From the NCBI RefSeq assembly GCF_003234855.1, contig NZ_QKTO01000001.1, positions 62,001 through 126,000 of the forward strand: a DNA stretch of 64,000 bases, written 5' to 3'. This DNA comes from Curtobacterium sp. MCBD17_032 (GTDB lineage Bacteria; Actinomycetota; Actinomycetes; Actinomycetales; Microbacteriaceae). The notes under the pieces are model-generated. The model saw only the letters and a program-made list of their open reading frames with translations, did no database searches and was not told where the DNA came from. The first letter of the stretch is position 1, and each line of letters begins with the position of its first letter. Both the position numbers and the translations under genes were made by a program. Shown one piece after another: positions 1 to 64,000 of this stretch.

Positions 1-283
1 GGAACGCGAACGGCAGCGGGCCTCCCGGGAAGTCGCCGTCCGCAGATGCGGTGAGCTGAACGGCGCTACCGTCGCCGTTCTCGTACGCGGTCGGCCCGAG
101 AGTGATTCTTGGTGCGATCTGGTGCTCCCGGATCCACTGCTCGATCTCTGCGGACCCCGTGTAGGTGGTGCCGTCGTCGGTGACGGACGCGTCCGCTGCG
201 AAGACGGCGAGCAGCGCGTCAGCGTCGTGTCGGTTCGTCGCGCCGATGAAGTCCTTCACGGGGCCTGCGGGGATCTCGGTCAT
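1..283 (-). CDS. SnoaL/NTF2-like protein, 3' end outside window
   Basis: The reading frame begins with ATG at 281-283 (MTEIPAGPVKDFIGATN) behind a good ribosome site (GGAGAAG) and runs off the left edge, so about 94 residues are visible. The pattern N-RHDADALLAVFAADASVTDDG followed by a tyrosine/threonine-rich strand and an EIEQWI helix is the start of an NTF2-like cone fold, as in SnoaL-type polyketide cyclases and small stress or epoxide-hydrolase-like enzymes. No catalytic assignment can be made. It is divergent from the MarR gene at 415 and is the natural candidate target of that regulator. GC content looks lower than in the chromosome to the right, in keeping with a mobile origin. Confidence 0.72.
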   Translation of the reverse strand, partial: MTEIPAGPVKDFIGATNRHDADALLAVFAADASVTDDGTTYTGSAEIEQWIREHQIAPRITLGPTAYENGDGSAVQLTASADGDFPGGPLPFAF

Positions 284-334
284 AGTTCTTCTCCAGTTGT
301 GTTGAGCGAGCTCTGACGGGCGGTACGTAAATAG

Positions 335-363
335 TGTCGCACGCGACAGTATGTGCTGTCGCG
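335..363. promoter_or_regulatory. Overlapping inverted repeats, probable MarR operator
   Basis: Three half-sites are packed into 29 bases between the divergent SnoaL-like and MarR genes. TGTCGC (335-340) pairs with GCGACA (343-348). CGCGACAG (342-349) also pairs perfectly with CTGTCGCG (356-363) across a 6-base spacer. Both repeats share the middle half-site. A possible minus-strand -10 (TACTGT) lies inside the second repeat, so binding would block transcription of the SnoaL-like gene. Operator function is inferred from position and symmetry. Confidence 0.5.
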
Positions 364-414
364 GAGGACAGTTAACTCCCAGCGGAAGGGTGCGCACCGC
401 AGTAGTGTCAGGGC

Positions 415-951
415 ATGCCAGCTGCTCGGAACGCCCGCGACCCGGAGCGCGAGACGAGGTACCGCTCTGCCCTCCTGACGGACCTCAGTCGGCTGATCTA
501 CCTGTGGGAGTCCCCGCAGTTCCAGTCGGAGGTGTTGACGCGATCAGGTGAGCCGCTTGACCAGTCGTCGCATCAGCTGCTCCGCCTGCTCGGGTTCTCT
601 GGCCCCCTTCGGCCGTCACAGATCGCGGAGCGGTTGAAGACCGGGGCATCGAATGTCAGCAAGATGTTGCGCCGACTGGAGGGGAACGGCTGGTTGAAGC
701 GCACGCCAGACCCAGCGGATGCGCGAGCCTCACTCGTTGGGCTGACCCCGGCTGGCGTTGAGGCGGCGCAGCACGTGTTTGACCTCGGCGACGACATGAT
801 CGCTCAAGTGCTGACGGGGTGGAACGCCCGCGACCTGGAGCACTACACGAACCTCACACGCCGCTTCGTCGATGATGCGTACGACGCTGCCGAAGTGATG
901 CGAGCGCGGGGCCTGACCCGCACGTGGACGTCCGACAGCTCCACCTCCTGA
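415..951 (+). CDS. MarR-family transcriptional regulator
   Basis: The 178-residue protein has the MarR winged-helix layout: an N-terminal dimer helix (SRLIYLWES), then LRPSQIAERLKTGASNVSKM as helix-turn-helix, LRRLEGNGWLKRTPDPADAR as wing, and a C-terminal dimer helix. The DPADAR wing motif is a hallmark of the family. The 40-residue N-terminal arm is slightly long for MarR. It is divergent from the SnoaL-like gene with an inverted-repeat array between, so it probably represses itself and that neighbour. It converges on the DUF4913 gene (10-base gap). Base composition is less GC-rich than the chromosomal genes after 2822, which suggests it belongs to the mobile segment. No ligand can be inferred. 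Confidence 0.85.
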   Translation: MPAARNARDPERETRYRSALLTDLSRLIYLWESPQFQSEVLTRSGEPLDQSSHQLLRLLGFSGPLRPSQIAERLKTGASNVSKMLRRLEGNGWLKRTPDPADARASLVGLTPAGVEAAQHVFDLGDDMIAQVLTGWNARDLEHYTNLTRRFVDDAYDAAEVMRARGLTRTWTSDSSTS

Positions 952-961
952 ACGCTGGCGC

Positions 962-1375
962 TTAGCCCTCGATTGTGCGGACATCGACGAATAGCCCGGG
1001 CGGCGGTGCTGTGTACGGCAGCGGGTCACCCGGCTCCGTGGTCCCGGACGTCTTCGCGAACGGCCCCACGGAGCTCAGGAGGACGCCCATGTGGTGATCG
1101 GCGTGGTCACGCCACCACACGCTCATCCCGGTCGCTCCGTCGTTCCGGAAGTGCTCCCAGCTGCGCCAGAGCGCATCGAGACGCGCCACGGCCTCCGGGT
1201 GCATCCACCAGCGAGGGTCCCACCGGAAGTCGCCCTTCGGGCTGACCTCGCGGCGGTAGGTGACGGTCAGGAACTCCCGCACGAACTCGTCGGCCGAGCC
1301 GTAGAACGTCTCGGGCTCCTCGAGCACGTCGTCGTCCTCGTCGATGTGGCCGTCCCACTCCGCGACGGCGCTCAT
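962..1375 (-). CDS. DUF4913 conjugation-associated protein
   Basis: The 137-residue soluble acidic protein starts at MSAVAEWDG. That ATG (1373-1375) overlaps the stop of the upstream coupling-protein remnant by an ATGA junction, which decides the start over a longer in-frame option. The core with WDPRWWMHPEA, then ALWRSWEHFRND and a WWRDHADHHMGVL stretch, is the DUF4913 signature. In actinobacterial plasmids and integrative elements such genes sit directly after the TraG/VirD4-type coupling protein, as here. Function is unknown; the position suggests an accessory of DNA transfer. The frame is intact although its upstream partner is broken. Confidence 0.8.
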   Translation of the reverse strand: MSAVAEWDGHIDEDDDVLEEPETFYGSADEFVREFLTVTYRREVSPKGDFRWDPRWWMHPEAVARLDALWRSWEHFRNDGATGMSVWWRDHADHHMGVLLSSVGPFAKTSGTTEPGDPLPYTAPPPGLFVDVRTIEG

Positions 1376-2821
1376 CGGCCGTCCTCCGCCTCGAGCGGCT
1401 GCACCGTCGAGGCGTTCAGCCACGGGTTGCCCTCTGCCGGCAGAGAGGACGCTAGCGACTCCGTGCGCTCGGCGCGGGCGGCGTCCTCGTAGGCGGCGAT
1501 CGACGCACGAACCTTCTCAGCGTCGGAACCTTCGTACCAGGGCGCCGTCTTCACCATCGAGGACCGCAAACCCGACGCGATCAAGATCGCGCGGCCACGG
1601 GGCAGCTCCGCCAACTCGGACGGGTCAAGGATGCGGCGGCGGTTGTTCTGCACGCTCGTCGACCGGACACCCTTGTTCATCGAGTACGAGATGGTCTCGT
1701 GGTCGTAGTCGCCGATCAGCTCGGACAACTCGCGCAGGAACTCAATCTCCTTGACACCGCCGAGGTACACGACCTCGTTGGCGGCGCTGAACAGCTTCCG
1801 CATGCCGGCGAGGGAGAACACTCGACGCCCTGGGACCAGGACTGGAAGATCGACATGATCGGGATCCCGCGCGACCCGTAGTGCGAGTACAGGTCCGGGA
1901 GGTCCTTCCACCGGCAGACGTTCGCGGCTTCGTCGAGGATGCACAGCAGCGGCGTGGCCATGCGGCCGCCGGGCTGCGTCTTCGCCAGGCGCTCGCCTGC
2001 CTCGACAACGGCGACCGTCAGCGCGGTCACCAGCGGCGCGGCCGTGCCCTCACCCTCCTTGGAGAGCGAGTAGAGGGTGTCGGTGCCGCGCACGAACTCG
2101 TCGGGGTTGAACTACGGGCGACGGTCGCCGCGCATGTTCCCGCCGACGGGCGTCACCCACCGGCCGATGCAGCTGTTCTGCAGCCAGCCCGCCATCTTCC
2201 GGCCGTCCCGTAGACGGCGGCGCGCTGCCGCTCAGAGGCGCGCGTCTCGGACTCGACGGCGTCCGCGACGAGCGGGTAGCCACCGTTCCGGAGGACGGCC
2301 ACCATCTCGCGGTTGTCGGGGTCGGTCAGCCACGTGAACACGTCGGTGATCGCGCGTCCGTCGAGGGCGGCTGCGAGCAGCATGCCGGCGAGGAGGTTCT
2401 TGCCGACGGGGTCGAAGTACGCATCGCCCTTGTCGCCGGGCTCGTGGGAACCGGAGGCGAAGTGCCCGGCCAGTTTCGCGGCCGTGGTGTCGTCGGTGAC
2501 GTAGGAGAGCGGGTTCCACCACCAGGTGGGCTCCTCGTCGACGACCTGCTGCGGGTCGAACACCCACGTCGTGCCGACCTCATCGCGCAGCTTCCGGGTC
2601 GTCTCGACGGTGTCGGGCTTGTTCGACGTCGCCAACAGGGCGCCGGGGGCGGCGAGGATCGCCGGGACGACCAGCGAGGTCGTCTTACCCACGCGGGGGC
2701 CGGCGATGCCGATCGTGACGTCCTCCCACGATGCGTAGAGCATCTCCCCGGAGTGCACGTCCTCCCCCAGCGGGACGCCGGGGCAGCTCTACAAGCCGAG
2801 GCGGGTGCCCTTCCCGAGCGG
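1372..2821 (-). pseudogene. Decayed TraG/VirD4-type conjugative coupling protein
   Basis: Read from right to left, the frames give a type IV secretion coupling ATPase. The stretch GPRVGKTTSLVVP is Walker A, WVFDPQQ and WWWNPLSY follow, then LLCILDEAANVC as Walker B, and IPIMSIFQSWSQG. The intact protein would pump DNA through a conjugation channel. At least four lesions are visible: an in-frame TAG at 2789-2791, a one-base frameshift near 2195-2202, a TAG at 2112-2114, and a second frameshift near 1819-1824. After it the frame continues VFSLAGMRKLFSAANEV to a stop at 1372. The N-terminal membrane region is missing because the homology stops against the alcohol dehydrogenase stop codon. Several independent lesions argue for true decay, not one sequencing error. 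Confidence 0.85.
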
Positions 2822-3865
2822 TCAGAGCGTCGGGACGACCACCGCGCGGCCGGACAGCTCGCCGGCCTCGAGCTTGCGGTACGCCTCGAGCGCGTCGGCG
2901 AGGGCGTACCGCTCGACGTCCGGCTCGATCTGCCCCGCGCGGTACATCGCGACGACGTCGTGCAGGTCCTCGATGGTGCCCCAGTAGGTGTTCGTGATCG
3001 TCGACTCGTACGGCGTCGAGAAGAAGTCCCACTCGGTGGTGCCGCCGGCGATGCCGACCACGGTGCAGCGCCCGCCGACGGCCATCGACGCCTGCGCGGT
3101 CTTGATGGTCGGGGTCGCGCCGACGAAGTCGAACGCCGTGTCGACGCCCTTGCCGCCGGTGATCTCACGGATCCGCGCGACCTGGTCGGGACCGCCGGGG
3201 ACGGTGATCGCGCCGCGCTCGGCAGCGCGGGCCATGGCGTCCTCCTTCATGTCCGTCGCGATGACGGTCGCGCCGGTGAGGGCGGTGAGGATCTGGACGG
3301 CGATCTGCCCGAGGCCGCCCAGGCCCACGACGAGCGCGTACTTCCCGCCGCCGGCCAGGTTCGGCAGGGAGTTCTTGACCGCGTGGTACGGCGTGAGGGC
3401 CGCGTCGCTCAGGGGTGCGGCGGCGACGGGGTCGGCGTCGCCGAGCGGCACGAGGTTGCGGGCGGGCACGGTCACGTACTCGGCCATGCCGCCGTCCCGC
3501 CCCAGGCCGATGGCCATGTACGGGTTCGTGGCGGCGTTCTCGCAGTACGTGTCCTGCCCCTTCGAGCAGTACCGGCAGTGCCCGCAGCCGACCGGCCCGT
3601 AGACCAGGTACGCGTCGCCCTCCGCGAAGCCGGTGACACCGTCCCCGACGGACTCGACCCAGCCGGAGTTCTCGTGTCCGAGGACGAACCCGGGCCGCTG
3701 TGCGCCGGGCTGCCCCTCCTGGAACTCGCGGTAGACGGCGACGTCGGAGTGGCACGCACCGGCACCGGCGACCTTGAGGAGCACCTCCCCCGGCCCGGGC
3801 GTGGGCTTCTCGACCTCGGTGAGGGAGGGGAACGTCCGGTACTGCTCGAACACGACTGCACGCAT
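2822..3865 (-). CDS. Zinc-dependent NAD(P)-alcohol dehydrogenase (MDR family)
   Basis: The 347-residue medium-chain dehydrogenase has a GroES-like N-terminal domain with the catalytic-zinc residues C in GACHSD and GHE. The structural-zinc loop is GCGHCRYCSKGQDTYC. The Rossmann domain (about residues 165-300) carries VVGLGGLGQIAVQ, and an acidic residue after strand 2 (ATDMKED) suggests NAD preference. Length is normal for the family. It likely oxidises a primary alcohol or reduces an aldehyde in the cytoplasm; the substrate is not readable. It is transcribed alone, divergent from the OsmC gene. Its stop codon abuts the decayed conjugative element. Confidence 0.9.
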   Translation of the reverse strand: MRAVVFEQYRTFPSLTEVEKPTPGPGEVLLKVAGAGACHSDVAVYREFQEGQPGAQRPGFVLGHENSGWVESVGDGVTGFAEGDAYLVYGPVGCGHCRYCSKGQDTYCENAATNPYMAIGLGRDGGMAEYVTVPARNLVPLGDADPVAAAPLSDAALTPYHAVKNSLPNLAGGGKYALVVGLGGLGQIAVQILTALTGATVIATDMKEDAMARAAERGAITVPGGPDQVARIREITGGKGVDTAFDFVGATPTIKTAQASMAVGGRCTVVGIAGGTTEWDFFSTPYESTITNTYWGTIEDLHDVVAMYRAGQIEPDVERYALADALEAYRKLEAGELSGRAVVVPTL

Positions 3866-3964
3866 GCCGCAAAGCTACACCTGTCGTCCATCTCGGCGGA
3901 GCGAGTGCGGGGGCCGTGGGACGAGCAGCGGTGGCATCCTGCGTCCCGCCTGTGCATCGGTTGC

Positions 3965-3980
3965 GAGAACGACCGTTCTC
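3965..3980. promoter_or_regulatory. Perfect inverted repeat upstream of OsmC gene
   Basis: GAGAACG and CGTTCTC are separated by AC, giving a 16-base perfect dyad. It sits just before a plausible -35 hexamer TTGACT (3984-3989), 57 bases upstream of the OsmC start and in the ADH/OsmC divergent spacer. Such a position fits an operator for a peroxide- or thiol-responsive repressor. No regulator gene is adjacent, so the binding protein is unknown. Confidence 0.45.
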
Positions 3981-4037
3981 CGGTTGACTCTGGTCGAGGG
4001 TCGCATCCGGCCCGCATCCCCGACGAAAGGAGCGGCC

Positions 4038-4478
4038 ATGCCCACGCGCACCGCACGTACCGCCTGGAACGGCGGCCTGAACGACGGCTCCGGCCAGGTC
4101 GAACTCTCCAGCTCGAAGGTCGGCACCTACGACGTGTCCTTCCCGAAGCGCGCCGCTGACGAGGCCGGCGGGACCACCAGCCCCGAGGAGCTCATCGCCG
4201 CAGCGCACTCGTCCTGCTACGCGATGCAGTTCTCGGCGATCCTCGGCGAGGCCGGCGGCACCGTCGAGTCCCTCGACGTCACGGCCGACGTCTCGCTCGG
4301 CCCGGACGCGGCCGGCGGCTTCAAGCTCACCGGCATCGTCCTCACCGTCTCCGGCGAGGTCTCCGGCATCGACGAGGCGGCCTTCCTGAAGGCGGCCGAC
4401 GAGGCGAAGGCGACCTGCCCGGTCAGCAAGGCCCTCACCGGCGTCGACATCGAGCTGCACGCCACGTTCGAGCAGTAA
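4038..4478 (+). CDS. OsmC-family peroxiredoxin
   Basis: The 146-residue protein follows a strong ribosome site (GAAAGGAG, 4025-4032). OsmC/Ohr proteins reduce organic hydroperoxides with a pair of cysteines. The N-terminal one is seen here in HSSCYAM (about residue 58), after the typical TSPEELIAAA helix, and the second in TCPVSKAL near residue 130. The N-terminus TARTAWNGGL with the phrase GSGQVELSSSKVG places it in the OsmC rather than the Ohr branch. It is monocistronic: a dyad lies in its promoter region and a strong hairpin follows the stop. Role: cytoplasmic defence against lipid or organic peroxides. Confidence 0.93.
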   Translation: MPTRTARTAWNGGLNDGSGQVELSSSKVGTYDVSFPKRAADEAGGTTSPEELIAAAHSSCYAMQFSAILGEAGGTVESLDVTADVSLGPDAAGGFKLTGIVLTVSGEVSGIDEAAFLKAADEAKATCPVSKALTGVDIELHATFEQ

Positions 4479-4495
4479 TCGCCGAGCACGCGCAT

Positions 4496-4537
4496 GACGG
4501 GAGGCCCGCCCACCGAACGGTGGGTGGGCCTCCCGTC
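4496..4537 (+). terminator. Long hairpin terminator, GGGAGGCC family
   Basis: A 19-base stem begins GACGGGAGGCCC and is closed by GGGCCTCCCGTC, with a GAAC loop and one imperfect pair. It lies 17 bases after the OsmC stop. There is no U-tract, as is usual in high-GC actinobacteria. It belongs to the stem family also seen at 7756, 33573, 50467, 54610, 55486 and 63505. Confidence 0.85.
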
Positions 4538-4570
4538 CGTCTCCCCACCGGCGGGATGCACAATGGCCTG

Positions 4571-6073
4571 ATGGCCGAACCGCTCCTCCCCGGCCCGTGG
4601 CCGGGCCGTCCACCCCGTCCACGCCCCAGGGCGCGGAGCGTCGCCCAGCACGACATGCGGGACATCCGTGCGCGGCTCCGCGGCACCGTCTACGAGGACG
4701 TCGCGCCGGACACCCGCTCGCTGCGGGAGCAGTACTCGGCCCGCCAGATCGTCGACTTCTGTCTCGACCTGGCCGAGGTCATGCTCGCCTCCGGTGCCGA
4801 CACCCGGAGCGTCGAGGCGGCCGTCATCGCGGTCGCGACGAAGTGGAACCTCGCGCCGCTCGACCTCGACTTCTCGGGCAGTGCGGTGACGATCCAGTAC
4901 TCCCCCGTCGACGGGCCGCCGCTCGTCAAGGTGCGCAGCACCCGCTCGGACGGCGCGGACCTGGCACGCCTGGCGTGGGCGAACCAGATCGTGGACGACG
5001 TCGTCCACGACGACCGGGACATGACCAGTGCCGTGAGCGCCCTCGTCGCGGTGCTCCGCATGCCGCCACGGTGGCCGACGTGGCTCGCGGACGTGGGGCT
5101 CTCGGTCCTCGGCACCTCGATCGCGATGCAGGCCGGAGGTGGCTGGCGTGCGGGCGTCGGGGCGTTCGTCCTCATGCTCGGCATCATCGTGTCCGGACGG
5201 TGGCTGACCGGGCGGGGCTACCCGCAGTTCTTCGTCTCCGGCGCTCAGGGTGCCGTGGCCTCGGTGATCGGCACGCTCGCGATCTGGGCGGACGTGCTCA
5301 CCCCGACCGGAGCGGCGACGATGGTGGCCGCCCTCGTGGTGCTCCTGCTGCCGCACGTGCAGCTCGTCACTTGGGCACAGGACGCGATCTCCGGGTTCCG
5401 GGCGATGGCGGTGGCCCGGGCCTTCACGATCGGGATGCTCATCGCGGCGATCGTCGTCGGGGTGCCGGCGGGCATCGCGATGACGCACTGGCTGCGGCTC
5501 GAGGTCGACCCGTCCGGCATCGTCACGCAGGCCCTGCCGCTCTGGGCGTCCCTGTCCCTGACGGTGGTCTCGGCGGGGGCGAACTGCTTCGTGCAGCAGG
5601 CGAGCGCCCGGGTGATCCCGGTCGCGGTGGTGCTCTCGGTGGCTGCGGGGGCGGCCCTCTGGCAGCTCCGGGCGTTCGGCCTGCCGCTGCTCGGGGCGAC
5701 CTTCGTCGCGTCGGTCCTGCTCGGGGTGCTCGCGACCTTCGCCGCGGTGCGGATGCGGACGGCCGTCGCGGCGATCGCGGTACCGGCCTTCTGTGGCGCA
5801 CTGCTGCCGGGTGTCGCGGTGTCGAACGCCCTGCTCAACGTGATGAGCGGGTCGTCGAGTTCGGTGCTCGACTTCGGGTCGGCAGTGACCGTGGCCCTGG
5901 CGATCGGGGCCGGGCTCGTCCTCGGCGGGCTCTTCGCGACGCCGGGGGCCCGTCGTGCGCTCCGCCGGGGCCGCCGGGTCGAGGTGCACTCGGTCCACAG
6001 CGACACCACCGCCATGCCGGTCATCCGGGACTCCGGCTACGACCCCGGGAACGGGTCCGTCCCGCGCTGGTGA
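4571..6073 (+). CDS. Threonine/serine exporter family protein (ThrE type)
   Basis: The 500-residue integral membrane protein begins with a soluble ThrE_1-type domain. It contains FCLDLAEVMLASGADTRSVE and VTIQYSPVDGPPLVKVRS, followed by about ten hydrophobic segments from residue 170 to 470. In Corynebacterium glutamicum ThrE exports threonine and serine with the proton gradient, and this protein has the same two-part layout (PF06738 then PF12821). I chose ATG 4571 (MAEPLLPG) because longer starts would run back toward the OsmC terminator; ATG 4556 is also possible. The C-terminal tail is hydrophilic and cytosolic. A weak long hairpin follows the stop. Confidence 0.88.
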   Translation: MAEPLLPGPWPGRPPRPRPRARSVAQHDMRDIRARLRGTVYEDVAPDTRSLREQYSARQIVDFCLDLAEVMLASGADTRSVEAAVIAVATKWNLAPLDLDFSGSAVTIQYSPVDGPPLVKVRSTRSDGADLARLAWANQIVDDVVHDDRDMTSAVSALVAVLRMPPRWPTWLADVGLSVLGTSIAMQAGGGWRAGVGAFVLMLGIIVSGRWLTGRGYPQFFVSGAQGAVASVIGTLAIWADVLTPTGAATMVAALVVLLLPHVQLVTWAQDAISGFRAMAVARAFTIGMLIAAIVVGVPAGIAMTHWLRLEVDPSGIVTQALPLWASLSLTVVSAGANCFVQQASARVIPVAVVLSVAAGAALWQLRAFGLPLLGATFVASVLLGVLATFAAVRMRTAVAAIAVPAFCGALLPGVAVSNALLNVMSGSSSSVLDFGSAVTVALAIGAGLVLGGLFATPGARRALRRGRRVEVHSVHSDTTAMPVIRDSGYDPGNGSVPRW

Positions 6074-6116
6074 CGCGTTGCACCCGGACGACGCCGCCGG
6101 AGACCGCGTCACGCAG

Positions 6117-6186
6117 CCGAGCCTCGCTCCGGCGGACATGATCCGGGCTCCTGGCCGCGGGACCTGTCCGCCAGCGCGAGGCTCGG
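6117..6186. terminator. Imperfect long hairpin after ThrE gene
   Basis: CCGAGCCTCGC (6117-6127) pairs with GCGAGGCTCGG (6176-6186), and an inner GGCGGACA/TGTCCGCC pair extends the stem. It lies between the ThrE-type gene and the convergent DUF2795 gene, so it could serve both. Confidence 0.55.
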
Positions 6187-6201
6187 CGCGGGCGTGACCG
6201 C

Positions 6202-6396
6202 CTAGTTCGCGTCCGTGACCGCGCTGGAGACGGCGGTCGGGGCGTCGTAGTCGCCCTCCGGGATCGCGCGGAGCGCCTCGAGGACGTCGTCGGGAGCGTT
6301 CTCGCCCTCGGCCGTCGACACGATGTCGTCCTTCGAGGCGGGGTAGTCGATGCCGCTCAGGTACTTCTGGATCTGGATGGGGTTCGGTGCTGCCAC
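6202..6396 (-). CDS. DUF2795 small protein
   Basis: The 64-residue protein starts at GTG 6394-6396 (VAAPNPIQIQKYL) behind GGAAGGA; longer in-frame starts lack a ribosome site. The stretch QKYLSGIDYPASKDDIV, then a helix ending in LRAIPEGDYDAPTAVSSAV, is the DUF2795 fold. This single short domain is widespread in actinobacteria and cyanobacteria, often in stress loci, and its function is unknown. Here it stands alone between the ThrE-type and TetR genes. Confidence 0.85.
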   Translation of the reverse strand: MAAPNPIQIQKYLSGIDYPASKDDIVSTAEGENAPDDVLEALRAIPEGDYDAPTAVSSAVTDAN

Positions 6397-6501
6397 GATC
6401 GGTTCCTTCCGTTGGGCCTCCCGGCTTACCCGGAGGCGCCTCGGCACCGGCCCAGCGGATGCGGCGAACGGCCAGCCCGCACCCGGGTCACCCGACCGTC
6501 G

Positions 6502-7194
6502 TCAGGCCGACCAGTTGTCGTCGTCCGACCAGGACACGTCGGACCAGGTCGACAGCCGACGCTGCGCGTGCGCCTCGTACCGCTCCATCCAGCCGCGCTC
6601 GAGCCGGGCCACCGCGCGGTCGAAGGCGGCGACGAGGTCGAGCTCGCTGCGCAGGAGCGCCTGCAGCTGCAGCCCCTCGTACAGGGCGATGAGCTGCTCC
6701 GCGCCACGGCGGGGGTCCATCGTGTGCGGCGCACGACCGACCGCGATGTCGTGCTCCAGGCCGCGCTTCACCTGCGCGAAGAACAGCTGGTACCGGGAGC
6801 GGAGGTACGTCGACATCGGGTGCTCCGGGTTGCCCGCGACGCTCAGCAGGGCGACGAGCAGCCGCATGAGCGCCGGGTCCTCGGCGTTCGAGGCGACGAT
6901 CGCGCGCAGGAGGTCGACGGTGCTGCCGTCCCCGACCTCACGCGTCACCTCGTCCATCCGCCCGCCGTTCCAGCGGTCCAGGGCTGCCAGGACGAGTCCG
7001 TCCCACGACGGGAAGTGCTGCTGCAGCTCGGAGGTGCTGATGTCGAGCCGCTCGGCGACGTGCTCGGCGCGCGCCTCGTGGAAGGGGACGTCACGGAGCA
7101 GGTCGACCGTCGCGCCCACGATCCTGATCCGCAGGTGCAGGGTCGCCGCGGCGGCGGCCGCGGCCATCGTGTCGGCGCTGGTGTCCTCGAGCAT
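6502..7194 (-). CDS. TetR-family transcriptional regulator
   Basis: The 230-residue regulator starts at ATG 7192-7194, preceded by GGAGGG; an upstream GTG at 7221 is less well placed. The N-terminal helix-turn-helix is recognisable in ATVDLLRDVPFHEARAEHVA, then LDISTSELQQHFPSWDGLVL. The usual TetR recognition helix phrase (stYrHF) has become QQHFPSW. The C-terminal two thirds is an all-helical ligand domain of the BetI/AcrR sort, with a hydrophobic YEGLQLQALLRSE helix. No target gene is adjacent in the same direction. A dyad at 7250-7270 in its own promoter region suggests autoregulation. Confidence 0.85.
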   Translation of the reverse strand: MLEDTSADTMAAAAAAATLHLRIRIVGATVDLLRDVPFHEARAEHVAERLDISTSELQQHFPSWDGLVLAALDRWNGGRMDEVTREVGDGSTVDLLRAIVASNAEDPALMRLLVALLSVAGNPEHPMSTYLRSRYQLFFAQVKRGLEHDIAVGRAPHTMDPRRGAEQLIALYEGLQLQALLRSELDLVAAFDRAVARLERGWMERYEAHAQRRLSTWSDVSWSDDDNWSA

Positions 7195-7249
7195 CGTGCC
7201 CTCCGTGTCCGGGACGAGCACGGTCAGGTCGTGGCCGAGGCGTCCGGGG

Positions 7250-7270
7250 GTGCGGACGTCCTGTCCGCAC
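7250..7270. promoter_or_regulatory. Inverted repeat, candidate TetR operator
   Basis: GTGCGGAC (7250-7257) and GTCCGCAC (7263-7270) form perfect 8-base arms around GTCCT. The site is 56 bases upstream of the TetR start in the divergent spacer, where an autoregulatory TetR site is expected. It could also control the small gene at 7404. Confidence 0.5.
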
Positions 7271-7403
7271 GTCGATCTTCCCGTAGATCACGGGCGACGA
7301 GCATCCCCGGTACGGGGGTCGGCAACATGGGGGACACCGCGCGGACGCGCACCGAGCTCCTCCGGCACGGGCGTGTCCCGCCGGGATGTGTGACGATGCC
7401 GCC

Positions 7404-7724
7404 ATGTCCCCGAACGACTCCACCGCCCACGGGCTCGCGACGATGGCCTCCGCGGGCTTCGAGTTCGGCAGCACCGCCGAGCAGGTGGCGCACGACGTCC
7501 GCACGATGTGGGAGCACCTCGGCCGCCCCGACGGCGCCTTCGAGGCCGCGGCCGCCGCGATCGCCGTCCTGCCCCAGCGCCCCGAGGTGCCCGTCGCACT
7601 GCAGGCCCGGCGCCGCGAGTTCGAAGAGGCCGTCGGCATCAACCCCGTCGAGGTCGAGCTGGCGGCGGCCCTCGCGGCCCGGGAACTCCTCGAGACGATG
7701 GCACGGACCTGCGGGACGCGCTGA
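7404..7724 (+). CDS. Small helical protein of unknown function
   Basis: The 106-residue protein begins at ATG 7404 (MSPNDSTAHG); no convincing ribosome site precedes it, so transcription may be nearly leaderless. It is soluble, alanine-rich and helical, with a central AFEAAAAAIAVLPQRPEVP stretch and no cysteine until near the C-terminus (RTCGTR). I do not recognise a family. It diverges from the TetR gene, from which it may be regulated, and is followed by a perfect 36-base palindromic terminator, which supports a real transcript. Confidence 0.6.
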   Translation: MSPNDSTAHGLATMASAGFEFGSTAEQVAHDVRTMWEHLGRPDGAFEAAAAAIAVLPQRPEVPVALQARRREFEEAVGINPVEVELAAALAARELLETMARTCGTR

Positions 7725-7755
7725 CCGGGCGACGGCGGGACGGACCACCGGACCA

Positions 7756-7791
7756 CGGGAGGCCCGTGGTCACGTGACCACGGGCCTCCCG
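7756..7791. terminator. Perfect 36-base palindromic terminator
   Basis: Both halves are exact reverse complements; the left half is CGGGAGGCCCGTGGTCAC. It lies between the convergent small gene (ends 7724) and SDR gene (ends 7822), so it can act on both strands. It belongs to the GGGAGGCC family. Confidence 0.88.
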
Positions 7792-7821
7792 TCCGGCACG
7801 GCGTCGGGCGCCGCGTTGCGA

Positions 7822-8733
7822 CTACGGCGTCGGCATGCCGCCGTCGACGTGCAGCGTCTCACCCACCACGTAGGAGGACTCGCCGCTGGCGAGGAACACG
7901 AACGCCGGTGCGAGCTCGGCGGGCTGGCCCCAGCGCCCGAGGTACGTCTGCTCGCCCGCGGACGGCAGCGCGTCGGCCGGCTGGCCGCCGGCCGGCTGCA
8001 GCGGGGTCCAGATCGGGCCCGGCGCGACGGCGTTCACGCGGATGCCCTTCGGCGCGAGCTGCGCGGCGAGGCCCTTGGCGAGGTTGTTGACGGTGGCCTT
8101 GGTGGCCGCGTAGTGCACGAGGTGCGGCGACGGCGCGTAGGCCTGGATCGACGTCGTGTTGATGATCGTCGAGCCCGGCTTGAGGTGCGGGACGGCGGCC
8201 TTCGTGATGCGGAAGGTGGCGTACGCGTTCGTCTTGAAGGTCTCGTCGAACTCCTCGTCGGAGATCTTCGTGATGTCGTCGACGTTCTGCTGCTTGCCGG
8301 CGTTGTTCACGAGGATGTCGAGGCCGCCGAGCTGCTCGACCGCGTCGGCGACGAGCTGCTCGCAGAACGCGAGGTCCGTGATGTCGCCCGGGAGCGCGAC
8401 GGCCTTGCGACCGGCGGCCTCGATCAGGGCGACGATACGCTCGGCGTCCTCCTGCTCCTCGGGGAGGTAGCCGATGGCGACGTCGGCGCCCTCGCGCGCG
8501 TACGCGATGGCGACGGCCGCACCGATGCCCGAGTCGCCGCCGGTGACGAGCGCCTTGCGGCCCTCGAGTCGGCCCGAGCCGCGGTAGGTGTCCTCGCCGT
8601 GGTCGGCGGGGACGTTCTCCGCCATCTCGGCGTCGGTGCCGGCACCCTCGAGGTACTGCTCGTCCGGCTTCTTGTCGGCGTAGAGCTTCGTCGGGTCCTG
8701 CATGGTGTACTGGTCGATCCGCTGGTCCGTCAT
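7822..8733 (-). CDS. SDR-family oxidoreductase, general-stress type
   Basis: The 303-residue classical short-chain dehydrogenase carries an N-terminal extension of about 55 residues (YTMQDPTKLYADKKPD), typical of the YhdF/YhxC/YdaD group of stress-induced SDRs. The NAD(P) site is TGGDSGIG, NNAG is intact, and the catalytic Tyr-Lys pair is YAATK with an upstream serine in NTTSIQ. I took ATG 8731-8733 (MTDQRIDQ). Substrate is unknown. A paralogue lies at 49337. It converges on the 7404 gene across a palindromic terminator. Confidence 0.92.
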   Translation of the reverse strand: MTDQRIDQYTMQDPTKLYADKKPDEQYLEGAGTDAEMAENVPADHGEDTYRGSGRLEGRKALVTGGDSGIGAAVAIAYAREGADVAIGYLPEEQEDAERIVALIEAAGRKAVALPGDITDLAFCEQLVADAVEQLGGLDILVNNAGKQQNVDDITKISDEEFDETFKTNAYATFRITKAAVPHLKPGSTIINTTSIQAYAPSPHLVHYAATKATVNNLAKGLAAQLAPKGIRVNAVAPGPIWTPLQPAGGQPADALPSAGEQTYLGRWGQPAELAPAFVFLASGESSYVVGETLHVDGGMPTP

Positions 8734-8836
8734 GGGCCAGACGGTACGCACCTCCGCACCCGCCTCCGCTCAGGAGGCTGTCCCCCGCCGCGCGGTCCGG
8801 CTCACGCGCCGACCGGGGCCGACGGGGCCGTGCGGC

Positions 8837-9043
8837 TCAGACGGGCCGGTACACCGAGATCGGCGGGGCGTCGTCACCCTGGTCCTCGGCGTCACCCGTG
8901 CGCGCCCAGGTGCGGCCGTCGTGGTCGAGCGTGTCCGGCAGGTCCCCGTGCACGATCATCCGGACGGGCGGGGTGTCGCCGTCGACGAGGTCGACGCCGT
9001 GCGCCGCGTTGTCACCCGTGCTGTCCACCACGTACTCAGCCAT
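8837..9043 (-). CDS. Small acidic protein of unknown function
   Basis: The 68-residue protein starts MAEYVVDSTGDNAAHGVDL and ends with ISVYRPV. It has an acidic middle and no hydrophobic segment or cysteine, so it should be cytosolic. I do not recognise a family. It is a short lone frame between the SDR gene and the divergent exported protein at 9188, with codon use like the neighbours (GC-rich third positions). Support is moderate because nothing else confirms translation. Confidence 0.55.
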   Translation of the reverse strand: MAEYVVDSTGDNAAHGVDLVDGDTPPVRMIVHGDLPDTLDHDGRTWARTGDAEDQGDDAPPISVYRPV

Positions 9044-9187
9044 GTCGTCGACGGTACGCGACGGTCGTCGCAGGTGCCCGGACCGGACGCGATCGCCACG
9101 CTCGGAATGTCACGGTCCGGTGACGGTGCGGCCCCGGTTCGGTAACACCCGTCGTCCAGGACGGCGCGGGCGGCTACCGTCGAGCGG

Positions 9188-9910
9188 GTGACTCCCAGGA
9201 CCGTGACGGCGATCGGCGCCGTGGTGCTCGCCCTCGTGGCAGGTGGTGCCTCCGTCGACCGTCTGCCCGGGCACGACGACGACCGGGCGGCTGCGGCCGA
9301 GGCGAGCGCGACCTCCACCCCGGTCCCGAGCTGGCGCCCCGTGTCCGCCGCGGCCCTCCGCACCGTCGACGCGATCGAACTCGACGCCGAGTCCATCGTC
9401 CTGCGGGCGGACGACCGCACCGTGTCCGTCGTGTCCATGCGGGACGCGAAGCACACCGTCGGCGTCCTGAACCGCCTGCTCGGCACGCCGGCGCGGACGC
9501 AGACCGCGGTCGGCGACGCCGGGCGGTGCGTCCCGGCGAGCACCACGTCGACCTGGGGCGGTGCCCTCCGTGTCGCCGCCCTGCGCGAGCCCGCGGCCGC
9601 CGGGAACCGGGTCGAGATCCGCGTCCTGCGTGACCACGTCCGCTCCCGACTCGGCACGCCGGTCGAGCTCTCCGGACCGGACGGCGTGCAGGTCGGCGAC
9701 GACGTCCGGTCCCGCATCGAGGACGCGGCGGCGGACGAGCGCGAGTCGCTCGGGTCCGAGGACGCCGAGGCCTGGCAGCTGCTGCTCGCCCCGGGGTGGC
9801 CGTCCGAGCGGGAGGGCACCGGCGAGAACGGCGTGTCCGTGCTGACGCAGGACACCACCGTGACGGTCATCGGGTCCCCGATGCCGGTCCGCGCGGAACG
9901 GGGCTGCTGA
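9188..9910 (+). CDS. Putative secreted or anchored protein, unknown
   Basis: The 240-residue protein begins at GTG 9188 close behind a -10-like TACCGT (9175-9180), so its transcript may be nearly leaderless. Residues 5-22 form a hydrophobic signal or anchor (AIGAVVLALVAGG). The rest is soluble, mixed charged, with a threonine/proline spacer after the signal and only two cysteines (one mid-protein in GRCVP, one as the final residue). No known domain is visible. It converges on the EEP hydrolase gene. Export is inferred from the N-terminus only. Confidence 0.65.
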   Translation: MTPRTVTAIGAVVLALVAGGASVDRLPGHDDDRAAAAEASATSTPVPSWRPVSAAALRTVDAIELDAESIVLRADDRTVSVVSMRDAKHTVGVLNRLLGTPARTQTAVGDAGRCVPASTTSTWGGALRVAALREPAAAGNRVEIRVLRDHVRSRLGTPVELSGPDGVQVGDDVRSRIEDAAADERESLGSEDAEAWQLLLAPGWPSEREGTGENGVSVLTQDTTVTVIGSPMPVRAERGC

Positions 9911-9931
9911 CCGGACGCGTGCCGGTCGGGT

Positions 9932-10714
9932 TCAGACGCGGATCGTCGCCACCACCGGGAAGTGGTCGCTCGCGAACCAGGTCTCGGGCCCGTCGTGGTC
10001 GATCACCACGCGGTCGACCCCGGCGACCCCGCGGGTGAGCACCCAGTCGATGCGCTCCCCGCTCGGAACCGGCGGCTGCCACTCGTTGTAGGACGCCGTC
10101 CGGTCGTCGGGGTCACCGGCCACCGTCCACGCGTCGGTGTACCCGGCCTCGGCGAACACCCGCGACGCGGGCCCCGACCCGGACGGCTCGTTGCAGTCCC
10201 CGGCGAACACGACCGGCCCCTCGACGGTGGTCAGCCGCTGGACGATCAGGGCCGCGCTGCGCCCGCGGACCTCGTCCCCGTGCGGGCCCGGTTCGTGGTC
10301 CATGTGCGTGGTCAGCAGGGTGAAGGCCGGGCCCTCCGCGTCGAGGAACTGCACGTGGTTCGCGATGCGGGGGTACTTGCTGCCCCAGGTGTTCGAGACC
10401 GGCTCGTCGGGGGTGTCGGACAGCCAGAACGACCCGGACCCGGCGGGACGGAACCGGTCGCGTCGGTAGAACACCGCGGCGTGTTCGCCCGCGGTGCCGC
10501 CCTCGCGACCCTGCCCGACGTCACCGTGGTCGGGCAGCCCGGCCCGGAGGTCGTCCATCTGGTGGTCGAAGGCCTCCTGCACGCAGACCAGGTCGGGGTC
10601 GTGGCGGCGGATGACGTCGAGGACGACCGGACGCCGGGCGGGCCAGTCGTGCGCCGGGTCCGGGTTCTTGATGTTGTAGGTCATGAGGGTGATCGGGCGC
10701 GCGGTGCTGGTCAC
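9932..10714 (-). CDS. Endonuclease/exonuclease/phosphatase (EEP) family protein
   Basis: The 260-residue protein shows the EEP motifs in order: TYNIKN at the start, CVQEAF with the metal-binding Glu, TTHMDH, GDCNEP and the terminal SDHFPVVATI with the catalytic Asp-His. These Mg-dependent enzymes cut phosphoester bonds in nucleic acids, lipids or sugars. The Gly/Asp loop and size resemble the sphingomyelinase/DNase-I-like branch. No signal peptide is visible, so it is probably cytosolic. It begins 9 bases after the ECF sigma gene and is the last gene of the LCP-sigma-EEP operon. Start is GTG 10712-10714. Confidence 0.88.
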   Translation of the reverse strand: MTSTARPITLMTYNIKNPDPAHDWPARRPVVLDVIRRHDPDLVCVQEAFDHQMDDLRAGLPDHGDVGQGREGGTAGEHAAVFYRRDRFRPAGSGSFWLSDTPDEPVSNTWGSKYPRIANHVQFLDAEGPAFTLLTTHMDHEPGPHGDEVRGRSAALIVQRLTTVEGPVVFAGDCNEPSGSGPASRVFAEAGYTDAWTVAGDPDDRTASYNEWQPPVPSGERIDWVLTRGVAGVDRVVIDHDGPETWFASDHFPVVATIRV

Positions 10715-10723
10715 CCGTCGAAC

Positions 10724-11347
10724 CTACCCGGAGGCACGGGGACACCGCTGCCCGTCGTGCGTCGACGGGCCACCGAGAGCGCGGCGCAACGTGATCACCC
10801 CGTCGCGGGCCCGGGTCTTCGCCGTGCCGGTCGGGACGCCGAGCGCCCGGCCGAGTTCGGGCCCGGACAACTCGGCGAGGTACCGCAGGACGACCGCTCG
10901 TCGCTGCCGTTCCGGGAGCGCGCCGATCGCCCGGTACAGGTCGCGCCGGTCGAGGACGGCCTCCGCGCGCTCCGTGGCACCGTGGTCGACGAGCTCGGCG
11001 TCCCGCGCTCCGATCCGACGGTCACGCTCCCGGTCCGCCTGGGCCTTCCGCACCCGGTCGATCGTCCGACGCGTGGTGATCGTCCGGATCCACGTGGCCA
11101 CCGGGTGCGCGGGGTCGTAGCGAGGAGCGAGACGCCAGACCTCGAGCATCACGTCCTGGGCGACGTCCTCCGCGAGCCAGCTGTCCCCCGACACCCTCCG
11201 GGCGACGAGTTCCACCAGGGGGCGGAACCGCTGGTCGACCAGCCGGAAGGCCGCCCGGTCTCCGGCAGCCACCCGCGACAGCAGGGCGCGTTCCTCGTCC
11301 CGGCGCCGCTCCAGTTCCTCGTCCACGACGAGAATGTGACATGCCAC
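10724..11347 (-). CDS. ECF-type RNA polymerase sigma factor
   Basis: The 207-residue sigma-70 family protein has region 2 (FRPLVELVARRVSGDSWLAE, then DVAQDVMLEVWR) and region 4 (LPERQRRAVVLRYLAELS, then GPELGRALGVPTGTAKTRAR). Region 4 resembles SigK/SigL-type ECF factors. No anti-sigma factor gene is adjacent, which is unusual; the upstream LCP protein is the only membrane protein in the operon. Start is uncertain: GTG 11345-11347 is used here, but an internal GTG at VDEELERRR is also possible. It lies 21 bases after the LCP gene and 9 before the EEP gene. Confidence 0.88.
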   Translation of the reverse strand: MACHILVVDEELERRRDEERALLSRVAAGDRAAFRLVDQRFRPLVELVARRVSGDSWLAEDVAQDVMLEVWRLAPRYDPAHPVATWIRTITTRRTIDRVRKAQADRERDRRIGARDAELVDHGATERAEAVLDRRDLYRAIGALPERQRRAVVLRYLAELSGPELGRALGVPTGTAKTRARDGVITLRRALGGPSTHDGQRCPRASG

Positions 11348-11368
11348 CCTGGACGAGGGCGGGGAACG

Positions 11369-12883
11369 CTAGTTGATGCAGACGCCCTCCTGGCCGTACT
11401 CGTGCACTGCGGTGGACGACGGGCTCGGCTCGGTCGGCTCCGGCGCTGCCGCCTCCTCGGACGGTTCCGCCGGGGACGACGGCTGCGTCGGCTCCGCCGT
11501 CTCCGCGGCCGGGGCGGAGGGCGTCTTCCCGTCCGTACCGAGGACCAGCGTGACCCCCTGCACCGTCGTGCTCTGGACCGGCACCGCGCCGGGGACGACG
11601 GACGCGACGGCCTTCGCCTGCGCCTCCTGGCCGACCGGGTACTGCACCATCGTCGTCGCCGTGGTGGGCGAGGACCCGGGGGCACCGACCTGGAACCCGC
11701 GCTGGGTGAGCACCGCACTCGCCGCGGCGGCGGCACCGGTGACCCCGCTGCCGTTCGTCACCGTGACGGAGACCGATGCCGGGTCGGCGGCCTTCGCCTC
11801 CGTGTAGGCCGGCGGCTCCCCCACCAGTCCCTGGACGAACGCGGGCATGCCGGCGGTGTCGACCTCCACCACGGACAGGGCGTACCCGTTCGGGTAGATC
11901 GTCGGGGTGCCGAGGATCGGGATGGTCGCGGACTTGATGTTCGCCGGGCGGAGGTTGCTCGTCTGCCGCGCGAGCGAGAGGAGGTCGAGCCCCTGGTCGG
12001 TCTCGACCGAGCTGCCGATCGCGTCGATGATCTTGGTGGTCTTCACGGGGTTGAGGAGCGTGCCGGCCGACAGGATCTTGCGGGCCTCCTGCGACAGGAA
12101 GTACTGCTGCCGGACCTGGCGGTCGAGGTCGCCGTTCGGCAGGCCGTGCCGCTGACGGACGAAGGACAGCGCCTGCTTGGCGTCCAGCTCCGAGACCCCG
12201 GCGGGCAGGTCGACGCCGGAGTACGCGTCCTTGGCGGGTTGGTTCAGGCAGACGTTCACGGGGCCGAGCTGCTTGACGATCTCGTAGAAGCCGAGCAGCG
12301 ACACCCGCACGTAGTGGTCGATCGTCAGCCCGCTGAGGCCCTGGATCGTCGCGATGAGCTTCTTCGCACCGCCGCTCTCGCCGCCGCCGTCACGGGTGCC
12401 GTACTCGAAGGCACTGTTGAGCTTGCCCTTGCCGACGCCCGGGATGTCGACGTAGGAGTCACGCGGGAACGAGATCATCGTCGCGCTGCGACCGTCGGCC
12501 GCGATGTGCAGGACGATCATCGTGTCGGTGTTGGTCGCACCGCCGTCCGTCTCGGTGCTCAGTTCGGCGAGCTGCTCGGGGGTGGCGTTGTCCGGCCGGT
12601 GGTCGTCCCCGACGAGCAGGATGTTCATCGCCCTGCCGTCGACGTCGTCCTCCGCCGGCGGCGCACTGCCGATGGCGTCCACCTTCGTGACGCTGCTCGC
12701 GAGCCGGTTGTACGCGTAGGCCGCGTACCCACCGCTCAGCAGCACGGCCATGGTCAGGACGCCCGCCACCGCGGGGAGCACGACTCCCCAGTGGTGCTTC
12801 CGGCGCCCGTGGCGGGGCGGCACGGCGCGGTCGGCACGGCGCGGCCTGGTCTCCTCGGGTGCGTTCGTCACGGGGAGAACCAT
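11369..12883 (-). CDS. LCP-family cell-wall glycopolymer ligase with LytR_C domain
   Basis: The 504-residue protein has a cytosolic basic N-terminus, one membrane helix near residues 42-62, an extracellular LCP domain (about 90-260) and a C-terminal LytR_C domain near 355-445 (VSVTVTNGSGVTGAAAAAS), then a Pro/Glu/Ser-rich tail. LCP markers are TDTMIVLHI, SFPRDSYVDIPG, KLNSAFEYG and SFVRQRH with a later DRQVRQQ. These are the arginines and aspartates that bind the polyprenyl pyrophosphate substrate. LCP enzymes attach teichoic-acid- or arabinogalactan-like polymers to peptidoglycan. It leads the LCP-sigma-EEP operon and is divergent from YdcF. ATG 12881-12883 is chosen; a GTG 12 bases in is possible. 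Confidence 0.9.
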   Translation of the reverse strand: MVLPVTNAPEETRPRRADRAVPPRHGRRKHHWGVVLPAVAGVLTMAVLLSGGYAAYAYNRLASSVTKVDAIGSAPPAEDDVDGRAMNILLVGDDHRPDNATPEQLAELSTETDGGATNTDTMIVLHIAADGRSATMISFPRDSYVDIPGVGKGKLNSAFEYGTRDGGGESGGAKKLIATIQGLSGLTIDHYVRVSLLGFYEIVKQLGPVNVCLNQPAKDAYSGVDLPAGVSELDAKQALSFVRQRHGLPNGDLDRQVRQQYFLSQEARKILSAGTLLNPVKTTKIIDAIGSSVETDQGLDLLSLARQTSNLRPANIKSATIPILGTPTIYPNGYALSVVEVDTAGMPAFVQGLVGEPPAYTEAKAADPASVSVTVTNGSGVTGAAAAASAVLTQRGFQVGAPGSSPTTATTMVQYPVGQEAQAKAVASVVPGAVPVQSTTVQGVTLVLGTDGKTPSAPAAETAEPTQPSSPAEPSEEAAAPEPTEPSPSSTAVHEYGQEGVCIN

Positions 12884-12983
12884 AACGGTGGGGCTCGCGG
12901 ATGACATGGGTTCCGGCTGGACGACCTGTACGGACCCCTCCGGGAGGCCCGGGCCACCACCCCGCACCACGCGCCGTCCGCAC

Positions 12984-13844
12984 ATGGTCGCCCAGTACGG
13001 TCGCAGGGTGCTCCTGTCCGTCCTCGCCGTGTGCTGCGCCCTCGTCGCCGCGCTCCTGGTCGGGAACGGCGTCCGTGCCCTCCGCCGCGGTGCCCGCAGC
13101 CTCACCAGGCTCCTCGCACTCGTCGCGGGGACCGCGCTGCTCACGCTCGACGCCCTCGTCGTCGTGCTCGCGTCGGTCGACACCCACGCCAGCTCCGCGG
13201 TGCTCGTGCTCGTCCTGGCGGTCGCCGGGTACGTCGCCCTCGTCTTCCTCGCCTTCCTGGGCGCCGCGCTCGCGTACGCCCACGTCCGCGTGACCGAGCA
13301 GGCCGAGGCGGTCGTCGTGCTCGGGTGCGGGCTCGTGCACGGCCAGGTGTCGCCGATGCTGCGGTCCCGCCTCGACCGCGCGGTGGAGGTGTCCCGACGG
13401 TCGGAGGCCACCGGGCGCACACCGGTGGTCGTCGCGTCCGGCGGGCAGGGCGAGGACGAGGACCGGACCGAGTCCGACGCGATGGCCGAGTACCTGGTCG
13501 ACCACGGCGTCCCCGCGACGCTCGTCCTCCGGGAGCCGCGCTCCCGGAACACCCGCGAGAACCTCCTGTTCTCGCACCGGGTCCTCCGGGACGCCGGTGT
13601 GCACGGACGGATTCTCGTCGTCACGAACGACTACCACGTGATGCGCACGGCGATCACGGCTCGGCGCACCGGGCTGGACGCCCGCGTGCTCGGTGCCCCG
13701 ACGGCCAGGCAGGCGGTGCCCAGCGCCTTCCTGCGCGAGTTCGCCGCCGTGCTCGTCATGCACCGGTGGTGGCACCTCGCGGCGGTGGTGGCGATCGTCG
13801 CGCTCTGGTCGGTCGGGCTCGCCACAGGGGTCCTGCCCCGCTGA
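12984..13844 (+). CDS. YdcF family (DUF218) membrane protein
   Basis: The 286-residue protein has three or four N-terminal membrane helices (to about residue 105). A soluble DUF218 domain follows: AEAVVVLGCGLVHGQVSP, then a SGGQGEDEDRTESDAMAEYL stretch, a PRSRNTRENL strand, and TNDYHVMRTA. It ends with a final hydrophobic helix. DUF218 proteins such as SanA and ElyC act in envelope integrity and undecaprenyl-phosphate use, though the reaction is not known. Divergence from an LCP ligase gene 100 bases away suits a cell-envelope role. The start MVAQYGRR is preferred because upstream frame lies in low-likelihood coding. Confidence 0.87.
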   Translation: MVAQYGRRVLLSVLAVCCALVAALLVGNGVRALRRGARSLTRLLALVAGTALLTLDALVVVLASVDTHASSAVLVLVLAVAGYVALVFLAFLGAALAYAHVRVTEQAEAVVVLGCGLVHGQVSPMLRSRLDRAVEVSRRSEATGRTPVVVASGGQGEDEDRTESDAMAEYLVDHGVPATLVLREPRSRNTRENLLFSHRVLRDAGVHGRILVVTNDYHVMRTAITARRTGLDARVLGAPTARQAVPSAFLREFAAVLVMHRWWHLAAVVAIVALWSVGLATGVLPR

Positions 13845-13885
13845 GCACCGGGCGGTCGGCCCCCCACCCGGCCGGCCCCGCCGGC

Positions 13886-14536
13886 TCAGCTCCGGCTGGG
13901 CAGCAGGTGCGCGGCCTCCATCGCGAGTTCCGCGGCGATCGGGTCGACCGCCACGACCGCGTCGCGCAGGTCGCGGATCGCGGGCGTGATCTCGTCCGGC
14001 GGCACGACCTCGGCGATCTCGGGGACCCGGAGCCGGAAGGCCAGTCCGTCGGTGGTGGCCCGGCACAGCTGCGCGAGGGACGCGTTGCCGCAGGCGTCCG
14101 CCCACATCGCGTAGATGTCCGCGCCGTCACGGACGATCTCGGCCTGCTGGCCCGCGCCGAGCCGCTCGAGCACGTCGTCGAGCGTCCGGACGACCTGGCG
14201 GCGCTCCGCATCGGTGAACCGGGGGACCGCGAGCCGGACGACACCGCCGTAGATCACGCCGAGCGTCCGGTACGCATCGAGCAGTTCGGCCGCCGTGGGT
14301 GCGGCGACGCGGGTGTACCGGTTCGGCGCCATCTCGACGAGGCCGGCCCGGGCGAGCTCGGCCAGAGCCTCGCGGATCGGGGTGCGGGAGACGCCGAGCC
14401 AGGCGATGAGGTCGTCGTCGTTCAGCCGTTCACCGGGCTCCAGCGTGCCGTCCATGATCGCGGTCCGGATCTTGTCCTGCACGGTGTCGCGGAGGAGCTT
14501 GCGCTCCGCGGCGGGCTGGGTCGAGGGCACTGGCAT
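13886..14536 (-). CDS. GntR-family regulator, FCD/FadR subgroup
   Basis: The 216-residue protein has the GntR winged helix at about 15-80 (IRTAIMDGTLEPGERLND, then WLGVSRTPIREAL) and an all-helical FCD ligand domain. In the FCD domain the metal-binding residues Asp and His of the family are only partly visible (DIYAMWADACGN). Such regulators sense small carboxylates. The gene starts 12 bases after the MMPL stop on the same strand, so it is probably co-transcribed with the exporter. It converges on YdcF. Confidence 0.87.
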   Translation of the reverse strand: MPVPSTQPAAERKLLRDTVQDKIRTAIMDGTLEPGERLNDDDLIAWLGVSRTPIREALAELARAGLVEMAPNRYTRVAAPTAAELLDAYRTLGVIYGGVVRLAVPRFTDAERRQVVRTLDDVLERLGAGQQAEIVRDGADIYAMWADACGNASLAQLCRATTDGLAFRLRVPEIAEVVPPDEITPAIRDLRDAVVAVDPIAAELAMEAAHLLPSRS

Positions 14537-14548
14537 GCGATCAGCGTG

Positions 14549-16684
14549 TCACATGTCACGGGGTCGGCGCGAGAGGCGCGACGGCCACCAGGCCCGGCGG
14601 TCCAGGTCGAGCACGAGCGCCGGGACGAGGAGGGAGCGCACCACGACGGTGTCGAGCAGGACGCCGAACGCGACGACGAAGGCGATCTGCACGAGGAACA
14701 GGATCGGGATCACACCGAGCGCTGCGAAGGTCGCGGCGAGCACCACCCCGGCAGAGGTGATGACCCCACCGGTCGCGGCGAGCCCGCGGAGCACGCCCTC
14801 GCGCGGACCGTGGCGGAGGGTCTCCTCGCGGACCCGGGTCATGAGGAAGATGTTGTAGTCCACACCGAGCGCGACCAGGAAGACGAACGAGAACAGCGGC
14901 ACCGAGGGATCGGCACCGGGGAACCCGAACACGTGGTCGAAGACGAGCGCGCCGACGCCGAGTGCGGCGGCGAAGGACACGATGACGCTGCCGATGAGGA
15001 CGAGCGGCGCCACGACGCTCCGGAGCAGCAGCATGAGGACGAGCAGGATCACCGCGAGCACGACCGGGATGATGACGGTGCGGTCCCGGATGCCGGTGTC
15101 GTCCGTGTCGACGGCCGTCGCCGTGACGCCGCCCACGAGCGCTCCCGGGTCGACACGCTCTACCTCGGTGCGGAGTGTGCGGACCGTGCGTTCCGCGGCC
15201 TCGGAGTCCGCCGGGTCCGACAGCGTCGCCTCGAGCAGCACCTGCCCGCGGGACACCGTCGGTGCGGCAGCAGGTGCCCCGTCCCGGGCCGGATCGGCAG
15301 CACGGACCGGGACCGTGCCCGACGGCGCGTCCTGCGCGACCGCGGAGACGCTGTCCACCCCGTCGGCGTCGGCGACCGCGTCCGCGAGGGCGTCGATGCG
15401 GTCCGCGTCGCCGAGGACGAGCGCCGGGCTGCCCGATCCACCGGGGAAGTGCTCGGCGAGCACGGTCTGACCGTCGCGCGCCTGGGACTGCCCGACGACG
15501 AGGTCGCTCTGCGGGACGCCGTCGGCGCGCAGGCCGAGGAGCCCGGTGCCCATGCCGAGCAGCGCGACGGTGCTGACGATCCAGACCGTCCGCGGTCGTC
15601 GGCCGACGAGGCGACCGACGCGTGCCCACAGCCCGCGGGCGTCGGGTCCGGTGAGGACCGGGTGGGCGCTGCCCGCGACCGGCCGGAGGGGCCAGAAGGC
15701 GGCTCGGCGGAAGCACAGGAGCAGCGCGGGCAGGAGGGTCAGCGCGGCGAGGACACTGGACGCGATGCCGATCGCCGCGACCGGCCCGAGCGCCTTGTTG
15801 GAGTCCAGGTCGGACAGCAACAGGCAGAGGACCCCGACGACGACCGTGCCCCCGGAGGCGACGATCGGTTCGACGCTGCCGCGGAGCGCGGCGGTCGTGG
15901 CGTCCCAGCCGGTCCGGTGGTCGCGCAGGGCCTCGCGGTAGCGGGAGGTGTAGAGGAGCGCGTAGTCCGTGGCGGCGCCGATCACCAGGATCGACAGGAT
16001 GCCCTGCACCTGCCCGTTGACGGTCACGACCCCGGCGTCCGCGAGGACCCAGACGACGAGGATCGACGCCGTCAGGGCGGACACCGCGGTCGTGAGCACC
16101 AGGACGGGCAGCAGCGGCGAGCGGTACACGACGACGAGGATCACGAGCACCGCGGCGAGCGCGACGCCGAGCAGGAGCCCGTCGATGCCGGCGAACGCCG
16201 CGGTCAGGTCGGCGGTGAAGCCCGCCGGCCCGGTGACGTACCCGCTGAGCCCCTCCGGCAGGGTGTCCTCGAGGTCGGCGCGGACGGCCTCGACCGTGTC
16301 GCCGGGGTCGGCGGCTGCGGTGAGGGTCGCGACGATCTCGACCGCGTCGCCGTCCGCACTGGGGATGACCGGGCTCACGGCGTCGACGTCGTCCCGGTCC
16401 GCGAGCGCCTCGGCGAGCGACGCGGCCGTGCTGGTGTCCGCGCGGGTGAGGCCGCCGTCGCGCTCGAGGACCACGATGGCCGGTGCGCCGCCGGCGTCCC
16501 GGAAGTCCCGGCTGCGCTCCTGCACCGTCGTCGCGTCCGCGGACGCCGGCAGGAACGCGGTCTGGTCGGTCGTCGAGACCTCGGAGATCCGACCGGCGAA
16601 GGGGCCGCCGACCGCGGCGAGGACCAGCCAGACGAGGACCACGAGGGCGGGGATCACGATGCGGAGGAGTCGGGGCACGGGCAC
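14549..16684 (-). CDS. MMPL-family RND exporter
   Basis: The 711-residue polytopic protein has the MMPL/RND layout. One helix is followed by a large extracellular loop (about 45-165), then five or six helices containing GAATDYALLYTSRYREAL; a second loop (about 370-510) is followed by helices with ALGVDYNIFLMTRVREETL. The GxxxDY motif in each half carries the proton-relay acid. MMPL proteins move lipids, siderophores or drugs. The start is GTG 16682-16684, with a second GTG two codons in. It is divergent (77-base spacer) from a MarR gene and leads into a GntR gene, a typical regulated exporter layout. Confidence 0.92.
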   Translation of the reverse strand: MPVPRLLRIVIPALVVLVWLVLAAVGGPFAGRISEVSTTDQTAFLPASADATTVQERSRDFRDAGGAPAIVVLERDGGLTRADTSTAASLAEALADRDDVDAVSPVIPSADGDAVEIVATLTAAADPGDTVEAVRADLEDTLPEGLSGYVTGPAGFTADLTAAFAGIDGLLLGVALAAVLVILVVVYRSPLLPVLVLTTAVSALTASILVVWVLADAGVVTVNGQVQGILSILVIGAATDYALLYTSRYREALRDHRTGWDATTAALRGSVEPIVASGGTVVVGVLCLLLSDLDSNKALGPVAAIGIASSVLAALTLLPALLLCFRRAAFWPLRPVAGSAHPVLTGPDARGLWARVGRLVGRRPRTVWIVSTVALLGMGTGLLGLRADGVPQSDLVVGQSQARDGQTVLAEHFPGGSGSPALVLGDADRIDALADAVADADGVDSVSAVAQDAPSGTVPVRAADPARDGAPAAAPTVSRGQVLLEATLSDPADSEAAERTVRTLRTEVERVDPGALVGGVTATAVDTDDTGIRDRTVIIPVVLAVILLVLMLLLRSVVAPLVLIGSVIVSFAAALGVGALVFDHVFGFPGADPSVPLFSFVFLVALGVDYNIFLMTRVREETLRHGPREGVLRGLAATGGVITSAGVVLAATFAALGVIPILFLVQIAFVVAFGVLLDTVVVRSLLVPALVLDLDRRAWWPSRLSRRPRDM

Positions 16685-16699
16685 AGCGTACCTTGATCG

Positions 16700-16711
16700 T
16701 CAGCATGCTGA
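16700..16711. promoter_or_regulatory. TCAGCATGCTGA dyad between MMPL and MarR genes
   Basis: A perfect 12-base palindrome, with flanking TGATC on one side and TCA on the other that nearly extend it, sits in the 77-base divergent spacer 16 bases from the MMPL start. It is the obvious candidate operator for the MarR protein encoded at 16762. Operator role is inferred. Confidence 0.5.
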
Positions 16712-16761
16712 TCACTTTTCGTCGCCCCGCAGCGCCGTGCGCCCCATCGTAGACTCGGGCC

Positions 16762-17199
16762 ATGGAGGACGAGTCCGCACAGTGGCCGATCGGCCGCCTG
16801 CTCGCCGCGGCCTCCCGCGCCGTCGAACGTGAATGGGACGAGCGACTCCGGGCCATCGGCCTGCAGCACGCCGCACTCATCGCCCTCGACATCGCCCTCC
16901 GGAACGGACCGACCGGTGCCGACGTCATCGCGAGGGCCGCCCGGGTCCAGCCCCAGACCATGTCCCGCACCCTCGAACGACTCGAGCGCGACGGGATGAT
17001 CGAGCGCGGCCCACACCCGGACGACGGACGCCGCCGGGTGGTGACGGTGACCGAGCACGGACGACGGATGTGGGAGACCGCGCGGCACATCGAGCGCGAG
17101 GTCCTGCCGGACGACCCGGAGCTGCGCCGACGGCTCGGAGCGATCCTCGCCGGCGCGCGGGCCCATCGGACGGACACCGGCCCTGCTCGTGCAATCTGA
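16762..17199 (+). CDS. MarR-family transcriptional regulator
   Basis: The 145-residue protein shows the MarR winged helix: GADVIARAARVQPQTMSRTL as helix-turn-helix, then ERDGMIERGPHPDDGRRRVV as wing with the DDGR motif. It is divergent from the MMPL exporter, the standard arrangement for a repressor that senses the exported compound. A -10-like TAGACT lies six bases before the ATG, so the mRNA is probably leaderless or nearly so. It is followed after 55 bases by an LCP gene in the same direction. Confidence 0.9.
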   Translation: MEDESAQWPIGRLLAAASRAVEREWDERLRAIGLQHAALIALDIALRNGPTGADVIARAARVQPQTMSRTLERLERDGMIERGPHPDDGRRRVVTVTEHGRRMWETARHIEREVLPDDPELRRRLGAILAGARAHRTDTGPARAI

Positions 17200-17254
17200 C
17201 ATGTGACACACTGGTGGTGTCGGCGCCAGGGCCGACCTGTCCCCAGGGAGTCGG

Positions 17255-18283
17255 ATGTCCGGTCGCCGTGCCGCGGTTCGCACCTCGCGTCACCGCCCGC
17301 TGCTCGTCGCACTGCTCGCCACCGTCGGGTCGCTCACCGCGGTCGCCACGGTGCTCGCCGTCGTCCTCAGCACCTTCATCGGGGGTCTGGCCCAGCGCTA
17401 CGACGCAGGACGGACGGTGCTCGATGACCCCTTCCCCAGCGGAGGACGACCGCACGACGACGGGGAGGCGCTGGACGTCCTGCTCATCGGGTCGGACTCG
17501 CGGGAACGGCTCGACCCGCAGCACGACGGCGCAGCCGGTGGCAGGTCCGACACCCTGATGCTCGCGCACGTCTCGGGCGACCGCAGGCACGTCTCCCTCA
17601 TGTCGATCCTCCGCGACTCCTGGGTCGACGTGCCGGGACACGGCAGGGCGAAGATCAACGCCGCCTACTCGTGGGGTGGCGTCCCGCTCACCGTGCAGAC
17701 CGTCGAACAGCTCCTCGGCGTGCGGATCGACCACGTGGCCGAGATCGACTTCGCCGGCTTCGTCGGGATGACCGACGCGCTCGGCGGGGTCACGGTGCAG
17801 TCCCCGGAGGCCTTCGACGCCCGCGGGCACCACTTCGTCCAGGGGCCGAACGAACTCGACGGGGCAGCAGCACTCACCTTCGTCCGGGAGCGCTACGCCT
17901 TCCCGGACGCCGACCGCACCCGTGTCCGCAACCAGCAGGCGTTCATGCGGGCCCTCCTCGACCGGGTCCTGTCGAGCGACACCCTGACCGACCCCGCGGC
18001 CGTGCAGCGGTTCGTGAGCGCGACCAGCGCCCACCTGTCGGTCGACCCGGGGCTCACCTTCGCGGCCCTGGTCGACCTCGGCTGGTCGCTCCGCGGGATC
18101 AGCCCGCACGACCTCGAGACGTTCACACTGCCGACGGCCGGGGGCGGCACCAGCCCGGACGGCCAGGCCTACGTCGAGGTGGACCGTCCCGAACTGACCA
18201 GCCTGTCGATCGCGCTGCGGTCCGACGAGGTCGGCCGATGGCTCGCCGAGCACGCCGCAGGGCACGCCACGGCCACGGGCTGA
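17255..18283 (+). CDS. LCP-family protein without LytR_C domain
   Basis: The 342-residue protein has one N-terminal membrane helix (about 18-42) and an extracellular LCP domain marked by VLLIGSDSRE, GRSDTLMLAHVSG, SILRDSWVDVPGHGRAKIN and FVRERYAFPDADRTRVRNQQ. The arginine and aspartate positions of the family are kept. Unlike the LCP protein at 11369 it ends soon after the catalytic domain. Likely reaction: transfer of a lipid-linked glycopolymer to peptidoglycan outside the membrane. CAGGGAG precedes the ATG. It converges on the Rpf gene across a strong terminator. Confidence 0.9.
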   Translation: MSGRRAAVRTSRHRPLLVALLATVGSLTAVATVLAVVLSTFIGGLAQRYDAGRTVLDDPFPSGGRPHDDGEALDVLLIGSDSRERLDPQHDGAAGGRSDTLMLAHVSGDRRHVSLMSILRDSWVDVPGHGRAKINAAYSWGGVPLTVQTVEQLLGVRIDHVAEIDFAGFVGMTDALGGVTVQSPEAFDARGHHFVQGPNELDGAAALTFVRERYAFPDADRTRVRNQQAFMRALLDRVLSSDTLTDPAAVQRFVSATSAHLSVDPGLTFAALVDLGWSLRGISPHDLETFTLPTAGGGTSPDGQAYVEVDRPELTSLSIALRSDEVGRWLAEHAAGHATATG

Positions 18284-18335
18284 GTCGGCACGGGCCGAGG
18301 CGGAACGGGCTCGATCGGCACGGGCCGCACACGAC

Positions 18336-18369
18336 GAAGCGCCCCACGACCGAGGTCGTGGGGCGCTTC
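18336..18369. terminator. Bidirectional hairpin terminator
   Basis: GAAGCGCCCCACGACC and its reverse complement are separated by GA, a 16-base perfect stem. It lies between the convergent LCP (ends 18283) and Rpf (ends 18394) genes. The stem sequence is unlike the GGGAGGCC family. Confidence 0.88.
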
Positions 18370-18393
18370 CGATCGGCCGCGTGACGCGCTGCG

Positions 18394-19149
<756 letters not shown>

Positions 19150-19202
19150 TCAGTCTGATGGCGTCACCGGGGGCAGCCTCCGCGCCGGTGTCACGGGGGG
19201 CA

Positions 19203-19230
19203 ACCATAGGAAGATCTCGCTCGTTATCAA
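19203..19230 (-). promoter_or_regulatory. Sigma-70 promoter of the rpf gene
   Basis: On the minus strand TTGATA (19225-19230) and TATGGT (19203-19208) are spaced by 16 bases in a locally AT-richer stretch. Predicted transcription starts near 19196, giving a 5' leader of about 110 bases before the rpf ATG. The leader contains two similar blocks, CCCCCCGTGACACC and GCCCCCGGTGACGCC, and could fold, but I could not match it to a known riboswitch. Confidence 0.6.
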
Positions 19231-19288
19231 ACCGAGACAAAGGGTTCTGCCCATCAGTGGTATGTACCCCTCCCCGCATCGGGTGGAG

Positions 19289-19331
19289 CCCGATCGCCGC
19301 GCCGCTGGCGATCGGGTTGTACCCGGGTACA
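19289..19331. promoter_or_regulatory. Hairpin plus 14-base palindrome upstream of rpf promoter
   Basis: CCCGATCGCC (19289-19298) pairs perfectly with GGCGATCGGG (19307-19316). Immediately beyond lies TGTACCCGGGTACA (19318-19331), a perfect 14-base palindrome. Both lie 60-105 bases upstream of the rpf -35, inside the 339-base gene-free stretch 19084-19422 between rpf and rlmC. They look like binding sites for a regulator; part could also serve as a terminator. A further weak hairpin with GGGAGG/CCTCCC arms (about 19380-19416) follows the rlmC stop. Confidence 0.45.
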
Positions 19332-19422
19332 CGACCTTCCGAGTTCCCTGGCAATCGCGGTCCGGACCGTATCCGGGACGGACGGGAGGCTCGCGGCACG
19401 CCCGCACCGCACCTCCCGACCG

Positions 19423-20574
19423 TCAGTCCCGCGACAGCAGGGTGACCGCTTCGAGGTGCCCGGTCTGCGGGAACATGTCGAGCACGCGTGCCCGCCGCAA
19501 CCGGAACGACGGCATCGCCGCGAGGTCGCGCGCCAGGGTCACCGGGTTGCAGCTCGAGTAGACGACGTGGCGCACGTCCGACGACTCGAACCACCCTGCG
19601 AGCTCGGCCCCGATGCCGCGCCGTGGCGGGTTGACGACCACGAGCTCGGGCGTCGCGTCGGGACGGGCGCGGAGGGCGTGCGCCGTGGCGTCGTCCGCGG
19701 CGAAGCGGACGTCGGTCAGGCCGGCCTCGCGGGCGGACTGCTTCGCGGACACGATCGCTTCCCGGCTCGTCTCGATGCCGGTCACCGCACGACCCGGCCG
19801 TGCCGCGTGCAGCGCGAACCCGCCGACGCCGCAGTACAGGTCCCACATCGACGCCGGGTCGACCTCGTCGATCCACGCGGACGCCTGCGCGTACAGCTGC
19901 GTCGCGACGGACGTGTTCGTCTGGAAGAAGCTCTGCGGGCGCAGGTGCATCGTCACGGGGCCGAGGCGCATCGGGAGCGTCTGCTGCTCGGTGAGCACGA
20001 CCTCCCGGTCCCCCTCCGTGACGGCCTTGTGCTCCGGCAGGAGGTTCGCGGTCACGACGACCACGTGCGGCAGGACCCGACGGAGCTCGTCGAGGTGGTC
20101 CCGGAGCCGCGGGAGCTGCCCCTCGGAGCGGAGGACGAACCGCACCATGAGCCCGCCGTCGGGCGACTCGGTGACGAGCACGTACTTCAGCTCGCCGCGG
20201 CGCTGGCGGACGTCGTACGGGATGAGTCCGGCGGACGAGACGAACCCGGCGAGCACCGGGAGCGCCCGCTGGATGCCCGGCGTGCAGATCCCGCAGTGGC
20301 GCAGGTCGACGCCGCGCTGACGCTCGTCGAGGATCCCGACGGTGGGGTGCTGCACGGAGCCGCCGACGACCATCTTCGCCTTGTTGCGGTACCCCGACTC
20401 CGGACTCGTGACCGCAGGGAGCCACTCGACCGATCCGGGTCCGCCGGCGGCCTCGACCGCGTCGGCGAGGAGCTCCCGCGTCCGGAGTTCCTTGTCGAGC
20501 ACCTGGTCGCCGTATGGCTGACCCATGAGGGTGCACGACCGGCACACCCCGCGGTCGAAGTAGTCGCACTGCAT
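19423..20574 (-). CDS. rlmC: 23S rRNA (uracil-747-C5)-methyltransferase RlmC
   Basis: The 383-residue TrmA/RumA-family enzyme methylates a specific uridine in 23S rRNA with S-adenosylmethionine. The start MQCDYFDRGVCRSCTLM holds three of the four iron-sulfur cysteines and HCGIC supplies the fourth, as in RlmC/RumB, which lack the TRAM domain of RlmD. The SAM fold shows FFQTNTSVATQLY, DLYCGVGGFAL and VVNPPRRGIG. SSCNPVTLARDL gives the catalytic cysteine, and the base-catalyst Glu is in the final GHLEAV motif. The ATG at 20572-20574 is fixed by the family N-terminus. It follows the SMP-30 gene by 17 bases, probably one transcript. Confidence 0.95.
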   Translation of the reverse strand: MQCDYFDRGVCRSCTLMGQPYGDQVLDKELRTRELLADAVEAAGGPGSVEWLPAVTSPESGYRNKAKMVVGGSVQHPTVGILDERQRGVDLRHCGICTPGIQRALPVLAGFVSSAGLIPYDVRQRRGELKYVLVTESPDGGLMVRFVLRSEGQLPRLRDHLDELRRVLPHVVVVTANLLPEHKAVTEGDREVVLTEQQTLPMRLGPVTMHLRPQSFFQTNTSVATQLYAQASAWIDEVDPASMWDLYCGVGGFALHAARPGRAVTGIETSREAIVSAKQSAREAGLTDVRFAADDATAHALRARPDATPELVVVNPPRRGIGAELAGWFESSDVRHVVYSSCNPVTLARDLAAMPSFRLRRARVLDMFPQTGHLEAVTLLSRD

Positions 20575-20591
20575 GGCCGGGTCAGGATACG

Positions 20592-21494
20592 TCAGCGACG
20601 GGCGGCGTCCCGGGTCGTGGTCCGGATGCGGTGCACGGACGTCGTCGCCGTGATGAAGAGGGTGCGCCCGTCGTCGCCGCCGAAGCAGAGGTTCGACACG
20701 ACCTCGGGGACCGGGACCATGCCGATCCGGGCCCCGTCCGCGGTGTACACGACGACCCCGAGGGCGGAGGACGACCAGATCCGTCCGGCCTCGTCGACGC
20801 GGATGCCGTCCGGCACGCCCTCGTCCGGGGCGGAACGCACCAGGTCGCGGCCGTTCTTCACCCGGAGGCCCGGCGCCCCGGCCGCGTCCGGGTCCACTCC
20901 GACGTCGTACGCGCGGATCACCGGCCGGTTCCGGTCCGAGCTCGCGACGTACAGCACGCGCTCGTCGGGCGAGAACGCCAGGCCGTTGGGCTCGTCGACG
21001 TCGAGGACGACCGGGCGGAGGTCCTCGCCGTCCGGTCCGCAGCGGAACACCCAGTGGTCGCCGTACTCGCGCACGCCGGGGTGCCCTTCGCGGGGCTGCG
21101 TGATGCCGTACGCGGGGTCGGTGAACCACACGCTGCCGTCCCGGGTGACGACGACGTCGTTCGGCGAGTTGTAGCGGACCCCTCCCCAGGACGACGTGAC
21201 CGGCGTCACGGTGCCGTCCCGGTCACGCTCGACCCGGCGCAGCCCGTGCGAGCACTGCACCACCGATCCGTCCCGGTCGAGGGTCCGGCCGTTCGTGTAC
21301 TCCACGTCGTCGGCGTACACCGACACCGTGCCCTCCGCCGCGGACCACTGCATGATCCGGTCGCCGGGGATGTCCGACCAGCGGAGCGTGCGGGTCGTCG
21401 GGATCCAGCACGGCCCCTCGGCCCAGGTGCTGCCGGTGTCGAGGGTCTCGAGCGCGGTGGGGTCGGGGACGAGGTCGGTGATCGACTCGGACAC
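20592..21494 (-). CDS. SMP-30/gluconolactonase family protein
   Basis: The 300-residue six-bladed propeller starts at GTG 21492-21494 (VSESITDLVPD) behind GGAGGAGGACCC, an excellent ribosome site. Family marks are the early EGPCWIP with a metal-binding Glu, YNSPNDVVV with Asn, and DEPNGLAFSPDERVLYVA, then PDGIRVDEAG with Asp. These residues bind the divalent ion that drives lactone hydrolysis. Likely role: cytosolic hydrolysis of a sugar lactone such as gluconolactone. It precedes rlmC on the same strand; the pairing seems positional only. Confidence 0.9.
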   Translation of the reverse strand: MSESITDLVPDPTALETLDTGSTWAEGPCWIPTTRTLRWSDIPGDRIMQWSAAEGTVSVYADDVEYTNGRTLDRDGSVVQCSHGLRRVERDRDGTVTPVTSSWGGVRYNSPNDVVVTRDGSVWFTDPAYGITQPREGHPGVREYGDHWVFRCGPDGEDLRPVVLDVDEPNGLAFSPDERVLYVASSDRNRPVIRAYDVGVDPDAAGAPGLRVKNGRDLVRSAPDEGVPDGIRVDEAGRIWSSSALGVVVYTADGARIGMVPVPEVVSNLCFGGDDGRTLFITATTSVHRIRTTTRDAARR

Positions 21495-21588
21495 GGGTCC
21501 TCCTCCGGACGCGGACGGTCCCGCCACCCTACGGGCGTGGGTCGGTGCGGCACCCGGTCCGTCGCGGCCGGTCGGTCGCCGGGGGCTC

Positions 21589-22209
21589 TCAGCGCGCCGC
21601 GACCGCTCCGCTGTGTCGGCGCACGGCCTTCTCGACCGCCGAGATGCCGAGCCCGAGCAGGATCGACGCCACGACCGCCACCACCGTCACGAGGAACGGC
21701 TGGTCACGGCTCCAGCTCCCGGTCGCCGCCGCGATCGCCACGCAGTACGCCGCCCACACCACGTCGGCGAGCAGGCAGGCGAACAGGAACCGTCGGGCGT
21801 CGAGCCCGCTGTCGGCACCGACCAGGTTCGTGGTGAGCCGTCCCATCGGGATGAACCGGCCGAGGACCGCGATGCGCCCGGGGGCTGCGCGGTAGCGCTC
21901 GTCGATCGCCTCCCGGGCCTTCCGGACCTTCGGCCGCGCGAACCACGACTTCGAGCCGAGGTCGGCCGACCGGGCCAGGTGGTAGAGCCCGAGGTCGCCG
22001 AGCACCATGCCGATCGTCGCCGCGACGACGAGGAGGAGGACCGGCAGGAGCCCGCCGTCGCCACCGACCAGGAGCGTGCCGATCGCCACCACCATCGCCT
22101 GGCTCGGCAGGAACACCGCGACGCTGCCGACGGCGAGCACGAGACCGACGGCGAGGAACGCCCACGGGGTGCCGACGAGGTGCAGCACCGCCTGTTCTGC
22201 TGCGTCCAC
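21589..22209 (-). CDS. DedA/SNARE-associated membrane protein
   Basis: The 206-residue membrane protein begins at GTG 22207-22209 behind GGAGGG. Two hydrophobic blocks frame the DedA core: FLPSQAMVVAIGTLLVGGDG, a GDLGLYHLARSADLGSKSWF loop, and GRFIPMGRLTTNLVGADSGL. The conserved Arg/Pro of the re-entrant GRFIPxxR motif are present, although the usual acidic residue of the first re-entrant loop is replaced (FLPSQ). DedA proteins flip undecaprenyl phosphate or phosphatidylethanolamine and support the proton gradient. It is divergent from the Mrp operon with 228 bases between, where I see no known element beyond a possible -10 TAGGCT near 22380. Confidence 0.85.
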   Translation of the reverse strand: MDAAEQAVLHLVGTPWAFLAVGLVLAVGSVAVFLPSQAMVVAIGTLLVGGDGGLLPVLLLVVAATIGMVLGDLGLYHLARSADLGSKSWFARPKVRKAREAIDERYRAAPGRIAVLGRFIPMGRLTTNLVGADSGLDARRFLFACLLADVVWAAYCVAIAAATGSWSRDQPFLVTVVAVVASILLGLGISAVEKAVRRHSGAVAAR

Positions 22210-22437
22210 CCGGTCACCCTCCGCGGCGCGCGGGAAGGCGCCGTCCACCCGATCATCCCAGATCGGCGGGCGAGGACGCGTCCGGACGAGCAGGCTGGAC
22301 GCGTCGGCCGGACCGAGCAGTCTCCCCCGGCGCGGAGGATCCTGTCCGGCCGCACAGGCTCTGCTCATGCACCTCTCCGTAGGCTGTGAGGTACCAAGAG
22401 AGCCGGACTGCAGCCCGACCCCCGAGGAGGTGCCCGT

Positions 22438-25311
22438 TTGTCCACCGTCCTCATCGCGTTCGGCGTGATCGCACTCGTCGTCCCCGCACTCACCCCCCTG
22501 CTCGGGCGACGCGTGTTCTTCGTCGCCGCTCTCGCGCCCGCGGCCGCCGCCGTCCTGACGGTGACACAGACGTCCGCCGCACTCGGCGACGGTGTCACGG
22601 AGCGGGTGCGGTGGATCCCGCAACTCGCGCTCGACCTGGCGTTCCGGGTCGATGCCCTGTCGTGGGTGCTCGCGCTCGTCGTCACCGCGGTCGGCGCACT
22701 CGTGCTCGTCTACTGCGCGTCGTACTTCGACGCCGACGAGCCCGGACTCGGTCGGTTCGCTGGCGTCCTGACCGCGTTCGCCGGGTCGATGTACGGCCTG
22801 GTGATCGCCGACGACGTCATCGTGCTGTTCGTCCTGTGGGAGGCCACGACGGTCTTCTCGTACCTGCTCATCGGCCACGACGCCGTGAAGCGGGCCAGTC
22901 GTGCAGCGGCCATGCAGGCGCTCGTCGTCACCACCGCGGGCGGGCTCGCGATGCTGGCCGGTCTCGTGGTCATCTCGGTCGCCGCCGGGACGACCTCGCT
23001 GTCCGGCATCGTCGCCGCTCCCCCGACCGGCACCGCGGTGTCGGTGTCCGTCGTGCTCGTGCTCGTCGGCGCGCTGACGAAGTCCGCGATCGTGCCGTTC
23101 CACTTCTGGCTGCCGGCCGCGATGGCCGCGCCGACCCCGGTGAGCGCGTACCTGCACGCCGCCGCGATGGTGAAGGCGGGGATCTACCTCGTCGCGCGCC
23201 TCGCCCCGGCGTTCGCGCTCATGGACGGCTGGCGCGAGACGGTGACGGTCCTCGGTGTGCTCGGGATGCTCGTCGGCGGGTACCGGGCGCTCCGGCAGAC
23301 CGACCTCAAGCTCCTGCTCGCCTACGGCACCGTGGCCCAGCTCGGCTTCCTGCTGCTCGCCGCCGGGTGGGGTGCGCCGGAGATCGCACTCGGCGGCATC
23401 GTGCTGCTCGTGGCCCACGCCACCTTCAAGTCGACGCTGTTCCTGGTCGTCGGGACGGTCGACCACGTCGCCGGCACCCGGGACCTCGGGAAGCTCAGCG
23501 GTCTGGGCCGACGCCTCCCCTGGCTGGCCGCGGTCGCCGTGCTCGCGCTCGCGTCGATGTCCGGGATCCCGCCGCTCGTCGGCTTCGTCGCGAAGGAGGC
23601 CGTGCTCACCGGCTTCGTCGAGGAGCTGCACGGCACGGACGCGGTGTGGGCCTGGACCGCACTCGTGGGCATCACCGTCGGCTCGGCCCTGACCGTGGCG
23701 TACTCCTGCCGGTTCTTCTGGGGCACCTTCGCCCGCAAGGCCGGGGTCCCGCAGACCGAGCCGCACGCCCTGCACGGGATGGGGGCCGTCCCGTCGCTGC
23801 TCGGCGTCACCGGACTCGCGCTCGGCCTCGCGACCCCGTTCGTCGCGCACGGCTTCGAGTCCGCCGCCGCGGCCGCCCGGCACGGCTCCGGCGAGGTCCC
23901 GCACCTGGCGCTGTGGCACGGGCTCGAGCCAGCGCTCGGCATCTCCGCGCTGACGCTCGTCGCCGGTGTTGCCCTGTTCCTCGTCCGCACCCGGGTGGAG
24001 GCCGTGCAGCACCGCCTGGCCGGGTCCCCCTCGGCGTCGGGCACCTACCGCCGGCTCATGCGGGCACTCGACCGGTTCGCCACCTGGCTGACCGCCAGCC
24101 TGCAGCGCGGTTCGCTGCCGTACTACCTGACGGTGATCCTGTCGGTCTTCGTCGCCGGCGCGCTGCTCAACCTGGTCGTGGGCGGCCCGTGGGAGTTCCA
24201 CGTCCGCTTCGCCGACACGTGGGGACAGCTCCCGGTCGTCGTCGTGATGTCGTTCGCCGCGGTGGCCGTGCTCGCTGCGAAGACCCGGTTCGCGGCCGCC
24301 GTGCTGGTCGGGGTCACCGGGTACGGGACGTCGATCCTGTTCCTGCTGCACGGCGCCGTCGACCTCGCGTTGACGCAGCTCGTCGTGGAGACCGTCACGC
24401 TCATCGCCTTCGTGCTCGTGCTCCGGCGCCTGCCCCCGAAGATCGGCACCGCCAACCCGTCGCGCTTCCGGGTCCTCCGGGCGCTGTTCGCCGCGCTCGC
24501 CGGCCTCACCCTCGCGATCGTCGTCATCGTCGCCGCCTCGGCCCGCACCGCCCGGCCGCTCTGGCCGGACCTGCCCGCGCTGACGAGCTCGTTCGGCCAC
24601 GGGCTCAACGTCGTCAACGTCGCACTGGTCGACCTCCGCGGCTGGGACACCCTCGGGGAGCTCACCGTCGTCGTGGCCGCCGCGACCGGCGTCGCCAGCC
24701 TCATCTTCGTGAAGTCCCGCGAGGACACCCTGCCCCGACTCCGGGACATGCCGGCCGGGGTCGCGAACGGTGACGACCGCGCCGACGGGGAGCCGCGCGC
24801 CTGGCTGCCGACGAGCGCGGCGATCCCCACCGGCCGCTCCGCCCTGCTCGACATCGTCGTGCGCCTGCTGTTCCACGGCCTGGTCGTGCTGTCGATCTAC
24901 CTGCTCTTCGCCGGGCACAACGCGGTCGGCGGCGGGTTCGCGGGCGGTCTCATCGCCGGCATCGCCCTCGCCGCCCGGTACCTCGCCGGCGGTCCGGCCG
25001 AGCTCGGGGCCGCGGCGCCGATCCGGGCCGGGCGCCTGCTCGGGCTCGGCGTCGCCACGGCCGCGGTCACGGCTCTGGTACCGATGGTCGCCGGCAAGGA
25101 GGCGCTGTACTCCGAGTTCTTCGAGGCGACCGTGCCCGTGCTCGGCCACGTCGAGTTCGTCACCGCCACGTTCTTCGACATCGGCGTGTACCTCGTCGTC
25201 GTCGGGCTCGTGCTCGACGTCCTCCGCTCACTCGGCGCCGAGGTGGACCGCCAGCGCATCGAGGACCGTCGCACACCCGCCGCCGACACCATGGAGGGAA
25301 CCAGCGCATGA
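22438..25311 (+). CDS. mrpA: Na+/H+ antiporter Mrp subunit A, fused to MrpB domain
   Basis: The 957-residue membrane protein starts at TTG 22438 behind GAGGAGG at ideal spacing. It resembles complex I subunit NuoL: about 14 helices with FVLWEATTVFSYLLIGHDA and KSAIVPFHFWLPAAMAAPTP, where the Glu and Lys residues of the proton path lie. The MrpA-specific tail follows, and residues from about 800 form an MrpB/MnhB domain (RSALLDIVVRLLFHGLVVLS, AGHNAVGGGFAGGLIAGIAL). So A and B are one protein, as in the group-1 Mrp operons of actinobacteria. The seven-part complex exchanges cytoplasmic Na+ for protons. It overlaps mrpC by ATGA. Confidence 0.95.
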   Translation: MSTVLIAFGVIALVVPALTPLLGRRVFFVAALAPAAAAVLTVTQTSAALGDGVTERVRWIPQLALDLAFRVDALSWVLALVVTAVGALVLVYCASYFDADEPGLGRFAGVLTAFAGSMYGLVIADDVIVLFVLWEATTVFSYLLIGHDAVKRASRAAAMQALVVTTAGGLAMLAGLVVISVAAGTTSLSGIVAAPPTGTAVSVSVVLVLVGALTKSAIVPFHFWLPAAMAAPTPVSAYLHAAAMVKAGIYLVARLAPAFALMDGWRETVTVLGVLGMLVGGYRALRQTDLKLLLAYGTVAQLGFLLLAAGWGAPEIALGGIVLLVAHATFKSTLFLVVGTVDHVAGTRDLGKLSGLGRRLPWLAAVAVLALASMSGIPPLVGFVAKEAVLTGFVEELHGTDAVWAWTALVGITVGSALTVAYSCRFFWGTFARKAGVPQTEPHALHGMGAVPSLLGVTGLALGLATPFVAHGFESAAAAARHGSGEVPHLALWHGLEPALGISALTLVAGVALFLVRTRVEAVQHRLAGSPSASGTYRRLMRALDRFATWLTASLQRGSLPYYLTVILSVFVAGALLNLVVGGPWEFHVRFADTWGQLPVVVVMSFAAVAVLAAKTRFAAAVLVGVTGYGTSILFLLHGAVDLALTQLVVETVTLIAFVLVLRRLPPKIGTANPSRFRVLRALFAALAGLTLAIVVIVAASARTARPLWPDLPALTSSFGHGLNVVNVALVDLRGWDTLGELTVVVAAATGVASLIFVKSREDTLPRLRDMPAGVANGDDRADGEPRAWLPTSAAIPTGRSALLDIVVRLLFHGLVVLSIYLLFAGHNAVGGGFAGGLIAGIALAARYLAGGPAELGAAAPIRAGRLLGLGVATAAVTALVPMVAGKEALYSEFFEATVPVLGHVEFVTATFFDIGVYLVVVGLVLDVLRSLGAEVDRQRIEDRRTPAADTMEGTSA

Positions 25312-25793
25312 CCGTCACCCTCGTCCTCGTCATCGCGATGGCCGTGCTGTTCTCGTGCGGCGTCTACCTGCTCCTCGAGCGTTCCCTGACCCGGATGCTG
25401 CTCGGCTTCCTGCTCCTCGGGAACGCACTGAACCTGCTGCTCCTGACGATGTCGGGCGCCGCGGGTGGCCCGCCCATCGGGAAGTCCGCGGAGGGCATCA
25501 CCGACCCGCTCCCCCAGGCCTTCGCGCTCACCGCGATCGTCATCACCTTCGCGGTGAGCGCGTTCCTCCTCGCGCTCATCCACCGCTCGTGGCGGCTGTC
25601 CCGCGCCGACGAGGTCGCGGTGGACGAGGCGGACGTCGCGATCCGGCAGGACCGCCAGGACCCAACCGACGACGACCCGGAACTCGCCGAGGAGGACGAC
25701 GCGGCACCACCGGACCCGAAGGCCCCCGAGGACGAGGACGACCCGCACATCAGCGCCCCGCAGGACACCGACCGAGAGCAGGCCCGCCCGTGA
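25308..25793 (+). CDS. mrpC: Na+/H+ antiporter Mrp subunit C with acidic tail
   Basis: The 161-residue NuoK-like subunit has three membrane helices in its first 105 residues, with LLLERSLTRMLLGFLLLGNA and LPQAFALTAIVITFAVSAFL. A strongly acidic tail of about 55 residues follows (DDDPELAEEDDAAPPD), which is not part of the usual MrpC. It begins at ATG inside the mrpA stop (ATGA) and ends overlapping mrpD by GTGA, so translation is chained. Role: membrane arm of the antiporter. Confidence 0.93.
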   Translation: MTVTLVLVIAMAVLFSCGVYLLLERSLTRMLLGFLLLGNALNLLLLTMSGAAGGPPIGKSAEGITDPLPQAFALTAIVITFAVSAFLLALIHRSWRLSRADEVAVDEADVAIRQDRQDPTDDDPELAEEDDAAPPDPKAPEDEDDPHISAPQDTDREQARP

Positions 25794-27535
25794 CCGCCCT
25801 CGTCCCGCTCCTGGTCCTCGTCCCCCTGCTCGGGGCCGCCGTCGCCCTCGGCCTGCTCCGGCACCAGCAGCTGCAGCGCGCCATCACCGTCGCGGTGCTC
25901 GTCATCGCGGTCGCGGTCGCGGTCACGCTCATGGTGCTCGTCGACCGGCACGGCACCATCGTCGTGCAGGTCGGCGGGTGGCAGGCGCCGTACGGCATCT
26001 CGCTCGTGGTCGACCGGTTGAGCGCCCTGCTCCTGACCGTGTCGGCGTCGGTGCTGCTCGTCGTCCTGCTGTTCTCGATCGGCCAGGGCCTGGCGGACGA
26101 CGACGAGGACGCGCCGGTCACGATCTTCTACCCGACGTACCTCGTCCTCGCGGCGGGCGTCCTCGACTCGTTCATCGCCGGCGACCTGTTCAACCTGTAC
26201 GTGGCGTTCGAGATGCTCCTGGTCGCCAGCTACGTGCTCATCACCGTCGGCGGCAGCGTGCAGCGGGTCCGGGCCGGCACGACGTACATCATCACGAGCC
26301 TCATCTCGTCCTCGATCTTCCTCGCCGCCATCGGGCTGGTCTACGGCGCGACCGGCACCGTGAACATCGCCCAGATCAGCGAGCGGATGGCCGACCTGCC
26401 CGAGCACGTCCAGCTCCTGCTGCACACGATGCTGCTCATCGGCTTCGGCATCAAGGCCGCGGTGTTCCCGCTCGCCTTCTGGCTGCCGGACTCGTACCCG
26501 ACGGCCCCGGCCCCGGTGACGGCGGTGTTCGCGGGCCTGCTGACGAAGGTCGGCATCTACGCGATCATCCGGCTGGAGACGATCATCTTCCCGCGGCCGC
26601 AGCTCAACACGGTCCTGATGGTGGTCGCCGCCCTGACGATGATCGTCGGCGTGCTCGGCGCGGTCTCGCAGACCGACGTGAAACGGCTGCTGTCCTTCAC
26701 CCTGATCAGCCACATCGGCTTCATGGTGATGGGCATCGGCCTCGGGTCGGTGGTCGGCACCGCGGCGGCGGTCTTCTACACGGTGCACCACATCGTCGTG
26801 CAGACGACCCTGTTCCTCGTGTCCGGGCTGATGGAACGCGTGGGCGGCACGACGTCGACACGCTCGCTCGGCGGCCTCCTCCGGGCGGCCCCGCTCCTCG
26901 CGGCGCTCTACCTGGTCCCGGCGTTCAACCTCGGCGGGATCCCGCCGTTCTCCGGCTTCATCGGCAAGCTCGGCCTGTTCCGCGCCGCGGCCGAGGACGG
27001 CTCGCCCCTCGCGTACGTGACCATCGGTGCCGGGGTCGTGACGAGCCTCCTGACCCTGTACGCGCTGATGCGCGTCTGGGACGCCGCCTTCTGGCGACCG
27101 AAGCCCGCCGCCGAGGCGGCCGCGCCGCACGCGAGCGTCGCGGAGCCGCACGAGCACCTCCGGGCGCCCGAACCGGCGCCCGTCACCGTGCCCGAGGACG
27201 CGGGCGAGGACGCGGCCGACGGCCGGACGGGAGGCGCAGCCCCCGCCGGTACGCCCGGTGCGGTCGTCCGCGCCCCGGCCGGGGACGGTTCGGTCGGCAC
27301 GCTCGACGACCCGACCCGTTCCGACGCGCACCGCCAGGGCGATGCGCCGTCCTCCGAGCACGCCCGGTCCTCGCTCCCCCGCATGATGGTCGCGGTGACG
27401 ACGGTGGCCGTGCTCGGCTCGGTCGCCCTGACGGTCGTCGCCGGACCGCTCTACGGCTACGCGACCCGCGCTGCCGAGTCACTCGAGTCGCCGGACCGCT
27501 ACGTGCAGGCCGTGCTCGGAGGTGACGCGCGATGA
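25790..27535 (+). CDS. mrpD: Na+/H+ antiporter Mrp subunit D with inserted linker
   Basis: The 581-residue NuoN/NuoM-like subunit starts at GTG 25790 (GTGA overlap with mrpC). The antiporter core shows NLYVAFEMLLVASYVLITVG with the key Glu and FGIKAAVFPLAFWLPDSYPT with the key Lys. Residues about 437-530 are a hydrophilic Ala/Pro/Glu-rich stretch inserted before the last helix (MMVAVTTVAVLGSVALTVVA). Usual MrpD is near 490-500 residues, so the insertion explains the extra length. It overlaps mrpE by ATGA. Confidence 0.95.
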   Translation: MTALVPLLVLVPLLGAAVALGLLRHQQLQRAITVAVLVIAVAVAVTLMVLVDRHGTIVVQVGGWQAPYGISLVVDRLSALLLTVSASVLLVVLLFSIGQGLADDDEDAPVTIFYPTYLVLAAGVLDSFIAGDLFNLYVAFEMLLVASYVLITVGGSVQRVRAGTTYIITSLISSSIFLAAIGLVYGATGTVNIAQISERMADLPEHVQLLLHTMLLIGFGIKAAVFPLAFWLPDSYPTAPAPVTAVFAGLLTKVGIYAIIRLETIIFPRPQLNTVLMVVAALTMIVGVLGAVSQTDVKRLLSFTLISHIGFMVMGIGLGSVVGTAAAVFYTVHHIVVQTTLFLVSGLMERVGGTTSTRSLGGLLRAAPLLAALYLVPAFNLGGIPPFSGFIGKLGLFRAAAEDGSPLAYVTIGAGVVTSLLTLYALMRVWDAAFWRPKPAAEAAAPHASVAEPHEHLRAPEPAPVTVPEDAGEDAADGRTGGAAPAGTPGAVVRAPAGDGSVGTLDDPTRSDAHRQGDAPSSEHARSSLPRMMVAVTTVAVLGSVALTVVAGPLYGYATRAAESLESPDRYVQAVLGGDAR

Positions 27536-28113
27536 GCGACTCCCGCCGCTACACGAACGCGCGCCGGATGGCCCTGGCGTGGCGGTACGACGTGCCCCTG
27601 GTCGCCGGCCTCACCGTGCTGTGGGCGCTGCTGTGGGGCAACTGGACACCCCTCACCCTGCTCTGCGGCCTCGTCGTCGCGCTGCTCGTCACGCAGCTGT
27701 TGCCGCTGCCGCCGGTCCCGCTGTCCGCCCGGTTCTCCGTGCTCCACGTGCTCCGGTTCCTCGTCGTGTGGGCCGGGTACGTGGTCGCGGCGTCGTTCCG
27801 GGTCGCGTGGGTGGCCGTCCGGCCGCGGGGCGTCCGGACGAGCTCGATCGTCCTCGTCCAGCTGCACACCACCTCGGAGATGACCTTCACGCTGTCCACC
27901 ATCGCGATCTCGCTCGTCCCGGGGTCCTACGTCATCGACGAGGACCTGCGGCGCCGGCGCCTGCTGCTGCACGTGCTCGACACCGAACGCACCGATCAGG
28001 TGGACCACGCCCGGCGTGAGGCGATGACCATCGAGGCGCTCGTCATCCGCGCGATCGGGTCGAAGCAGGACGTGTCCGAGCTGTCCGAGCCGCTGCCGGA
28101 GGTGACCCGGTGA
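27532..28113 (+). CDS. mrpE: Na+/H+ antiporter Mrp subunit E
   Basis: The 193-residue protein has two or three N-terminal helices. The MrpE signature is LTVLWALLWGNWTPLTLLCG, then VWAGYVVAASFRVAWVAVRP, followed by the soluble part SEMTFTLSTIAISLVPGSYV and DEDLRRRRLLLHVLDTE. MrpE is a structural subunit needed for assembly of the Mrp complex. ATGA overlap with mrpD and GTGA overlap with mrpF place it within one translationally coupled operon. Confidence 0.94.
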   Translation: MSDSRRYTNARRMALAWRYDVPLVAGLTVLWALLWGNWTPLTLLCGLVVALLVTQLLPLPPVPLSARFSVLHVLRFLVVWAGYVVAASFRVAWVAVRPRGVRTSSIVLVQLHTTSEMTFTLSTIAISLVPGSYVIDEDLRRRRLLLHVLDTERTDQVDHARREAMTIEALVIRAIGSKQDVSELSEPLPEVTR

Positions 28114-28523
28114 CCGCCGCCGTCGTCGTCATGGGCGTCGGGATCGCCCTCGTGCTCCTGCTCCTCGGCGCGACGCTCGCGCTGGCGGTGGGCCGGATCG
28201 TCCGCGGACCGACCATCCTCGACCGGATGATCGGGTCGGACATGGTGCTCACCACCGTGCTGCTCGTCATCGCCGCGGCGATCGTCGTCCGGCAGGACCT
28301 CAGTGCGGTCCCGGTGCTCGTCGTCATCGCCGCGACGAGCGTCTTCGCGACCGTGGCGGTCGCACGGGCCGTCACGCCCTCCACCGACCCCGAGGACGAG
28401 GGCATGGACGCCACCACGCCGGAGCATGCCGTCCAGGCAGCGGACGAAGCTGCGGTCGCCGGCCAGGCCGACGACGCCGCGGCCGAGGACGAGCACGGCC
28501 ACACGGCAGGAGGTCGGCGATGA
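28110..28523 (+). CDS. mrpF: Na+/H+ antiporter Mrp subunit F
   Basis: The 137-residue protein has three helices in the first 88 residues with RIVRGPTILDRMIGSDMVLT, the MrpF mark including the conserved Asp. An added acidic, alanine-rich tail (residues 90-137) echoes the tail on MrpC. Three Mrp subunits in this operon therefore carry cytosolic acidic additions. Start GTG overlaps the mrpE stop; its stop overlaps the mrpG start. Confidence 0.93.
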   Translation: MTAAVVVMGVGIALVLLLLGATLALAVGRIVRGPTILDRMIGSDMVLTTVLLVIAAAIVVRQDLSAVPVLVVIAATSVFATVAVARAVTPSTDPEDEGMDATTPEHAVQAADEAAVAGQADDAAAEDEHGHTAGGRR

Positions 28524-28885
28524 CCGAGATGACGGACATGCTCCAGGCGTTCCTCGACGACGCCGGGATCCGCGCCTGGATCGCCCTCGCGCTGCTGCTC
28601 GTCGGGGCATCGCTGTCCCTGGCCGCGGCGATCGGCATCGTGCGCTTCCCGGACCCGCTGGTCCGGCTGCACGCGATGTCGAAGCCGCAGGTGCTCGGCC
28701 TTGCCTGCTGTCTGGCGGCGGTCGTCGTCGCGGTCTGGACCTGGACGGCGTTCTGGGTGGTCCTGCCGGCGATGGTGTTCCAGCTCGCCCTCGTGCCGGT
28801 GTCGACGCACATGATCGCCCGCGCCGGGCTGCGCTCGGGCGACTACCGGCACGAGGACCTGCTGGTCGACGACACCGAGGCCTGA
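28520..28885 (+). CDS. mrpG: Na+/H+ antiporter Mrp subunit G
   Basis: The 121-residue protein has three helices, with LLLVGASLSLAAAIGIVRFP and DPLVRLHAMSKPQVLGLACC, the MrpG signature. It is the last gene of the operon, joined to mrpF by ATGA. A GC-rich dyad at 28915-28930 then separates it from the convergent esterase. The complete gene order is AB-C-D-E-F-G. Confidence 0.94.
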   Translation: MTEMTDMLQAFLDDAGIRAWIALALLLVGASLSLAAAIGIVRFPDPLVRLHAMSKPQVLGLACCLAAVVVAVWTWTAFWVVLPAMVFQLALVPVSTHMIARAGLRSGDYRHEDLLVDDTEA

Positions 28886-28914
28886 CCGCCGGCAGGGCGA
28901 CCCACCGGCAGGGC

Positions 28915-28930
28915 GGCCCGCCGGCGGGCC
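28915..28930. terminator. GC-rich dyad between Mrp operon and esterase
   Basis: GGCCCGCCGGCGGGCC is a perfect 16-base palindrome, followed by GGGCCGG/CCGGCCC arms around TCGA. It sits in the 73-base convergent spacer and is the only candidate terminator for either operon. Termination is inferred. Confidence 0.5.
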
Positions 28931-28958
28931 GGTCGACCCGGCCCGGCCCACACCGCGG

Positions 28959-29939
28959 TCAGACCGCCCGGTCCAGGAGGCGTCCGGTCCACTCGCGGAG
29001 GGCGCGGACGGCGCGCTGCGACAGGACCGCTCCCGGCACCATGCTCGTCGATCCGTGGAACGCGCCCGGCCACACGTGGAGCTCCGCCTGGACGCCCGCC
29101 GCCCAGAGCGCACTCGCGTAGGCGACGGTCTCGTCACGGAAGACCTCGGCGCTGCCGCAGTCGACGTACGCGGGCGGGAGCCCGGTGAGATCGGTCGCGC
29201 GGCCCGGGGCGGCGTGGACGGAGACGTCCTCGCCACCCCGACGGTCACCGAGGTAGGCGTCCCAGCCGAACGAGGTCATCTCCCGGTCGGCGACACCGAC
29301 ACCGTCGAACTGCCGTGCCGAGCGGGTCGTGTCCCGGTCGTCGAGCATGGGGCTGACGAGCACCTGCCCGATGAGGGTCGGTCCCTGGCGGTCCCGGGCG
29401 AGGAGCGCGGTGCCGGCGGCGAGGCCGGCGCCGGCGCTCTGTCCGACGAGGACGACGCGGTCCGGGTCGACGCCGAGCTCGTCGGCGTGCTCGGCGGTCC
29501 AGACGAGCCCGGCGTAGCAGTCCTCGACGGGGTAGGGGTCTGGGTGCTCCGGAGCGAGGCGGTAGTCGGGGCTGACGAGGACGACGTCGTGCACGAGCAG
29601 CCACTCGTCGTACGACTCGAGGTTGCCGAGGTGGTGTCCGAAGACCATGCCACCGCCGTGGATCGCGAACGCGCAGGCCGCCGGTCCCGTCCGGCCGATG
29701 CGCTGGATGACGGCGAGGGCGATCGGGTCGCCGAGGTGCCCGGGCACGGTGATGCTGCGCCGTTCGAGGCCGCGGGCGCGCAGTCCGTCGTCGAGCTGTT
29801 CCTCGGTCACCTCGAGCTCCCGCATCCGCGGCAGCATCTCGGTGGTGAGGTGGAAGCGGCCGCGCTCGTCCACGGCGGTGAGGAACGGGACGAACTCGGG
29901 GTCGAACGGCGGGCGGGGCAGGGGCGTGGTCTCAGGCAC
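28959..29939 (-). CDS. Alpha/beta hydrolase, HSL/esterase family
   Basis: The 326-residue enzyme has the oxyanion motif HGGGMVFG, the nucleophile elbow GQSAGAG, an acid in a DCGSAEVFRDE region and the final His in FHGS, all as in hormone-sensitive-lipase-type carboxylesterases. It likely hydrolyses short-chain esters in the cytoplasm. The start is GTG 29937-29939 (VPETTPLPRP), which overlaps the MFS gene end by eight bases, so the two are co-expressed. The exporter may remove the ester or its product. Confidence 0.9.
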   Translation of the reverse strand: MPETTPLPRPPFDPEFVPFLTAVDERGRFHLTTEMLPRMRELEVTEEQLDDGLRARGLERRSITVPGHLGDPIALAVIQRIGRTGPAACAFAIHGGGMVFGHHLGNLESYDEWLLVHDVVLVSPDYRLAPEHPDPYPVEDCYAGLVWTAEHADELGVDPDRVVLVGQSAGAGLAAGTALLARDRQGPTLIGQVLVSPMLDDRDTTRSARQFDGVGVADREMTSFGWDAYLGDRRGGEDVSVHAAPGRATDLTGLPPAYVDCGSAEVFRDETVAYASALWAAGVQAELHVWPGAFHGSTSMVPGAVLSQRAVRALREWTGRLLDRAV

Positions 29940-31569
29940 TGGTGGTCTCCTCGGTGGGGATGGTGGTCTGGTCGATCGGGCGGTTCTGGTCTGTCGGGCG
30001 GTTCCGGTCGGGCGGGACGGGGGTGGCGGGACGGTCCGTTCGGACCGCGGGAGGGGCCGTGCCCTCCGGCCGTTCGGCGCGCCGACTCCGGAGCATCCCG
30101 ACGAGGACGAGCAGGGCGGCGACGGCGGCCAGTCCGACGCCGGCGACGGCGAGGGCGTCCTGGAACGCTGCGAGGCGGCCGGCCGTCCAGGTGGTCGTGG
30201 CGATGCTCCCCGTGACGGAGGCTGCGACGATCGTCCCGGCCACGGCGACCGCGGCACCTCCCGCCAGCTCGCTCGCGGTGTCGACGAGCGCGGCGCCGAC
30301 CGAGGTCCGGTCTGCGGGCAGGTCCGTGAGCACGGATGCGCCCGCGACGACGCCGACGACCCGCATCCCGGCGGCGACGAGCACGAGCGCGACGAGCACC
30401 CACACGTAGCCGTGGCGGCTCAGGGCGCCGAAGACCGCGAGCCCCGAGACGACCGCGGCCGCACTCGTCCACGCGGCCCGCGGGAGGCCGACCCGCTGGA
30501 CGAACGGCCCGACGAGGCGGCCGCCGGCCAGCAGCACGACGACCTGCGGCAGCGTCCCCACGGCGGCCGCGGCAGGTGACCAGCCCCAGGCGAACTGCAG
30601 CTGCAGCGTGACGAGGTAGGACAGCCCGGCGACGGCGAGTCCCGATGCGGCCTTGAACGCGAGGCCGCTCGACACCAGTGGGCGCGCGAGCAGGTGGAGG
30701 TCGACGAGCGGGTGCCGTGCCGTCCGTTCCCGGACGACGAAGCCGGTCGCGGCCAGGACGGTCAGGGCGAGGACGAGCCACCCCGGGAGGGAGGCACTCC
30801 TCGCGTCGACCAGGAGGGTCGGCGTCACGAGTGCCCCCGCCGTGGCGAGGGTGCCGAGCAGGGCACCGACGACGTCGACGGGGTCACGCCGGAGTCCCGC
30901 CGACTCGTCGCCGGCGACGCCGAGGCGGATCCCGATGAGGGCGAGCAGGGCGACCGGCACGTCGGCCAGCAGCAGCACCTGCCACGGGGCGACGGCGAGC
31001 ACGAAGCCGCCGATCGTCGGTCCGACGGCCAGTCCGACGAGCCCCGCCGTCGAGATGACGGTCAGCGCCCGCAGCCGGAGCCGGAGCCCATCGTCGTCGA
31101 AGAGCCGGAACGCGAGCGCCATCGACCCGGGGGTGGTCATCGCCGCGGCGACGCCCATCACGACCCGGACGACGATGAGCGCTGCGGTCGTCGTGACCAT
31201 CGCGGTGGCCAGGCTCGCCAGGGCGAGCAGGACGAGGCCGGACAGCATCACGCGGCGGCGACCGACCCGGTCGGCGACGGCTCCGAAGAGCAGCATGAGG
31301 CCGCCGAAGGTGACCGAGTAGGCGCCCGACACCCACTGCAGGCCCGTCGTCGACGACCCGAGGTCACGGCCGATCGTCGGCAGGGCGACGTTGAGCACGG
31401 AGTTGTCGAGCATCTCGAACAGGAACACCGCGGAGAGTCCCGCCAGGGCCGTCCAGGCATCGGCGAGGCGGGGTGGTCGTCCGTCCGGCGCGCGACCACC
31501 GGAGCGAGAGGGGCTGGGCGACACGGGGCTGAGCGACACGGGGTCGGGCGACACGGGGTCGGGCGACAC
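29932..31569 (-). CDS. MFS drug exporter, DHA2/EmrB-QacA type (14 helices)
   Basis: The 545-residue protein has about 14 hydrophobic segments. The first helix carries FLFEMLDNSVLNVALPTIGR, the motif D of DHA2 pumps with the membrane Asp. The motif-A loop is GAVADRVGRRRVM and the motif-C helix is STAGLVGLAVGPTIGGF. A 50-residue hydrophilic Pro/Thr/Arg tail ends the protein. I chose GTG 31569 because AGAAGGAG lies eight bases upstream; a GTG at 31578 is too close to it. The N-terminal 16 residues come from a 15-base tandem repeat. The esterase gene overlaps its end. Confidence 0.92.
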   Translation of the reverse strand: MSPDPVSPDPVSLSPVSPSPSRSGGRAPDGRPPRLADAWTALAGLSAVFLFEMLDNSVLNVALPTIGRDLGSSTTGLQWVSGAYSVTFGGLMLLFGAVADRVGRRRVMLSGLVLLALASLATAMVTTTAALIVVRVVMGVAAAMTTPGSMALAFRLFDDDGLRLRLRALTVISTAGLVGLAVGPTIGGFVLAVAPWQVLLLADVPVALLALIGIRLGVAGDESAGLRRDPVDVVGALLGTLATAGALVTPTLLVDARSASLPGWLVLALTVLAATGFVVRERTARHPLVDLHLLARPLVSSGLAFKAASGLAVAGLSYLVTLQLQFAWGWSPAAAAVGTLPQVVVLLAGGRLVGPFVQRVGLPRAAWTSAAAVVSGLAVFGALSRHGYVWVLVALVLVAAGMRVVGVVAGASVLTDLPADRTSVGAALVDTASELAGGAAVAVAGTIVAASVTGSIATTTWTAGRLAAFQDALAVAGVGLAAVAALLVLVGMLRSRRAERPEGTAPPAVRTDRPATPVPPDRNRPTDQNRPIDQTTIPTEETTSA

Positions 31570-31573
31570 GGGG
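31520..31573. repeat. 15-base tandem repeat at MFS N-terminus
   Basis: The unit GACACGGGGTCGGGC occurs twice exactly (31535, 31550) and once with two changes (31520); a partial unit follows at 31565. It encodes VSPDP-type pentapeptides at the start of the exporter. Because the unit is 15 bases, copy-number change keeps the frame. Confidence 0.8.
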
Positions 31574-31702
31574 CACACTCCTTCTGGGGAAGAAGTGGCG
31601 ACTCGTTCGATGCCGCGTGCTCGTGCGCCGCTGAGAGCAGCGCCTTTTACCTCGGTGACGGAACCCTACACGGACCGCGGGTGGATGCGCGAGCGGGCCG
31701 TC

Positions 31703-32143
31703 TCACCCGACCCCCTCCGACACGATCCGCCAGCCGTGCCGGGAGTGCCGCTCACAGAAGCCCCAGGTGTCCTCCCCGTCCGCCATCCCGGTGAGCCCGG
31801 ACTGCCGGAGGGTGACCTCGAAGCACTGCTCGGTGTCCGTGGGGGCCGAGACGTCCCGCAGGCCGGCCCAGGAGGACATGGTGGGGTCGCCCTCGCCGGT
31901 CCACCGGTCCCACAGGCTCGCCGGGCACCAGTTCGTGTCGTCGGGGATCGAGAGCGCCCGCATCCCGGAGCAGTCACGGCGGACGGCGGCGTCGAGGAAC
32001 GCCCGGCCCACGGTGCTCGCCGACGCCTCGGCCGGCGGCAACGGCGCGGTCGGGCCCGACGGGCCGGGGACGGCCACGACGACGACCGCGGCGACCAGGA
32101 CAGCGAGGACGGACCCGAGACCGATGACGGTGATGCGACGCAC
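31703..32143 (-). CDS. Membrane-anchored or secreted Cys-containing protein, unknown
   Basis: The 146-residue protein begins at GTG 32141-32143 (VRRITVIGLGSVL). Residues 4-26 are a hydrophobic signal or anchor, followed by a Pro/Ala/Ser spacer and a compact domain with four cysteines (RDCSG, NWCPA, QCFEV, GFCER) that could form two disulfides outside the cell. No lipobox is present. I do not recognise the family. The size and Asp/Trp pattern recall small NTF2-like exported domains, but this is weak. It stands alone between two MFS genes. Confidence 0.65.
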   Translation of the reverse strand: MRRITVIGLGSVLAVLVAAVVVVAVPGPSGPTAPLPPAEASASTVGRAFLDAAVRRDCSGMRALSIPDDTNWCPASLWDRWTGEGDPTMSSWAGLRDVSAPTDTEQCFEVTLRQSGLTGMADGEDTWGFCERHSRHGWRIVSEGVG

Positions 32144-32223
32144 GGGCTCATCATCCCGACGACCGGAGTGCGGGAGGAGAGCTGACGGCTGAGAACCGGT
32201 GCAGGTACCCGAGCGAGCTCGGG

Positions 32224-33447
32224 TCAGCGCACGGCATCCCGTCGGGACAGCACGAGGTTCGCGACCGCGGCCAGCACGACCACGGCCGCCGAGATCGCCG
32301 GGAACGCCATCGCAGCGGGCGTACCCGCGCGCTCCGCGACCTCACCGACCACGGCCGAGGCGATGGACTGCCCGACGATGACCGCCGACCCGAGGATCGT
32401 CATGGTCGTCGCCGAGCGCCCGATCGGCGAGCGGTCGGACCCGAGGCTGTACTGCGTCACCAGGGTCGGACCGATGCCGATGCCCATCACCGCGAGGACG
32501 ATCCCGACCGCGAGCACCGAGTCCGCGGTCGCGAAGACGACCGCGGAGCCGAGGAGCACGGCGCCGAAGACGAGCCACCGCCAGCCGAGCCGGAAGGCCC
32601 GCGGGAACGCCGCCGACCCGAGCGCGAGCCCCGCGGACCCGATCCCCATCAGCCCGTAGAGCAGGCCGGCGCGTGACGAGCCGCCGTGGTCGGCCATGAA
32701 CGCGGTCAGTGCGGTCAGGGTCGACCCGAAGAAGAACCCGATGCCGAGGATGCCGACGACCACGACCACCAGGCGGGGCCGGAGGAGCTCGCGGGCCGGC
32801 GCCGGGCGGGGGTCGGACCTGTGCGCGAGCGTGAGCCGACCCGTGGGGTGCAGCGCGAACGCCGTCACGAAGACGAAGGTCAGCACGGAGGCACCGGCGA
32901 CGGCCACCCATGGCGCGATCGCGCTCGCGAGGACGCCGACCAGGAACGGCCCGACGATGAAGACGGTCTCGTCGGCCGCCGACTCGTACGCCATCGTCCC
33001 GCTGAGGACCCGCTCGTGCCGCTTCGGGTCCATCCGGTCGCGGATGATCGCGACCAGTCGGGTCCGCGACATCGGGGCGACCTGGGGCGCGCTCGCGCCG
33101 ATGAGGAAGGACATGGCGAGGACGGCGAGGTCCGGCGCGGTGCTCTGCACGACGAACGGCAGCACGCCGAGCAGCACCGCGTTGGCGAGCCCGACGGGGA
33201 CGAGCACGGCGCGCTGGCCGTACTTGTCCGCGGCGGCGCCGACGAGCGGGCCGAACAGCGCCGAGCCGATGCCGACGGACGCGGAGTTGATGCCGCCGAG
33301 GGCGACCGAGTCGCGCGCGGCGACGACGAGGGTCAGGACGCCGACGACCATCATCGCGAACGGGAGCCGCGCGATGAAGGCGATGGGGAAGTAGGACCGC
33401 CCGGCGAGGGTGATCAGGGACGCGCTGGTGGAACGCGGTTGGAGCAT
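32224..33447 (-). CDS. MFS transporter (12 helices)
   Basis: The 407-residue protein has 12 hydrophobic segments and the motif-A-like loop GAAADKYGQRAV after helix 2. Central APMSRTRLVAIIRDRMDPKR is the cytosolic loop, and FFFGSTLTALTAFMADHGGS lies in helix 7. It fits actinobacterial drug/metabolite exporters of the 12-helix type; the cargo is unknown. Start ATG 33445-33447 (MLQPRSTS) is the family-like start, although AGAAGG is 13 bases away. It lies downstream of the AKR gene on the same strand but behind a strong terminator, so it probably has its own promoter. Confidence 0.88.
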   Translation of the reverse strand: MLQPRSTSASLITLAGRSYFPIAFIARLPFAMMVVGVLTLVVAARDSVALGGINSASVGIGSALFGPLVGAAADKYGQRAVLVPVGLANAVLLGVLPFVVQSTAPDLAVLAMSFLIGASAPQVAPMSRTRLVAIIRDRMDPKRHERVLSGTMAYESAADETVFIVGPFLVGVLASAIAPWVAVAGASVLTFVFVTAFALHPTGRLTLAHRSDPRPAPARELLRPRLVVVVVGILGIGFFFGSTLTALTAFMADHGGSSRAGLLYGLMGIGSAGLALGSAAFPRAFRLGWRWLVFGAVLLGSAVVFATADSVLAVGIVLAVMGIGIGPTLVTQYSLGSDRSPIGRSATTMTILGSAVIVGQSIASAVVGEVAERAGTPAAMAFPAISAAVVVLAAVANLVLSRRDAVR

Positions 33448-33572
33448 GGTGGGGGTGTGCCTTCTCGGCCCGCCCCTGTCGGACGGACCCATCGGGTGCC
33501 GCCGCTGTCCGCCGGGGTGCCGGCGTCCGGTAGATACACGGTTGTTGCTGGATTGCCTGTCCAGGGTACCTG

Positions 33573-33618
33573 CCGGACGGGAGGCGCGTTCCGGGCTGGG
33601 GCCCAGCCTCCCGTCCGG
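33573..33618 (-). terminator. Hairpin terminator after AKR gene, GGGAGGC family
   Basis: CCGGACGGGAGGC (33573-33585) pairs perfectly with GCCTCCCGTCCGG (33606-33618); an inner GGGCTGG/CCAGCC pair extends the stem. It lies 10 bases past the stop of the minus-strand aldo/keto reductase. Confidence 0.85.
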
Positions 33619-33628
33619 TCCGCAACGG

Positions 33629-34672
33629 CTAGGAGACCTCGCCGGCGCGGGCGCCCGCCCACAGGTCGACGTCGGCGATGCCGACGGTGTGCTCGTCGAT
33701 CGTGCGGAGTTCCTCGTCGGAGAACGTCGTGTTCGCGAGCGCCGCGACGTTGTCCTCGAGCTGCTCGACGCGCGACGCACCGATGACGAGCGAGGTCACG
33801 CGCTCGTCGCGGAGGGCCCAGGCGAGCGCGAGCTGCGCCATGCTCTGCCCGCGCGCCTCCGCGACCGCGTTGAGGGCGTTCAGGTGCTCGACGACCTCGG
33901 GGGTGATCGTCGACGGGTCGAGGGACTTGCCCGCTGCGGCCCGGCTGCCGTCCGGGACACCGTTCAGGTACTTGCCGGTCAGGAGCCCCTGGGCGAGCGC
34001 GGTGAACCCGATCACGCCGAAGCCGAGTTCACCGGCGGCGTCGAGCAGCCCCTCGGTCTCGATCCAACGGTTCAGCATCGAGTACGAGGGCTGGTGGATG
34101 AGGAGCGGCGTGCCGAGGTCGCGGAGGATCGCGACGGCCTGGCGGGTGCGGTCGGCGTCGTAGGACGAGATGCCGACGTACAGCGCCTTGCCCTGCTGGA
34201 CGGCGGTGTGCAGGGCGCCCATGGTCTCCTCGAGCGGTGTCGATGCATCGAGGCGGTGTGAGTAGAAGACGTCGACGTAGTCGAGGCCCGTGCGCTGCAG
34301 CGACTGGTCGAGCGAGGCGAGCACGTACTTGCGGGAACCGCCGCCCTGGCCGTAGGGGCCGGGCCACATGTCCCAACCGGCCTTCGTCGAGATCACCATC
34401 TCGTCCCGGTACGGGGCGAAGTCCTCACGCATGAGCCGGCCGAAGTTCACCTCGGCGGCACCGTATGGCGGGCCGTAGTTGTTCGCGAGGTCGTGGTGCG
34501 TGATGCCGAGGTCGAACGCCCGGCGGCTGACGGCGCGCTGCGTCTCGAAGGGCACGTCGTCGCCGAAGTTGTGCCAGTACCCGAGGCTCAGCAGCGGCAG
34601 GTCGAGGCCGGAGTGGCCGGTTCGGCGGTACGTCATCGAGTCGTAGCGGTCGTCGGCAGCGATGTAGGTCAT
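33629..34672 (-). CDS. Aldo/keto reductase, YghZ/MgrA-like
   Basis: The 347-residue TIM-barrel NADPH oxidoreductase carries the catalytic tetrad: Asp in HHDLANNYG, Tyr in NNYGPPYG, Lys in STKAGWDMWPG and His in YSHRLD. The insert GPYGQGGGSRKYV and length match E. coli YghZ, an L-glyceraldehyde-3-phosphate and methylglyoxal reductase, so carbonyl detoxification is likely. The NADPH site is in IGASRVEQLEDN. It is divergent from the DUF1801 gene with 54 bases between and ends at a strong hairpin. Confidence 0.92.
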   Translation of the reverse strand: MTYIAADDRYDSMTYRRTGHSGLDLPLLSLGYWHNFGDDVPFETQRAVSRRAFDLGITHHDLANNYGPPYGAAEVNFGRLMREDFAPYRDEMVISTKAGWDMWPGPYGQGGGSRKYVLASLDQSLQRTGLDYVDVFYSHRLDASTPLEETMGALHTAVQQGKALYVGISSYDADRTRQAVAILRDLGTPLLIHQPSYSMLNRWIETEGLLDAAGELGFGVIGFTALAQGLLTGKYLNGVPDGSRAAAGKSLDPSTITPEVVEHLNALNAVAEARGQSMAQLALAWALRDERVTSLVIGASRVEQLEDNVAALANTTFSDEELRTIDEHTVGIADVDLWAGARAGEVS

Positions 34673-34726
34673 GGACCCGAGCCTGCCACGGCGCTACCGT
34701 GATGCGCACCGACGAAGGGACCTCCC

Positions 34727-35185
34727 ATGGCAGCACGTGACGAGACCTCCGACAGCACCTTCACCGAGGAGGAGCGTGCCGCGATGCGGGAGCACGCGGC
34801 CGAGGTGAAGGCCAGCCGCAAGCGCGGCACGTCCAAGGCGGAGAAGGCCGCCCTCGCCGCGCAGGCCGTGGTCGACAAGATCGCCGCGATGCCCGAGCCG
34901 GACCGCGGGCTGGCGGAGCGGATCCACCGGATCGCGCTCGAGGTCGCGCCCGACCTGGCACCGAAGCTCTGGTACGGGATGCCGGCGTACGCGAAGGACG
35001 GCACGGTGGTGTTCTTCTTCCAGGACGCCACGAAGTTCGGGGCGCGCTACGCGACCCTCGGGTTCCAGGACCCGGCTGCGCTCGACGACGGCTCGTTCTG
35101 GCCGACGTCGTTCGCGGTGACGCCGGAGTTCTCGCAGGACGACGAGCGGACCGTCGCCGAGCTCATCGGGCGCGCGGTCGGCTGA
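34727..35185 (+). CDS. DUF1801 domain protein (YdhG-like)
   Basis: The 152-residue soluble protein has a basic, helical N-terminal half and a DUF1801 half with LAPKLWYGMPAYAKDGTVVF and ATLGFQDPAALDDG. DUF1801 is related to frataxin-like iron chaperones (YdhG, FrnE group) by fold, but its role is unproven. A TACCGT -10 (34695-34700) precedes it. Its last 23 bases overlap the 3' end of the convergent PAP2 gene. Confidence 0.87.
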   Translation: MAARDETSDSTFTEEERAAMREHAAEVKASRKRGTSKAEKAALAAQAVVDKIAAMPEPDRGLAERIHRIALEVAPDLAPKLWYGMPAYAKDGTVVFFFQDATKFGARYATLGFQDPAALDDGSFWPTSFAVTPEFSQDDERTVAELIGRAVG

Positions 35186-35903
35186 GCCCGACCTCGGCCT
35201 CGGTCCCGGGCCGCCGCAGCACCGGGATGCGCGACATCGCCCAGTCCACCCAGACCAGGCGCGCGGCCGGCGCGACGGCGAGCGCCCACAGGACCGAGGC
35301 GACCGTGTCCGTCGGGTAGTGCACGGCGTCGATCGTGAGCGAGAGCACCACCACGATCACGACGACCGCGCCGAGCACGACCGCGATCCCGTGCCACCGC
35401 GTGTCCCGGAGCACCCAGGTCAGCGCGATCACGATCGCGACGATGAAGACGGTGTGCCCGCTCGGGTACGAGGGGTCCGGCTGTGTCGCGAAGGGGTGCG
35501 GGAGCGCGGACGTGTCGGGGCGGGGCCGCTGCACGAACTCCTTGACGAGGTCGGACGGCACCCAGGTGATCGCCACCGTCCCCGCGAAGGCCGCCGCCGG
35601 TCGCACGTCCCGTCGGACGAGCCAGACGACGCCGGTGACCACGATCGTGATCCCGATCGCCGGCACGGGGCTGATGACGTGGTAGGCCGCGGTTGTGAAC
35701 GCCCCGAGCGCGCCGACGTGCAGCGCGTTGAGCGCCCGTGCGAGCCCGAGGTCGACGTCCCCGAGCAGGAAGCCGACGATCGTGATGAGGACCACCGCGC
35801 CGACCGCCATCGCGATCACGCTGAGCGGGTGGGACGTCCGGACGAGGATGCCGCGCTGCGCGGGCTCACGGCGGGCAGGCGTCACGAGCGTCGCATCGGT
35901 CAT
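35163..35903 (-). CDS. PAP2-superfamily membrane phosphatase
   Basis: The 246-residue protein has six membrane helices and the three acid-phosphatase motifs: KEFVQRPRP (KxxxxxxRP), PSGHT, and a final IDAVHYPTD with the nucleophile-activating His. Such enzymes remove phosphate from undecaprenyl pyrophosphate or phosphatidate on the outer face of the membrane. Start ATG 35901-35903 (MTDATLVTP) is preferred to a longer frame. Its 3' end overlaps the DUF1801 gene by 23 bases with no terminator between. Confidence 0.9.
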   Translation of the reverse strand: MTDATLVTPARREPAQRGILVRTSHPLSVIAMAVGAVVLITIVGFLLGDVDLGLARALNALHVGALGAFTTAAYHVISPVPAIGITIVVTGVVWLVRRDVRPAAAFAGTVAITWVPSDLVKEFVQRPRPDTSALPHPFATQPDPSYPSGHTVFIVAIVIALTWVLRDTRWHGIAVVLGAVVVIVVVLSLTIDAVHYPTDTVASVLWALAVAPAARLVWVDWAMSRIPVLRRPGTEAEVGLSRPRAR

Positions 35904-36009
35904 CCGGCCATGCTCCCAGTCGACCGACCGGGCCGAGCCGGGAGACCAGCGGGTGGAGATCAGAGAGCGCTCAGCCCGCACCGTCCGGGCGTGACACCGC
36001 GCTGAGGCG

Positions 36010-36927
36010 TCAGCCCCCGAGCACGACCCGCCGCACCTGCGCCGCTGCCCCGAGCGCCACCGCGTCAGCGCCGAGCACCGACTGCTCCACCCGGATCGCC
36101 GCCCCGCTGACCGGGGGCTCGGCCGCGAGCGCCGCCGTGACGGCCGGCTCGAGCAGGTCCCACGACCGGGCGACCCCGCCGCCGATGACGACGGTCGTCA
36201 CGTCGAGGATGCCGGCGGTGAGCAGCACGGCCCGGGCGATGCCCCACCCCGCGGTCGCGAACACGTCCTGCGCGTCCCGGTCGCCCGCGCGCGCCGCCGC
36301 GGCGACCTCGTGGGTGCCGATCCGGCGACCGGAGCGCTCGGCGTACCGGTCGGCGATGCCCCGGGCACCGGCGACGGTCTCGAGGTGCCCGCGCGCCCCG
36401 CAGGTGCAGACGGTGTCACCGAAGCCGGGGACGTGACCGATCTCCCCCGCGGCACCGTGCGGTCCGCCGAACAGCACCCCGCCCAGGACGAGCGCCCCGC
36501 CCACCCCGGTCCCGAGCGTCATGCCGAGGACGTCGGGCTCCCCGGCGACCGCACCCGTGGCGACCTCGCCGAGCAGGAACGCGTTCACGTCGTTGTCGAG
36601 GGTCGCCGGGACCCCGAGCCGTGCGGCGACGGCGTCGGTGACGCCGTAGCCCGCCCACCCGGTGAACGAGTTCCCGGTGACGAGCACGGTGCCCGTGGTC
36701 GGGTCGACGACGCCGGCAGCCCCGACCCCGACACCCGCCAAGGAGGCCCGGTGCCGGTCGAGCAGGGACCGCACCGCCGCCTCGGCCGCGTCGAGGACCG
36801 CGTCCCCACCGTCGTGCGCGGGGGTCGGCAGGTCGATGCGGTCGAGGACCTCGAGGTCGGGGGTGGCGAGGAGCACCTTCGTGTTCGTCCCGCCGACGTC
36901 GATGCCGGCGAGGACCGCGCCGGTCAC
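36010..36927 (-). CDS. ROK-family sugar kinase
   Basis: The 305-residue protein has the ATP phosphate loop IDVGGTNTK at its start and the sugar motif LDNDVNAFLLGE with the catalytic Asp. A GTGVGGALVL loop and ROK zinc motif CTCGARGHLE follow. No helix-turn-helix precedes it, so it is a kinase, not a repressor. Likely substrate is glucose or an N-acyl hexosamine; specificity is not readable. GTG 36925-36927 overlaps the ABC ATPase stop (GTGA), making it the last gene of the transporter operon. This links the imported compound to sugar phosphorylation. Confidence 0.9.
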   Translation of the reverse strand: MTGAVLAGIDVGGTNTKVLLATPDLEVLDRIDLPTPAHDGGDAVLDAAEAAVRSLLDRHRASLAGVGVGAAGVVDPTTGTVLVTGNSFTGWAGYGVTDAVAARLGVPATLDNDVNAFLLGEVATGAVAGEPDVLGMTLGTGVGGALVLGGVLFGGPHGAAGEIGHVPGFGDTVCTCGARGHLETVAGARGIADRYAERSGRRIGTHEVAAAARAGDRDAQDVFATAGWGIARAVLLTAGILDVTTVVIGGGVARSWDLLEPAVTAALAAEPPVSGAAIRVEQSVLGADAVALGAAAQVRRVVLGG

Positions 36928-38669
36928 GGTGCCACCGCGGCGAGGGAGGCCAGGCGCTCGGCCCGGCGCTGCCGTTGCACCACCGGGTCGGGGACGGGCA
37001 CCGCGGCGAGCAACCGTCGCGTGTAGTCGGTGGTCGGGTGCAGGAGCGTCGACGTGGTGGGCCCCTGTTCCTCCACGGCGCCGGCCCGCATCACGACGAC
37101 GCGTTCGGCGAACTGCTGCACGACGGCGAGGTCGTGCGAGACGAACAGGCACGCGAAGCCGAGGTCACCCTGCAGCTCGGTGAGGACCTCGAGCACGGCC
37201 TCCTGCACGCTGACGTCGAGCGCACTGGTCGGTTCGTCGGCGACGAGCAGCCGTGGGTCGAGCACGAGCGCCCGGGCGAGGCTGACCCGCTGACGCTGCC
37301 CGCCGGAGAGCTCCCGCGGGGCCCGTGTCGCGAGGGAGCGCGGCAGCCGGACGGCGTCGAGCACCTCGTCCACCCGGCGGCGGCGGTCGGCTGAGGACGT
37401 CCCTCGACGGTGGACGGCGAGCGGTTCGGCGATGCAGTCGGCGACGGACATGCGCGGGTCGAGGGAAGCGACCGGGTCCTGCAGGACGACCCCGATGCCG
37501 GACCGGAGCGCGCGGCGGTCGCGGCCCCGGGTGCGACGGAGGTCGGAGCCGAACAGCCGGACGCTGCCGGCGGTGGGTCGGACGAGGCCGAGGGCGACGC
37601 GGGCCGCCGTGGACTTGCCGGAGCCGGACTCGCCGACCAGACCGACGGTCTCCCCCGCGTGGACCTCGACGTCGATGCCGCGGAGGGCGTGCACGGCGCG
37701 GGCGCCGCGGCCGAAGGTGACCGACACGTCGCGCAGGTCGACCACCGGGGTGCGGTCGGGCCTCCCGTCCGACGCTGCAGCCGCGTCGGGCACGCGAGAC
37801 GCCTCGGAGACCTCCACGCGCCGCGGTTCTCGGCGGCGTGTCGACGACCCGGCGGCGTCCTGCGCCGACGCCGCCGTCTCGAGCCGCGGCACCGCGGCGA
37901 GCAGCCGCTCGGTGTACTCGTGCTGCGGGCGGAGGAGCACGTCCTCGACGCCGCCGGTCTCGACGATCCGCCCGCGCAGCATCACCGCGACCCGGTCGGC
38001 GAAGTCGGCGACGACGCCCATGTTGTGCGTGACGAGGAGCACGCCGGTGCCGGTGTCGGCGGCGAGCGCCCGGAGCAGTTCCAGGATCTCGGCCTGCACC
38101 GTGACGTCGAGCGCGGTGGTCGGCTCGTCGGCGATGAGGAGCGCCGGCTCGTTCGCGATCGCCATCGCGATGACGACGCGCTGCCGCTGCCCGCCGGAGA
38201 GCTGGAACGGGAAGGCCTTCGCGCGCTCCTCCGGCGACGGGATGCCGACGCGGCGGAGCAGGTCGACGGCCTGGCGGGCGGCGTCCCCCGCGGAGACCTG
38301 CCGGTGGTTCCGGACGACCTCGGCGATCTGTGCGCCCACCCGGGTGAGCGGGTCGAGTGCGGTCGCGGGCTCCTGGAACACCATCGAGACGGTCTTCCCC
38401 CGCACCCCGCGGAGCGCCGTGTCGGACGCGCCGACGACCTGGTGCCCGTCGACGACCGCGCTGCCGGTGACGGCGGCGTTGCCGGAGAGCAGCCCCATCG
38501 CTGCGAGCGCCACGGTGGACTTGCCGGAGCCGGACTCGCCGACCAGCGCGAGGGTCTCGCCGGGTGCCACGGTCAGGGACACGCCCTGCACGGCGTGCAC
38601 GTCACCGGACTCGGTGCGGAAGTGCACGCCGAGGTCCTCGACGGCCAGGATCGGTTCGGTGGCGGTCAT
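36924..38669 (-). CDS. Fused dipeptide-type ABC transporter double ATPase
   Basis: The 581-residue cytosolic protein has two complete nucleotide-binding domains, like DppD joined to DppF. Walker A GESGSGKST occurs twice, LSGGQRQRV twice, and Walker B LLIADEPTTALDV and LLVADEPTSALDV once each. A 40-residue Ala/Arg/Glu linker joins them at about residue 265-310. It powers the two permeases. ATGA overlap with the preceding permease and GTGA overlap with the ROK kinase show tight coupling. Confidence 0.94.
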   Translation of the reverse strand: MTATEPILAVEDLGVHFRTESGDVHAVQGVSLTVAPGETLALVGESGSGKSTVALAAMGLLSGNAAVTGSAVVDGHQVVGASDTALRGVRGKTVSMVFQEPATALDPLTRVGAQIAEVVRNHRQVSAGDAARQAVDLLRRVGIPSPEERAKAFPFQLSGGQRQRVVIAMAIANEPALLIADEPTTALDVTVQAEILELLRALAADTGTGVLLVTHNMGVVADFADRVAVMLRGRIVETGGVEDVLLRPQHEYTERLLAAVPRLETAASAQDAAGSSTRRREPRRVEVSEASRVPDAAAASDGRPDRTPVVDLRDVSVTFGRGARAVHALRGIDVEVHAGETVGLVGESGSGKSTAARVALGLVRPTAGSVRLFGSDLRRTRGRDRRALRSGIGVVLQDPVASLDPRMSVADCIAEPLAVHRRGTSSADRRRRVDEVLDAVRLPRSLATRAPRELSGGQRQRVSLARALVLDPRLLVADEPTSALDVSVQEAVLEVLTELQGDLGFACLFVSHDLAVVQQFAERVVVMRAGAVEEQGPTTSTLLHPTTDYTRRLLAAVPVPDPVVQRQRRAERLASLAAVAP

Positions 38670-39562
38670 CCGCGGCCCTTCACGTCGAATGCGTCCCGGA
38701 GTCCGTCGCCGACCGCGTTCAGGGCGCAGACGACGAGGATCACGGCGAGTCCCGGCGGCACGATGAGCCACCAGCGACCGGAGTAGGCGGCGGTGAGGCC
38801 CGCCGAGAGCATGCCGCCCCAGTCCGTGGCCGGCGGCTGCACGCCGAGCCCCAGGTAGGAGACGTAGGCGACCAGGAGGATCGCGTCCGCCACCTGGAAG
38901 GTCGCGGCCACGACGATCGTCGAGACCGAGTTCGGCAGCAGGTGCCGACCGATCGCGCGGGCGTGCGAGCCGCCGATCGCGCGGAGGGTGAGCACGAAGT
39001 CGCGGTTCTTCAGCGTCAGCGTCTCGGCACGGATGAGCCGGGAGGGCACGAGCCAGGACACGAGCCCGAGGATCACGACGAGCCCCCACACGCCGGGAGT
39101 CGTGATGGCCGAGATGACGAGGAGGATGAACAGGGCCGGGATCGCGATGCCGGCGTCCACCACGCGCATCATCGTCGCGTCGACCCAGCCGCCGACGTAC
39201 CCGGCGACCGAGCCCCAGAGCGTGCCGACGACCGTCGCCAGGAGACCCGCGGCGATGCCGACGAGCAGCGACACCCCGCCCCCGTACATCAGCCGGCCGA
39301 GCACGTCGTGCCCGACGGCGTCGGTGCCGAGCAGGTGGCCGCCGCCCGGGCGCTGGTTCGCCTGTTCGAGCATCGTGTGGGTCTGGTCGGTCGGGTACAG
39401 GAACGGCCCGACGAAGCAGAACAGCACGATGAGGACGAGCACGACCAGGCCGATCACGGCGAGGGTGTTGTGGCGGAACCGCCGCGCGGCGAGCCGGAAG
39501 CCGGTCGCGGCGACCGTGACGGGGGCACCGGGGGTCTCGGGGGCGAGCTGGACGGTGGTCAT
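38666..39562 (-). CDS. ABC transporter permease, DppC type
   Basis: The 298-residue permease has six helices, the OppC-like N-terminal region (FRHNTLAVIGLVVLVLIVLF), GTDAVGHDVLGRLMYG typical of DppC, and the EAA loop RAIGGSHARAIGRHLLPN. It forms half of the membrane channel. Start ATG 39560-39562 overlaps the stop of the DppB-type gene. Confidence 0.94.
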   Translation of the reverse strand: MTTVQLAPETPGAPVTVAATGFRLAARRFRHNTLAVIGLVVLVLIVLFCFVGPFLYPTDQTHTMLEQANQRPGGGHLLGTDAVGHDVLGRLMYGGGVSLLVGIAAGLLATVVGTLWGSVAGYVGGWVDATMMRVVDAGIAIPALFILLVISAITTPGVWGLVVILGLVSWLVPSRLIRAETLTLKNRDFVLTLRAIGGSHARAIGRHLLPNSVSTIVVAATFQVADAILLVAYVSYLGLGVQPPATDWGGMLSAGLTAAYSGRWWLIVPPGLAVILVVCALNAVGDGLRDAFDVKGRG

Positions 39563-40518
39563 GCGCGGCCTGCCTTCACACGGGGGTCGATGAGGGACTG
39601 GGCGACGTCGGCGAGCAGCGTGCCGATGACGGTCGCGACGGAGATCACGAGGACGCAGCCGAGCAGGGTCGGGTAGTCCGAGGTCTGGGCGGCGTTCCAG
39701 AACAGCAGCCCCATGCCGGGGTAGTTGAACAGCTGTTCGGTGACGAGCGCGCCGCCGAACAGCACCGGCAGGTAGTAGCCGAGCATCGCGACCACGGGGG
39801 TCAGCGAGTTCCGGAACACGTGGCGCCGGAGGATCGTCGCCGTCGACGACCCTCCGGCGCGTGCGGTGCGGACGTAGTCCTCCTGCAGGTTCTCCAGCGT
39901 CGCGGCACGCATGTACCGGCTGAAGACCGCGATCATCGCGAGGGCGCCGGTGAGCACGGGCAGGACGAGCCCGGCCGGCTGCCGGAACACCTCGGCGAGG
40001 GTCGTGCCGCTCGGCGCCTGGGACGGCAGCCACGGCAGCTGCTGGCTGAACACGACGATGAGCACGAGGCCGAGGAAGAACGCGGGCGTCGAGTAGAACA
40101 CGAAGGCGAGTGCGGTGGCGGCGTAGTCGATCGCGCCGTTGCGACGCGCTGCCTGCCACATGCCGACCGGGATGGCGACGACGAGCCCGAGCACCGCCGA
40201 GAGCCCGGTGAGCACGAGGGTCTTCGGGATGCGCTCCTGGATGAGCTGCGCCACCGGTTCGTTGAGCGTGTACGAGGTGCCGAGGTCCCCGGTGAGCAAC
40301 CGTCCGAGGAAGCGGACGTACTGCACGGGGAGGGGCTGGTCGAGTCCCTGCGCCTGGTTGAACGCGGCGATCTGGGCCGGGGTGGCCGAGACGCCGAGGA
40401 CGCCGCGGGCGGGTCCGCCGGGCAGCGCGTGCAGCAGGCAGAACACGACGATCGTGACGATGAGGACCACCGCGAGCGCCTGGAGGACGCGGCGGGTGAG
40501 GGAGAGGGCAGTGGTCAT
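39559..40518 (-). CDS. ABC transporter permease, DppB type
   Basis: The 319-residue permease has the DppB start (LTRRVLQALAVVLIVTIVVF) and GLDQPLPVQYVRFLGRLLTG. Its EAA loop is RTARAGGSSTATILRRHVFR and the end VADVAQSLIDPRVK matches the family. It forms the second half of the channel. It follows the binding-protein gene after 96 bases that hold a hairpin. Confidence 0.94.
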   Translation of the reverse strand: MTTALSLTRRVLQALAVVLIVTIVVFCLLHALPGGPARGVLGVSATPAQIAAFNQAQGLDQPLPVQYVRFLGRLLTGDLGTSYTLNEPVAQLIQERIPKTLVLTGLSAVLGLVVAIPVGMWQAARRNGAIDYAATALAFVFYSTPAFFLGLVLIVVFSQQLPWLPSQAPSGTTLAEVFRQPAGLVLPVLTGALAMIAVFSRYMRAATLENLQEDYVRTARAGGSSTATILRRHVFRNSLTPVVAMLGYYLPVLFGGALVTEQLFNYPGMGLLFWNAAQTSDYPTLLGCVLVISVATVIGTLLADVAQSLIDPRVKAGRA

Positions 40519-40554
40519 GCGGCTTCCGTCGTCGAGGTGGATGGGTGAGGACCC

Positions 40555-40593
40555 GGGAGGCTCGGTGCGCGACGGGCGCGTACCGAGCCTCCC
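40555..40593 (-). terminator. Hairpin between binding-protein and permease genes
   Basis: GGGAGGCTCGGT (40555-40566) pairs with ACCGAGCCTCCC (40582-40593). It follows the binding-protein gene on the minus strand. Such intra-operon stem-loops usually cause partial termination or protect the 5' mRNA, so that the binding protein is made in excess of the permeases. The stem resembles the GGGAGGC terminator family but has diverged. Confidence 0.6.
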
Positions 40594-40614
40594 CGGAGCG
40601 GCCGCGTCAGCGGC

Positions 40615-42411
40615 TCACTTGCTCCACTTCCACTGGGCGGGGTGGAAGTTGGCCAGCGAGTCCTGCTCGAAGCCCGTCAGCCCCTTCTTGACGACCGAGA
40701 CCTGGTAGTCCGGGCTCGGCAGCCAGATCACCGGCAGGTCCTTCGCGACCGCGGCGCTGTAGTCCTGCACGGCAGCCGAGTCGGTCGACGTCGTCGTCGC
40801 GTCGATGAGCGCGTCGACCTCCGCGTTCGAGTAGCTGCCGAAGTTCGCCGAGCCGTTCGTGGAGAAGAGGGACTCACCGGTCGGGTAGGCCGGGAAGTAC
40901 CAGCTGCCCGCGGTGCCGAAGAACGACAGGTCCCAGTCGCAGCTGGCCTCGTCCGACGTGCAGGTCGGGGTCTGCGACAGCACGCTCGACACCGGGGCCG
41001 TCTTGATCGTGAAGCCGATGCCGGTCTTCGCGAGCGACGACTGGACGGCGCTCATCATGTTGTCGGTGACGGTGGAGCCGGACTGCGACAGCACCTGCAT
41101 GGTGAACTCCGTGCCCTCGGCCACGCCCTCGCCGCACTGGTCCGCGCCGCTGCCGGCGTCGGTGCACACCATGGTGCCGCCCTTCGCGGTCCACCCGTGG
41201 CTGGTGAGCAAGGCCTTGGCCTTCTTCGTGCTGAACGGGTACGGGTTGTCCTCCTGCACGTCGGAGACGTAGTCCGACTCCTGTGCCTGCGGGATCGGAC
41301 CGTACGTCGAGGTGGCGGTGCCGTTGAAGACGACCTTCGACAGCGCTTCCTGGTCGATCGACATCTGCACGGCCTGGCGGGCGTACAGCTGCTTGAAGAC
41401 GGCGCCCATGTCCGGGTTGTTGAAGTTGTACGGCATGTACGTGATCGCCCAACCGGTCCACGGGTCGACCTCGTAGCCCTTCGCCGTGAAGGAGTCCTTC
41501 TGGTCGAGGTCGGTGGCGTTGATGTAGCCGTAGTCGACCGCTCCGGAGCGCAGCGCGTTCGTCTCGGCGTCGGCGGTGGTGAACGGCAGCAGGTTGACCG
41601 TCGTGATGGACGCCTTCTCGCCACCGTCGTACTTGCCGTTCGCGGTGAGCTGGACCTTCCCCGCGGTCGTGAAGGACGACAAGCCGTACGGGCCGGAGAT
41701 CGTCTTCCACAGTGGGTCGGAGTCGTAGTCGGCGATCTTGCCGGCGGCGGTGTTGAGGTACTTCCACACCTGCTTGGCGCCGGCCGGGGTGCGGTCGGCG
41801 TCGGTAACCTCGGCCGAGGCGCTCGTCTTGTCCCAGGCGTGCTGCGGCAGCGGGATGATGTAGCTCAGCTGGTTTGCGAGCATCCAGTCCTGGTTGTACG
41901 CCTGGTCGAACGCGATGGTGAAGTGCGTGTCGTCGACCGTCGTGAACGAGCTCCAGTTGTCCGGGGCCTTGCCCTCGGAGTAGGAGCCCCAGTCCTGCGC
42001 GTTCGCCTTGATGAGGTTGAACCAGAACTCGACGTCGCGGCTCGTGATCGCCTCGCCGTCGGACCAGTGCCGGTCCCCCAGCGTGATCGTGACGCTCTTG
42101 CCGTCGTCGGCGAAGTCGGCATCGGTCGCGACGGACCCGGCCTTGTTCCACGCGATCTTGCCCGTGGACCCGTCGTAGGCGATCAAGCGCTCGTACAGCG
42201 ACTGCGCGATCGAGCCGTTGTTCGTGTTGAGGTGCGCCGCGGTGCCGATCGGCAGGATCCAGTTCGGCGTGAAGTTCGCCGGCAACGCGTAGTCGATCTC
42301 GTCGGACGTCGTGCCGGTGTTGGCGGAACCGCCCCCGGAACACCCGGCGAGCAGTGCACCCACCGCGAGCGCGGCTCCGGTGAAGAGGGCCCAGCGACGG
42401 GGCTTGGTCAT
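40615..42411 (-). CDS. Dipeptide-type solute-binding lipoprotein (SBP family 5)
   Basis: The 598-residue protein has a lipoprotein signal ending LLAGC (Cys 24), then a Gly/Ser linker and the SBP_bac_5 fold. Visible marks are SLYERLIAYDGSTGKIAW, WSDGEAITSRDVEFWFNLIK and the later DQEALSKVVFNG region. It captures an oligopeptide, glycan or nickel chelate outside the membrane and delivers it to the permeases. AAGGAG precedes the ATG. It is the first gene of the leftward operon, divergent from the ROK repressor, and should be the most abundant product. Confidence 0.94.
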   Translation of the reverse strand: MTKPRRWALFTGAALAVGALLAGCSGGGSANTGTTSDEIDYALPANFTPNWILPIGTAAHLNTNNGSIAQSLYERLIAYDGSTGKIAWNKAGSVATDADFADDGKSVTITLGDRHWSDGEAITSRDVEFWFNLIKANAQDWGSYSEGKAPDNWSSFTTVDDTHFTIAFDQAYNQDWMLANQLSYIIPLPQHAWDKTSASAEVTDADRTPAGAKQVWKYLNTAAGKIADYDSDPLWKTISGPYGLSSFTTAGKVQLTANGKYDGGEKASITTVNLLPFTTADAETNALRSGAVDYGYINATDLDQKDSFTAKGYEVDPWTGWAITYMPYNFNNPDMGAVFKQLYARQAVQMSIDQEALSKVVFNGTATSTYGPIPQAQESDYVSDVQEDNPYPFSTKKAKALLTSHGWTAKGGTMVCTDAGSGADQCGEGVAEGTEFTMQVLSQSGSTVTDNMMSAVQSSLAKTGIGFTIKTAPVSSVLSQTPTCTSDEASCDWDLSFFGTAGSWYFPAYPTGESLFSTNGSANFGSYSNAEVDALIDATTTSTDSAAVQDYSAAVAKDLPVIWLPSPDYQVSVVKKGLTGFEQDSLANFHPAQWKWSK

Positions 42412-42465
42412 GTGGACTCCTTGAGCGAGGGTCGGCGTGGTCCGCACAGTCAATGGCCGAAGTCG

Positions 42466-42494
42466 TTGGAAAAACAAACGTTCTCGTGTAAATA
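42466..42494 (+). promoter_or_regulatory. Promoter of the ROK repressor operon
   Basis: TTGGAA (42466-42471) and TAAATA (42489-42494) are 17 bases apart on the plus strand, within the AT-richest part of the 188-base divergent spacer. Flanking AAACAAACG and TGTGTTTCT form an imperfect inverted repeat around the -10, a candidate operator for ROK autorepression and for control of the leftward transporter operon. Confidence 0.55.
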
Positions 42495-42599
42495 GTGTGT
42501 TTCTGCGGATCGACGGAAAGCGTGGAGCGGCCCGTCCGCCCCGTAGGCTCGGGCAGGTCGGGCGGTCAGCGCGTCCGTCGCCGCGGATTGGAGAAAGTC

Positions 42600-43784
42600 G
42601 TGCCGGACCTCAGCTCCCGCGTCCTCGAACTCATCGCCAGCGGCCAGGCGTCGAGTCGCACCGAGATCGCGCAACTGCTCGGCGCCGCCCCGTCGACCGT
42701 CTCCCACGTGGTCGGCCAGCTCCTCGGGCACGGCATCCTCGCTGAGGAGGGCACCGACGTCTCCACGGGCGGCCGCCCCCGCAAGGTCCTCCGGATCGGC
42801 GGGACGGACGAGTACGCGGTCGCCGCGGACGTCGGTGGCGGGCACGTCCGGATCGGCATCGTCCTGCCGGGAGGCGCGCTCGAGTCCGTCTCGACCGTCC
42901 CGTTCGCCCTCGCCGACGGTCCGTCCGCCGGCCTGGCAGCGCTCGCGGCGCTCCTCGACGACCTGGTGGCGGCGCGCGGACGCGACGGTCTGCGCGGGGT
43001 CGGGTTGAGCCTCCCGGGTCCCGTCGACGTCGAGGCGGGCGTCGTCGACCTGCCGAGCCGGATGCCGGGGTGGAACGGGTTCCCCGTCGCCGCGTGGCTC
43101 ACCGAGCACTTCGGGGTGCCCGCCGCGATCGACAACGACGCGAACTGCATGGCGGCGGGCGAGCAGACCGTGCAGCCGGTCACCCGTCGCCAGGCGATCA
43201 CGGTCAAGGCCGGGTCGGCGATCGGCGCCGGGATCGTCATCGACGGGCACCTGTACCGCGGCTCGACCGGTGCCGCCGGGGACATCACCCACGTCCGGAT
43301 CGACGCCGCCGGTGACACCCCGTGCTCGTGCGGCAACACCGGGTGCCTCGAGACGGTGGCGTCCGGCGCCGCGCTCGTGCGGATCCTCCGCGAGGCCGGG
43401 GTCGACGTCAGGACCACCCAGGACGTCGTCCGTCTGGCGTCCGAGGCGCACCCGGAGACGACCCGTGCCGTCCGTCTCGCGGGCCGGTACCTCGGCGAGG
43501 TCCTCGCCGCGAACGTGAACTTCTTCAACCCGGACGCCGTCTCCCTCGGCGGCATCCTCTCCACCCTCGACCCCTTCGTCGCCGCCGTGCGGAGCCAGCT
43601 GTACGAGAGCTGCCACCCGCTCGTCACACAGCACCTCGTCATCGAGCGCGCATCGCTCGGCGCCGACGCCGGACTCGTCGGGGCCGGCCAGTTCGCCCTG
43701 CAGCGCGGGCTGGCGGCATCGCTCGAGGAACGGTCCACCCCCGTCCCGCTGCGCACCACCAGGAACAGGAGCACCCGTGTCTGA
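42600..43784 (+). CDS. ROK-family transcriptional repressor
   Basis: The 394-residue protein starts at GTG 42600 behind GGAGAAAG. An N-terminal helix-turn-helix (SSRTEIAQLLGAAPSTVSHV) is followed by a ROK sugar-binding domain with VAADVGGGHVRIGI, IDNDANCMAAGEQ and the zinc motif CSCGNTGCLE. ROK repressors such as NagC and XylR release DNA on binding a sugar. The ATP loop is degenerate (DVGGGH), as expected for a regulator. It heads the rightward operon and overlaps the M81 gene by eight bases. It probably controls both divergent operons. Confidence 0.92.
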   Translation: MPDLSSRVLELIASGQASSRTEIAQLLGAAPSTVSHVVGQLLGHGILAEEGTDVSTGGRPRKVLRIGGTDEYAVAADVGGGHVRIGIVLPGGALESVSTVPFALADGPSAGLAALAALLDDLVAARGRDGLRGVGLSLPGPVDVEAGVVDLPSRMPGWNGFPVAAWLTEHFGVPAAIDNDANCMAAGEQTVQPVTRRQAITVKAGSAIGAGIVIDGHLYRGSTGAAGDITHVRIDAAGDTPCSCGNTGCLETVASGAALVRILREAGVDVRTTQDVVRLASEAHPETTRAVRLAGRYLGEVLAANVNFFNPDAVSLGGILSTLDPFVAAVRSQLYESCHPLVTQHLVIERASLGADAGLVGAGQFALQRGLAASLEERSTPVPLRTTRNRSTRV

Positions 43785-45318
43785 CACCGGAACCACCGCC
43801 GACAACCGTCGTCCGGTCATCGCGATCGCCGGCCTGGCCATCGAGACGTCGACGTTCACGCCGACCCGCACACCGGCGGCCGCCTTCCACCCGGACCGCG
43901 GCGACGAGGTGGTCGCGCGCTACGACTTCCTCGCGCCGCTGTCCGAGCGCGCCGACTTCCGCGGTGCACTGATCGGACACGCGCTGCCCGGTGGCGTGGT
44001 CCTCCGCGAGTCCTTCGAGGAGCTCAGCGCCGAGATCACCGACCGGCTGTCCGCGATCGCCGCCGAGACCGCGATCGACGGCCTGTGGTTCGACATCCAC
44101 GGCGCCATGGTGGTCGAGGGGCTCGACGACGCCGAGGCGACACTGCTCGAGCGCATCCGCGCCGTCGTCGGGCCGGACGTCGTGGTCTCGGCGTCGATGG
44201 ACCTGCACGGCAACGTCTCGCGGGAGCTCGCCCACCAGTGCGACCTCATCACCTGCTACCGGATGGCCCCGCACGAGGACGCCCTCGAGACGAAGGAGCG
44301 CGCGGTCCGCAACCTGGTCGACGTGCTCACCACCCGCCCGGCCGGAGCACGGCGTCCGGTGAAGGCGTGGATCCCGGTCCCGGTCCTGCTGCCGGGCGAG
44401 AAGACCTCCACCCGCATCGAGCCCGCGGCGTCCGTCTACGCACAGGTGGCCGACGTCGAGGCGACCGACGGTGTGCTCGACGCAGCGATCTGGGTCGGGT
44501 ACGCCTGGGCGGACCAGCCGCGGAACCGTGCCGTCACCGTCGTCACCGGGTGGGACGAAGCCGCGGTCGCCGCCGGTGCCGAACGCCTGGCCCGGGCGTT
44601 CTGGGACGCCCGGGAGGACTTCGCCTTCGTCGCACCGACCGGGACGTTCGACGAGTGCCTGGCCGCCGCCCTCGCCCCCGGTGCCGCACGTCCGTACTTC
44701 GTGTCCGACTCCGGCGACAACCCGACCGCCGGCGGCTCGGGCGACATGACGTGGGGGCTGACGCAGCTGCTCGCCCGCGAGGAGTTCCGGAGCGCCGACG
44801 GCCCGGTCGTGCTGTACGCGAGCGTCCCCGGCCCCGCCGCGGTCGCCGCCTGCGTCGAGGCCGGCGTCGGGGCGACCGTCACCGTGACCGCCGGCGCCGA
44901 GGTCGACGACCTGCACGCCGGCCCGCTCACGATGACCGGACGGGTGCACGCGGTGCACCACGGCGACCGGGACGCCCGCACCGAGGTCGTGCTGCAGGTC
45001 GGCAGCGTGTTCGCCGTCCTCACCGAGCTGCGGAAGCCGTACCACCACGAGCACGACTTCACCGACCTGGACCTCGACCCGCGGAGCGCCGACCTGGTCG
45101 TCGTGAAGATCGGCTACCTCGAACCCGAGCTGTACGACATGGCCGCGGACTGGATGCTCGCGCTCACGCCCGGGGGCGTCGACCAGGACCTGGAACGCCT
45201 GGGCCACCACCGGATCGAACGGCCGGTGTTCCCCTTCGACCGGACGTTCCCGGAGCCGCCGGACCTGACGGCGCGGATCATCCCGGCGTCCGACCGACCG
45301 CTCGGCGTGCGCGCGTGA
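43777..45318 (+). CDS. M81-family metallopeptidase (MlrC-like)
   Basis: The 513-residue protein is homologous to microcystinase C (MlrC). The N-terminal DUF1485-type domain shows GLAIETSTFTPTRTP, the stretch LWFDIHGAMVVEG and SMDLHGNVSRE; the C-terminal MlrC domain shows SDSGDNPTAGGSGDMT. Asp and His of FDIHGA and DLHGN are the likely zinc ligands. MlrC cleaves the linear tetrapeptide left from microcystin; most homologues sit beside ABC dipeptide transporters and have unknown substrates. GTG 43777 overlaps the ROK stop and GTGA joins it to cutC. It is cytosolic, so it should act on the imported compound. Confidence 0.9.
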   Translation: MSDTGTTADNRRPVIAIAGLAIETSTFTPTRTPAAAFHPDRGDEVVARYDFLAPLSERADFRGALIGHALPGGVVLRESFEELSAEITDRLSAIAAETAIDGLWFDIHGAMVVEGLDDAEATLLERIRAVVGPDVVVSASMDLHGNVSRELAHQCDLITCYRMAPHEDALETKERAVRNLVDVLTTRPAGARRPVKAWIPVPVLLPGEKTSTRIEPAASVYAQVADVEATDGVLDAAIWVGYAWADQPRNRAVTVVTGWDEAAVAAGAERLARAFWDAREDFAFVAPTGTFDECLAAALAPGAARPYFVSDSGDNPTAGGSGDMTWGLTQLLAREEFRSADGPVVLYASVPGPAAVAACVEAGVGATVTVTAGAEVDDLHAGPLTMTGRVHAVHHGDRDARTEVVLQVGSVFAVLTELRKPYHHEHDFTDLDLDPRSADLVVVKIGYLEPELYDMAADWMLALTPGGVDQDLERLGHHRIERPVFPFDRTFPEPPDLTARIIPASDRPLGVRA

Positions 45319-46085
45319 GCGCCCACCGCCCCGCTGCCGGACCGGCCACGCCACGAGCGCTCGAGATCGCCGTCACCTCGCCGACCGGCGCCGCGACCGC
45401 ACGCGCCGGTGGGGCCGACCGGGTCGAGCTCTGCAGCGCACTCGAGCTCGGCGGCGTGACACCCTCGCAGGGGCTCGTGGAGGCCGCGGTCGCGGTCGGG
45501 CCGCCCGTACACGTCCTGGTCCGCTGCCGCCCGGGCGGCTTCGTGCACGACCCCGTCGAGGTCGACCTCATGGTCCGCGAGCTCGTCGCCGTCCTCCGCT
45601 CCGGTGCCGCGGGGGTCGTCGTCGGCGCGCTCCGTCGGGACCGGACGCTCGACACCGACGTGCTCGCCCGGTTCGCGGACGCCGCCCGCTCGGAGCGGCC
45701 CGACGCCGAGGTCACCCTGCACCGGGCGATCGACCACACGGTCGACCCCGTCGCCGCAGCTGCCGGGCTCGGCGGCCTCGGGTTCACGCGGGTCCTCACC
45801 TCGGGTGGCGCGGCCACCGCACTCGTCGGAGCCGACACCATCACGCGGATGGTCGCCGTCGCGGGGGAGGTGCAGGTGATGGCGGGCGCCGGGGTCACAC
45901 CCGCTGACGTCCCGGTCCTGCTCGGTACGGGGGCGGCGGCCGTGCACCTGTCCGCCAAGCGCCTCGCCGACACCGCGCACGGAGGCGTCCCGATGGGCGC
46001 CGGGGACACCGGGACCGGGCACTTCGAGACCGACGCCGAGGTCGTCCGGGCAGCGCGGGCGGCGGTGGACGCGTACCGGACCTGA
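45315..46085 (+). CDS. cutC: CutC-family TIM-barrel protein
   Basis: The 256-residue protein has the CutC barrel signature ALEIAVTSPTGAATARAGGA, then DRVELCSALELGGVTPSQG, HRAIDHT and LTSGGAATA near the C-terminal end of the barrel. CutC was named for copper tolerance, but its enzymatic role is unsettled and the copper link has been questioned. Start GTG overlaps the M81 stop (GTGA), so it is the third gene of the operon. In this context a role in breakdown of the imported compound is more likely than copper handling. Confidence 0.92.
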   Translation: MSAHRPAAGPATPRALEIAVTSPTGAATARAGGADRVELCSALELGGVTPSQGLVEAAVAVGPPVHVLVRCRPGGFVHDPVEVDLMVRELVAVLRSGAAGVVVGALRRDRTLDTDVLARFADAARSERPDAEVTLHRAIDHTVDPVAAAAGLGGLGFTRVLTSGGAATALVGADTITRMVAVAGEVQVMAGAGVTPADVPVLLGTGAAAVHLSAKRLADTAHGGVPMGAGDTGTGHFETDAEVVRAARAAVDAYRT

Positions 46086-46155
46086 CCGGGCCGGCGCCGG
46101 GCGGCGTCTCCGTGACCGGTCGACGGGACCGCGTGCGGCCTCGGGTGCAACCGGT

Positions 46156-47145
46156 TCAGGAGCCGGCGCCGACCACCCCGTCGGTGTCCGCGTGGCCGCC
46201 GCGGTCGGCGCGCAGGGACGCACTCGGCAGCTCCCCGAACCGGTCCCGGTACGCCCCGGAGAACCGGCCCAGGTGGGCGAAGCCCCACCGCCGCGCGACC
46301 TCGGCCACCGATGCCGTGGTGGGCTCGGCCCGCACGAGTTCCTCGTGCACGGCGTCGAGCCGGACGTTCCGCAGGTGCGAGAGCGGGGAGACGCCCACCG
46401 ACCGGTTGAACGCCTGCTGGAGTCCGCGTGCACTCATCCCGGCGGCCGCGGCGATGTCCGCCAGCGTGACGACGGTGTGCGCGTTCTCCTGGATGTACGT
46501 CAGGGCGTCCCGCAGGCGTTCGCTGCTCGTCGTCGCCGGCACGTCGACCGGGAACGTCCCGATGACGACCCGGGCGACCCGGGCGTTCAGCTCCGCCCGC
46601 TGCCTGCCGGCCACGTCCGGGTCGGTGATCGTCCGCCCGAGGGACTGCAGCACGGTCCGGAGGCCGGCCAGGTCCGTGTCCGCGGTCGTCCGACGGAAGC
46701 GCAGCGGCCCGACGACCTGCGTCCCGTCCTCGGCGAGCGCCGCCCGGAGCAGCCGGTCGGACAGGTGCAGCATCGAGACACGGCTCGTCGCGGCCTCGAA
46801 GCGGTAGCGGACGGAGGCGGCGAGGAGGAACGGCTGCCCCGGCCGGACCACGAACCTGGTGCCGTCCTCCTCCGCGATCGTCGCGCTGCCGTCACCGATC
46901 CAGAACAGGATGTGCGTCGGGCGCGGCTCCATCGTGCCGGACCGTGGACCTTCGACGGCGGAGCCGCTCAGCGTGAGGTCGGCGTCCCCCGCACCGGTGT
47001 ACCGGAATGCCGACTGCTCGTCCCCGATGCCGGCCCCGGTGCCGTAGGCCTCGTCGAGGACGGCGGGGCGGGTCGCGCTCGTGCCCTCGAGGCGGACGGC
47101 ACGGAACCCGTCGGGGCTCCCCGGGACCGGGTGGAGTTGGGTCAC
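46156..47145 (-). CDS. AraC-family regulator with AraC-binding-like domain
   Basis: The 329-residue protein has a cupin-like N-terminal ligand domain of the AraC_binding_2 kind (FRYTGAGDADLTLSGSAVEG, then FVVRPGQPFLLAAS). The C-terminal double helix-turn-helix is TLADIAAAAGMSARGLQQAF and SVAEVARRWGFAHLGRFSGA. It converges on cutC and is divergent from glgX, with no clear target. It is similar in layout to the AraC protein at 61318, and the two share the RRWGFAHLGRFS motif. Start is GTG 47143-47145. Confidence 0.9.
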   Translation of the reverse strand: MTQLHPVPGSPDGFRAVRLEGTSATRPAVLDEAYGTGAGIGDEQSAFRYTGAGDADLTLSGSAVEGPRSGTMEPRPTHILFWIGDGSATIAEEDGTRFVVRPGQPFLLAASVRYRFEAATSRVSMLHLSDRLLRAALAEDGTQVVGPLRFRRTTADTDLAGLRTVLQSLGRTITDPDVAGRQRAELNARVARVVIGTFPVDVPATTSSERLRDALTYIQENAHTVVTLADIAAAAGMSARGLQQAFNRSVGVSPLSHLRNVRLDAVHEELVRAEPTTASVAEVARRWGFAHLGRFSGAYRDRFGELPSASLRADRGGHADTDGVVGAGS

Positions 47146-47282
47146 GATCTGATCTTCCCATGCCGGTCCGGCGAGTGCGACCGGCCCGGCGGACGACCGG
47201 ACCCGTCGGGCCGGGGCGGAGCGCCCGGGACCGGGGTACGTGGATCGGCGGCGGGCTCAGTCGGCGACCGGTAGAACGGAGC

Positions 47283-49301
47283 ATGACCTCTTCCACACGG
47301 AACCCGCTCGGCGTCACCCTCGTCGAGGGCGGCGCCAACGTCGCCGTCTTCTCCAGCACCGCCGAACGCGTCGAGTTCTGCCGCTTCGACGACGACGGCA
47401 CCGAGCACCGGACCGAGCTGACGAACCGCACCGGCTACACCTTCCACGACGTCGTGCCGGACGTGACCGTCGGGACGAAGTACGGCTTCCGCGTGCACGG
47501 CCCCTGGGACCCGGCGAACGGCCTGCGGCACAACCCGGCCAAGCTCCTCCTCGACCCGTACGCCACGGCGATCGACGGCGACTACGCCTGGGGCCAGGAG
47601 CTGTTCGGCCACGACATGGACGAGCCGGACCAGATCGACGAGTCCGACTCCGCCGCCGCCATGCCCCGCTCCGTCGTGGCCGACCGCTCGTTCGACTGGG
47701 AGGGCGACACCCGCCTCGACACCCCGTTCGCGGACACGGTCGTCTACGAGGTGCACGTCAAGGGCTTCACGAAGCAGCACCCCGACGTGCCCGAGGAGAT
47801 CCGCGGCACGTACGCGGGCCTCGCGCACCCGGCCGCGATCAAGCACCTGACCGACCTCGGCGTCACCGCCGTCGAGCTGCTGCCGATCCACCAGTTCGTG
47901 CAGGACTCCACCCTGCAGGACAAGGGCCTCCGGAACTACTGGGGCTACAACAGCATCGGCTTCTTCGCCCCGCACAACGAGTACGCCGCCTCCGGCACCG
48001 CCGGCCAGCAGGTCGCGGAGTTCAAGGAGATGGTGAAGGCCCTGCACGCCGCAGGCCTCGAGGTCATCCTGGACGTCGTCTACAACCACACCGCCGAGGG
48101 CAACCACATGGGCCCGACGCTGTCCTTCAAGGGCCTCGACAACCAGTCGTACTACCGCCTGGTCGAGGGCGACGAGGCGAACTACTTCGACACCACCGGC
48201 ACGGGCAACAGCCTCAACGTCTCGCACCCGACAGCGCTCGGGCTCATCACGGACTCGCTCCGCTACTGGGTCGAGGAGATGCACGTGGACGGCTTCCGCT
48301 TCGACCTGGCCACGACGCTGACCCGTCAGGACGGCGAGGCCGAGAAGCACTCGGCGTTCCTCGACATCATCCACCAGGACCCGGTGCTCCGCGACGTCAA
48401 GATGATCGCCGAGCCGTGGGACACCGCCGGCTACCAGGTGGGCGGGTTCCCGGCCGACTGGTCCGAGTGGAACGGGAAGTACCGCGACGACCTGCGCAGC
48501 TTCTGGCGCGGTGACGAGGGCACGCTCGGCGACGCCGTCCAGCGCGTCCTCGGCAGCCCGGACGTCTACGAGGGGTCGCGCCGCTCGCCGCTCTGCTCGG
48601 TGGACTTCGTCACCGCGCACGACGGCTTCACGCTCGCCGACCTCACGATGTACGCCGAGAAGTACAACGAGGCGAACGGCGAGGACAACAACGACGGCGA
48701 GAGCAACAACACCTCGTTCAACGGCGGCATCGAGGGCCCCACCGACGACGAGAGCGTCAACGACTACCGCAACCGGCAGCGTCGGAACTTCCTCGGCACG
48801 CTGCTGCTCTCCGCGGGCATCCCGATGATCCTCGGCGGCGACGAGATCGCCCGCTCGCAGGGCGGCAACAACAACGCGTACTGCCAGGACGACGAGATCT
48901 CGTGGTTCGACTGGGCCGCCGCGGACCAGGACCTGCTCGCCTTCACCACCGCCGCGATCGCGTTCCGCAAGGAGCACGTCGCCCTCCGCCCCGAGTGGTA
49001 CCGCACCGCGCCCGGCATCTCGCCCTCGACCGTGCAGGTGCTCCGCGCCGACGCCAACGACTTCGAGGAGGGCGACTGGACCGACGGCGGCAACCGCGCG
49101 GTCATCCTCGTCCTCAGCGAGGGTGACGACACGGTCGCGGTGCTGCTGAACGCCTCGGAGACGACCGTCGAGTTCACGCTGCCGGAGCGTCCGGGTGGCG
49201 GGACCTGGACCCTCGGGCTGTCGAGCGACCCCGACCAGGCCGTGGACGGCGACGCGACGACCCTGCTCGTCCGCGACGCGTCCTTCACCGCCCTGCACTG
49301 A
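47283..49301 (+). CDS. glgX: Glycogen debranching enzyme GlgX
   Basis: The 672-residue GH13 isoamylase-type enzyme starts MTSSTRNPLGVTLVEGGANV with a CBM48 domain in the first 130 residues. The catalytic barrel has VYEVHVKGFTKQHPDVPEEI, the nucleophile Asp in VDGFRFDLATTL, the acid Glu in MIAEPWDTAGY and the Asp of TAHDGFTLADL. The EDNNDGESNNTSFNGGIEGP loop is a GlgX hallmark. It removes short alpha-1,6 branches left by glycogen phosphorylase in the cytoplasm. It is divergent from the AraC gene; an SDR gene follows after 35 bases. Confidence 0.96.
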   Translation: MTSSTRNPLGVTLVEGGANVAVFSSTAERVEFCRFDDDGTEHRTELTNRTGYTFHDVVPDVTVGTKYGFRVHGPWDPANGLRHNPAKLLLDPYATAIDGDYAWGQELFGHDMDEPDQIDESDSAAAMPRSVVADRSFDWEGDTRLDTPFADTVVYEVHVKGFTKQHPDVPEEIRGTYAGLAHPAAIKHLTDLGVTAVELLPIHQFVQDSTLQDKGLRNYWGYNSIGFFAPHNEYAASGTAGQQVAEFKEMVKALHAAGLEVILDVVYNHTAEGNHMGPTLSFKGLDNQSYYRLVEGDEANYFDTTGTGNSLNVSHPTALGLITDSLRYWVEEMHVDGFRFDLATTLTRQDGEAEKHSAFLDIIHQDPVLRDVKMIAEPWDTAGYQVGGFPADWSEWNGKYRDDLRSFWRGDEGTLGDAVQRVLGSPDVYEGSRRSPLCSVDFVTAHDGFTLADLTMYAEKYNEANGEDNNDGESNNTSFNGGIEGPTDDESVNDYRNRQRRNFLGTLLLSAGIPMILGGDEIARSQGGNNNAYCQDDEISWFDWAAADQDLLAFTTAAIAFRKEHVALRPEWYRTAPGISPSTVQVLRADANDFEEGDWTDGGNRAVILVLSEGDDTVAVLLNASETTVEFTLPERPGGGTWTLGLSSDPDQAVDGDATTLLVRDASFTALH

Positions 49302-49336
49302 AGATCCGTCAGTCGACCGCCGAGGAGAGTGGACTC

Positions 49337-50224
49337 ATGAGCCAGTACGAGAAGAAGGACCCGACCACCCTGTACCCGGTGCCGCCGTTCCCGAAGCAGG
49401 AACAGTCGCTGCCGGGGGCCGCGTGGAAGATGGACCCGAAGCCGGACCACGGCGAGGAGAGCTACGTCGGCACGGGCCGACTCCAGGGCTTCCGCGGCAT
49501 CGTGACCGGGGCGGACTCCGGCATCGGCCGCGCCGCCGCGATCGCGCTGTCCCGCGAGGGTGCCGACCTCGTCCTGTCCTACCTGCCGGACGAGCAGGAG
49601 GACGCCGAGGAGGTCCGCGACCTGCTCGAGGGCGAGGGCCGCAGGGCCGTGCTGTTCCCGGGGGACATCTCGGACGAGCAGTACTGCATCGACCTCGTGC
49701 AGACGGGCGTCGACGAGCTCGGCGGCCTCGACACGCTCGTGATGGTCGCGGGACGGATGGACAGCAACGACGACATCCTGACCCTCGAGACGTCGATGTT
49801 CGACTCGACGTTCAAGACGAACATCTACTCGCTGTTCTGGTTGACGAAGGCCGCCGTGCCGCACCTCGAGCCGGGCTCGACGATCGTCACGACGGGCTCG
49901 ATCCAGGCGTCGACCCCGTCGCCGGACAAGGTCGACTACGCGGTGTCGAAGGGCGCGATCAAGCTCTTCACCGAGGCGGTCGCCCAGCAGCTCGCGCCGA
50001 AGGGCATCCGGGTGAACTCGGTCGCGCCGGGCCCCGTGTGGACCCCGCTGCAGCCGGGCTCCGACGACGCCGAGACCGTCTCGACCTTCGGGCAGCAGTC
50101 GCCCTTCGGCCGACCGGGTCAGCCGGCCGAACTCGGTGCGGCGTACGTCCACCTCGTCAGTCCAGAATCGAGCTACCAGTCCGGGTCGACGATCACGGTC
50201 GCCGGCGGCACCCCCGCCTTCTGA
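49337..50224 (+). CDS. SDR-family oxidoreductase, degenerate NNAG motif
   Basis: The 295-residue protein is a paralogue of the stress SDR at 7822, sharing the N-terminal extension (KKDPTTLYPVPPFPKQEQ) and GTGRLQGFRGIVTGADSGIG. The catalytic YAVSK and the Ser of TTGSIQ remain. The NNAG motif has become MVAGR, losing both asparagines that help hold the active-site helix. This may alter cofactor or function. GGAGAG precedes the ATG. A small acidic protein gene follows after 41 bases, probably on the same transcript, ended by a perfect palindrome. Confidence 0.92.
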   Translation: MSQYEKKDPTTLYPVPPFPKQEQSLPGAAWKMDPKPDHGEESYVGTGRLQGFRGIVTGADSGIGRAAAIALSREGADLVLSYLPDEQEDAEEVRDLLEGEGRRAVLFPGDISDEQYCIDLVQTGVDELGGLDTLVMVAGRMDSNDDILTLETSMFDSTFKTNIYSLFWLTKAAVPHLEPGSTIVTTGSIQASTPSPDKVDYAVSKGAIKLFTEAVAQQLAPKGIRVNSVAPGPVWTPLQPGSDDAETVSTFGQQSPFGRPGQPAELGAAYVHLVSPESSYQSGSTITVAGGTPAF

Positions 50225-50265
50225 CGGACGTCCCGCACCCGGCCAGCACTGCGAAGGAGCACACG

Positions 50266-50439
50266 ATGAGCAACGACAGCACGGCGCACGACCCCGATGG
50301 CACGCCGAAGCCGGACGGTCTGGGCGACGACGGCACGGTCCCCAACGAGCCCGAGGGCCTCGCCGCCGGGTTCGTCGGCGACGCCTCGCACTTCAACCCG
50401 GAAGAGGACGACGCCGCCGAGGGCGACGCCGAGGCCTGA
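50266..50439 (+). CDS. Small acidic protein, 57 residues, unknown
   Basis: The 57-residue protein starts MSNDSTAHDPDGTPKPDGLG behind GAAGGAG at good spacing and ends EDDAAEGDAEA. It is strongly acidic, likely disordered, with a single aromatic-containing patch (GFVGDASHFNP). No family is recognised. It lies downstream of the SDR gene and before a 40-base palindromic terminator. Ribosome site and terminator support expression; its neighbours suggest a stress role. Confidence 0.75.
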   Translation: MSNDSTAHDPDGTPKPDGLGDDGTVPNEPEGLAAGFVGDASHFNPEEDDAAEGDAEA

Positions 50440-50466
50440 GCGACGCGGCGCGCGCGACCACACGAC

Positions 50467-50506
50467 GACGGGAGGCCCGGTACCAGCTGGTACCGGGCCT
50501 CCCGTC
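50467..50506. terminator. Perfect 40-base palindromic terminator
   Basis: The left arm is GACGGGAGGCCCGGTACCAG and the right arm its exact complement, with no unpaired loop in the DNA. It lies between the convergent small acidic gene (50439) and DUF4396 gene (50544). The whole 40-base core recurs identically at 63509-63548. Confidence 0.9.
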
Positions 50507-50543
50507 CGTCGTGGGGTCGCTCGGCGGCGGCGACCGCGACCGC

Positions 50544-50999
50544 TCAGTGGTGCGGGTGCACCTTCGCGTGCCCGAGCCCACGGCGCATCAGCGCCCGGTT
50601 GACGGGGGTCGTGACCACGAAGGCGATCGCGAGCGAGAGCGCCAGGGCGCCCCAGAACAGCCACTGGTCGAGCCCCGCGTCGAGCGCCCCCGGGATCGCG
50701 ACGACCACGGTGTTGTCGACGACCTCCATGACGGCGATGGACACCGTGTCCGCGGCGAGCGCCACCCGGAGCGCTGCGCCGAGCGCCAGCCCGGAGCGGA
50801 GCACACCGCGCATGGTGAGCGCGTACCCGAAGACGAAGGCCAGCACGATCGACAGCACCACGGTGCCGGCGTTGTGCAAACCGGTGGCGCTGCCGATCAC
50901 CATGCCGAGGACCTCGCCGATGGCACACCCGGTCAGGCAGTGGAGCGTCGCCTGGGCGGCCGTCGACCACGTGGTCGTGGCGTGCGCGTGCCCGCTCAC
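50544..50999 (-). CDS. DUF4396 membrane protein
   Basis: The 151-residue protein has four hydrophobic segments and the DUF4396 motif: LHCLTGCAIGEVLGMVIG near the start (paired Cys and His), and VMEVVDNTVVVAIPGALD. Histidines cluster at both ends (GHAHATT; HAKVHPHH), a possible metal-handling feature. Its GTG start (50997-50999) overlaps the CopA stop by GTGA, so it is translated with the copper ATPase. Function of DUF4396 is unknown; a copper or other metal-transfer role fits the operon. Confidence 0.87.
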   Translation of the reverse strand: MSGHAHATTTWSTAAQATLHCLTGCAIGEVLGMVIGSATGLHNAGTVVLSIVLAFVFGYALTMRGVLRSGLALGAALRVALAADTVSIAVMEVVDNTVVVAIPGALDAGLDQWLFWGALALSLAIAFVVTTPVNRALMRRGLGHAKVHPHH

Positions 51000-53215
51000 C
51001 GTGCACTCCCGTCGACGGACCGGAAGCGGCGGAGGCGCAGGCTGTTCGTCAGCACGAAGACCGACGACAGTGCCATGGCGGCTCCCGCGATGACGGGGTT
51101 CATCAGGCCGGCCATCGCGAGCGGGATCGCGGCGACGTTGTAGGCGAAGGCCCAGAACAGGTTCGTGCGGATCGTCCGGAGGGTCCGGCGGGCGAGCCGG
51201 ACGGCGTCGACCGCTGCCCGGAGGTCGGCGCGCACGAGGGTGATGTCCGCCGCCTCGACCGCGGCGTCGGTCCCGGTGCCCATGGCGATGCCGAGGTCGG
51301 CAGCGGCGAGCGCCGCCGCGTCGTTCACCCCGTCGCCGACCATCGCGACCGTCCGGCCCGCGGCCTGCAGCTCGGTGACGATGCGGTACTTGTCCTCCGG
51401 TCGGACACCGGCGGTGACGCGGGTGATGCCGACCTGTGCGGCGACGCTCCGGGCGACCCCGTCGGCGTCACCGGTGAGGAGCATGGTCTCGAGACCGAGG
51501 TCGTGCAGGTGCCGGACGGCTTCGGCGGCACCGGGCGCGACCGTGTCGGCGACGACGACGAGGCCGCGGACCCGACCGTCCCAGGCGACGGCGACCGACG
51601 TCCGACCGGCCCGCTCGGCGTCGGCGGCCGCGGTGGCGAGCGCGTCGGGCATCGGGACGGACCACGCGTCACGCAGCCAGGTCGGCCGCCCGACGAGCAC
51701 GAGGACGCCGTCGACGACGGCCTGCACGCCCAGGCCCGCGGTGGACGTGAACGCCTCCGGCCTCGCCACGTCGGGGACAGCGGCGACCAGGGCCCGGGCG
51801 ATGGGATGCTCGGACCCGGACTCGGCGGCGGCCCCGGCGAGGAGGACCGCGTCGGGGTCCTCGCCGTCGGCCGGCAACACCTCGGTCACCCGCATGGTCC
51901 CGGTGGTGACGGTCCCGGTCTTGTCGAGCAGCACGGTGTCGATCCGCCGGGTGGCCTCGAGCACCTGCGGGCCGCGGATGAGGACCCCGAGCTGCGAGCC
52001 GCGACCGGTGCCGACGAGCAGCGCGGTCGGGGTCGCGAGGCCGAGCGCACAGGGACAGGCGATCACGAGCGTGGCGACGGCGGCGGTCAGGGCGGCCTCG
52101 ACGTCGCCGGTGAGCAGGAGCCAGCCGACGAGGGTGAGCGCGGCGAGGCCGAGCACGACGGGGACGAACACGCTCGACACCCGGTCGGCGAGCCGCTGGA
52201 CGTCGGCCTTGCCGGTCTGCGCCTCGGTCACGAGCTTGCCGATCCGTGCGAGTTCGGTGTCGGCACCGACGCGGACGGCCTCGACGGTGAGCATGCCGCC
52301 GACGTTCACGGTCGCGCCGGTGACGGCAGCGCCGGGTCCGACCTCGACGGGGACGCTCTCCCCGGTCATGACGCTCGTGTCGACGGCGCTCGTGCCCGCG
52401 ACGACGGTGCCGTCGGTGGCGATGCGCTCCCCCGGCCGGACGACGAACCGGTCGCCGACCCGGAGCGACCCGACCGGCACCTCGACCTCTCGGCCGTCGC
52501 GGAGCACCCGTGCGGTGCTCGCGCCGAGTGCCAGGAGCGCACGGAGCGCCGCGCTGGACCGGGTCTTCGCGCGGCCCTCGGCGTACCGGCCGGCGAGCAG
52601 GAACACCGTCACGGCAGCGGCGACCTCGAGGTACGGCTCCGGGGCGGCACCCCGGGGCGCCGTGAACGCGAAGGCCATGTGCATGTCGGGTCCGCCGGCA
52701 CCGCCGAACACCAGCGCCCACACCGACCAGAGCCCGGCGGCGACGACGCCGAGGCTGACGAGGGTGTCCATCGTCGCCGAACCGTGCCGGGCGTTCAGCG
52801 CAGCGGCGCGGTGGAACGGCCACGCTCCCCAGGTCGCGACGGGGGCGGCGAGGACGAGGGCGACCCACTGCCACCAGGGGAACTGCAGCGCGGGCACCAT
52901 CGACAGCGCGACGACCGGGACCGCGAGCACGGTGGAGACGACCAGGCGACGCCGGAGCGGGGCGAGCGCGTCGCCGTCCGGCTGCTCGGGCTCCGGCAGA
53001 CGCGCGCCGTACCCGGCCTGTTCCACCGTCGTGATGGCGTCGTCGACCGCGGTGCCGTCCGGCAGCGAGACCGTGGCCGTCTCGGTGGCGTAGTTCACGG
53101 TGGCCGAGACACCGGGCATCCTGTTGAGCTTCCGCTCGATGCGGTTCGCACACGAGGCGCAGGTCATGCCCTCGATCGCGAGCTCGACCGGTGCGCCCGT
53201 CGTCGTGCCCGACAT
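50996..53215 (-). CDS. copA: Copper-exporting P1B-type ATPase
   Basis: The 739-residue pump has one N-terminal metal-binding domain (GMTCASC) and eight helices. The ion path is IACPCALGLATPT, the phosphorylated Asp sits in DKTGTVTTGT, and GDGVNDAAALAAADLG closes the ATP domain. CPC and a single HMA domain fit Cu+ export (CopA/CtpV type). It sits between CopZ upstream (1-base overlap, TGATG) and DUF4396 downstream (GTGA). The operon is headed by copZ and should be repressed by the divergent CsoR. Confidence 0.95.
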   Translation of the reverse strand: MSGTTTGAPVELAIEGMTCASCANRIERKLNRMPGVSATVNYATETATVSLPDGTAVDDAITTVEQAGYGARLPEPEQPDGDALAPLRRRLVVSTVLAVPVVALSMVPALQFPWWQWVALVLAAPVATWGAWPFHRAAALNARHGSATMDTLVSLGVVAAGLWSVWALVFGGAGGPDMHMAFAFTAPRGAAPEPYLEVAAAVTVFLLAGRYAEGRAKTRSSAALRALLALGASTARVLRDGREVEVPVGSLRVGDRFVVRPGERIATDGTVVAGTSAVDTSVMTGESVPVEVGPGAAVTGATVNVGGMLTVEAVRVGADTELARIGKLVTEAQTGKADVQRLADRVSSVFVPVVLGLAALTLVGWLLLTGDVEAALTAAVATLVIACPCALGLATPTALLVGTGRGSQLGVLIRGPQVLEATRRIDTVLLDKTGTVTTGTMRVTEVLPADGEDPDAVLLAGAAAESGSEHPIARALVAAVPDVARPEAFTSTAGLGVQAVVDGVLVLVGRPTWLRDAWSVPMPDALATAAADAERAGRTSVAVAWDGRVRGLVVVADTVAPGAAEAVRHLHDLGLETMLLTGDADGVARSVAAQVGITRVTAGVRPEDKYRIVTELQAAGRTVAMVGDGVNDAAALAAADLGIAMGTGTDAAVEAADITLVRADLRAAVDAVRLARRTLRTIRTNLFWAFAYNVAAIPLAMAGLMNPVIAGAAMALSSVFVLTNSLRLRRFRSVDGSAR

Positions 53216-53442
53216 CAGCGCGCGGCCAGGGTGTAGCCCGCCTCGTCGATCGCGGCGTCGACGGCGTCGTGGTCGAGGGGTCCGGTGCTCGTCACGATGG
53301 CGGAGGACCGGCCGCCGGTCACCAGCTCGATCCGGACGTCGGTGACCCCGGGGAGCTCGCGGAACGCCTCGTCGACGCTCATCACGCAGTGGTCGCAGGT
53401 CATGCCGTCGATGCCGTAGGTGGCGGTCTGCTGGTCGGTCAT
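53215..53442 (-). CDS. copZ: Copper chaperone CopZ-like HMA protein
   Basis: The 75-residue protein is a single heavy-metal-associated domain, MTDQQTATYGIDGMTCDHCV with the metal-binding Cys-x-x-Cys at residues 16 and 19, and the typical end DEAGYTLAAR. It carries Cu+ to CopA. AGGAGG precedes the ATG (53440-53442). It is the first gene of the copper operon, with the CsoR operator 42 bases upstream. Confidence 0.93.
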   Translation of the reverse strand: MTDQQTATYGIDGMTCDHCVMSVDEAFRELPGVTDVRIELVTGGRSSAIVTSTGPLDHDAVDAAIDEAGYTLAAR

Positions 53443-53483
53443 GTGGTCCTCCTGGTCGCGCGGGTCGGGCACCCGGGGTTGGC

Positions 53484-53503
53484 GTATACCCTCGGGGGGT
53501 ACC
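53484..53503. promoter_or_regulatory. CsoR operator between copZ and csoR
   Basis: GTATACCC and GGGGTACC flank a short G-rich centre, a close match to the CsoR operator pattern (GTATACCC-type arms around a G/C core). On the minus strand TATACG forms the likely copZ -10, and on the plus strand TACCGT (53506-53511) the likely csoR -10, so CsoR bound here would block both directions. Confidence 0.75.
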
Positions 53504-53538
53504 ACTACCGTAACGCCGACGACGAGGATCTGTTCCCG

Positions 53539-53859
53539 ATGCCCGAACCGACCGCATCCGACACGACCGAGCACCAGCACCACGGCTACATCTCCGCGAA
53601 GGACGACTACCGCAAGCGGCTGCGCCGGATCGAGGGCCAGGCACGCGGACTCCAGCGGATGGTCGAGGACGAGGAGTACTGCATCGACATCCTCACCCAG
53701 GTGTCCGCGATGACGAAGGCACTGCAGGCGGTGTCCATGGGCCTCCTCGAGGACCACCTGCGCCACTGCGTGACGGACGCCGTCGCCCAGGGCGGACCGG
53801 CTGCGGAGGAAAAGATCCAGGAGGCGAGTCTGGCCGTCAAGCGCCTCCTCCGGTCATGA
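53539..53859 (+). CDS. csoR: Copper-sensing repressor CsoR
   Basis: The 106-residue all-helical repressor has RLRRIEGQARGLQRMVEDE and the copper ligands Cys48, His73 and Cys77. The spacing (25 then 4) is identical to that of M. tuberculosis CsoR. Binding of Cu+ releases the operator. An N-terminal His-rich tail (TEHQHHGY) is extra. It is divergent from copZ-copA. The start is ATG 53539-53541; a longer frame would run back through the operator. Confidence 0.94.
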   Translation: MPEPTASDTTEHQHHGYISAKDDYRKRLRRIEGQARGLQRMVEDEEYCIDILTQVSAMTKALQAVSMGLLEDHLRHCVTDAVAQGGPAAEEKIQEASLAVKRLLRS

Positions 53860-53975
53860 CGACCATTTTTCGTGTACTGCTGGGTTCTCCCACCAAACCG
53901 ACTGCTGGTCCACTCCGAATGTCCTGCGAGGCGCATGGCAACCGACCGCGTCGACTCCTGACGAAAGGTTCCTTC

Positions 53976-54440
53976 ATGACCACCAACGCATCGACCCGCA
54001 CCGACCACGGCTACGGCCGGACGCTCACCCAGAAGGGCGCGCTGGTCTTCGGCGTCGTCTTCCTCATCGTCGGCATCGCCGGCTTCATCCCCGGCCTGAC
54101 CATGGACATGGGCAGCATGATGGCCGCCGGCAACGACTCGAACGCGCAGCTCCTGGGCCTGTTCCAGGTGTCCGTCCTGCACAACATCGTCCACCTGCTG
54201 TTCGGCATCGTCGGCCTGATCGCCGCGCGCTCGTTCGGCTTCTCGCGCCAGTACCTGCTGGTCGGCGGCATCATCTACGCCGTGCTCTTCATCTACGGCC
54301 TCTTCACCGCCGGCATGTCCAGCGCCGCGAACTTCGTGCCGCTGAACAGCGCCGACAACGTGCTGCACCTGATCCTCGCCGTCGCGATGATCATCCTCGG
54401 CATCGTCCTCCCGCGCTCCGGGGCCCGCACCGCCCGCTGA
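53976..54440 (+). CDS. DUF4383 membrane protein
   Basis: The 154-residue protein has four membrane helices with a glycine-rich N-terminus (GYGRTLTQKGALVFG), QVSVLHNIVHLLFGIVGL and FVPLNSADNVLHLILAVAMI, the DUF4383 signature. Function is unknown; members are common in actinobacteria and often near stress genes. ATG 53976 with GAAAGG upstream is preferred over the longer frame that would overlap csoR. It follows csoR by 116 bases that hold no clear operator, so it is probably a separate unit, closed by the hairpin at 54478. Confidence 0.88.
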   Translation: MTTNASTRTDHGYGRTLTQKGALVFGVVFLIVGIAGFIPGLTMDMGSMMAAGNDSNAQLLGLFQVSVLHNIVHLLFGIVGLIAARSFGFSRQYLLVGGIIYAVLFIYGLFTAGMSSAANFVPLNSADNVLHLILAVAMIILGIVLPRSGARTAR

Positions 54441-54477
54441 CCCCAGCGTCGGTCGCACCGCACCAGCAGCATCCACG

Positions 54478-54504
54478 GAACCCCCGGGGTCACCCCGGGG
54501 GTTC
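54478..54504 (+). terminator. Hairpin terminator after DUF4383 gene
   Basis: GAACCCCCGGGG pairs perfectly with CCCCGGGGGTTC across TCA, followed by a T-containing stretch (TGTCGTGTCC). It lies 37 bases past the DUF4383 stop and 106 bases before the next terminator at 54610. Confidence 0.85.
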
Positions 54505-54609
54505 TGTCGTGTCCACCGCGGCCCGCTGCCGTGGCACCCGTCAGGCGGTCGGCCGCCGGCACCGCGACGGTCGCCACGCTGCAAGACGTGGAAGACCTGT
54601 CCCGGAAGT

Positions 54610-54665
54610 GCACGACGGACGGGAGGCCCGTGACCAGCCGGTCACGGGCCTCCCGTCCGTCGTGC
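54610..54665. terminator. 26-base-stem hairpin terminator, GGGAGGCC family
   Basis: The left arm begins GCACGACGGACGGGAGGCCC (54610) and pairs perfectly with the right arm ending at 54665, with an AGCC loop. It follows the minus-strand VOC gene (stop 54672) by six bases and can also serve the plus strand. Confidence 0.9.
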
Positions 54666-54671
54666 GTCCGC

Positions 54672-55028
54672 TCAGCCCTGCGGCGGCGCGTACAGCTGCA
54701 GGTCGTTGCCCTCGCTGTCCTTGAACGGGATGATCTTGCCCCACGGGTGCTCGCTGATCTCGCCCTGGATGTCCGCGCCGCGGCTCCGCAGCGCGGCGAC
54801 CTCGTCCTCGATGCTGCCGTCGGGCTGGAACGAGACGACCGCTCCGCCGTCACCCGACCCGCCGGCCGACTCGCGCCCGTTCAGCCCGATCATGAGCCCG
54901 CCGGCGTCGATCTCGCTCCAGTCGTCGGACTGGTCCGTGACCGTGAGGCCGAGGGTGTCGCGGTAGAACGCGACCGCCCGCTCCATGTCGCTGACCGGGA
55001 CCCAGACTGCTGCCACTCCACTTGCCAT
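54672..55028 (-). CDS. VOC-family (glyoxalase/bleomycin-resistance-like) protein
   Basis: The 118-residue protein starts MASGVAAVWVPVSDMERAVA and shows the VOC pattern FYRDTLGLTVTDQSDDW, then GKIIPFKDSEGNDLQLYAPP at the end with a metal-binding Glu/Asp-like strand. Two beta-alpha-beta-beta-beta units form the fold. The role could be thiol- or drug-binding, or lactoylglutathione-lyase-like; no specific substrate is readable. Divergent from the Dabb gene. Confidence 0.87.
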   Translation of the reverse strand: MASGVAAVWVPVSDMERAVAFYRDTLGLTVTDQSDDWSEIDAGGLMIGLNGRESAGGSGDGGAVVSFQPDGSIEDEVAALRSRGADIQGEISEHPWGKIIPFKDSEGNDLQLYAPPQG

Positions 55029-55185
55029 GGTGTTCCCTCTCGTCGTGGTGTGCCCTGGACGGTAGGCCGCGCCGTTCCGAGGACACCCAGTCCGGTGCCG
55101 CTCCGGGGTACGTCCAGGCCCGGCGGCGCAGGCTCGGTCCGGACACCGTCGGACGGCCGGGGGTGCAGCGGAGGAAGGGTCACCG

Positions 55186-55485
55186 ATGACCGGGATCGTG
55201 CACGTCGTGCTGGTGGAGTGGAACACGGAGGACGCCGCCGTGCCGGAGCGGGCGACGGCGCTCGCACACGAGCACCTGCCCGGCATCGGCGGGGTGGTGT
55301 CCGTCGCGAGCGGCCCGAGCGTCAGCCCCGAGGGCAAGGAGGAGGGCTTCGACTGGATGCTCGTCGTCCGGTTCCGCGACGCGGCGGCACGCGACGCGTA
55401 CCTGCCGCACCCGGCACACACGCCGGTCGCCGAGCACATCGGCGCACACAATGCGCGGGTGGTCGTGTTCGACGTGGCCGCCTGA
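55186..55485 (+). CDS. Dabb-domain stress protein
   Basis: The 99-residue protein (MTGIVHVVLVEW, then the conserved phrase GGVVSVASGPSVSPEGKEEG and FDWMLVVRFRDAAARDAYLP) is a Dabb (stress-responsive alpha/beta barrel) protein. The last stretch HPAHTPVAEHI closes the ferredoxin-like fold. Members dimerise and are induced by salt or used as small cyclases. It ends directly at a terminator, with no intervening bases. Confidence 0.88.
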   Translation: MTGIVHVVLVEWNTEDAAVPERATALAHEHLPGIGGVVSVASGPSVSPEGKEEGFDWMLVVRFRDAAARDAYLPHPAHTPVAEHIGAHNARVVVFDVAA

Positions 55486-55529
55486 CGGACGGGAGGCCCG
55501 TGGCACGGTCGCCACGGGCCTCCCGTCCG
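55486..55529. terminator. Bidirectional hairpin terminator, GGGAGGCC family
   Basis: CGGACGGGAGGCCCGTGGC pairs perfectly with the arm ending at 55529 across ACGGTC. It lies between the convergent Dabb (55485) and BLUF (55542) genes. Confidence 0.88.
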
Positions 55530-55541
55530 GTGCGCGCCCGG

Positions 55542-56000
55542 TCAGGCGGCGCGGAAGCGGTCCGGTCGCGTCTGGAACCAGCGGATGAGCTCGCGGAGCG
55601 CCGGCGAGGCGACCGCCGGCACGGCCCCCGGTGCCGGCGACTCCGTGGACACCGCCTCGACGTCCTCGAAGGTCGACCGGTAGCCGGGCACGGCGTCGAG
55701 GTCGGACTCGGACGTCGGCGCGAAGGCCATCGTCCACTCGGGGAACTGCCGCTCCTCGATGAGCTCCTCGACCAGCATGGTGACCTTCGTGTGCCGCGGG
55801 TCGGTCTTGATGGTCGACATCTTGCCGCGGACGGCGGCGTCGGGACCCTCGAGCAGCTGCAGGAAATACCCGTTCCGGAACAGGAGCATGTCGGTGACGT
55901 CGTTCCGCTCGTTCGCGTCCCGGCTCTGTGCGAGCAGATCCGCGAGGGCGGCGTCGTCGAACGTGTCCGTCGCGACGCTCGAGTAGATCAACGACAGCAT
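55542..56000 (-). CDS. BLUF-domain blue-light photoreceptor
   Basis: The 152-residue protein has a BLUF flavin-binding domain in its first 95 residues. The light-switch residues are present with exact family spacing: Tyr6 (LIYSSVA), Asn30 (RDANERN) and Gln48 (GYFLQLLEGP), as in PixD Tyr8-Asn32-Gln50; Trp89 and Met91 (EWTMAF) are also kept. FAD should show the blue-light red shift. The 50-residue C-terminal cap (SPALRELIRWF) has no effector domain, so it signals to a partner. It is a single gene, with MLSLIYSS start at 56000. Confidence 0.92.
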   Translation of the reverse strand: MLSLIYSSVATDTFDDAALADLLAQSRDANERNDVTDMLLFRNGYFLQLLEGPDAAVRGKMSTIKTDPRHTKVTMLVEELIEERQFPEWTMAFAPTSESDLDAVPGYRSTFEDVEAVSTESPAPGAVPAVASPALRELIRWFQTRPDRFRAA

Positions 56001-56134
56001 CTGGGCACCGCTTCCGGTCCGTCGGCCCGGCACACCCGTGGTGGACGGGCGAGGAACCGGATGCCAGCGAACTCCCGCGCGGCTGGGAGGGCCGTCCCGC
56101 TGTCCACTCAGGGACGGTCGGGCCGGCGCCGGCG

Positions 56135-56866
56135 TCAGGGTCGGCCGTCCTCCGCGTCGACGACACCCGGGGTCGGGGTGGTGCCGGTGAAGTCGTCGCG
56201 CATGGTGCCGACGCCGCGCTGCGGGTGCGCCCGGTCGAGGTGCTTCGCCCGCGAGGCCTTCCGCGGCTCCGGATCGGTGTGCATCGCGGTGTTCCGGTCC
56301 TCCTGCAGGGCGGTCTGCACCTCGCCCTCGCGGTTGAACGACCACATCAGCATCGGGTCGCCGACCGGCAGGGGGTCGGCCTCGTGACCGCCCATGGGTG
56401 CGCTGTGCCAGGTGTGCCAGGTCTTGCCGTACGAGTTGACGAGGTGCCCCATCAGCTCGGTCTCGACCGCGATCGGCAATCCCGGTGCCACGAGTTCACC
56501 GGAGAACACCTCGTGGTTGTGCGGGTGCCACGACGGCTTCTCGTCCTCGGGCAACCCGTCGAACAGCCGCTCGGAGACGATGTACTCGACGCCGATCAGG
56601 TTCGCGTCCGCGGTGTTGCCGTCGAACAGGACGCACTGCAGCATCTCGGCGTTCACGACCTTGCAGTAGTGGTGCGCCTCCATCTGCACGTCGGGCTCGC
56701 CCTTCACGCAGTGGAAACCGACCACGTACACGTCGAAGCCCTTCAGCGGGTCCGTCGGCTGGAGCAGGTCCGCGCCGGCGTCGAGCAGGGCCAGGCGGAA
56801 GCCCCGGTCGGCTCCCGGCGGGGTGACGCCGGTGGCCCGGGCCGCGACCGCAGGGTTCCGCGGCAC
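56135..56866 (-). CDS. Oil-body-associated-protein-like (OBAP/DUF1264) protein
   Basis: The 243-residue protein shows the OBAP/DUF1264 signature: VVGFHCVKGEPDVQMEAHHY, CKVVNAEMLQCVLFDGN, TADANLIGVEYIVSERLFDG, WHPHNHEVFSGELVAPGLP and YGKTWHTWHS. Several His residues suggest a metal site. OBAPs are known from plant oil bodies; bacterial members have no assigned role. Length and sequence are close to the plant proteins, except for a hydrophilic C-terminal tail. Start is GTG 56864-56866, three bases after the small acidic gene stop, so the two are coupled. Confidence 0.9.
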   Translation of the reverse strand: MPRNPAVAARATGVTPPGADRGFRLALLDAGADLLQPTDPLKGFDVYVVGFHCVKGEPDVQMEAHHYCKVVNAEMLQCVLFDGNTADANLIGVEYIVSERLFDGLPEDEKPSWHPHNHEVFSGELVAPGLPIAVETELMGHLVNSYGKTWHTWHSAPMGGHEADPLPVGDPMLMWSFNREGEVQTALQEDRNTAMHTDPEPRKASRAKHLDRAHPQRGVGTMRDDFTGTTPTPGVVDAEDGRP

Positions 56867-56869
56867 GGG

Positions 56870-57037
56870 TCAGCCCTCCTCGGGCTGGGCCGGCTCCCCG
56901 CCGGAGTCCACGTCGCTGTCCTGCTGCGGGTCCTGGGTGGCGTTCCCCGAGGCGGAGCCGTCGGGCAAGTCGTCGGTGCGGCGGGCCTCCTCGTCGGGGA
57001 CGTCGCTCGGGCCGGTTCCGTTCGTCGTGTCGCTCAT
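56870..57037 (-). CDS. Small acidic disordered protein, 55 residues
   Basis: The 55-residue protein MSDTTNGTGPSDVPDEEARR to QPEEG is rich in Asp, Glu, Ser and Gly and lacks any hydrophobic segment. No family is recognised. It precedes the OBAP gene by three bases on the same strand, so it is probably translated with it. Similar acidic proteins occur at 50266 and 8837. Confidence 0.7.
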   Translation of the reverse strand: MSDTTNGTGPSDVPDEEARRTDDLPDGSASGNATQDPQQDSDVDSGGEPAQPEEG

Positions 57038-57072
57038 GCACGCGACCGTACGCGGCGCCGGCCACCGCCGGT

Positions 57073-57789
57073 TCAGGCCGGGAGGCCCGCCCGCGCGGCC
57101 GCGACGGCCCGCCCCCGGTCCGTGGTCGGGAACCGCTCGAGGAGCGCCACGAGTTCCGGGGCCGACACGTTCGCACCGAACGCCTCGGCGTGCGGTTCGA
57201 GCGCGACGCTGTCGCTGAGCGAGCCCGTCGCGACGGCGTCGAACCCGAGCTCGTCGACGAGCGCCGCGGCGGCCCGGACCGCCGCCTCGTCGTCGCCCGC
57301 GACGGCGATCGCCTTCCGCTCGGGGTCTCCCGCGGGTCGCGGTCCGGCGTCGAGGTCGTGGTACCCCATGTGGTTGAAGGCCTTCACGACGGTGGCCCCC
57401 GGCAGGTGCGCCTGCACGAGCGCGCTCGTCGACACGCGGCCGTCCTCCAGGTCGGGGCGGTGCCCGTCGACCTCCCACCAGTGGTTCATCGCGTCGATGA
57501 CGACCTTGCCGCCGAGGCGCTCCGCGGGGACCGTGTCGAGTCGTCCGAGCGGCAGGGCGAGCACGACGACGTCCGCCTGGTCGACGGCGTCGGCTGCGCG
57601 GACGGCTTCGGCGCCGGGCGCCACGACGGAGAGGATCAGGCGGATGCGGTCCGGGTCGCCCGAGCCCGCGACGAGCACGCGGTACCCGGCGCCGACGAGC
57701 AGGCGGGCGAGGACCGTCCCGAGCTTCCCGGCGCCGAGGACCGCGACGGTCCGGAAGGGGTGGGTCGCCGTCGTGTCCGTCCCGGTCAT
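57073..57789 (-). CDS. NADPH-dependent F420 reductase-like protein
   Basis: The 238-residue protein has an N-terminal Rossmann fold (VAVLGAGKLGTVLARLLVGA) and FNHMGYHD, the layout of F420-dependent NADP reductases (Fno) and the related NAD(P)-binding family. It could exchange hydride between NADPH and F420 or a flavin. It overlaps the LLM flavin oxidoreductase gene by ATGA, a pairing that suits a reductant supply for that enzyme. No F420 biosynthesis gene is in this window, so NADPH or flavin use is equally possible. Confidence 0.85.
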   Translation of the reverse strand: MTGTDTTATHPFRTVAVLGAGKLGTVLARLLVGAGYRVLVAGSGDPDRIRLILSVVAPGAEAVRAADAVDQADVVVLALPLGRLDTVPAERLGGKVVIDAMNHWWEVDGHRPDLEDGRVSTSALVQAHLPGATVVKAFNHMGYHDLDAGPRPAGDPERKAIAVAGDDEAAVRAAAALVDELGFDAVATGSLSDSVALEPHAEAFGANVSAPELVALLERFPTTDRGRAVAAARAGLPA

Positions 57790-58835
57790 GCTGCGGCCTC
57801 CTGGCTCTGGGTGTCGCCGCGCTCGGCGAGCAGTTCGCGCACCCGGGGGACGACGACGCCACCGTACAGCTCGACGGCGCGGGTGGACTGCCCGCCGGAG
57901 GTGTAGATCATGTCGAAGCGACCGACGCCCATCGTGTCGACGGCACGGGCGATCCGCTGTGCGACGGTCTCCGGCGATCCGATGTACATCGAGCCGGTGG
58001 CGACCTCGCGGTCGAACTCGGCGCGGGTCACCGGGGGCCAGCCGCGCAGGGCGCCGATCCGGTCGCGGACGACCCGGTAGTGCGGCCAGAACAGCTCGGT
58101 CGCCTCCTCGTCCGTGTCGGCGACGAACCCGGGCGAGTGCATGCCGACGGGGTGCACCGTCGTGCCGAACTGCGCGGCGGCCCGGCGGTAGAGCTCGAGG
58201 TACGGCGCGAAGCGTTCGGGCTGTCCGCCGATGATCGCGAGCATGAGCGGGAACCCGTACTGCGCGGTCCGGACGACCGACTGCGGGGACCCGCCGACGC
58301 CGACCCAGGTGCGCAGGCCGTGCTCGGTCTTCGGGAAGACGTCTGCGTCGACGAGCGGTGCACGGGTGGTCCCGCTCCAGGTGACGGGATCCTCGCGCAG
58401 GAGCTGCGCGAACAGCTCGATCTTCTCCTCGAACAGGACGTCGTAGTCGGCGAGGTCGTGGCCGAACAACGGGAAGGACTCGGTGAAGGACCCGCGGCCG
58501 AGGATCACCTCGGCACGGCCCTCGGACAGCGCGTCCACCGTCGCGAAGCGCTGGAACACCCGGACCGGGTCGTCCGAGGACAGGACCGTGACGCCGGACC
58601 CGAGCCGGATGCGCTTCGTCACGGTGGCGAGACCGGCCAGGACGGTCTCGGGGGAGGAGACGGAGTACTCCGGCCGGTGGTGCTCGCCGACCGTGAACAC
58701 GTCGACGCCGAGTTCGTCGGCGATGACCGCCTCGTCGACGAGCTGCCGGATCGAGCGGGCGTGGCTGACGAACGCGCCGTCGTCGTCGGTCGGGACGTCG
58801 CCGAAGGTGTCGAGGCCGAAGGTGATGTCGGGCAT
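57786..58835 (-). CDS. LLM-class flavin-dependent oxidoreductase
   Basis: The 349-residue luciferase-like monooxygenase fold begins MPDITFGLDTFGDVPTDDDG and shows DVFTVGEHHRPEYSVSSPET, LSEGRAEVILGRGSFTESFP and the late YIGSPETVAQRIARAV. It uses reduced flavin or F420 to oxidise a small substrate. MarR divergence and the partner reductase gene suggest inducible detoxification of an electrophile or drug. The ATG 58833-58835 is preceded by AGAGGC; a longer frame would extend into the operator. Confidence 0.9.
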   Translation of the reverse strand: MPDITFGLDTFGDVPTDDDGAFVSHARSIRQLVDEAVIADELGVDVFTVGEHHRPEYSVSSPETVLAGLATVTKRIRLGSGVTVLSSDDPVRVFQRFATVDALSEGRAEVILGRGSFTESFPLFGHDLADYDVLFEEKIELFAQLLREDPVTWSGTTRAPLVDADVFPKTEHGLRTWVGVGGSPQSVVRTAQYGFPLMLAIIGGQPERFAPYLELYRRAAAQFGTTVHPVGMHSPGFVADTDEEATELFWPHYRVVRDRIGALRGWPPVTRAEFDREVATGSMYIGSPETVAQRIARAVDTMGVGRFDMIYTSGGQSTRAVELYGGVVVPRVRELLAERGDTQSQEAAA

Positions 58836-58866
58836 GGTGCCTCTTTTCGTTGTCGCTTCAACCAAG

Positions 58867-58898
58867 TGATTGACGCGTCAATCATGTGCCGCTACCGT
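58867..58898 (+). promoter_or_regulatory. MarR operator and promoter
   Basis: TGATTGACGCGTCAATCA (58867-58884) is a perfect 18-base palindrome. It contains the plus-strand -35 TTGACG (58870-58875), which lies 17 bases from TACCGT (58893-58898). Transcription would start just before the MarR ribosome site. The palindrome overlaps the promoter, so the MarR protein probably represses itself and the divergent LLM operon here. Confidence 0.7.
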
Positions 58899-58920
58899 CG
58901 GAGTGTCAAGAGGAGGCCAC

Positions 58921-59430
58921 ATGGGTGACGACGGGCAGCCGGAACGGGGTCGGCGGTCACCGACGGTCGACGAACTGACCACCTGGCGCGACTACATCGA
59001 GACGTCCGAGGCGGTCCGACGCGCGCTCGCCGCGGAACTCCAGTCCGCATCCGGGATCTCCGACGGCGACTACCGGGTGATGCTCGCGCTCAGCGAGGCA
59101 CCGGACCGCACCCGCCGCTCCGCGGAGCTCGCCGACGAGGTCGGGTGGGAGCGCAGTCGGCTCTCCCACCACCTCCGGCGGATGGAGGAACGGGGCCTCG
59201 TCACACGCGGCCGCGTCGGGCCGGACGGTCGGGGCTCCGCCGTCACCCTGAGCGCGGACGGCGCCCGGCTCTACCGGAGCTCCTCGGCCGCGCACCTCCG
59301 CGCGGTCCGACGGGTCTTCGTCGACGCGTTCACACCCGAGGAGCTCGCCGCGGTCCGCGTCGTGACCGGCGCCCTCCGTCGTCACCAGGCCACGGGCCTC
59401 CCGGATGCGGCCGCGGTCGGCGGGCGATGA
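58921..59430 (+). CDS. MarR-family transcriptional regulator
   Basis: The 169-residue regulator has the MarR winged helix: RSAELADEVGWERSRLSHHL, then RRMEERGLVTRGRVGPDGRG as wing. AGGAGGCC precedes ATG 58921. It is divergent from the LLM operon with the 18-base palindrome between, the classic repressor layout. It converges on the acyl-CoA synthetase gene with 12 bases between and no terminator visible. Confidence 0.92.
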   Translation: MGDDGQPERGRRSPTVDELTTWRDYIETSEAVRRALAAELQSASGISDGDYRVMLALSEAPDRTRRSAELADEVGWERSRLSHHLRRMEERGLVTRGRVGPDGRGSAVTLSADGARLYRSSSAAHLRAVRRVFVDAFTPEELAAVRVVTGALRRHQATGLPDAAAVGGR

Positions 59431-59442
59431 CCCGCCGGGTCG

Positions 59443-61170
59443 TCAGCCGTCGCGACGGCCGGTGCGGAGGCCCGGGAACTGGTCGTCGCGCCACTCCCCC
59501 TCGAGCTGCCGACCGCCGAACGCCTCCTGCTCGCGCGCGCGGAGCTCAACGCGGCGGATCTTGCCCGACACGGTCTTCGGCAGCGCACCGAACTCGACGC
59601 GTCGGACGCGCTGCCAGGCCGGCATCGCGGTGCGGGCGTGCGCCAGGATGTCCCGCGCGGTCTCGGCGGTCGGCTCCCACCCGGCCGCGAGCGTGACGTA
59701 CGCCTTGACGACCGTCAGGCGCTCCTCGTGCGGGGCCGGGACGACCGCGGACTCGGCGACCGCGGGGTGCTGGAGCAGCGCGCTCTCCACCTCGAACGGC
59801 GACACCTTGTAGTCCGACGACTTGAAGACGTCGTCGGTCCGACCGACGAACGTCAGCGAGCCGTCCTCGTGCCGGGTGGCGACGTCGCCGGTGTGGAAGA
59901 AGCCGTCGCGGAGCGCGTCGTCGGTCCGCTCCGGAGCGCCGAGGTACCCGGCCATCAGGTTTACCGGCGGCGTCGTCAGGTCGAGGCAGACCTCACCCTC
60001 GGCCGCACCCGACTCGCCCGTCACCGGGTCGAGGAGCGTGATCGCGACCCCGGGCAGCCCGTGGCCCATCGCACCGGGCCGCAGGGTGTCGCCCGGTGCG
60101 TTGCCGACGATCGCGGTGGTCTCGGTCTGGCCGTAGCCGTCACGGATCGTGCGGCCCCATGACTCCTCGACGAGCCGGATCACCTCGGGGTTGAGCGGCT
60201 CGCCGGCCGAGACGACCTCGCGGAGGGCGGTCGGCCGGCTGCCGAGGTCGGCCTGGATGAGCAGGCGCCACACGGTCGGCGGGGCGCAGAACGACGTCAC
60301 CTGGGCCCGCTCGAGCTGGTGCAACAGGGCCGCCGGGTCGAAGCGCTCCTGGTTGTACACGAACACCGTGGCCTCGGCGATCCACGGCGCGAAGAAGCAG
60401 CTCCACGCGTGCTTGCCCCACCCCGGCGAACTGATCGCCAGGTGGACGTCGCCGGGCTCGAGCCCGATCCAGTACATCGTCGTCAGGTGTCCCACCGGGT
60501 AGGACGTCTGCGTGTGCACGACCATCTTCGGCTTGTCGGTCGTGCCGGACGTGAAGTACACCAGGCACGGGTCCGACGCCGCGGTGACCACCTCCGGCCG
60601 CCACTCCCCCGCCGGTGCCGGCTCGCCGAGGTCGGACGGGTAGGTCGTCCACCCGTCCGCGGTGCCGCCGACCACGATGCGGGTGAAGTCCCCGGTCAGG
60701 TCCGCGTACTTCGGCGTCTCGCGCAGCGTGGTGACGACGTGCGCGACCTGGCCGCGGTCGATGCGGTCCTGCAGGTCGGCGGCGCCGAGCATCGTCGAGG
60801 TCGGCAGGATGACCGCGCCGGTCTTCATGACGGCGAGCATCGACTCCCAGAGCTCGAGCTGGTTGTCGAGCATGAGCAGTACGTGGTCGCCCTTGCCGAC
60901 GCCGAGGTCGTGGAACCGGGCCGCCAGCCGGTGGGAGCGGGCGGACATCTCGGCGTAGGTGGTGTGCGACTCCCGCCCGTCCTCCTCGACGATGACCAGG
61001 GCGTCGCGGTCGTTGCCCGCCGCGACGACGTCGAACCAGTCGATCGCCCAGTTGAACGTGGCCCCGACGTCCGGCCACCGGAACGCCTCGCGCGCCGCGG
61101 CGCTGTCGGTGCGGGCGGCGATGAGGGTGTCTCGGGCGGCGCGGAGGGCGGCGGCGGGTTCGGTGCGCAT
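59443..61170 (-). CDS. AMP-binding acyl-CoA synthetase (MACS-like)
   Basis: The 575-residue ANL-family enzyme shows the P-loop FTSGTTDKPKMVVHT, DGYGQTETTA, the GDVATRHEDGSLTFVGRTDD hinge and the final Lys in ALPKTVSGKIRRVE, needed for adenylation. A variable acyl pocket and start (MRTEPAAALRAARDTLIAAR) suit medium-chain or aromatic acids. It activates a carboxylic acid to its CoA thioester. Promoter TTGACT-17-TAATGG lies at 61217-61245. It is divergent from an AraC gene. Confidence 0.92.
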   Translation of the reverse strand: MRTEPAAALRAARDTLIAARTDSAAAREAFRWPDVGATFNWAIDWFDVVAAGNDRDALVIVEEDGRESHTTYAEMSARSHRLAARFHDLGVGKGDHVLLMLDNQLELWESMLAVMKTGAVILPTSTMLGAADLQDRIDRGQVAHVVTTLRETPKYADLTGDFTRIVVGGTADGWTTYPSDLGEPAPAGEWRPEVVTAASDPCLVYFTSGTTDKPKMVVHTQTSYPVGHLTTMYWIGLEPGDVHLAISSPGWGKHAWSCFFAPWIAEATVFVYNQERFDPAALLHQLERAQVTSFCAPPTVWRLLIQADLGSRPTALREVVSAGEPLNPEVIRLVEESWGRTIRDGYGQTETTAIVGNAPGDTLRPGAMGHGLPGVAITLLDPVTGESGAAEGEVCLDLTTPPVNLMAGYLGAPERTDDALRDGFFHTGDVATRHEDGSLTFVGRTDDVFKSSDYKVSPFEVESALLQHPAVAESAVVPAPHEERLTVVKAYVTLAAGWEPTAETARDILAHARTAMPAWQRVRRVEFGALPKTVSGKIRRVELRAREQEAFGGRQLEGEWRDDQFPGLRTGRRDG

Positions 61171-61216
61171 GTACCGACTCTGCCCCATCGGATGGGTCCC
61201 CGCACAGCGCACCGGA

Positions 61217-61245
61217 CCATTACCGCAGGTGGATACTGCAGTCAA
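61217..61245 (-). promoter_or_regulatory. Sigma-70 promoter of the acyl-CoA synthetase gene
   Basis: On the minus strand TTGACT (61240-61245) and TAATGG (61217-61222) are exactly 17 bases apart, about 47 bases upstream of the ATG. Just upstream lies a short dyad (CCCTC/GAGGG around GT, near 61247-61258) in the AraC-divergent spacer, a possible activator site. Confidence 0.6.
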
Positions 61246-61317
61246 CCCCTCGTGAGGGTGAGTCCTGGTCAGTATGGTCGGTGACGGGGTGTTCGCGAGA
61301 CATGCCGCTCGCTCCCG

Positions 61318-62361
61318 ATGCAGGGCCGGTCGGGCCAGCACGAGCGCATGAGCGAGAGGATCGGACCGACGATGACCATGATCGACGACCCACGAGAACG
61401 GACGGGTCTCACGCATCGCAGCACCGTGCGCATCGAGGCCATCGGGGACGCCCCCGACGCGGCGGTCCTCGACCTCAGCGGCTACTACGCCGGACGGCAG
61501 TGGGCCGCCCGGGCGACCGAGCAGCCGTTCCGGTACCGCTACTCCGCCGTCGGCGACTCGGACCTGACGCTCCGACGCGCGCAGATCGACGGGTTCATCC
61601 GCGGCGCCATCCCGGCGTCCGACGAGTACATCGTCCAGTGGCTCACCGCCGGACAGGGTGTCCCCGACGTGCTGCAGGACCGCGTGCCGATGACCGGTGA
61701 CGTGCCGATGCTCTTCCCGACGTGTCGCGACTTCGTGTTCGAGTACCAGGACTACGACCAGCGCGTCGTGCACCTGTCCCGGCGGGTCGTGCACGAGGTC
61801 GCCGACGAGCAGTTCCACACCGGCCAGGTCGCGGAACTCGGCCTCGACCACCTGCGGCCCCTCGACCCGGTCGCGGTCGCGAACTGGCGGAACAGCCTCG
61901 CGCTGCTCTCCCGCGAACTGCGCGCCGGCGGGGTCGACACCCTGCTCTGGCACACCCTCGTCCGCGGGACCGCGCTCGCGTTCCTCCGGATGTACCCGCC
62001 GACCGTGACCGCACTGCCGCCGGCGGTGCTCCTGCCCCGCCGCGCTCGCCTCCGCGCCGCGGTGGAGTTCATCCACGAGCGCGTCGCCGAGCCGATGAGC
62101 GTCTCCGAGATCGCCGGCGCCGCCGGGCTGAGCGTCCGCGCGACGCAGGAGGCGTTCCAGCGGCACCTCGGGATGACCCCGATGCAGTACCTGCTGCAGG
62201 TGCGGCTCGAGCAGGTCCGACGCGAGCTGCTGCAGGCGGACCCGACCACCGCCGCCGTGCAGACGATCGCTCGACGCTGGGGGTTCGCACACCTGGGCCG
62301 CTTCTCCGCCGCGTACCGCACCGCCTACGGCGAGTACCCGAGGAACACCCTGCGCCGCTGA
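61318..62361 (+). CDS. AraC-family regulator with AraC-binding-like domain
   Basis: The 347-residue protein has an N-terminal cupin-type domain (FRYRYSAVGDSDLTLRRAQI) and a C-terminal double helix-turn-helix: SVSEIAGAAGLSVRATQEAF and TIARRWGFAHLGRFSAAYRT. It resembles the AraC gene at 46156 in both halves. Start is uncertain: ATG at 61318, 61348 and 61372 are all in frame without a strong ribosome site; 61372 (MTMIDDPRE) is equally likely. It is divergent from the acyl-CoA synthetase, its probable target. Confidence 0.88.
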   Translation: MQGRSGQHERMSERIGPTMTMIDDPRERTGLTHRSTVRIEAIGDAPDAAVLDLSGYYAGRQWAARATEQPFRYRYSAVGDSDLTLRRAQIDGFIRGAIPASDEYIVQWLTAGQGVPDVLQDRVPMTGDVPMLFPTCRDFVFEYQDYDQRVVHLSRRVVHEVADEQFHTGQVAELGLDHLRPLDPVAVANWRNSLALLSRELRAGGVDTLLWHTLVRGTALAFLRMYPPTVTALPPAVLLPRRARLRAAVEFIHERVAEPMSVSEIAGAAGLSVRATQEAFQRHLGMTPMQYLLQVRLEQVRRELLQADPTTAAVQTIARRWGFAHLGRFSAAYRTAYGEYPRNTLRR

Positions 62362-62426
62362 GGTCGCTGACGTCGCTGACCCCGGTGCCGCGGGCGCGCA
62401 CCCGTCGGCCGCGGCGGCCGCGGCGG

Positions 62427-62762
62427 TCAGTCGAAGTCGTAGTCGTCCTGTCGGACGTCCGGGTCCTCGTTGACCGGGCGTGCGGGTCCCGCTGCGTCCG
62501 CCATCCGGCGCACGTGCTCCACGAACGCCGCGTCGTCGAGGTCGCGGTCCCGGTCGTCGTCCGGCGCCGCGCTGAGCGTGATCTCGCTCGCCGGCCCGAT
62601 CAACAGGGTCTCGACCGTCGGGGTGCCGTGCTCGTCGACAGTCGGGACGTCCACGGTGTCGGTCTTCCGGTTCGCCCCGAGCACCGCGGCGTAGTGGATG
62701 ACGGCGTCCGCGGCGGCGTCGCTCGTCCGGATCGCGCGACCGGCGTACTGGATGTCCTTCAT
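62427..62762 (-). CDS. Hypothetical protein with acidic tail
   Basis: The 111-residue protein begins [20 protein letters not shown] at ATG 62760-62762 with no obvious ribosome site. Residues 1-60 look folded, with alternating strands ([34 protein letters not shown]). The end is acidic and disordered ([15 protein letters not shown] and [12 protein letters not shown]). No family is recognised. It lies alone between AraC and MsrA, after a GC-rich repeated stretch (GGCCGCGGC). Confidence 0.6.
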
Positions 62763-62949
62763 CCGGCCAGTCAACGCGCGACGGGTGCGACCGGGTTCAG
62801 GTCCTCCGCCGGACGCACATGCACCCGACGCGCGGCGGCACCGGACGCCCCCGACGTGCAGCGTCCCCCGCCCTCGCGGAACAGACGGAGCCGTCCGTGT
62901 GTTGCACCGGGTACTGTCGCAGCCAGCGTCACGAACCACGGAGGTACCG

Positions 62950-63471
62950 ATGACCACCACCGAGACCGCGATCCTCGCCGGCGGATGTTTCTGGGGAGCG
63001 CAGCAGCTCCTCCGCCGTCGCCCGGGTGTCATCAGCACCCGCGTCGGCTACTCCGGCGGCGACGTCCCGAACGCCACCTACCGCAACCACGGCACGCACG
63101 CCGAGGCCGTCGAGATCGTCTTCGACCCCACGGTGATCTCGTACCGCGAGCTCCTCGAGTTCTTCTTCCAGATCCACGACCCGTCGACGAAGAACCGCCA
63201 GGGCAACGACGTCGGCATGAGCTACCGCTCCGCCGTCTTCTTCACCTCGGACGAGCAGCGCGACGTCGCCCTCGACACCATCGCCGACGTCGACGCATCC
63301 GGCCTGTGGCCGGGCAAGGTCGTCACCGAGGTCACCCCCGCCGGCCCCTTCTGGGAGGCCGAGGAGGAGCACCAGGACTACCTCGAGAAGATCCCGAACG
63401 GCTACACGTGCCACTTCGTGCGCCCGGGCTGGGTGCTGCCGAAGCGCAGCGAGGCGGCCGCCACGGCCTGA
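62950..63471 (+). CDS. msrA: Peptide-methionine (S)-S-oxide reductase MsrA
   Basis: The 173-residue enzyme has the catalytic [11 protein letters not shown] (Cys13), [20 protein letters not shown] and [18 protein letters not shown], the MsrA signature. It repairs oxidised methionine with thioredoxin. A second cysteine in NGYTCHF near the C-terminus can act as resolving residue. GGAGG precedes ATG 62950. It is followed by the longest palindromic terminator in the window. Confidence 0.95.
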
Positions 63472-63504
63472 CCGGCCGGCCCGTCGCACACGGCGCGACC
63501 ACCT

Positions 63505-63552
63505 GACGGACGGGAGGCCCGGTACCAGCTGGTACCGGGCCTCCCGTCCGTC
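63505..63552. terminator. Perfect 48-base palindromic terminator
   Basis: The left arm begins GACGGACGGGAGGCCCGGTA and the right arm is its exact complement. It lies between convergent MsrA (63471) and the RsbW-like gene (63582). The inner 40 bases are identical to the terminator at 50467. Confidence 0.9.
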
Positions 63553-63581
63553 GTCGGTTCTGCGGGCGCGAGTGAGCCGCG

Positions 63582-64000
63582 TCAGCGCGCGCCGTCGCCG
63601 CTCGTGTCCTCCGCGACGTCGTGCTCGCGCTGGAGCGGCTCCGGCAGGCCCATCACGAGCCGCCACCGGTTGCCCTCGGGGTCCCGCTCGTAGGAGAAGT
63701 CGTCCATGAGCAGTTCGATCATGGCGATCCCGCGACCGGACTCGGCCATCTCCTCGGGGTCCGGCATCTCCGTCCGGAACGGTACCTGCACCTCGGCACC
63801 GCTGTCGCTGAGGACCGCCTCGAGCGTCGTCGCCGTCCGACGCAGCGTCAGCTGGCACACGAGCCGCTCGTTCCCCTCGGCGTGCTCGATGACGTTCCCC
63901 GCGAGTTCCAGCAGCGCGGTCTCGAACCGCATCCGTTCGCTCGGACCGAGGTCGGCGTTGCGGTGCCAGAGGTCGTCGACCGAGTCGTGCACCTCGTCCA
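63582..64000 (-). CDS. RsbW-like serine kinase / anti-sigma ATPase, N-terminus outside window
   Basis: About 139 residues are visible. The HATPase_c fold shows FETALLELAGNVIEHAEGN with the ATP-binding Asn, then VLSDSGAEV and ESGRGIAMIELLMDDFSYER, the G2 box of RsbW/SpoIIAB-type kinases. The frame continues through the right edge (the GTG at 63992 is not necessarily the start), so the N-terminus lies beyond. RsbW-like proteins bind or phosphorylate anti-anti-sigma factors in stress regulation. No sigma factor or RsbV partner is in this window. Confidence 0.82.
   Translation of the reverse strand, partial: DEVHDSVDDLWHRNADLGPSERMRFETALLELAGNVIEHAEGNERLVCQLTLRRTATTLEAVLSDSGAEVQVPFRTEMPDPEEMAESGRGIAMIELLMDDFSYERDPEGNRWRLVMGLPEPLQREHDVAEDTSGDGAR

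Follow-up and report, generated by a model that had tools for sequence, protein, structure and literature searches.

The left end of the window (the whole 64,000-nucleotide stretch analysed here, G000:C1:62001-126000, from a draft Curtobacterium genome of 26 contigs) carries a broken TraG/VirD4-type coupling gene and an adjoining DUF4913 gene at the edge of a variable chromosomal locus. We regard this pair as probably an ordinary plasmid fossil, made up of a dead coupling gene of plasmid type and its DUF4913 neighbour. The coupling gene is a case of a conjugation gene maintained by selection until not long before its breakage; in other respects the remnant reflects ordinary genome decay. The locus is a spot in Curtobacterium where DNA of very varied length separates two convergent backbone genes, and a close relative has a clean empty site there.

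The comparison set comprised 66 genomes of the same genus, namely the source of the window (G000) and 65 others, and longer flanks were aligned in ten relatives. Lesions were placed in a MAFFT alignment with the copies of genomes G059, G013 and G027, the first two serving as references for the four lesions. We take the relevant G013 contig (G013:C4) to be NZ_JADKRX010000012.1 of Curtobacterium sp. VKM Ac-1395, and the G027 contig is presumably NZ_QKSM01000017.1 of Curtobacterium sp. MCSS17_008.

The coupling gene and its lesions

The remnant occupies positions 1372-2818 of the reverse strand and was recognised by Pfam profiles, by alignment with the G059, G013 and G027 copies and by tblastn. 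Three of its pieces match profiles of the ATPase core above the curated cut-offs, PF02534 at 2153-2758 (reverse strand, E 7.6e-8) and PF12696 in two parts at 1716-2093 (1.8e-14) and 1372-1944 (1.2e-10; both reverse strand). Walker A (GPRVGKTT) and Walker B (LLCILDEA) motifs, as these are commonly defined, are both present in the pieces. The tblastn match corresponds to residues 129-614 of the intact, 614-residue G013 protein, and the first 128 residues are absent. Because the remnant starts at residue 129, it is without the N-terminal membrane segments, which were read by eye in the G013 protein; the preliminary description had rightly reported that the N-terminus is missing.

The remnant has no continuous reading frame. 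It is interrupted on the reverse strand by a nonsense codon at 2789-2791, a one-base loss causing a frameshift at 2201-2202, a second nonsense codon at 2112-2114 and a second one-base loss causing a frameshift at 1821-1822. When judged against G059 and G013, all four lesions of the ATPase gene lie where they had first been described. They are not an accident of frame calling, because G059 reads through the corresponding stretch in a single open frame of 606 codons. Judged from its sequence, the remnant is now without conjugative function.

That these lesions are sequencing or assembly errors is hardly credible. The lesions are few and the genome is a draft in 26 contigs, but the frameshifts lie outside long homopolymers, the alcohol dehydrogenase (ADH) gene next to the remnant and the genes beyond it are open, a base error cannot produce the N-terminal loss, and the copy in G027 has separate breakages of its own.

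The adjoining DUF4913 frame is intact, as first described, and open at 962-1375 on the reverse strand (PF16259); the same pair is found on the plasmid-like contig of G013 and on a Leifsonia plasmid. The profile match spans 962-1423 (reverse strand, E 2.1e-33, profile positions 1-100 of 104), and the ATG at 1375, which overlaps the stop of the coupling gene, appears more likely to be the start than 1423. An open frame is no sign of retention here, because at the rate of lesions in TraG only 1.15 would be expected in DUF4913, with a probability of 0.32 of none; chance would give the open frame, and the idea that selection has kept the gene finds no support in the lesion count. A literature search under the name DUF4913 returned no paper, and related searches gave nothing relevant as judged by titles and the starts of abstracts.

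Further left lie two island genes outside the coupling module. A MarR-type regulator is encoded at 415-951 on the forward strand (PF01047), and the homology with G059 stops before it. A SnoaL-like gene (1-283, reverse strand; PF12680) runs off the left end of the window.

Selection and the timing of decay

The coupling genes of G000 and G059 were compared over 452 codons alignable in four copies, by simple counting (NG86) uncorrected for codon bias; the comparison yields 64 synonymous and 33 non-synonymous differences (dS 0.21, dN/dS 0.16). For DUF4913 the same two genomes give a dS of 0.27 and a dN/dS of 0.17. Polarising the TraG changes by G013 and G027 assigns 27 synonymous changes, 11 non-synonymous changes and one stop to the G000 branch, and 26 synonymous and 14 non-synonymous changes to the G059 branch. 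Neutral simulations, run 300 times under each of four mutation settings, gave median dN/dS values of 0.79-1.55 and a minimum of 0.42 in 1200 runs. Because the ratio of 0.16 compares with a simulated neutral minimum of 0.42, selection acted through most of the divergence between the two coupling genes and the decay came late. The dS of TraG lies within the range of the flanking genes against G059 (0.10-0.75). As read from these sequences, the constraint before decay could date from a plasmid phase or from a chromosomal one.

The low ratios of both genes would also suit a truncated pair that once performed a function of its own in the chromosome, for example by providing a coupling protein or DUF4913 to mobilisable plasmids, and that died only recently. 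Remains consisting of the pair only, in G000, G059 and G027, and the smaller number of pieces found with neighbouring stretches of the plasmid-like contig point in the same direction. We nevertheless consider such a history distinctly unlikely: the constraint could date from plasmid residence, the G000 and G027 coupling genes are broken and that of G059 has both Walker motifs changed, chance suffices to explain the open DUF4913 frame, and pieces of the pair may simply be easier to find, as the conservation of the stretches was not equalised. Quite improbable, too, is that the coupling gene and DUF4913 persist in Curtobacterium as a two-gene chromosomal unit under purifying selection, without transfer apparatus, and that the window holds such a unit just after its death; if this were true, the unit would perhaps serve passing mobilisable plasmids.

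The junction with the chromosomal backbone

The zinc-type ADH gene (2822-3865, reverse strand; PF08240, PF00107) is a single open frame and part of the conserved backbone, with an orthologue beside the same convergent neighbour in many genomes of the genus. This neighbour, a gamma-glutamyltransferase-like gene named from its sequence (C1:31769-33646), faces ADH in G000 and is the same wherever it could be located in relatives. Three bases past the ADH stop (2819-2821) are common to the empty site of genome G072 and to G059 and form the junction between backbone and island. The coupling fragment starts at 2818, 3 bp past the ADH stop, and hence does meet it as had been claimed. Because ADH is conserved, and the spacer between it and its neighbour measures 86 bp in G072 as against 31 kb in G000, the junction at 2819 truly separates conserved backbone from variable DNA.

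Spacers, defined as the distance between aligned ends, were obtained for 32 of the 38 tabulated genomes, which are those with the ADH locus to hand among the 66 searched; in the other six the neighbour lay outside the 1.5 kb covered. The spacer is shorter than 200 bp in 13 genomes, 0.4-1.4 kb in 11, 2.5-5.3 kb in six, and longer than 20 kb in G059 and G000. G072 is the closest of the ten relatives whose flanks were compared, with nine aligned pieces of at least 1 kb (five at 92-95% and four at 81-89% nucleotide identity), and its dS to G000 is lower than that of G059 in 18 of the 21 genes measured for both.

The 31 kb island was scanned through 20 of the 28 proteins called outside the window, plus the window's own proteins. 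It encodes a chaplin-domain repeat protein, a YhcG-type nuclease, Lsr2, an IS3-type transposase, regulators, a short-chain dehydrogenase and a protein weakly like signal peptidases (below the Pfam cut-off). The segment G000:C1:34114-45399, with the chaplin-domain repeat protein and secreted-looking proteins, is about 79-83% identical in nucleotides to G059 and is absent from the empty site of G072. On the other side of ADH, positions 4496-4560 of the window, which follow an OsmC-like gene (named from sequence only), match both of their own strands and recur elsewhere in the genome at 79-90% identity; they probably represent a common type of terminator.

At the far end of the island, the left flank of G000 (C1:28.8-33.6 kb) shows a dS of 0.53-0.60 to G072 and 0.56-0.75 to G059, and G059 and G072 are 86-87% identical over this stretch and its left neighbour. 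Because the flank is about equally far from two genomes that are so alike there, G000 seems to have exchanged DNA on the left side, and the island may have arrived or been reshaped through such an exchange. The three genes concerned, at G000:C1:28797-33646, have a dS of 0.53-0.60 to G072 as against 0.02-0.23 for twelve genes further left, and look as if they had been imported by recombination.

The copy at the same site in G059

Synteny of the coupling gene with ADH in many chromosomes, named at the outset as an observation that would tell against a decaying integrative element, was not found: among the 65 other genomes of the genus, only G059 gave an alignment running from the coupling gene into ADH, although the arrangement is thereby not private to one strain. 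G059, which is a single contig, has the same pair at the same ADH stop at 90-92% nucleotide identity. It differs from G000 in that its coupling gene is an open frame (606 codons) and has lost its N-terminus at another point, and it shares none of the four lesions of G000. Its Walker A lysine is replaced by arginine and its Walker B aspartate by glutamate; such changes should abolish or cripple an ATPase.

The two copies break off at the same base past the ADH stop. When they are read against Clavibacter and other homologues, the coupling side resumes at residue 129 in G000, as opposed to residue 64 followed by an internal loss in G059. A shared old junction with later internal deletions was suggested by the MAFFT alignment, which seemed to show one fusion point, and was set aside on this reading, in which the TraG-side ends differ. 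A single truncation event is thus no longer counted as proven by the alignment, and a shared older junction is possible.

The common ADH base is one of the points that speak against a plasmid fossil: independent deletions need not end at the same base, as an old junction common to both copies would, and late, separate decay gives no reason to expect it. An old common junction would, however, make the purifying signal odd. In G072 an apparent hairpin, read by eye, follows the ADH stop and might favour breakage there; selection against deletions that reach into ADH also narrows the range of junction points.

Search for an integrative element

The preliminary description had taken the junction for the boundary of a decaying integrative element. 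The broken coupling gene does stand at a true island edge, but the search for an attachment repeat, an integrase and a relaxase gave no sign of an integrative element. Strains without the element had been expected to reveal its attachment site; G072 supplies the empty site, yet none of the 14-base stretches in the last 50 bp of ADH has a second exact copy in C1:1-82000. An attachment site at the end of ADH was rejected on these grounds; between the junction and the left end of the island (C1:33501-38500), four short matches of 11 bases are scattered.

Nor were phage-type integrase genes, among the proteins scanned, or MobA/VirD2 relaxase genes found to the left of the window, where such genes had been anticipated. 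Phage-type integrase families are absent from the 20 island proteins scanned of the 28 called outside the window, and the three PF00589 matches in the genome lie on contigs C6, C7 and C22, none on the window's contig. A relaxase of the MobA/VirD2 family (PF03432) is absent from the G000 genome by a search that was positive in one of 14 controls. G000 likewise gave no match to the ATP-binding protein encoded ahead of TraG on G013:C4, in a genome-wide search run without a positive control; a DNA query spanning the gene of this protein does recover G013. When the proteins called from the first 40,000 bases of G013:C4 were compared with C1:1-82000, TraG and DUF4913 alone gave matches.

We therefore consider it unlikely that an integrative and conjugative element, now decaying, inserted at the 3' end of ADH and has its edge in the window. 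The junction at the ADH stop in two species, a locus that accepts inserts of many sizes and a resolvase-like gene in the G059 island would agree with such an element. Against it stand, besides the unrepeated ADH end and the failure to find a phage-type integrase among the scanned island proteins, a MobA/VirD2 relaxase or the ATP-binding protein, the location of the closest intact relative on a plasmid-like contig and the DNA past the ADH stop, which differs in G019, G020, G025 and G007.

Remains of the pair elsewhere in the genus

A decayed TraG-DUF4913 pair is also present in G027, at 83% nucleotide identity. Like that of G000 it stands without further plasmid genes, no other G013:C4 protein matching its 20 kb surroundings, but it lies at another site and its lesions are different, one being a nonsense codon in DUF4913. 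Shorter pieces of the coupling gene, at 71-89% nucleotide identity, occur at G027:C5:23051-23136, G061:C51:155460-155544, G065:C31:19989-20240 and G008:C63:52734-53067. G076:C20 holds a further TraG-DUF4913 piece, and stretches of G012:C1 and G001:C1 also match DUF4913. In two loci, L082 (G027:C9; 2310-6770 and 7219-9163) and L132 (G076:C20; 7515-7826 and 8929-11196), the DUF4913 remnant has a long surface-protein-like gene nearby, and by eye these two long genes are similar in type. A relative of the relaxase stretch lies about 7 kb from the DUF4913 remnant on G076:C20. In G072, whose ADH site is empty, G072:C5:370722-371069 and 418879-419226 are 70-71% alike to the gene that follows the relaxase on G013:C4.

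A 6 kb query from upstream of the G013:C4 TraG gene matches three of the 66 genomes and the relaxase stretch seven, the source G013 being included in both counts; G000, G059 and G027 match the latter only through the DUF4913/TraG end within the query. These queries differ in length and conservation and at most four candidates per genome were scored, so the counts are no fair test of whether TraG-DUF4913 remains are over-represented.

Probable origin of the pair and comparison with plasmids

To account for the pair as a plasmid fossil, we infer a source among actinobacterial conjugative plasmids of a Microbacteriaceae kind, with an ATP-binding protein, TraG, DUF4913 and a convergent relaxase unit. 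The TraG-DUF4913 pair would have landed in the variable spacer between the convergent gamma-glutamyltransferase-like and ADH genes, the remaining conjugation genes being lost or never arriving. A deletion would then have brought residue 129 of the coupling protein up against the bases just past the ADH stop, after which two nonsense codons and two frameshifts would have broken the rest of the gene. Because G072, which is closer to G000 than G059 is, has no island, and the island is partly common to G000 and G059, loss or lateral transfer must be added to this sequence of events. A recombinase may once have been involved, because the resolvase-like gene of the G059 island is 37% identical to one on G013:C4.

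PF12696 matches occur in 19 of the 66 genomes. In seven of the eight such genomes with at most three contigs the match lies outside the contig ranked first as the chromosome, and in G059 it lies on the chromosome, its only contig; in draft genomes the contig of the match is not assignable to plasmid or chromosome. A search with residues 1-493 of the G013 coupling protein matched 549 plasmid records, all at less than 60% identity.

The closest intact relative, G013:C4, measures 40,265 bp, has a 77 bp terminal direct overlap of the kind seen in circular contigs, and encodes a ParA-like ATPase, a PF03432 relaxase, an M23 peptidase, TraG and DUF4913. The ATP-binding protein upstream of its TraG has no Pfam match and is VirB4-like by position only. 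We call the contig plasmid-like on the strength of its terminal overlap and gene content rather than of a finished record. It shares with the window a coupling gene followed by an overlapping DUF4913 gene, at 79% nucleotide identity over 993-2818, and differs in its open frame of 614 residues with the N-terminal membrane part, its other conjugation genes and its circular appearance.

On plasmid unnamed2 of Leifsonia shinshuensis INR9 (NZ_CP043643.1) the annotated order is ATP-binding protein, TraG type, DUF4913, two hypothetical proteins, relaxase and MobC, with the hypothetical, relaxase and MobC genes convergent with DUF4913; its coupling protein is 55% identical in amino acids to the first 493 residues of that of G013. 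Of this pattern of ATP-binding protein, TraG, DUF4913 and relaxase, G000 keeps the order of the pair, and the other parts are unmatched in C1:1-82000. Unlike the remnant in the window, the Leifsonia genes are annotated as whole and are extrachromosomal.
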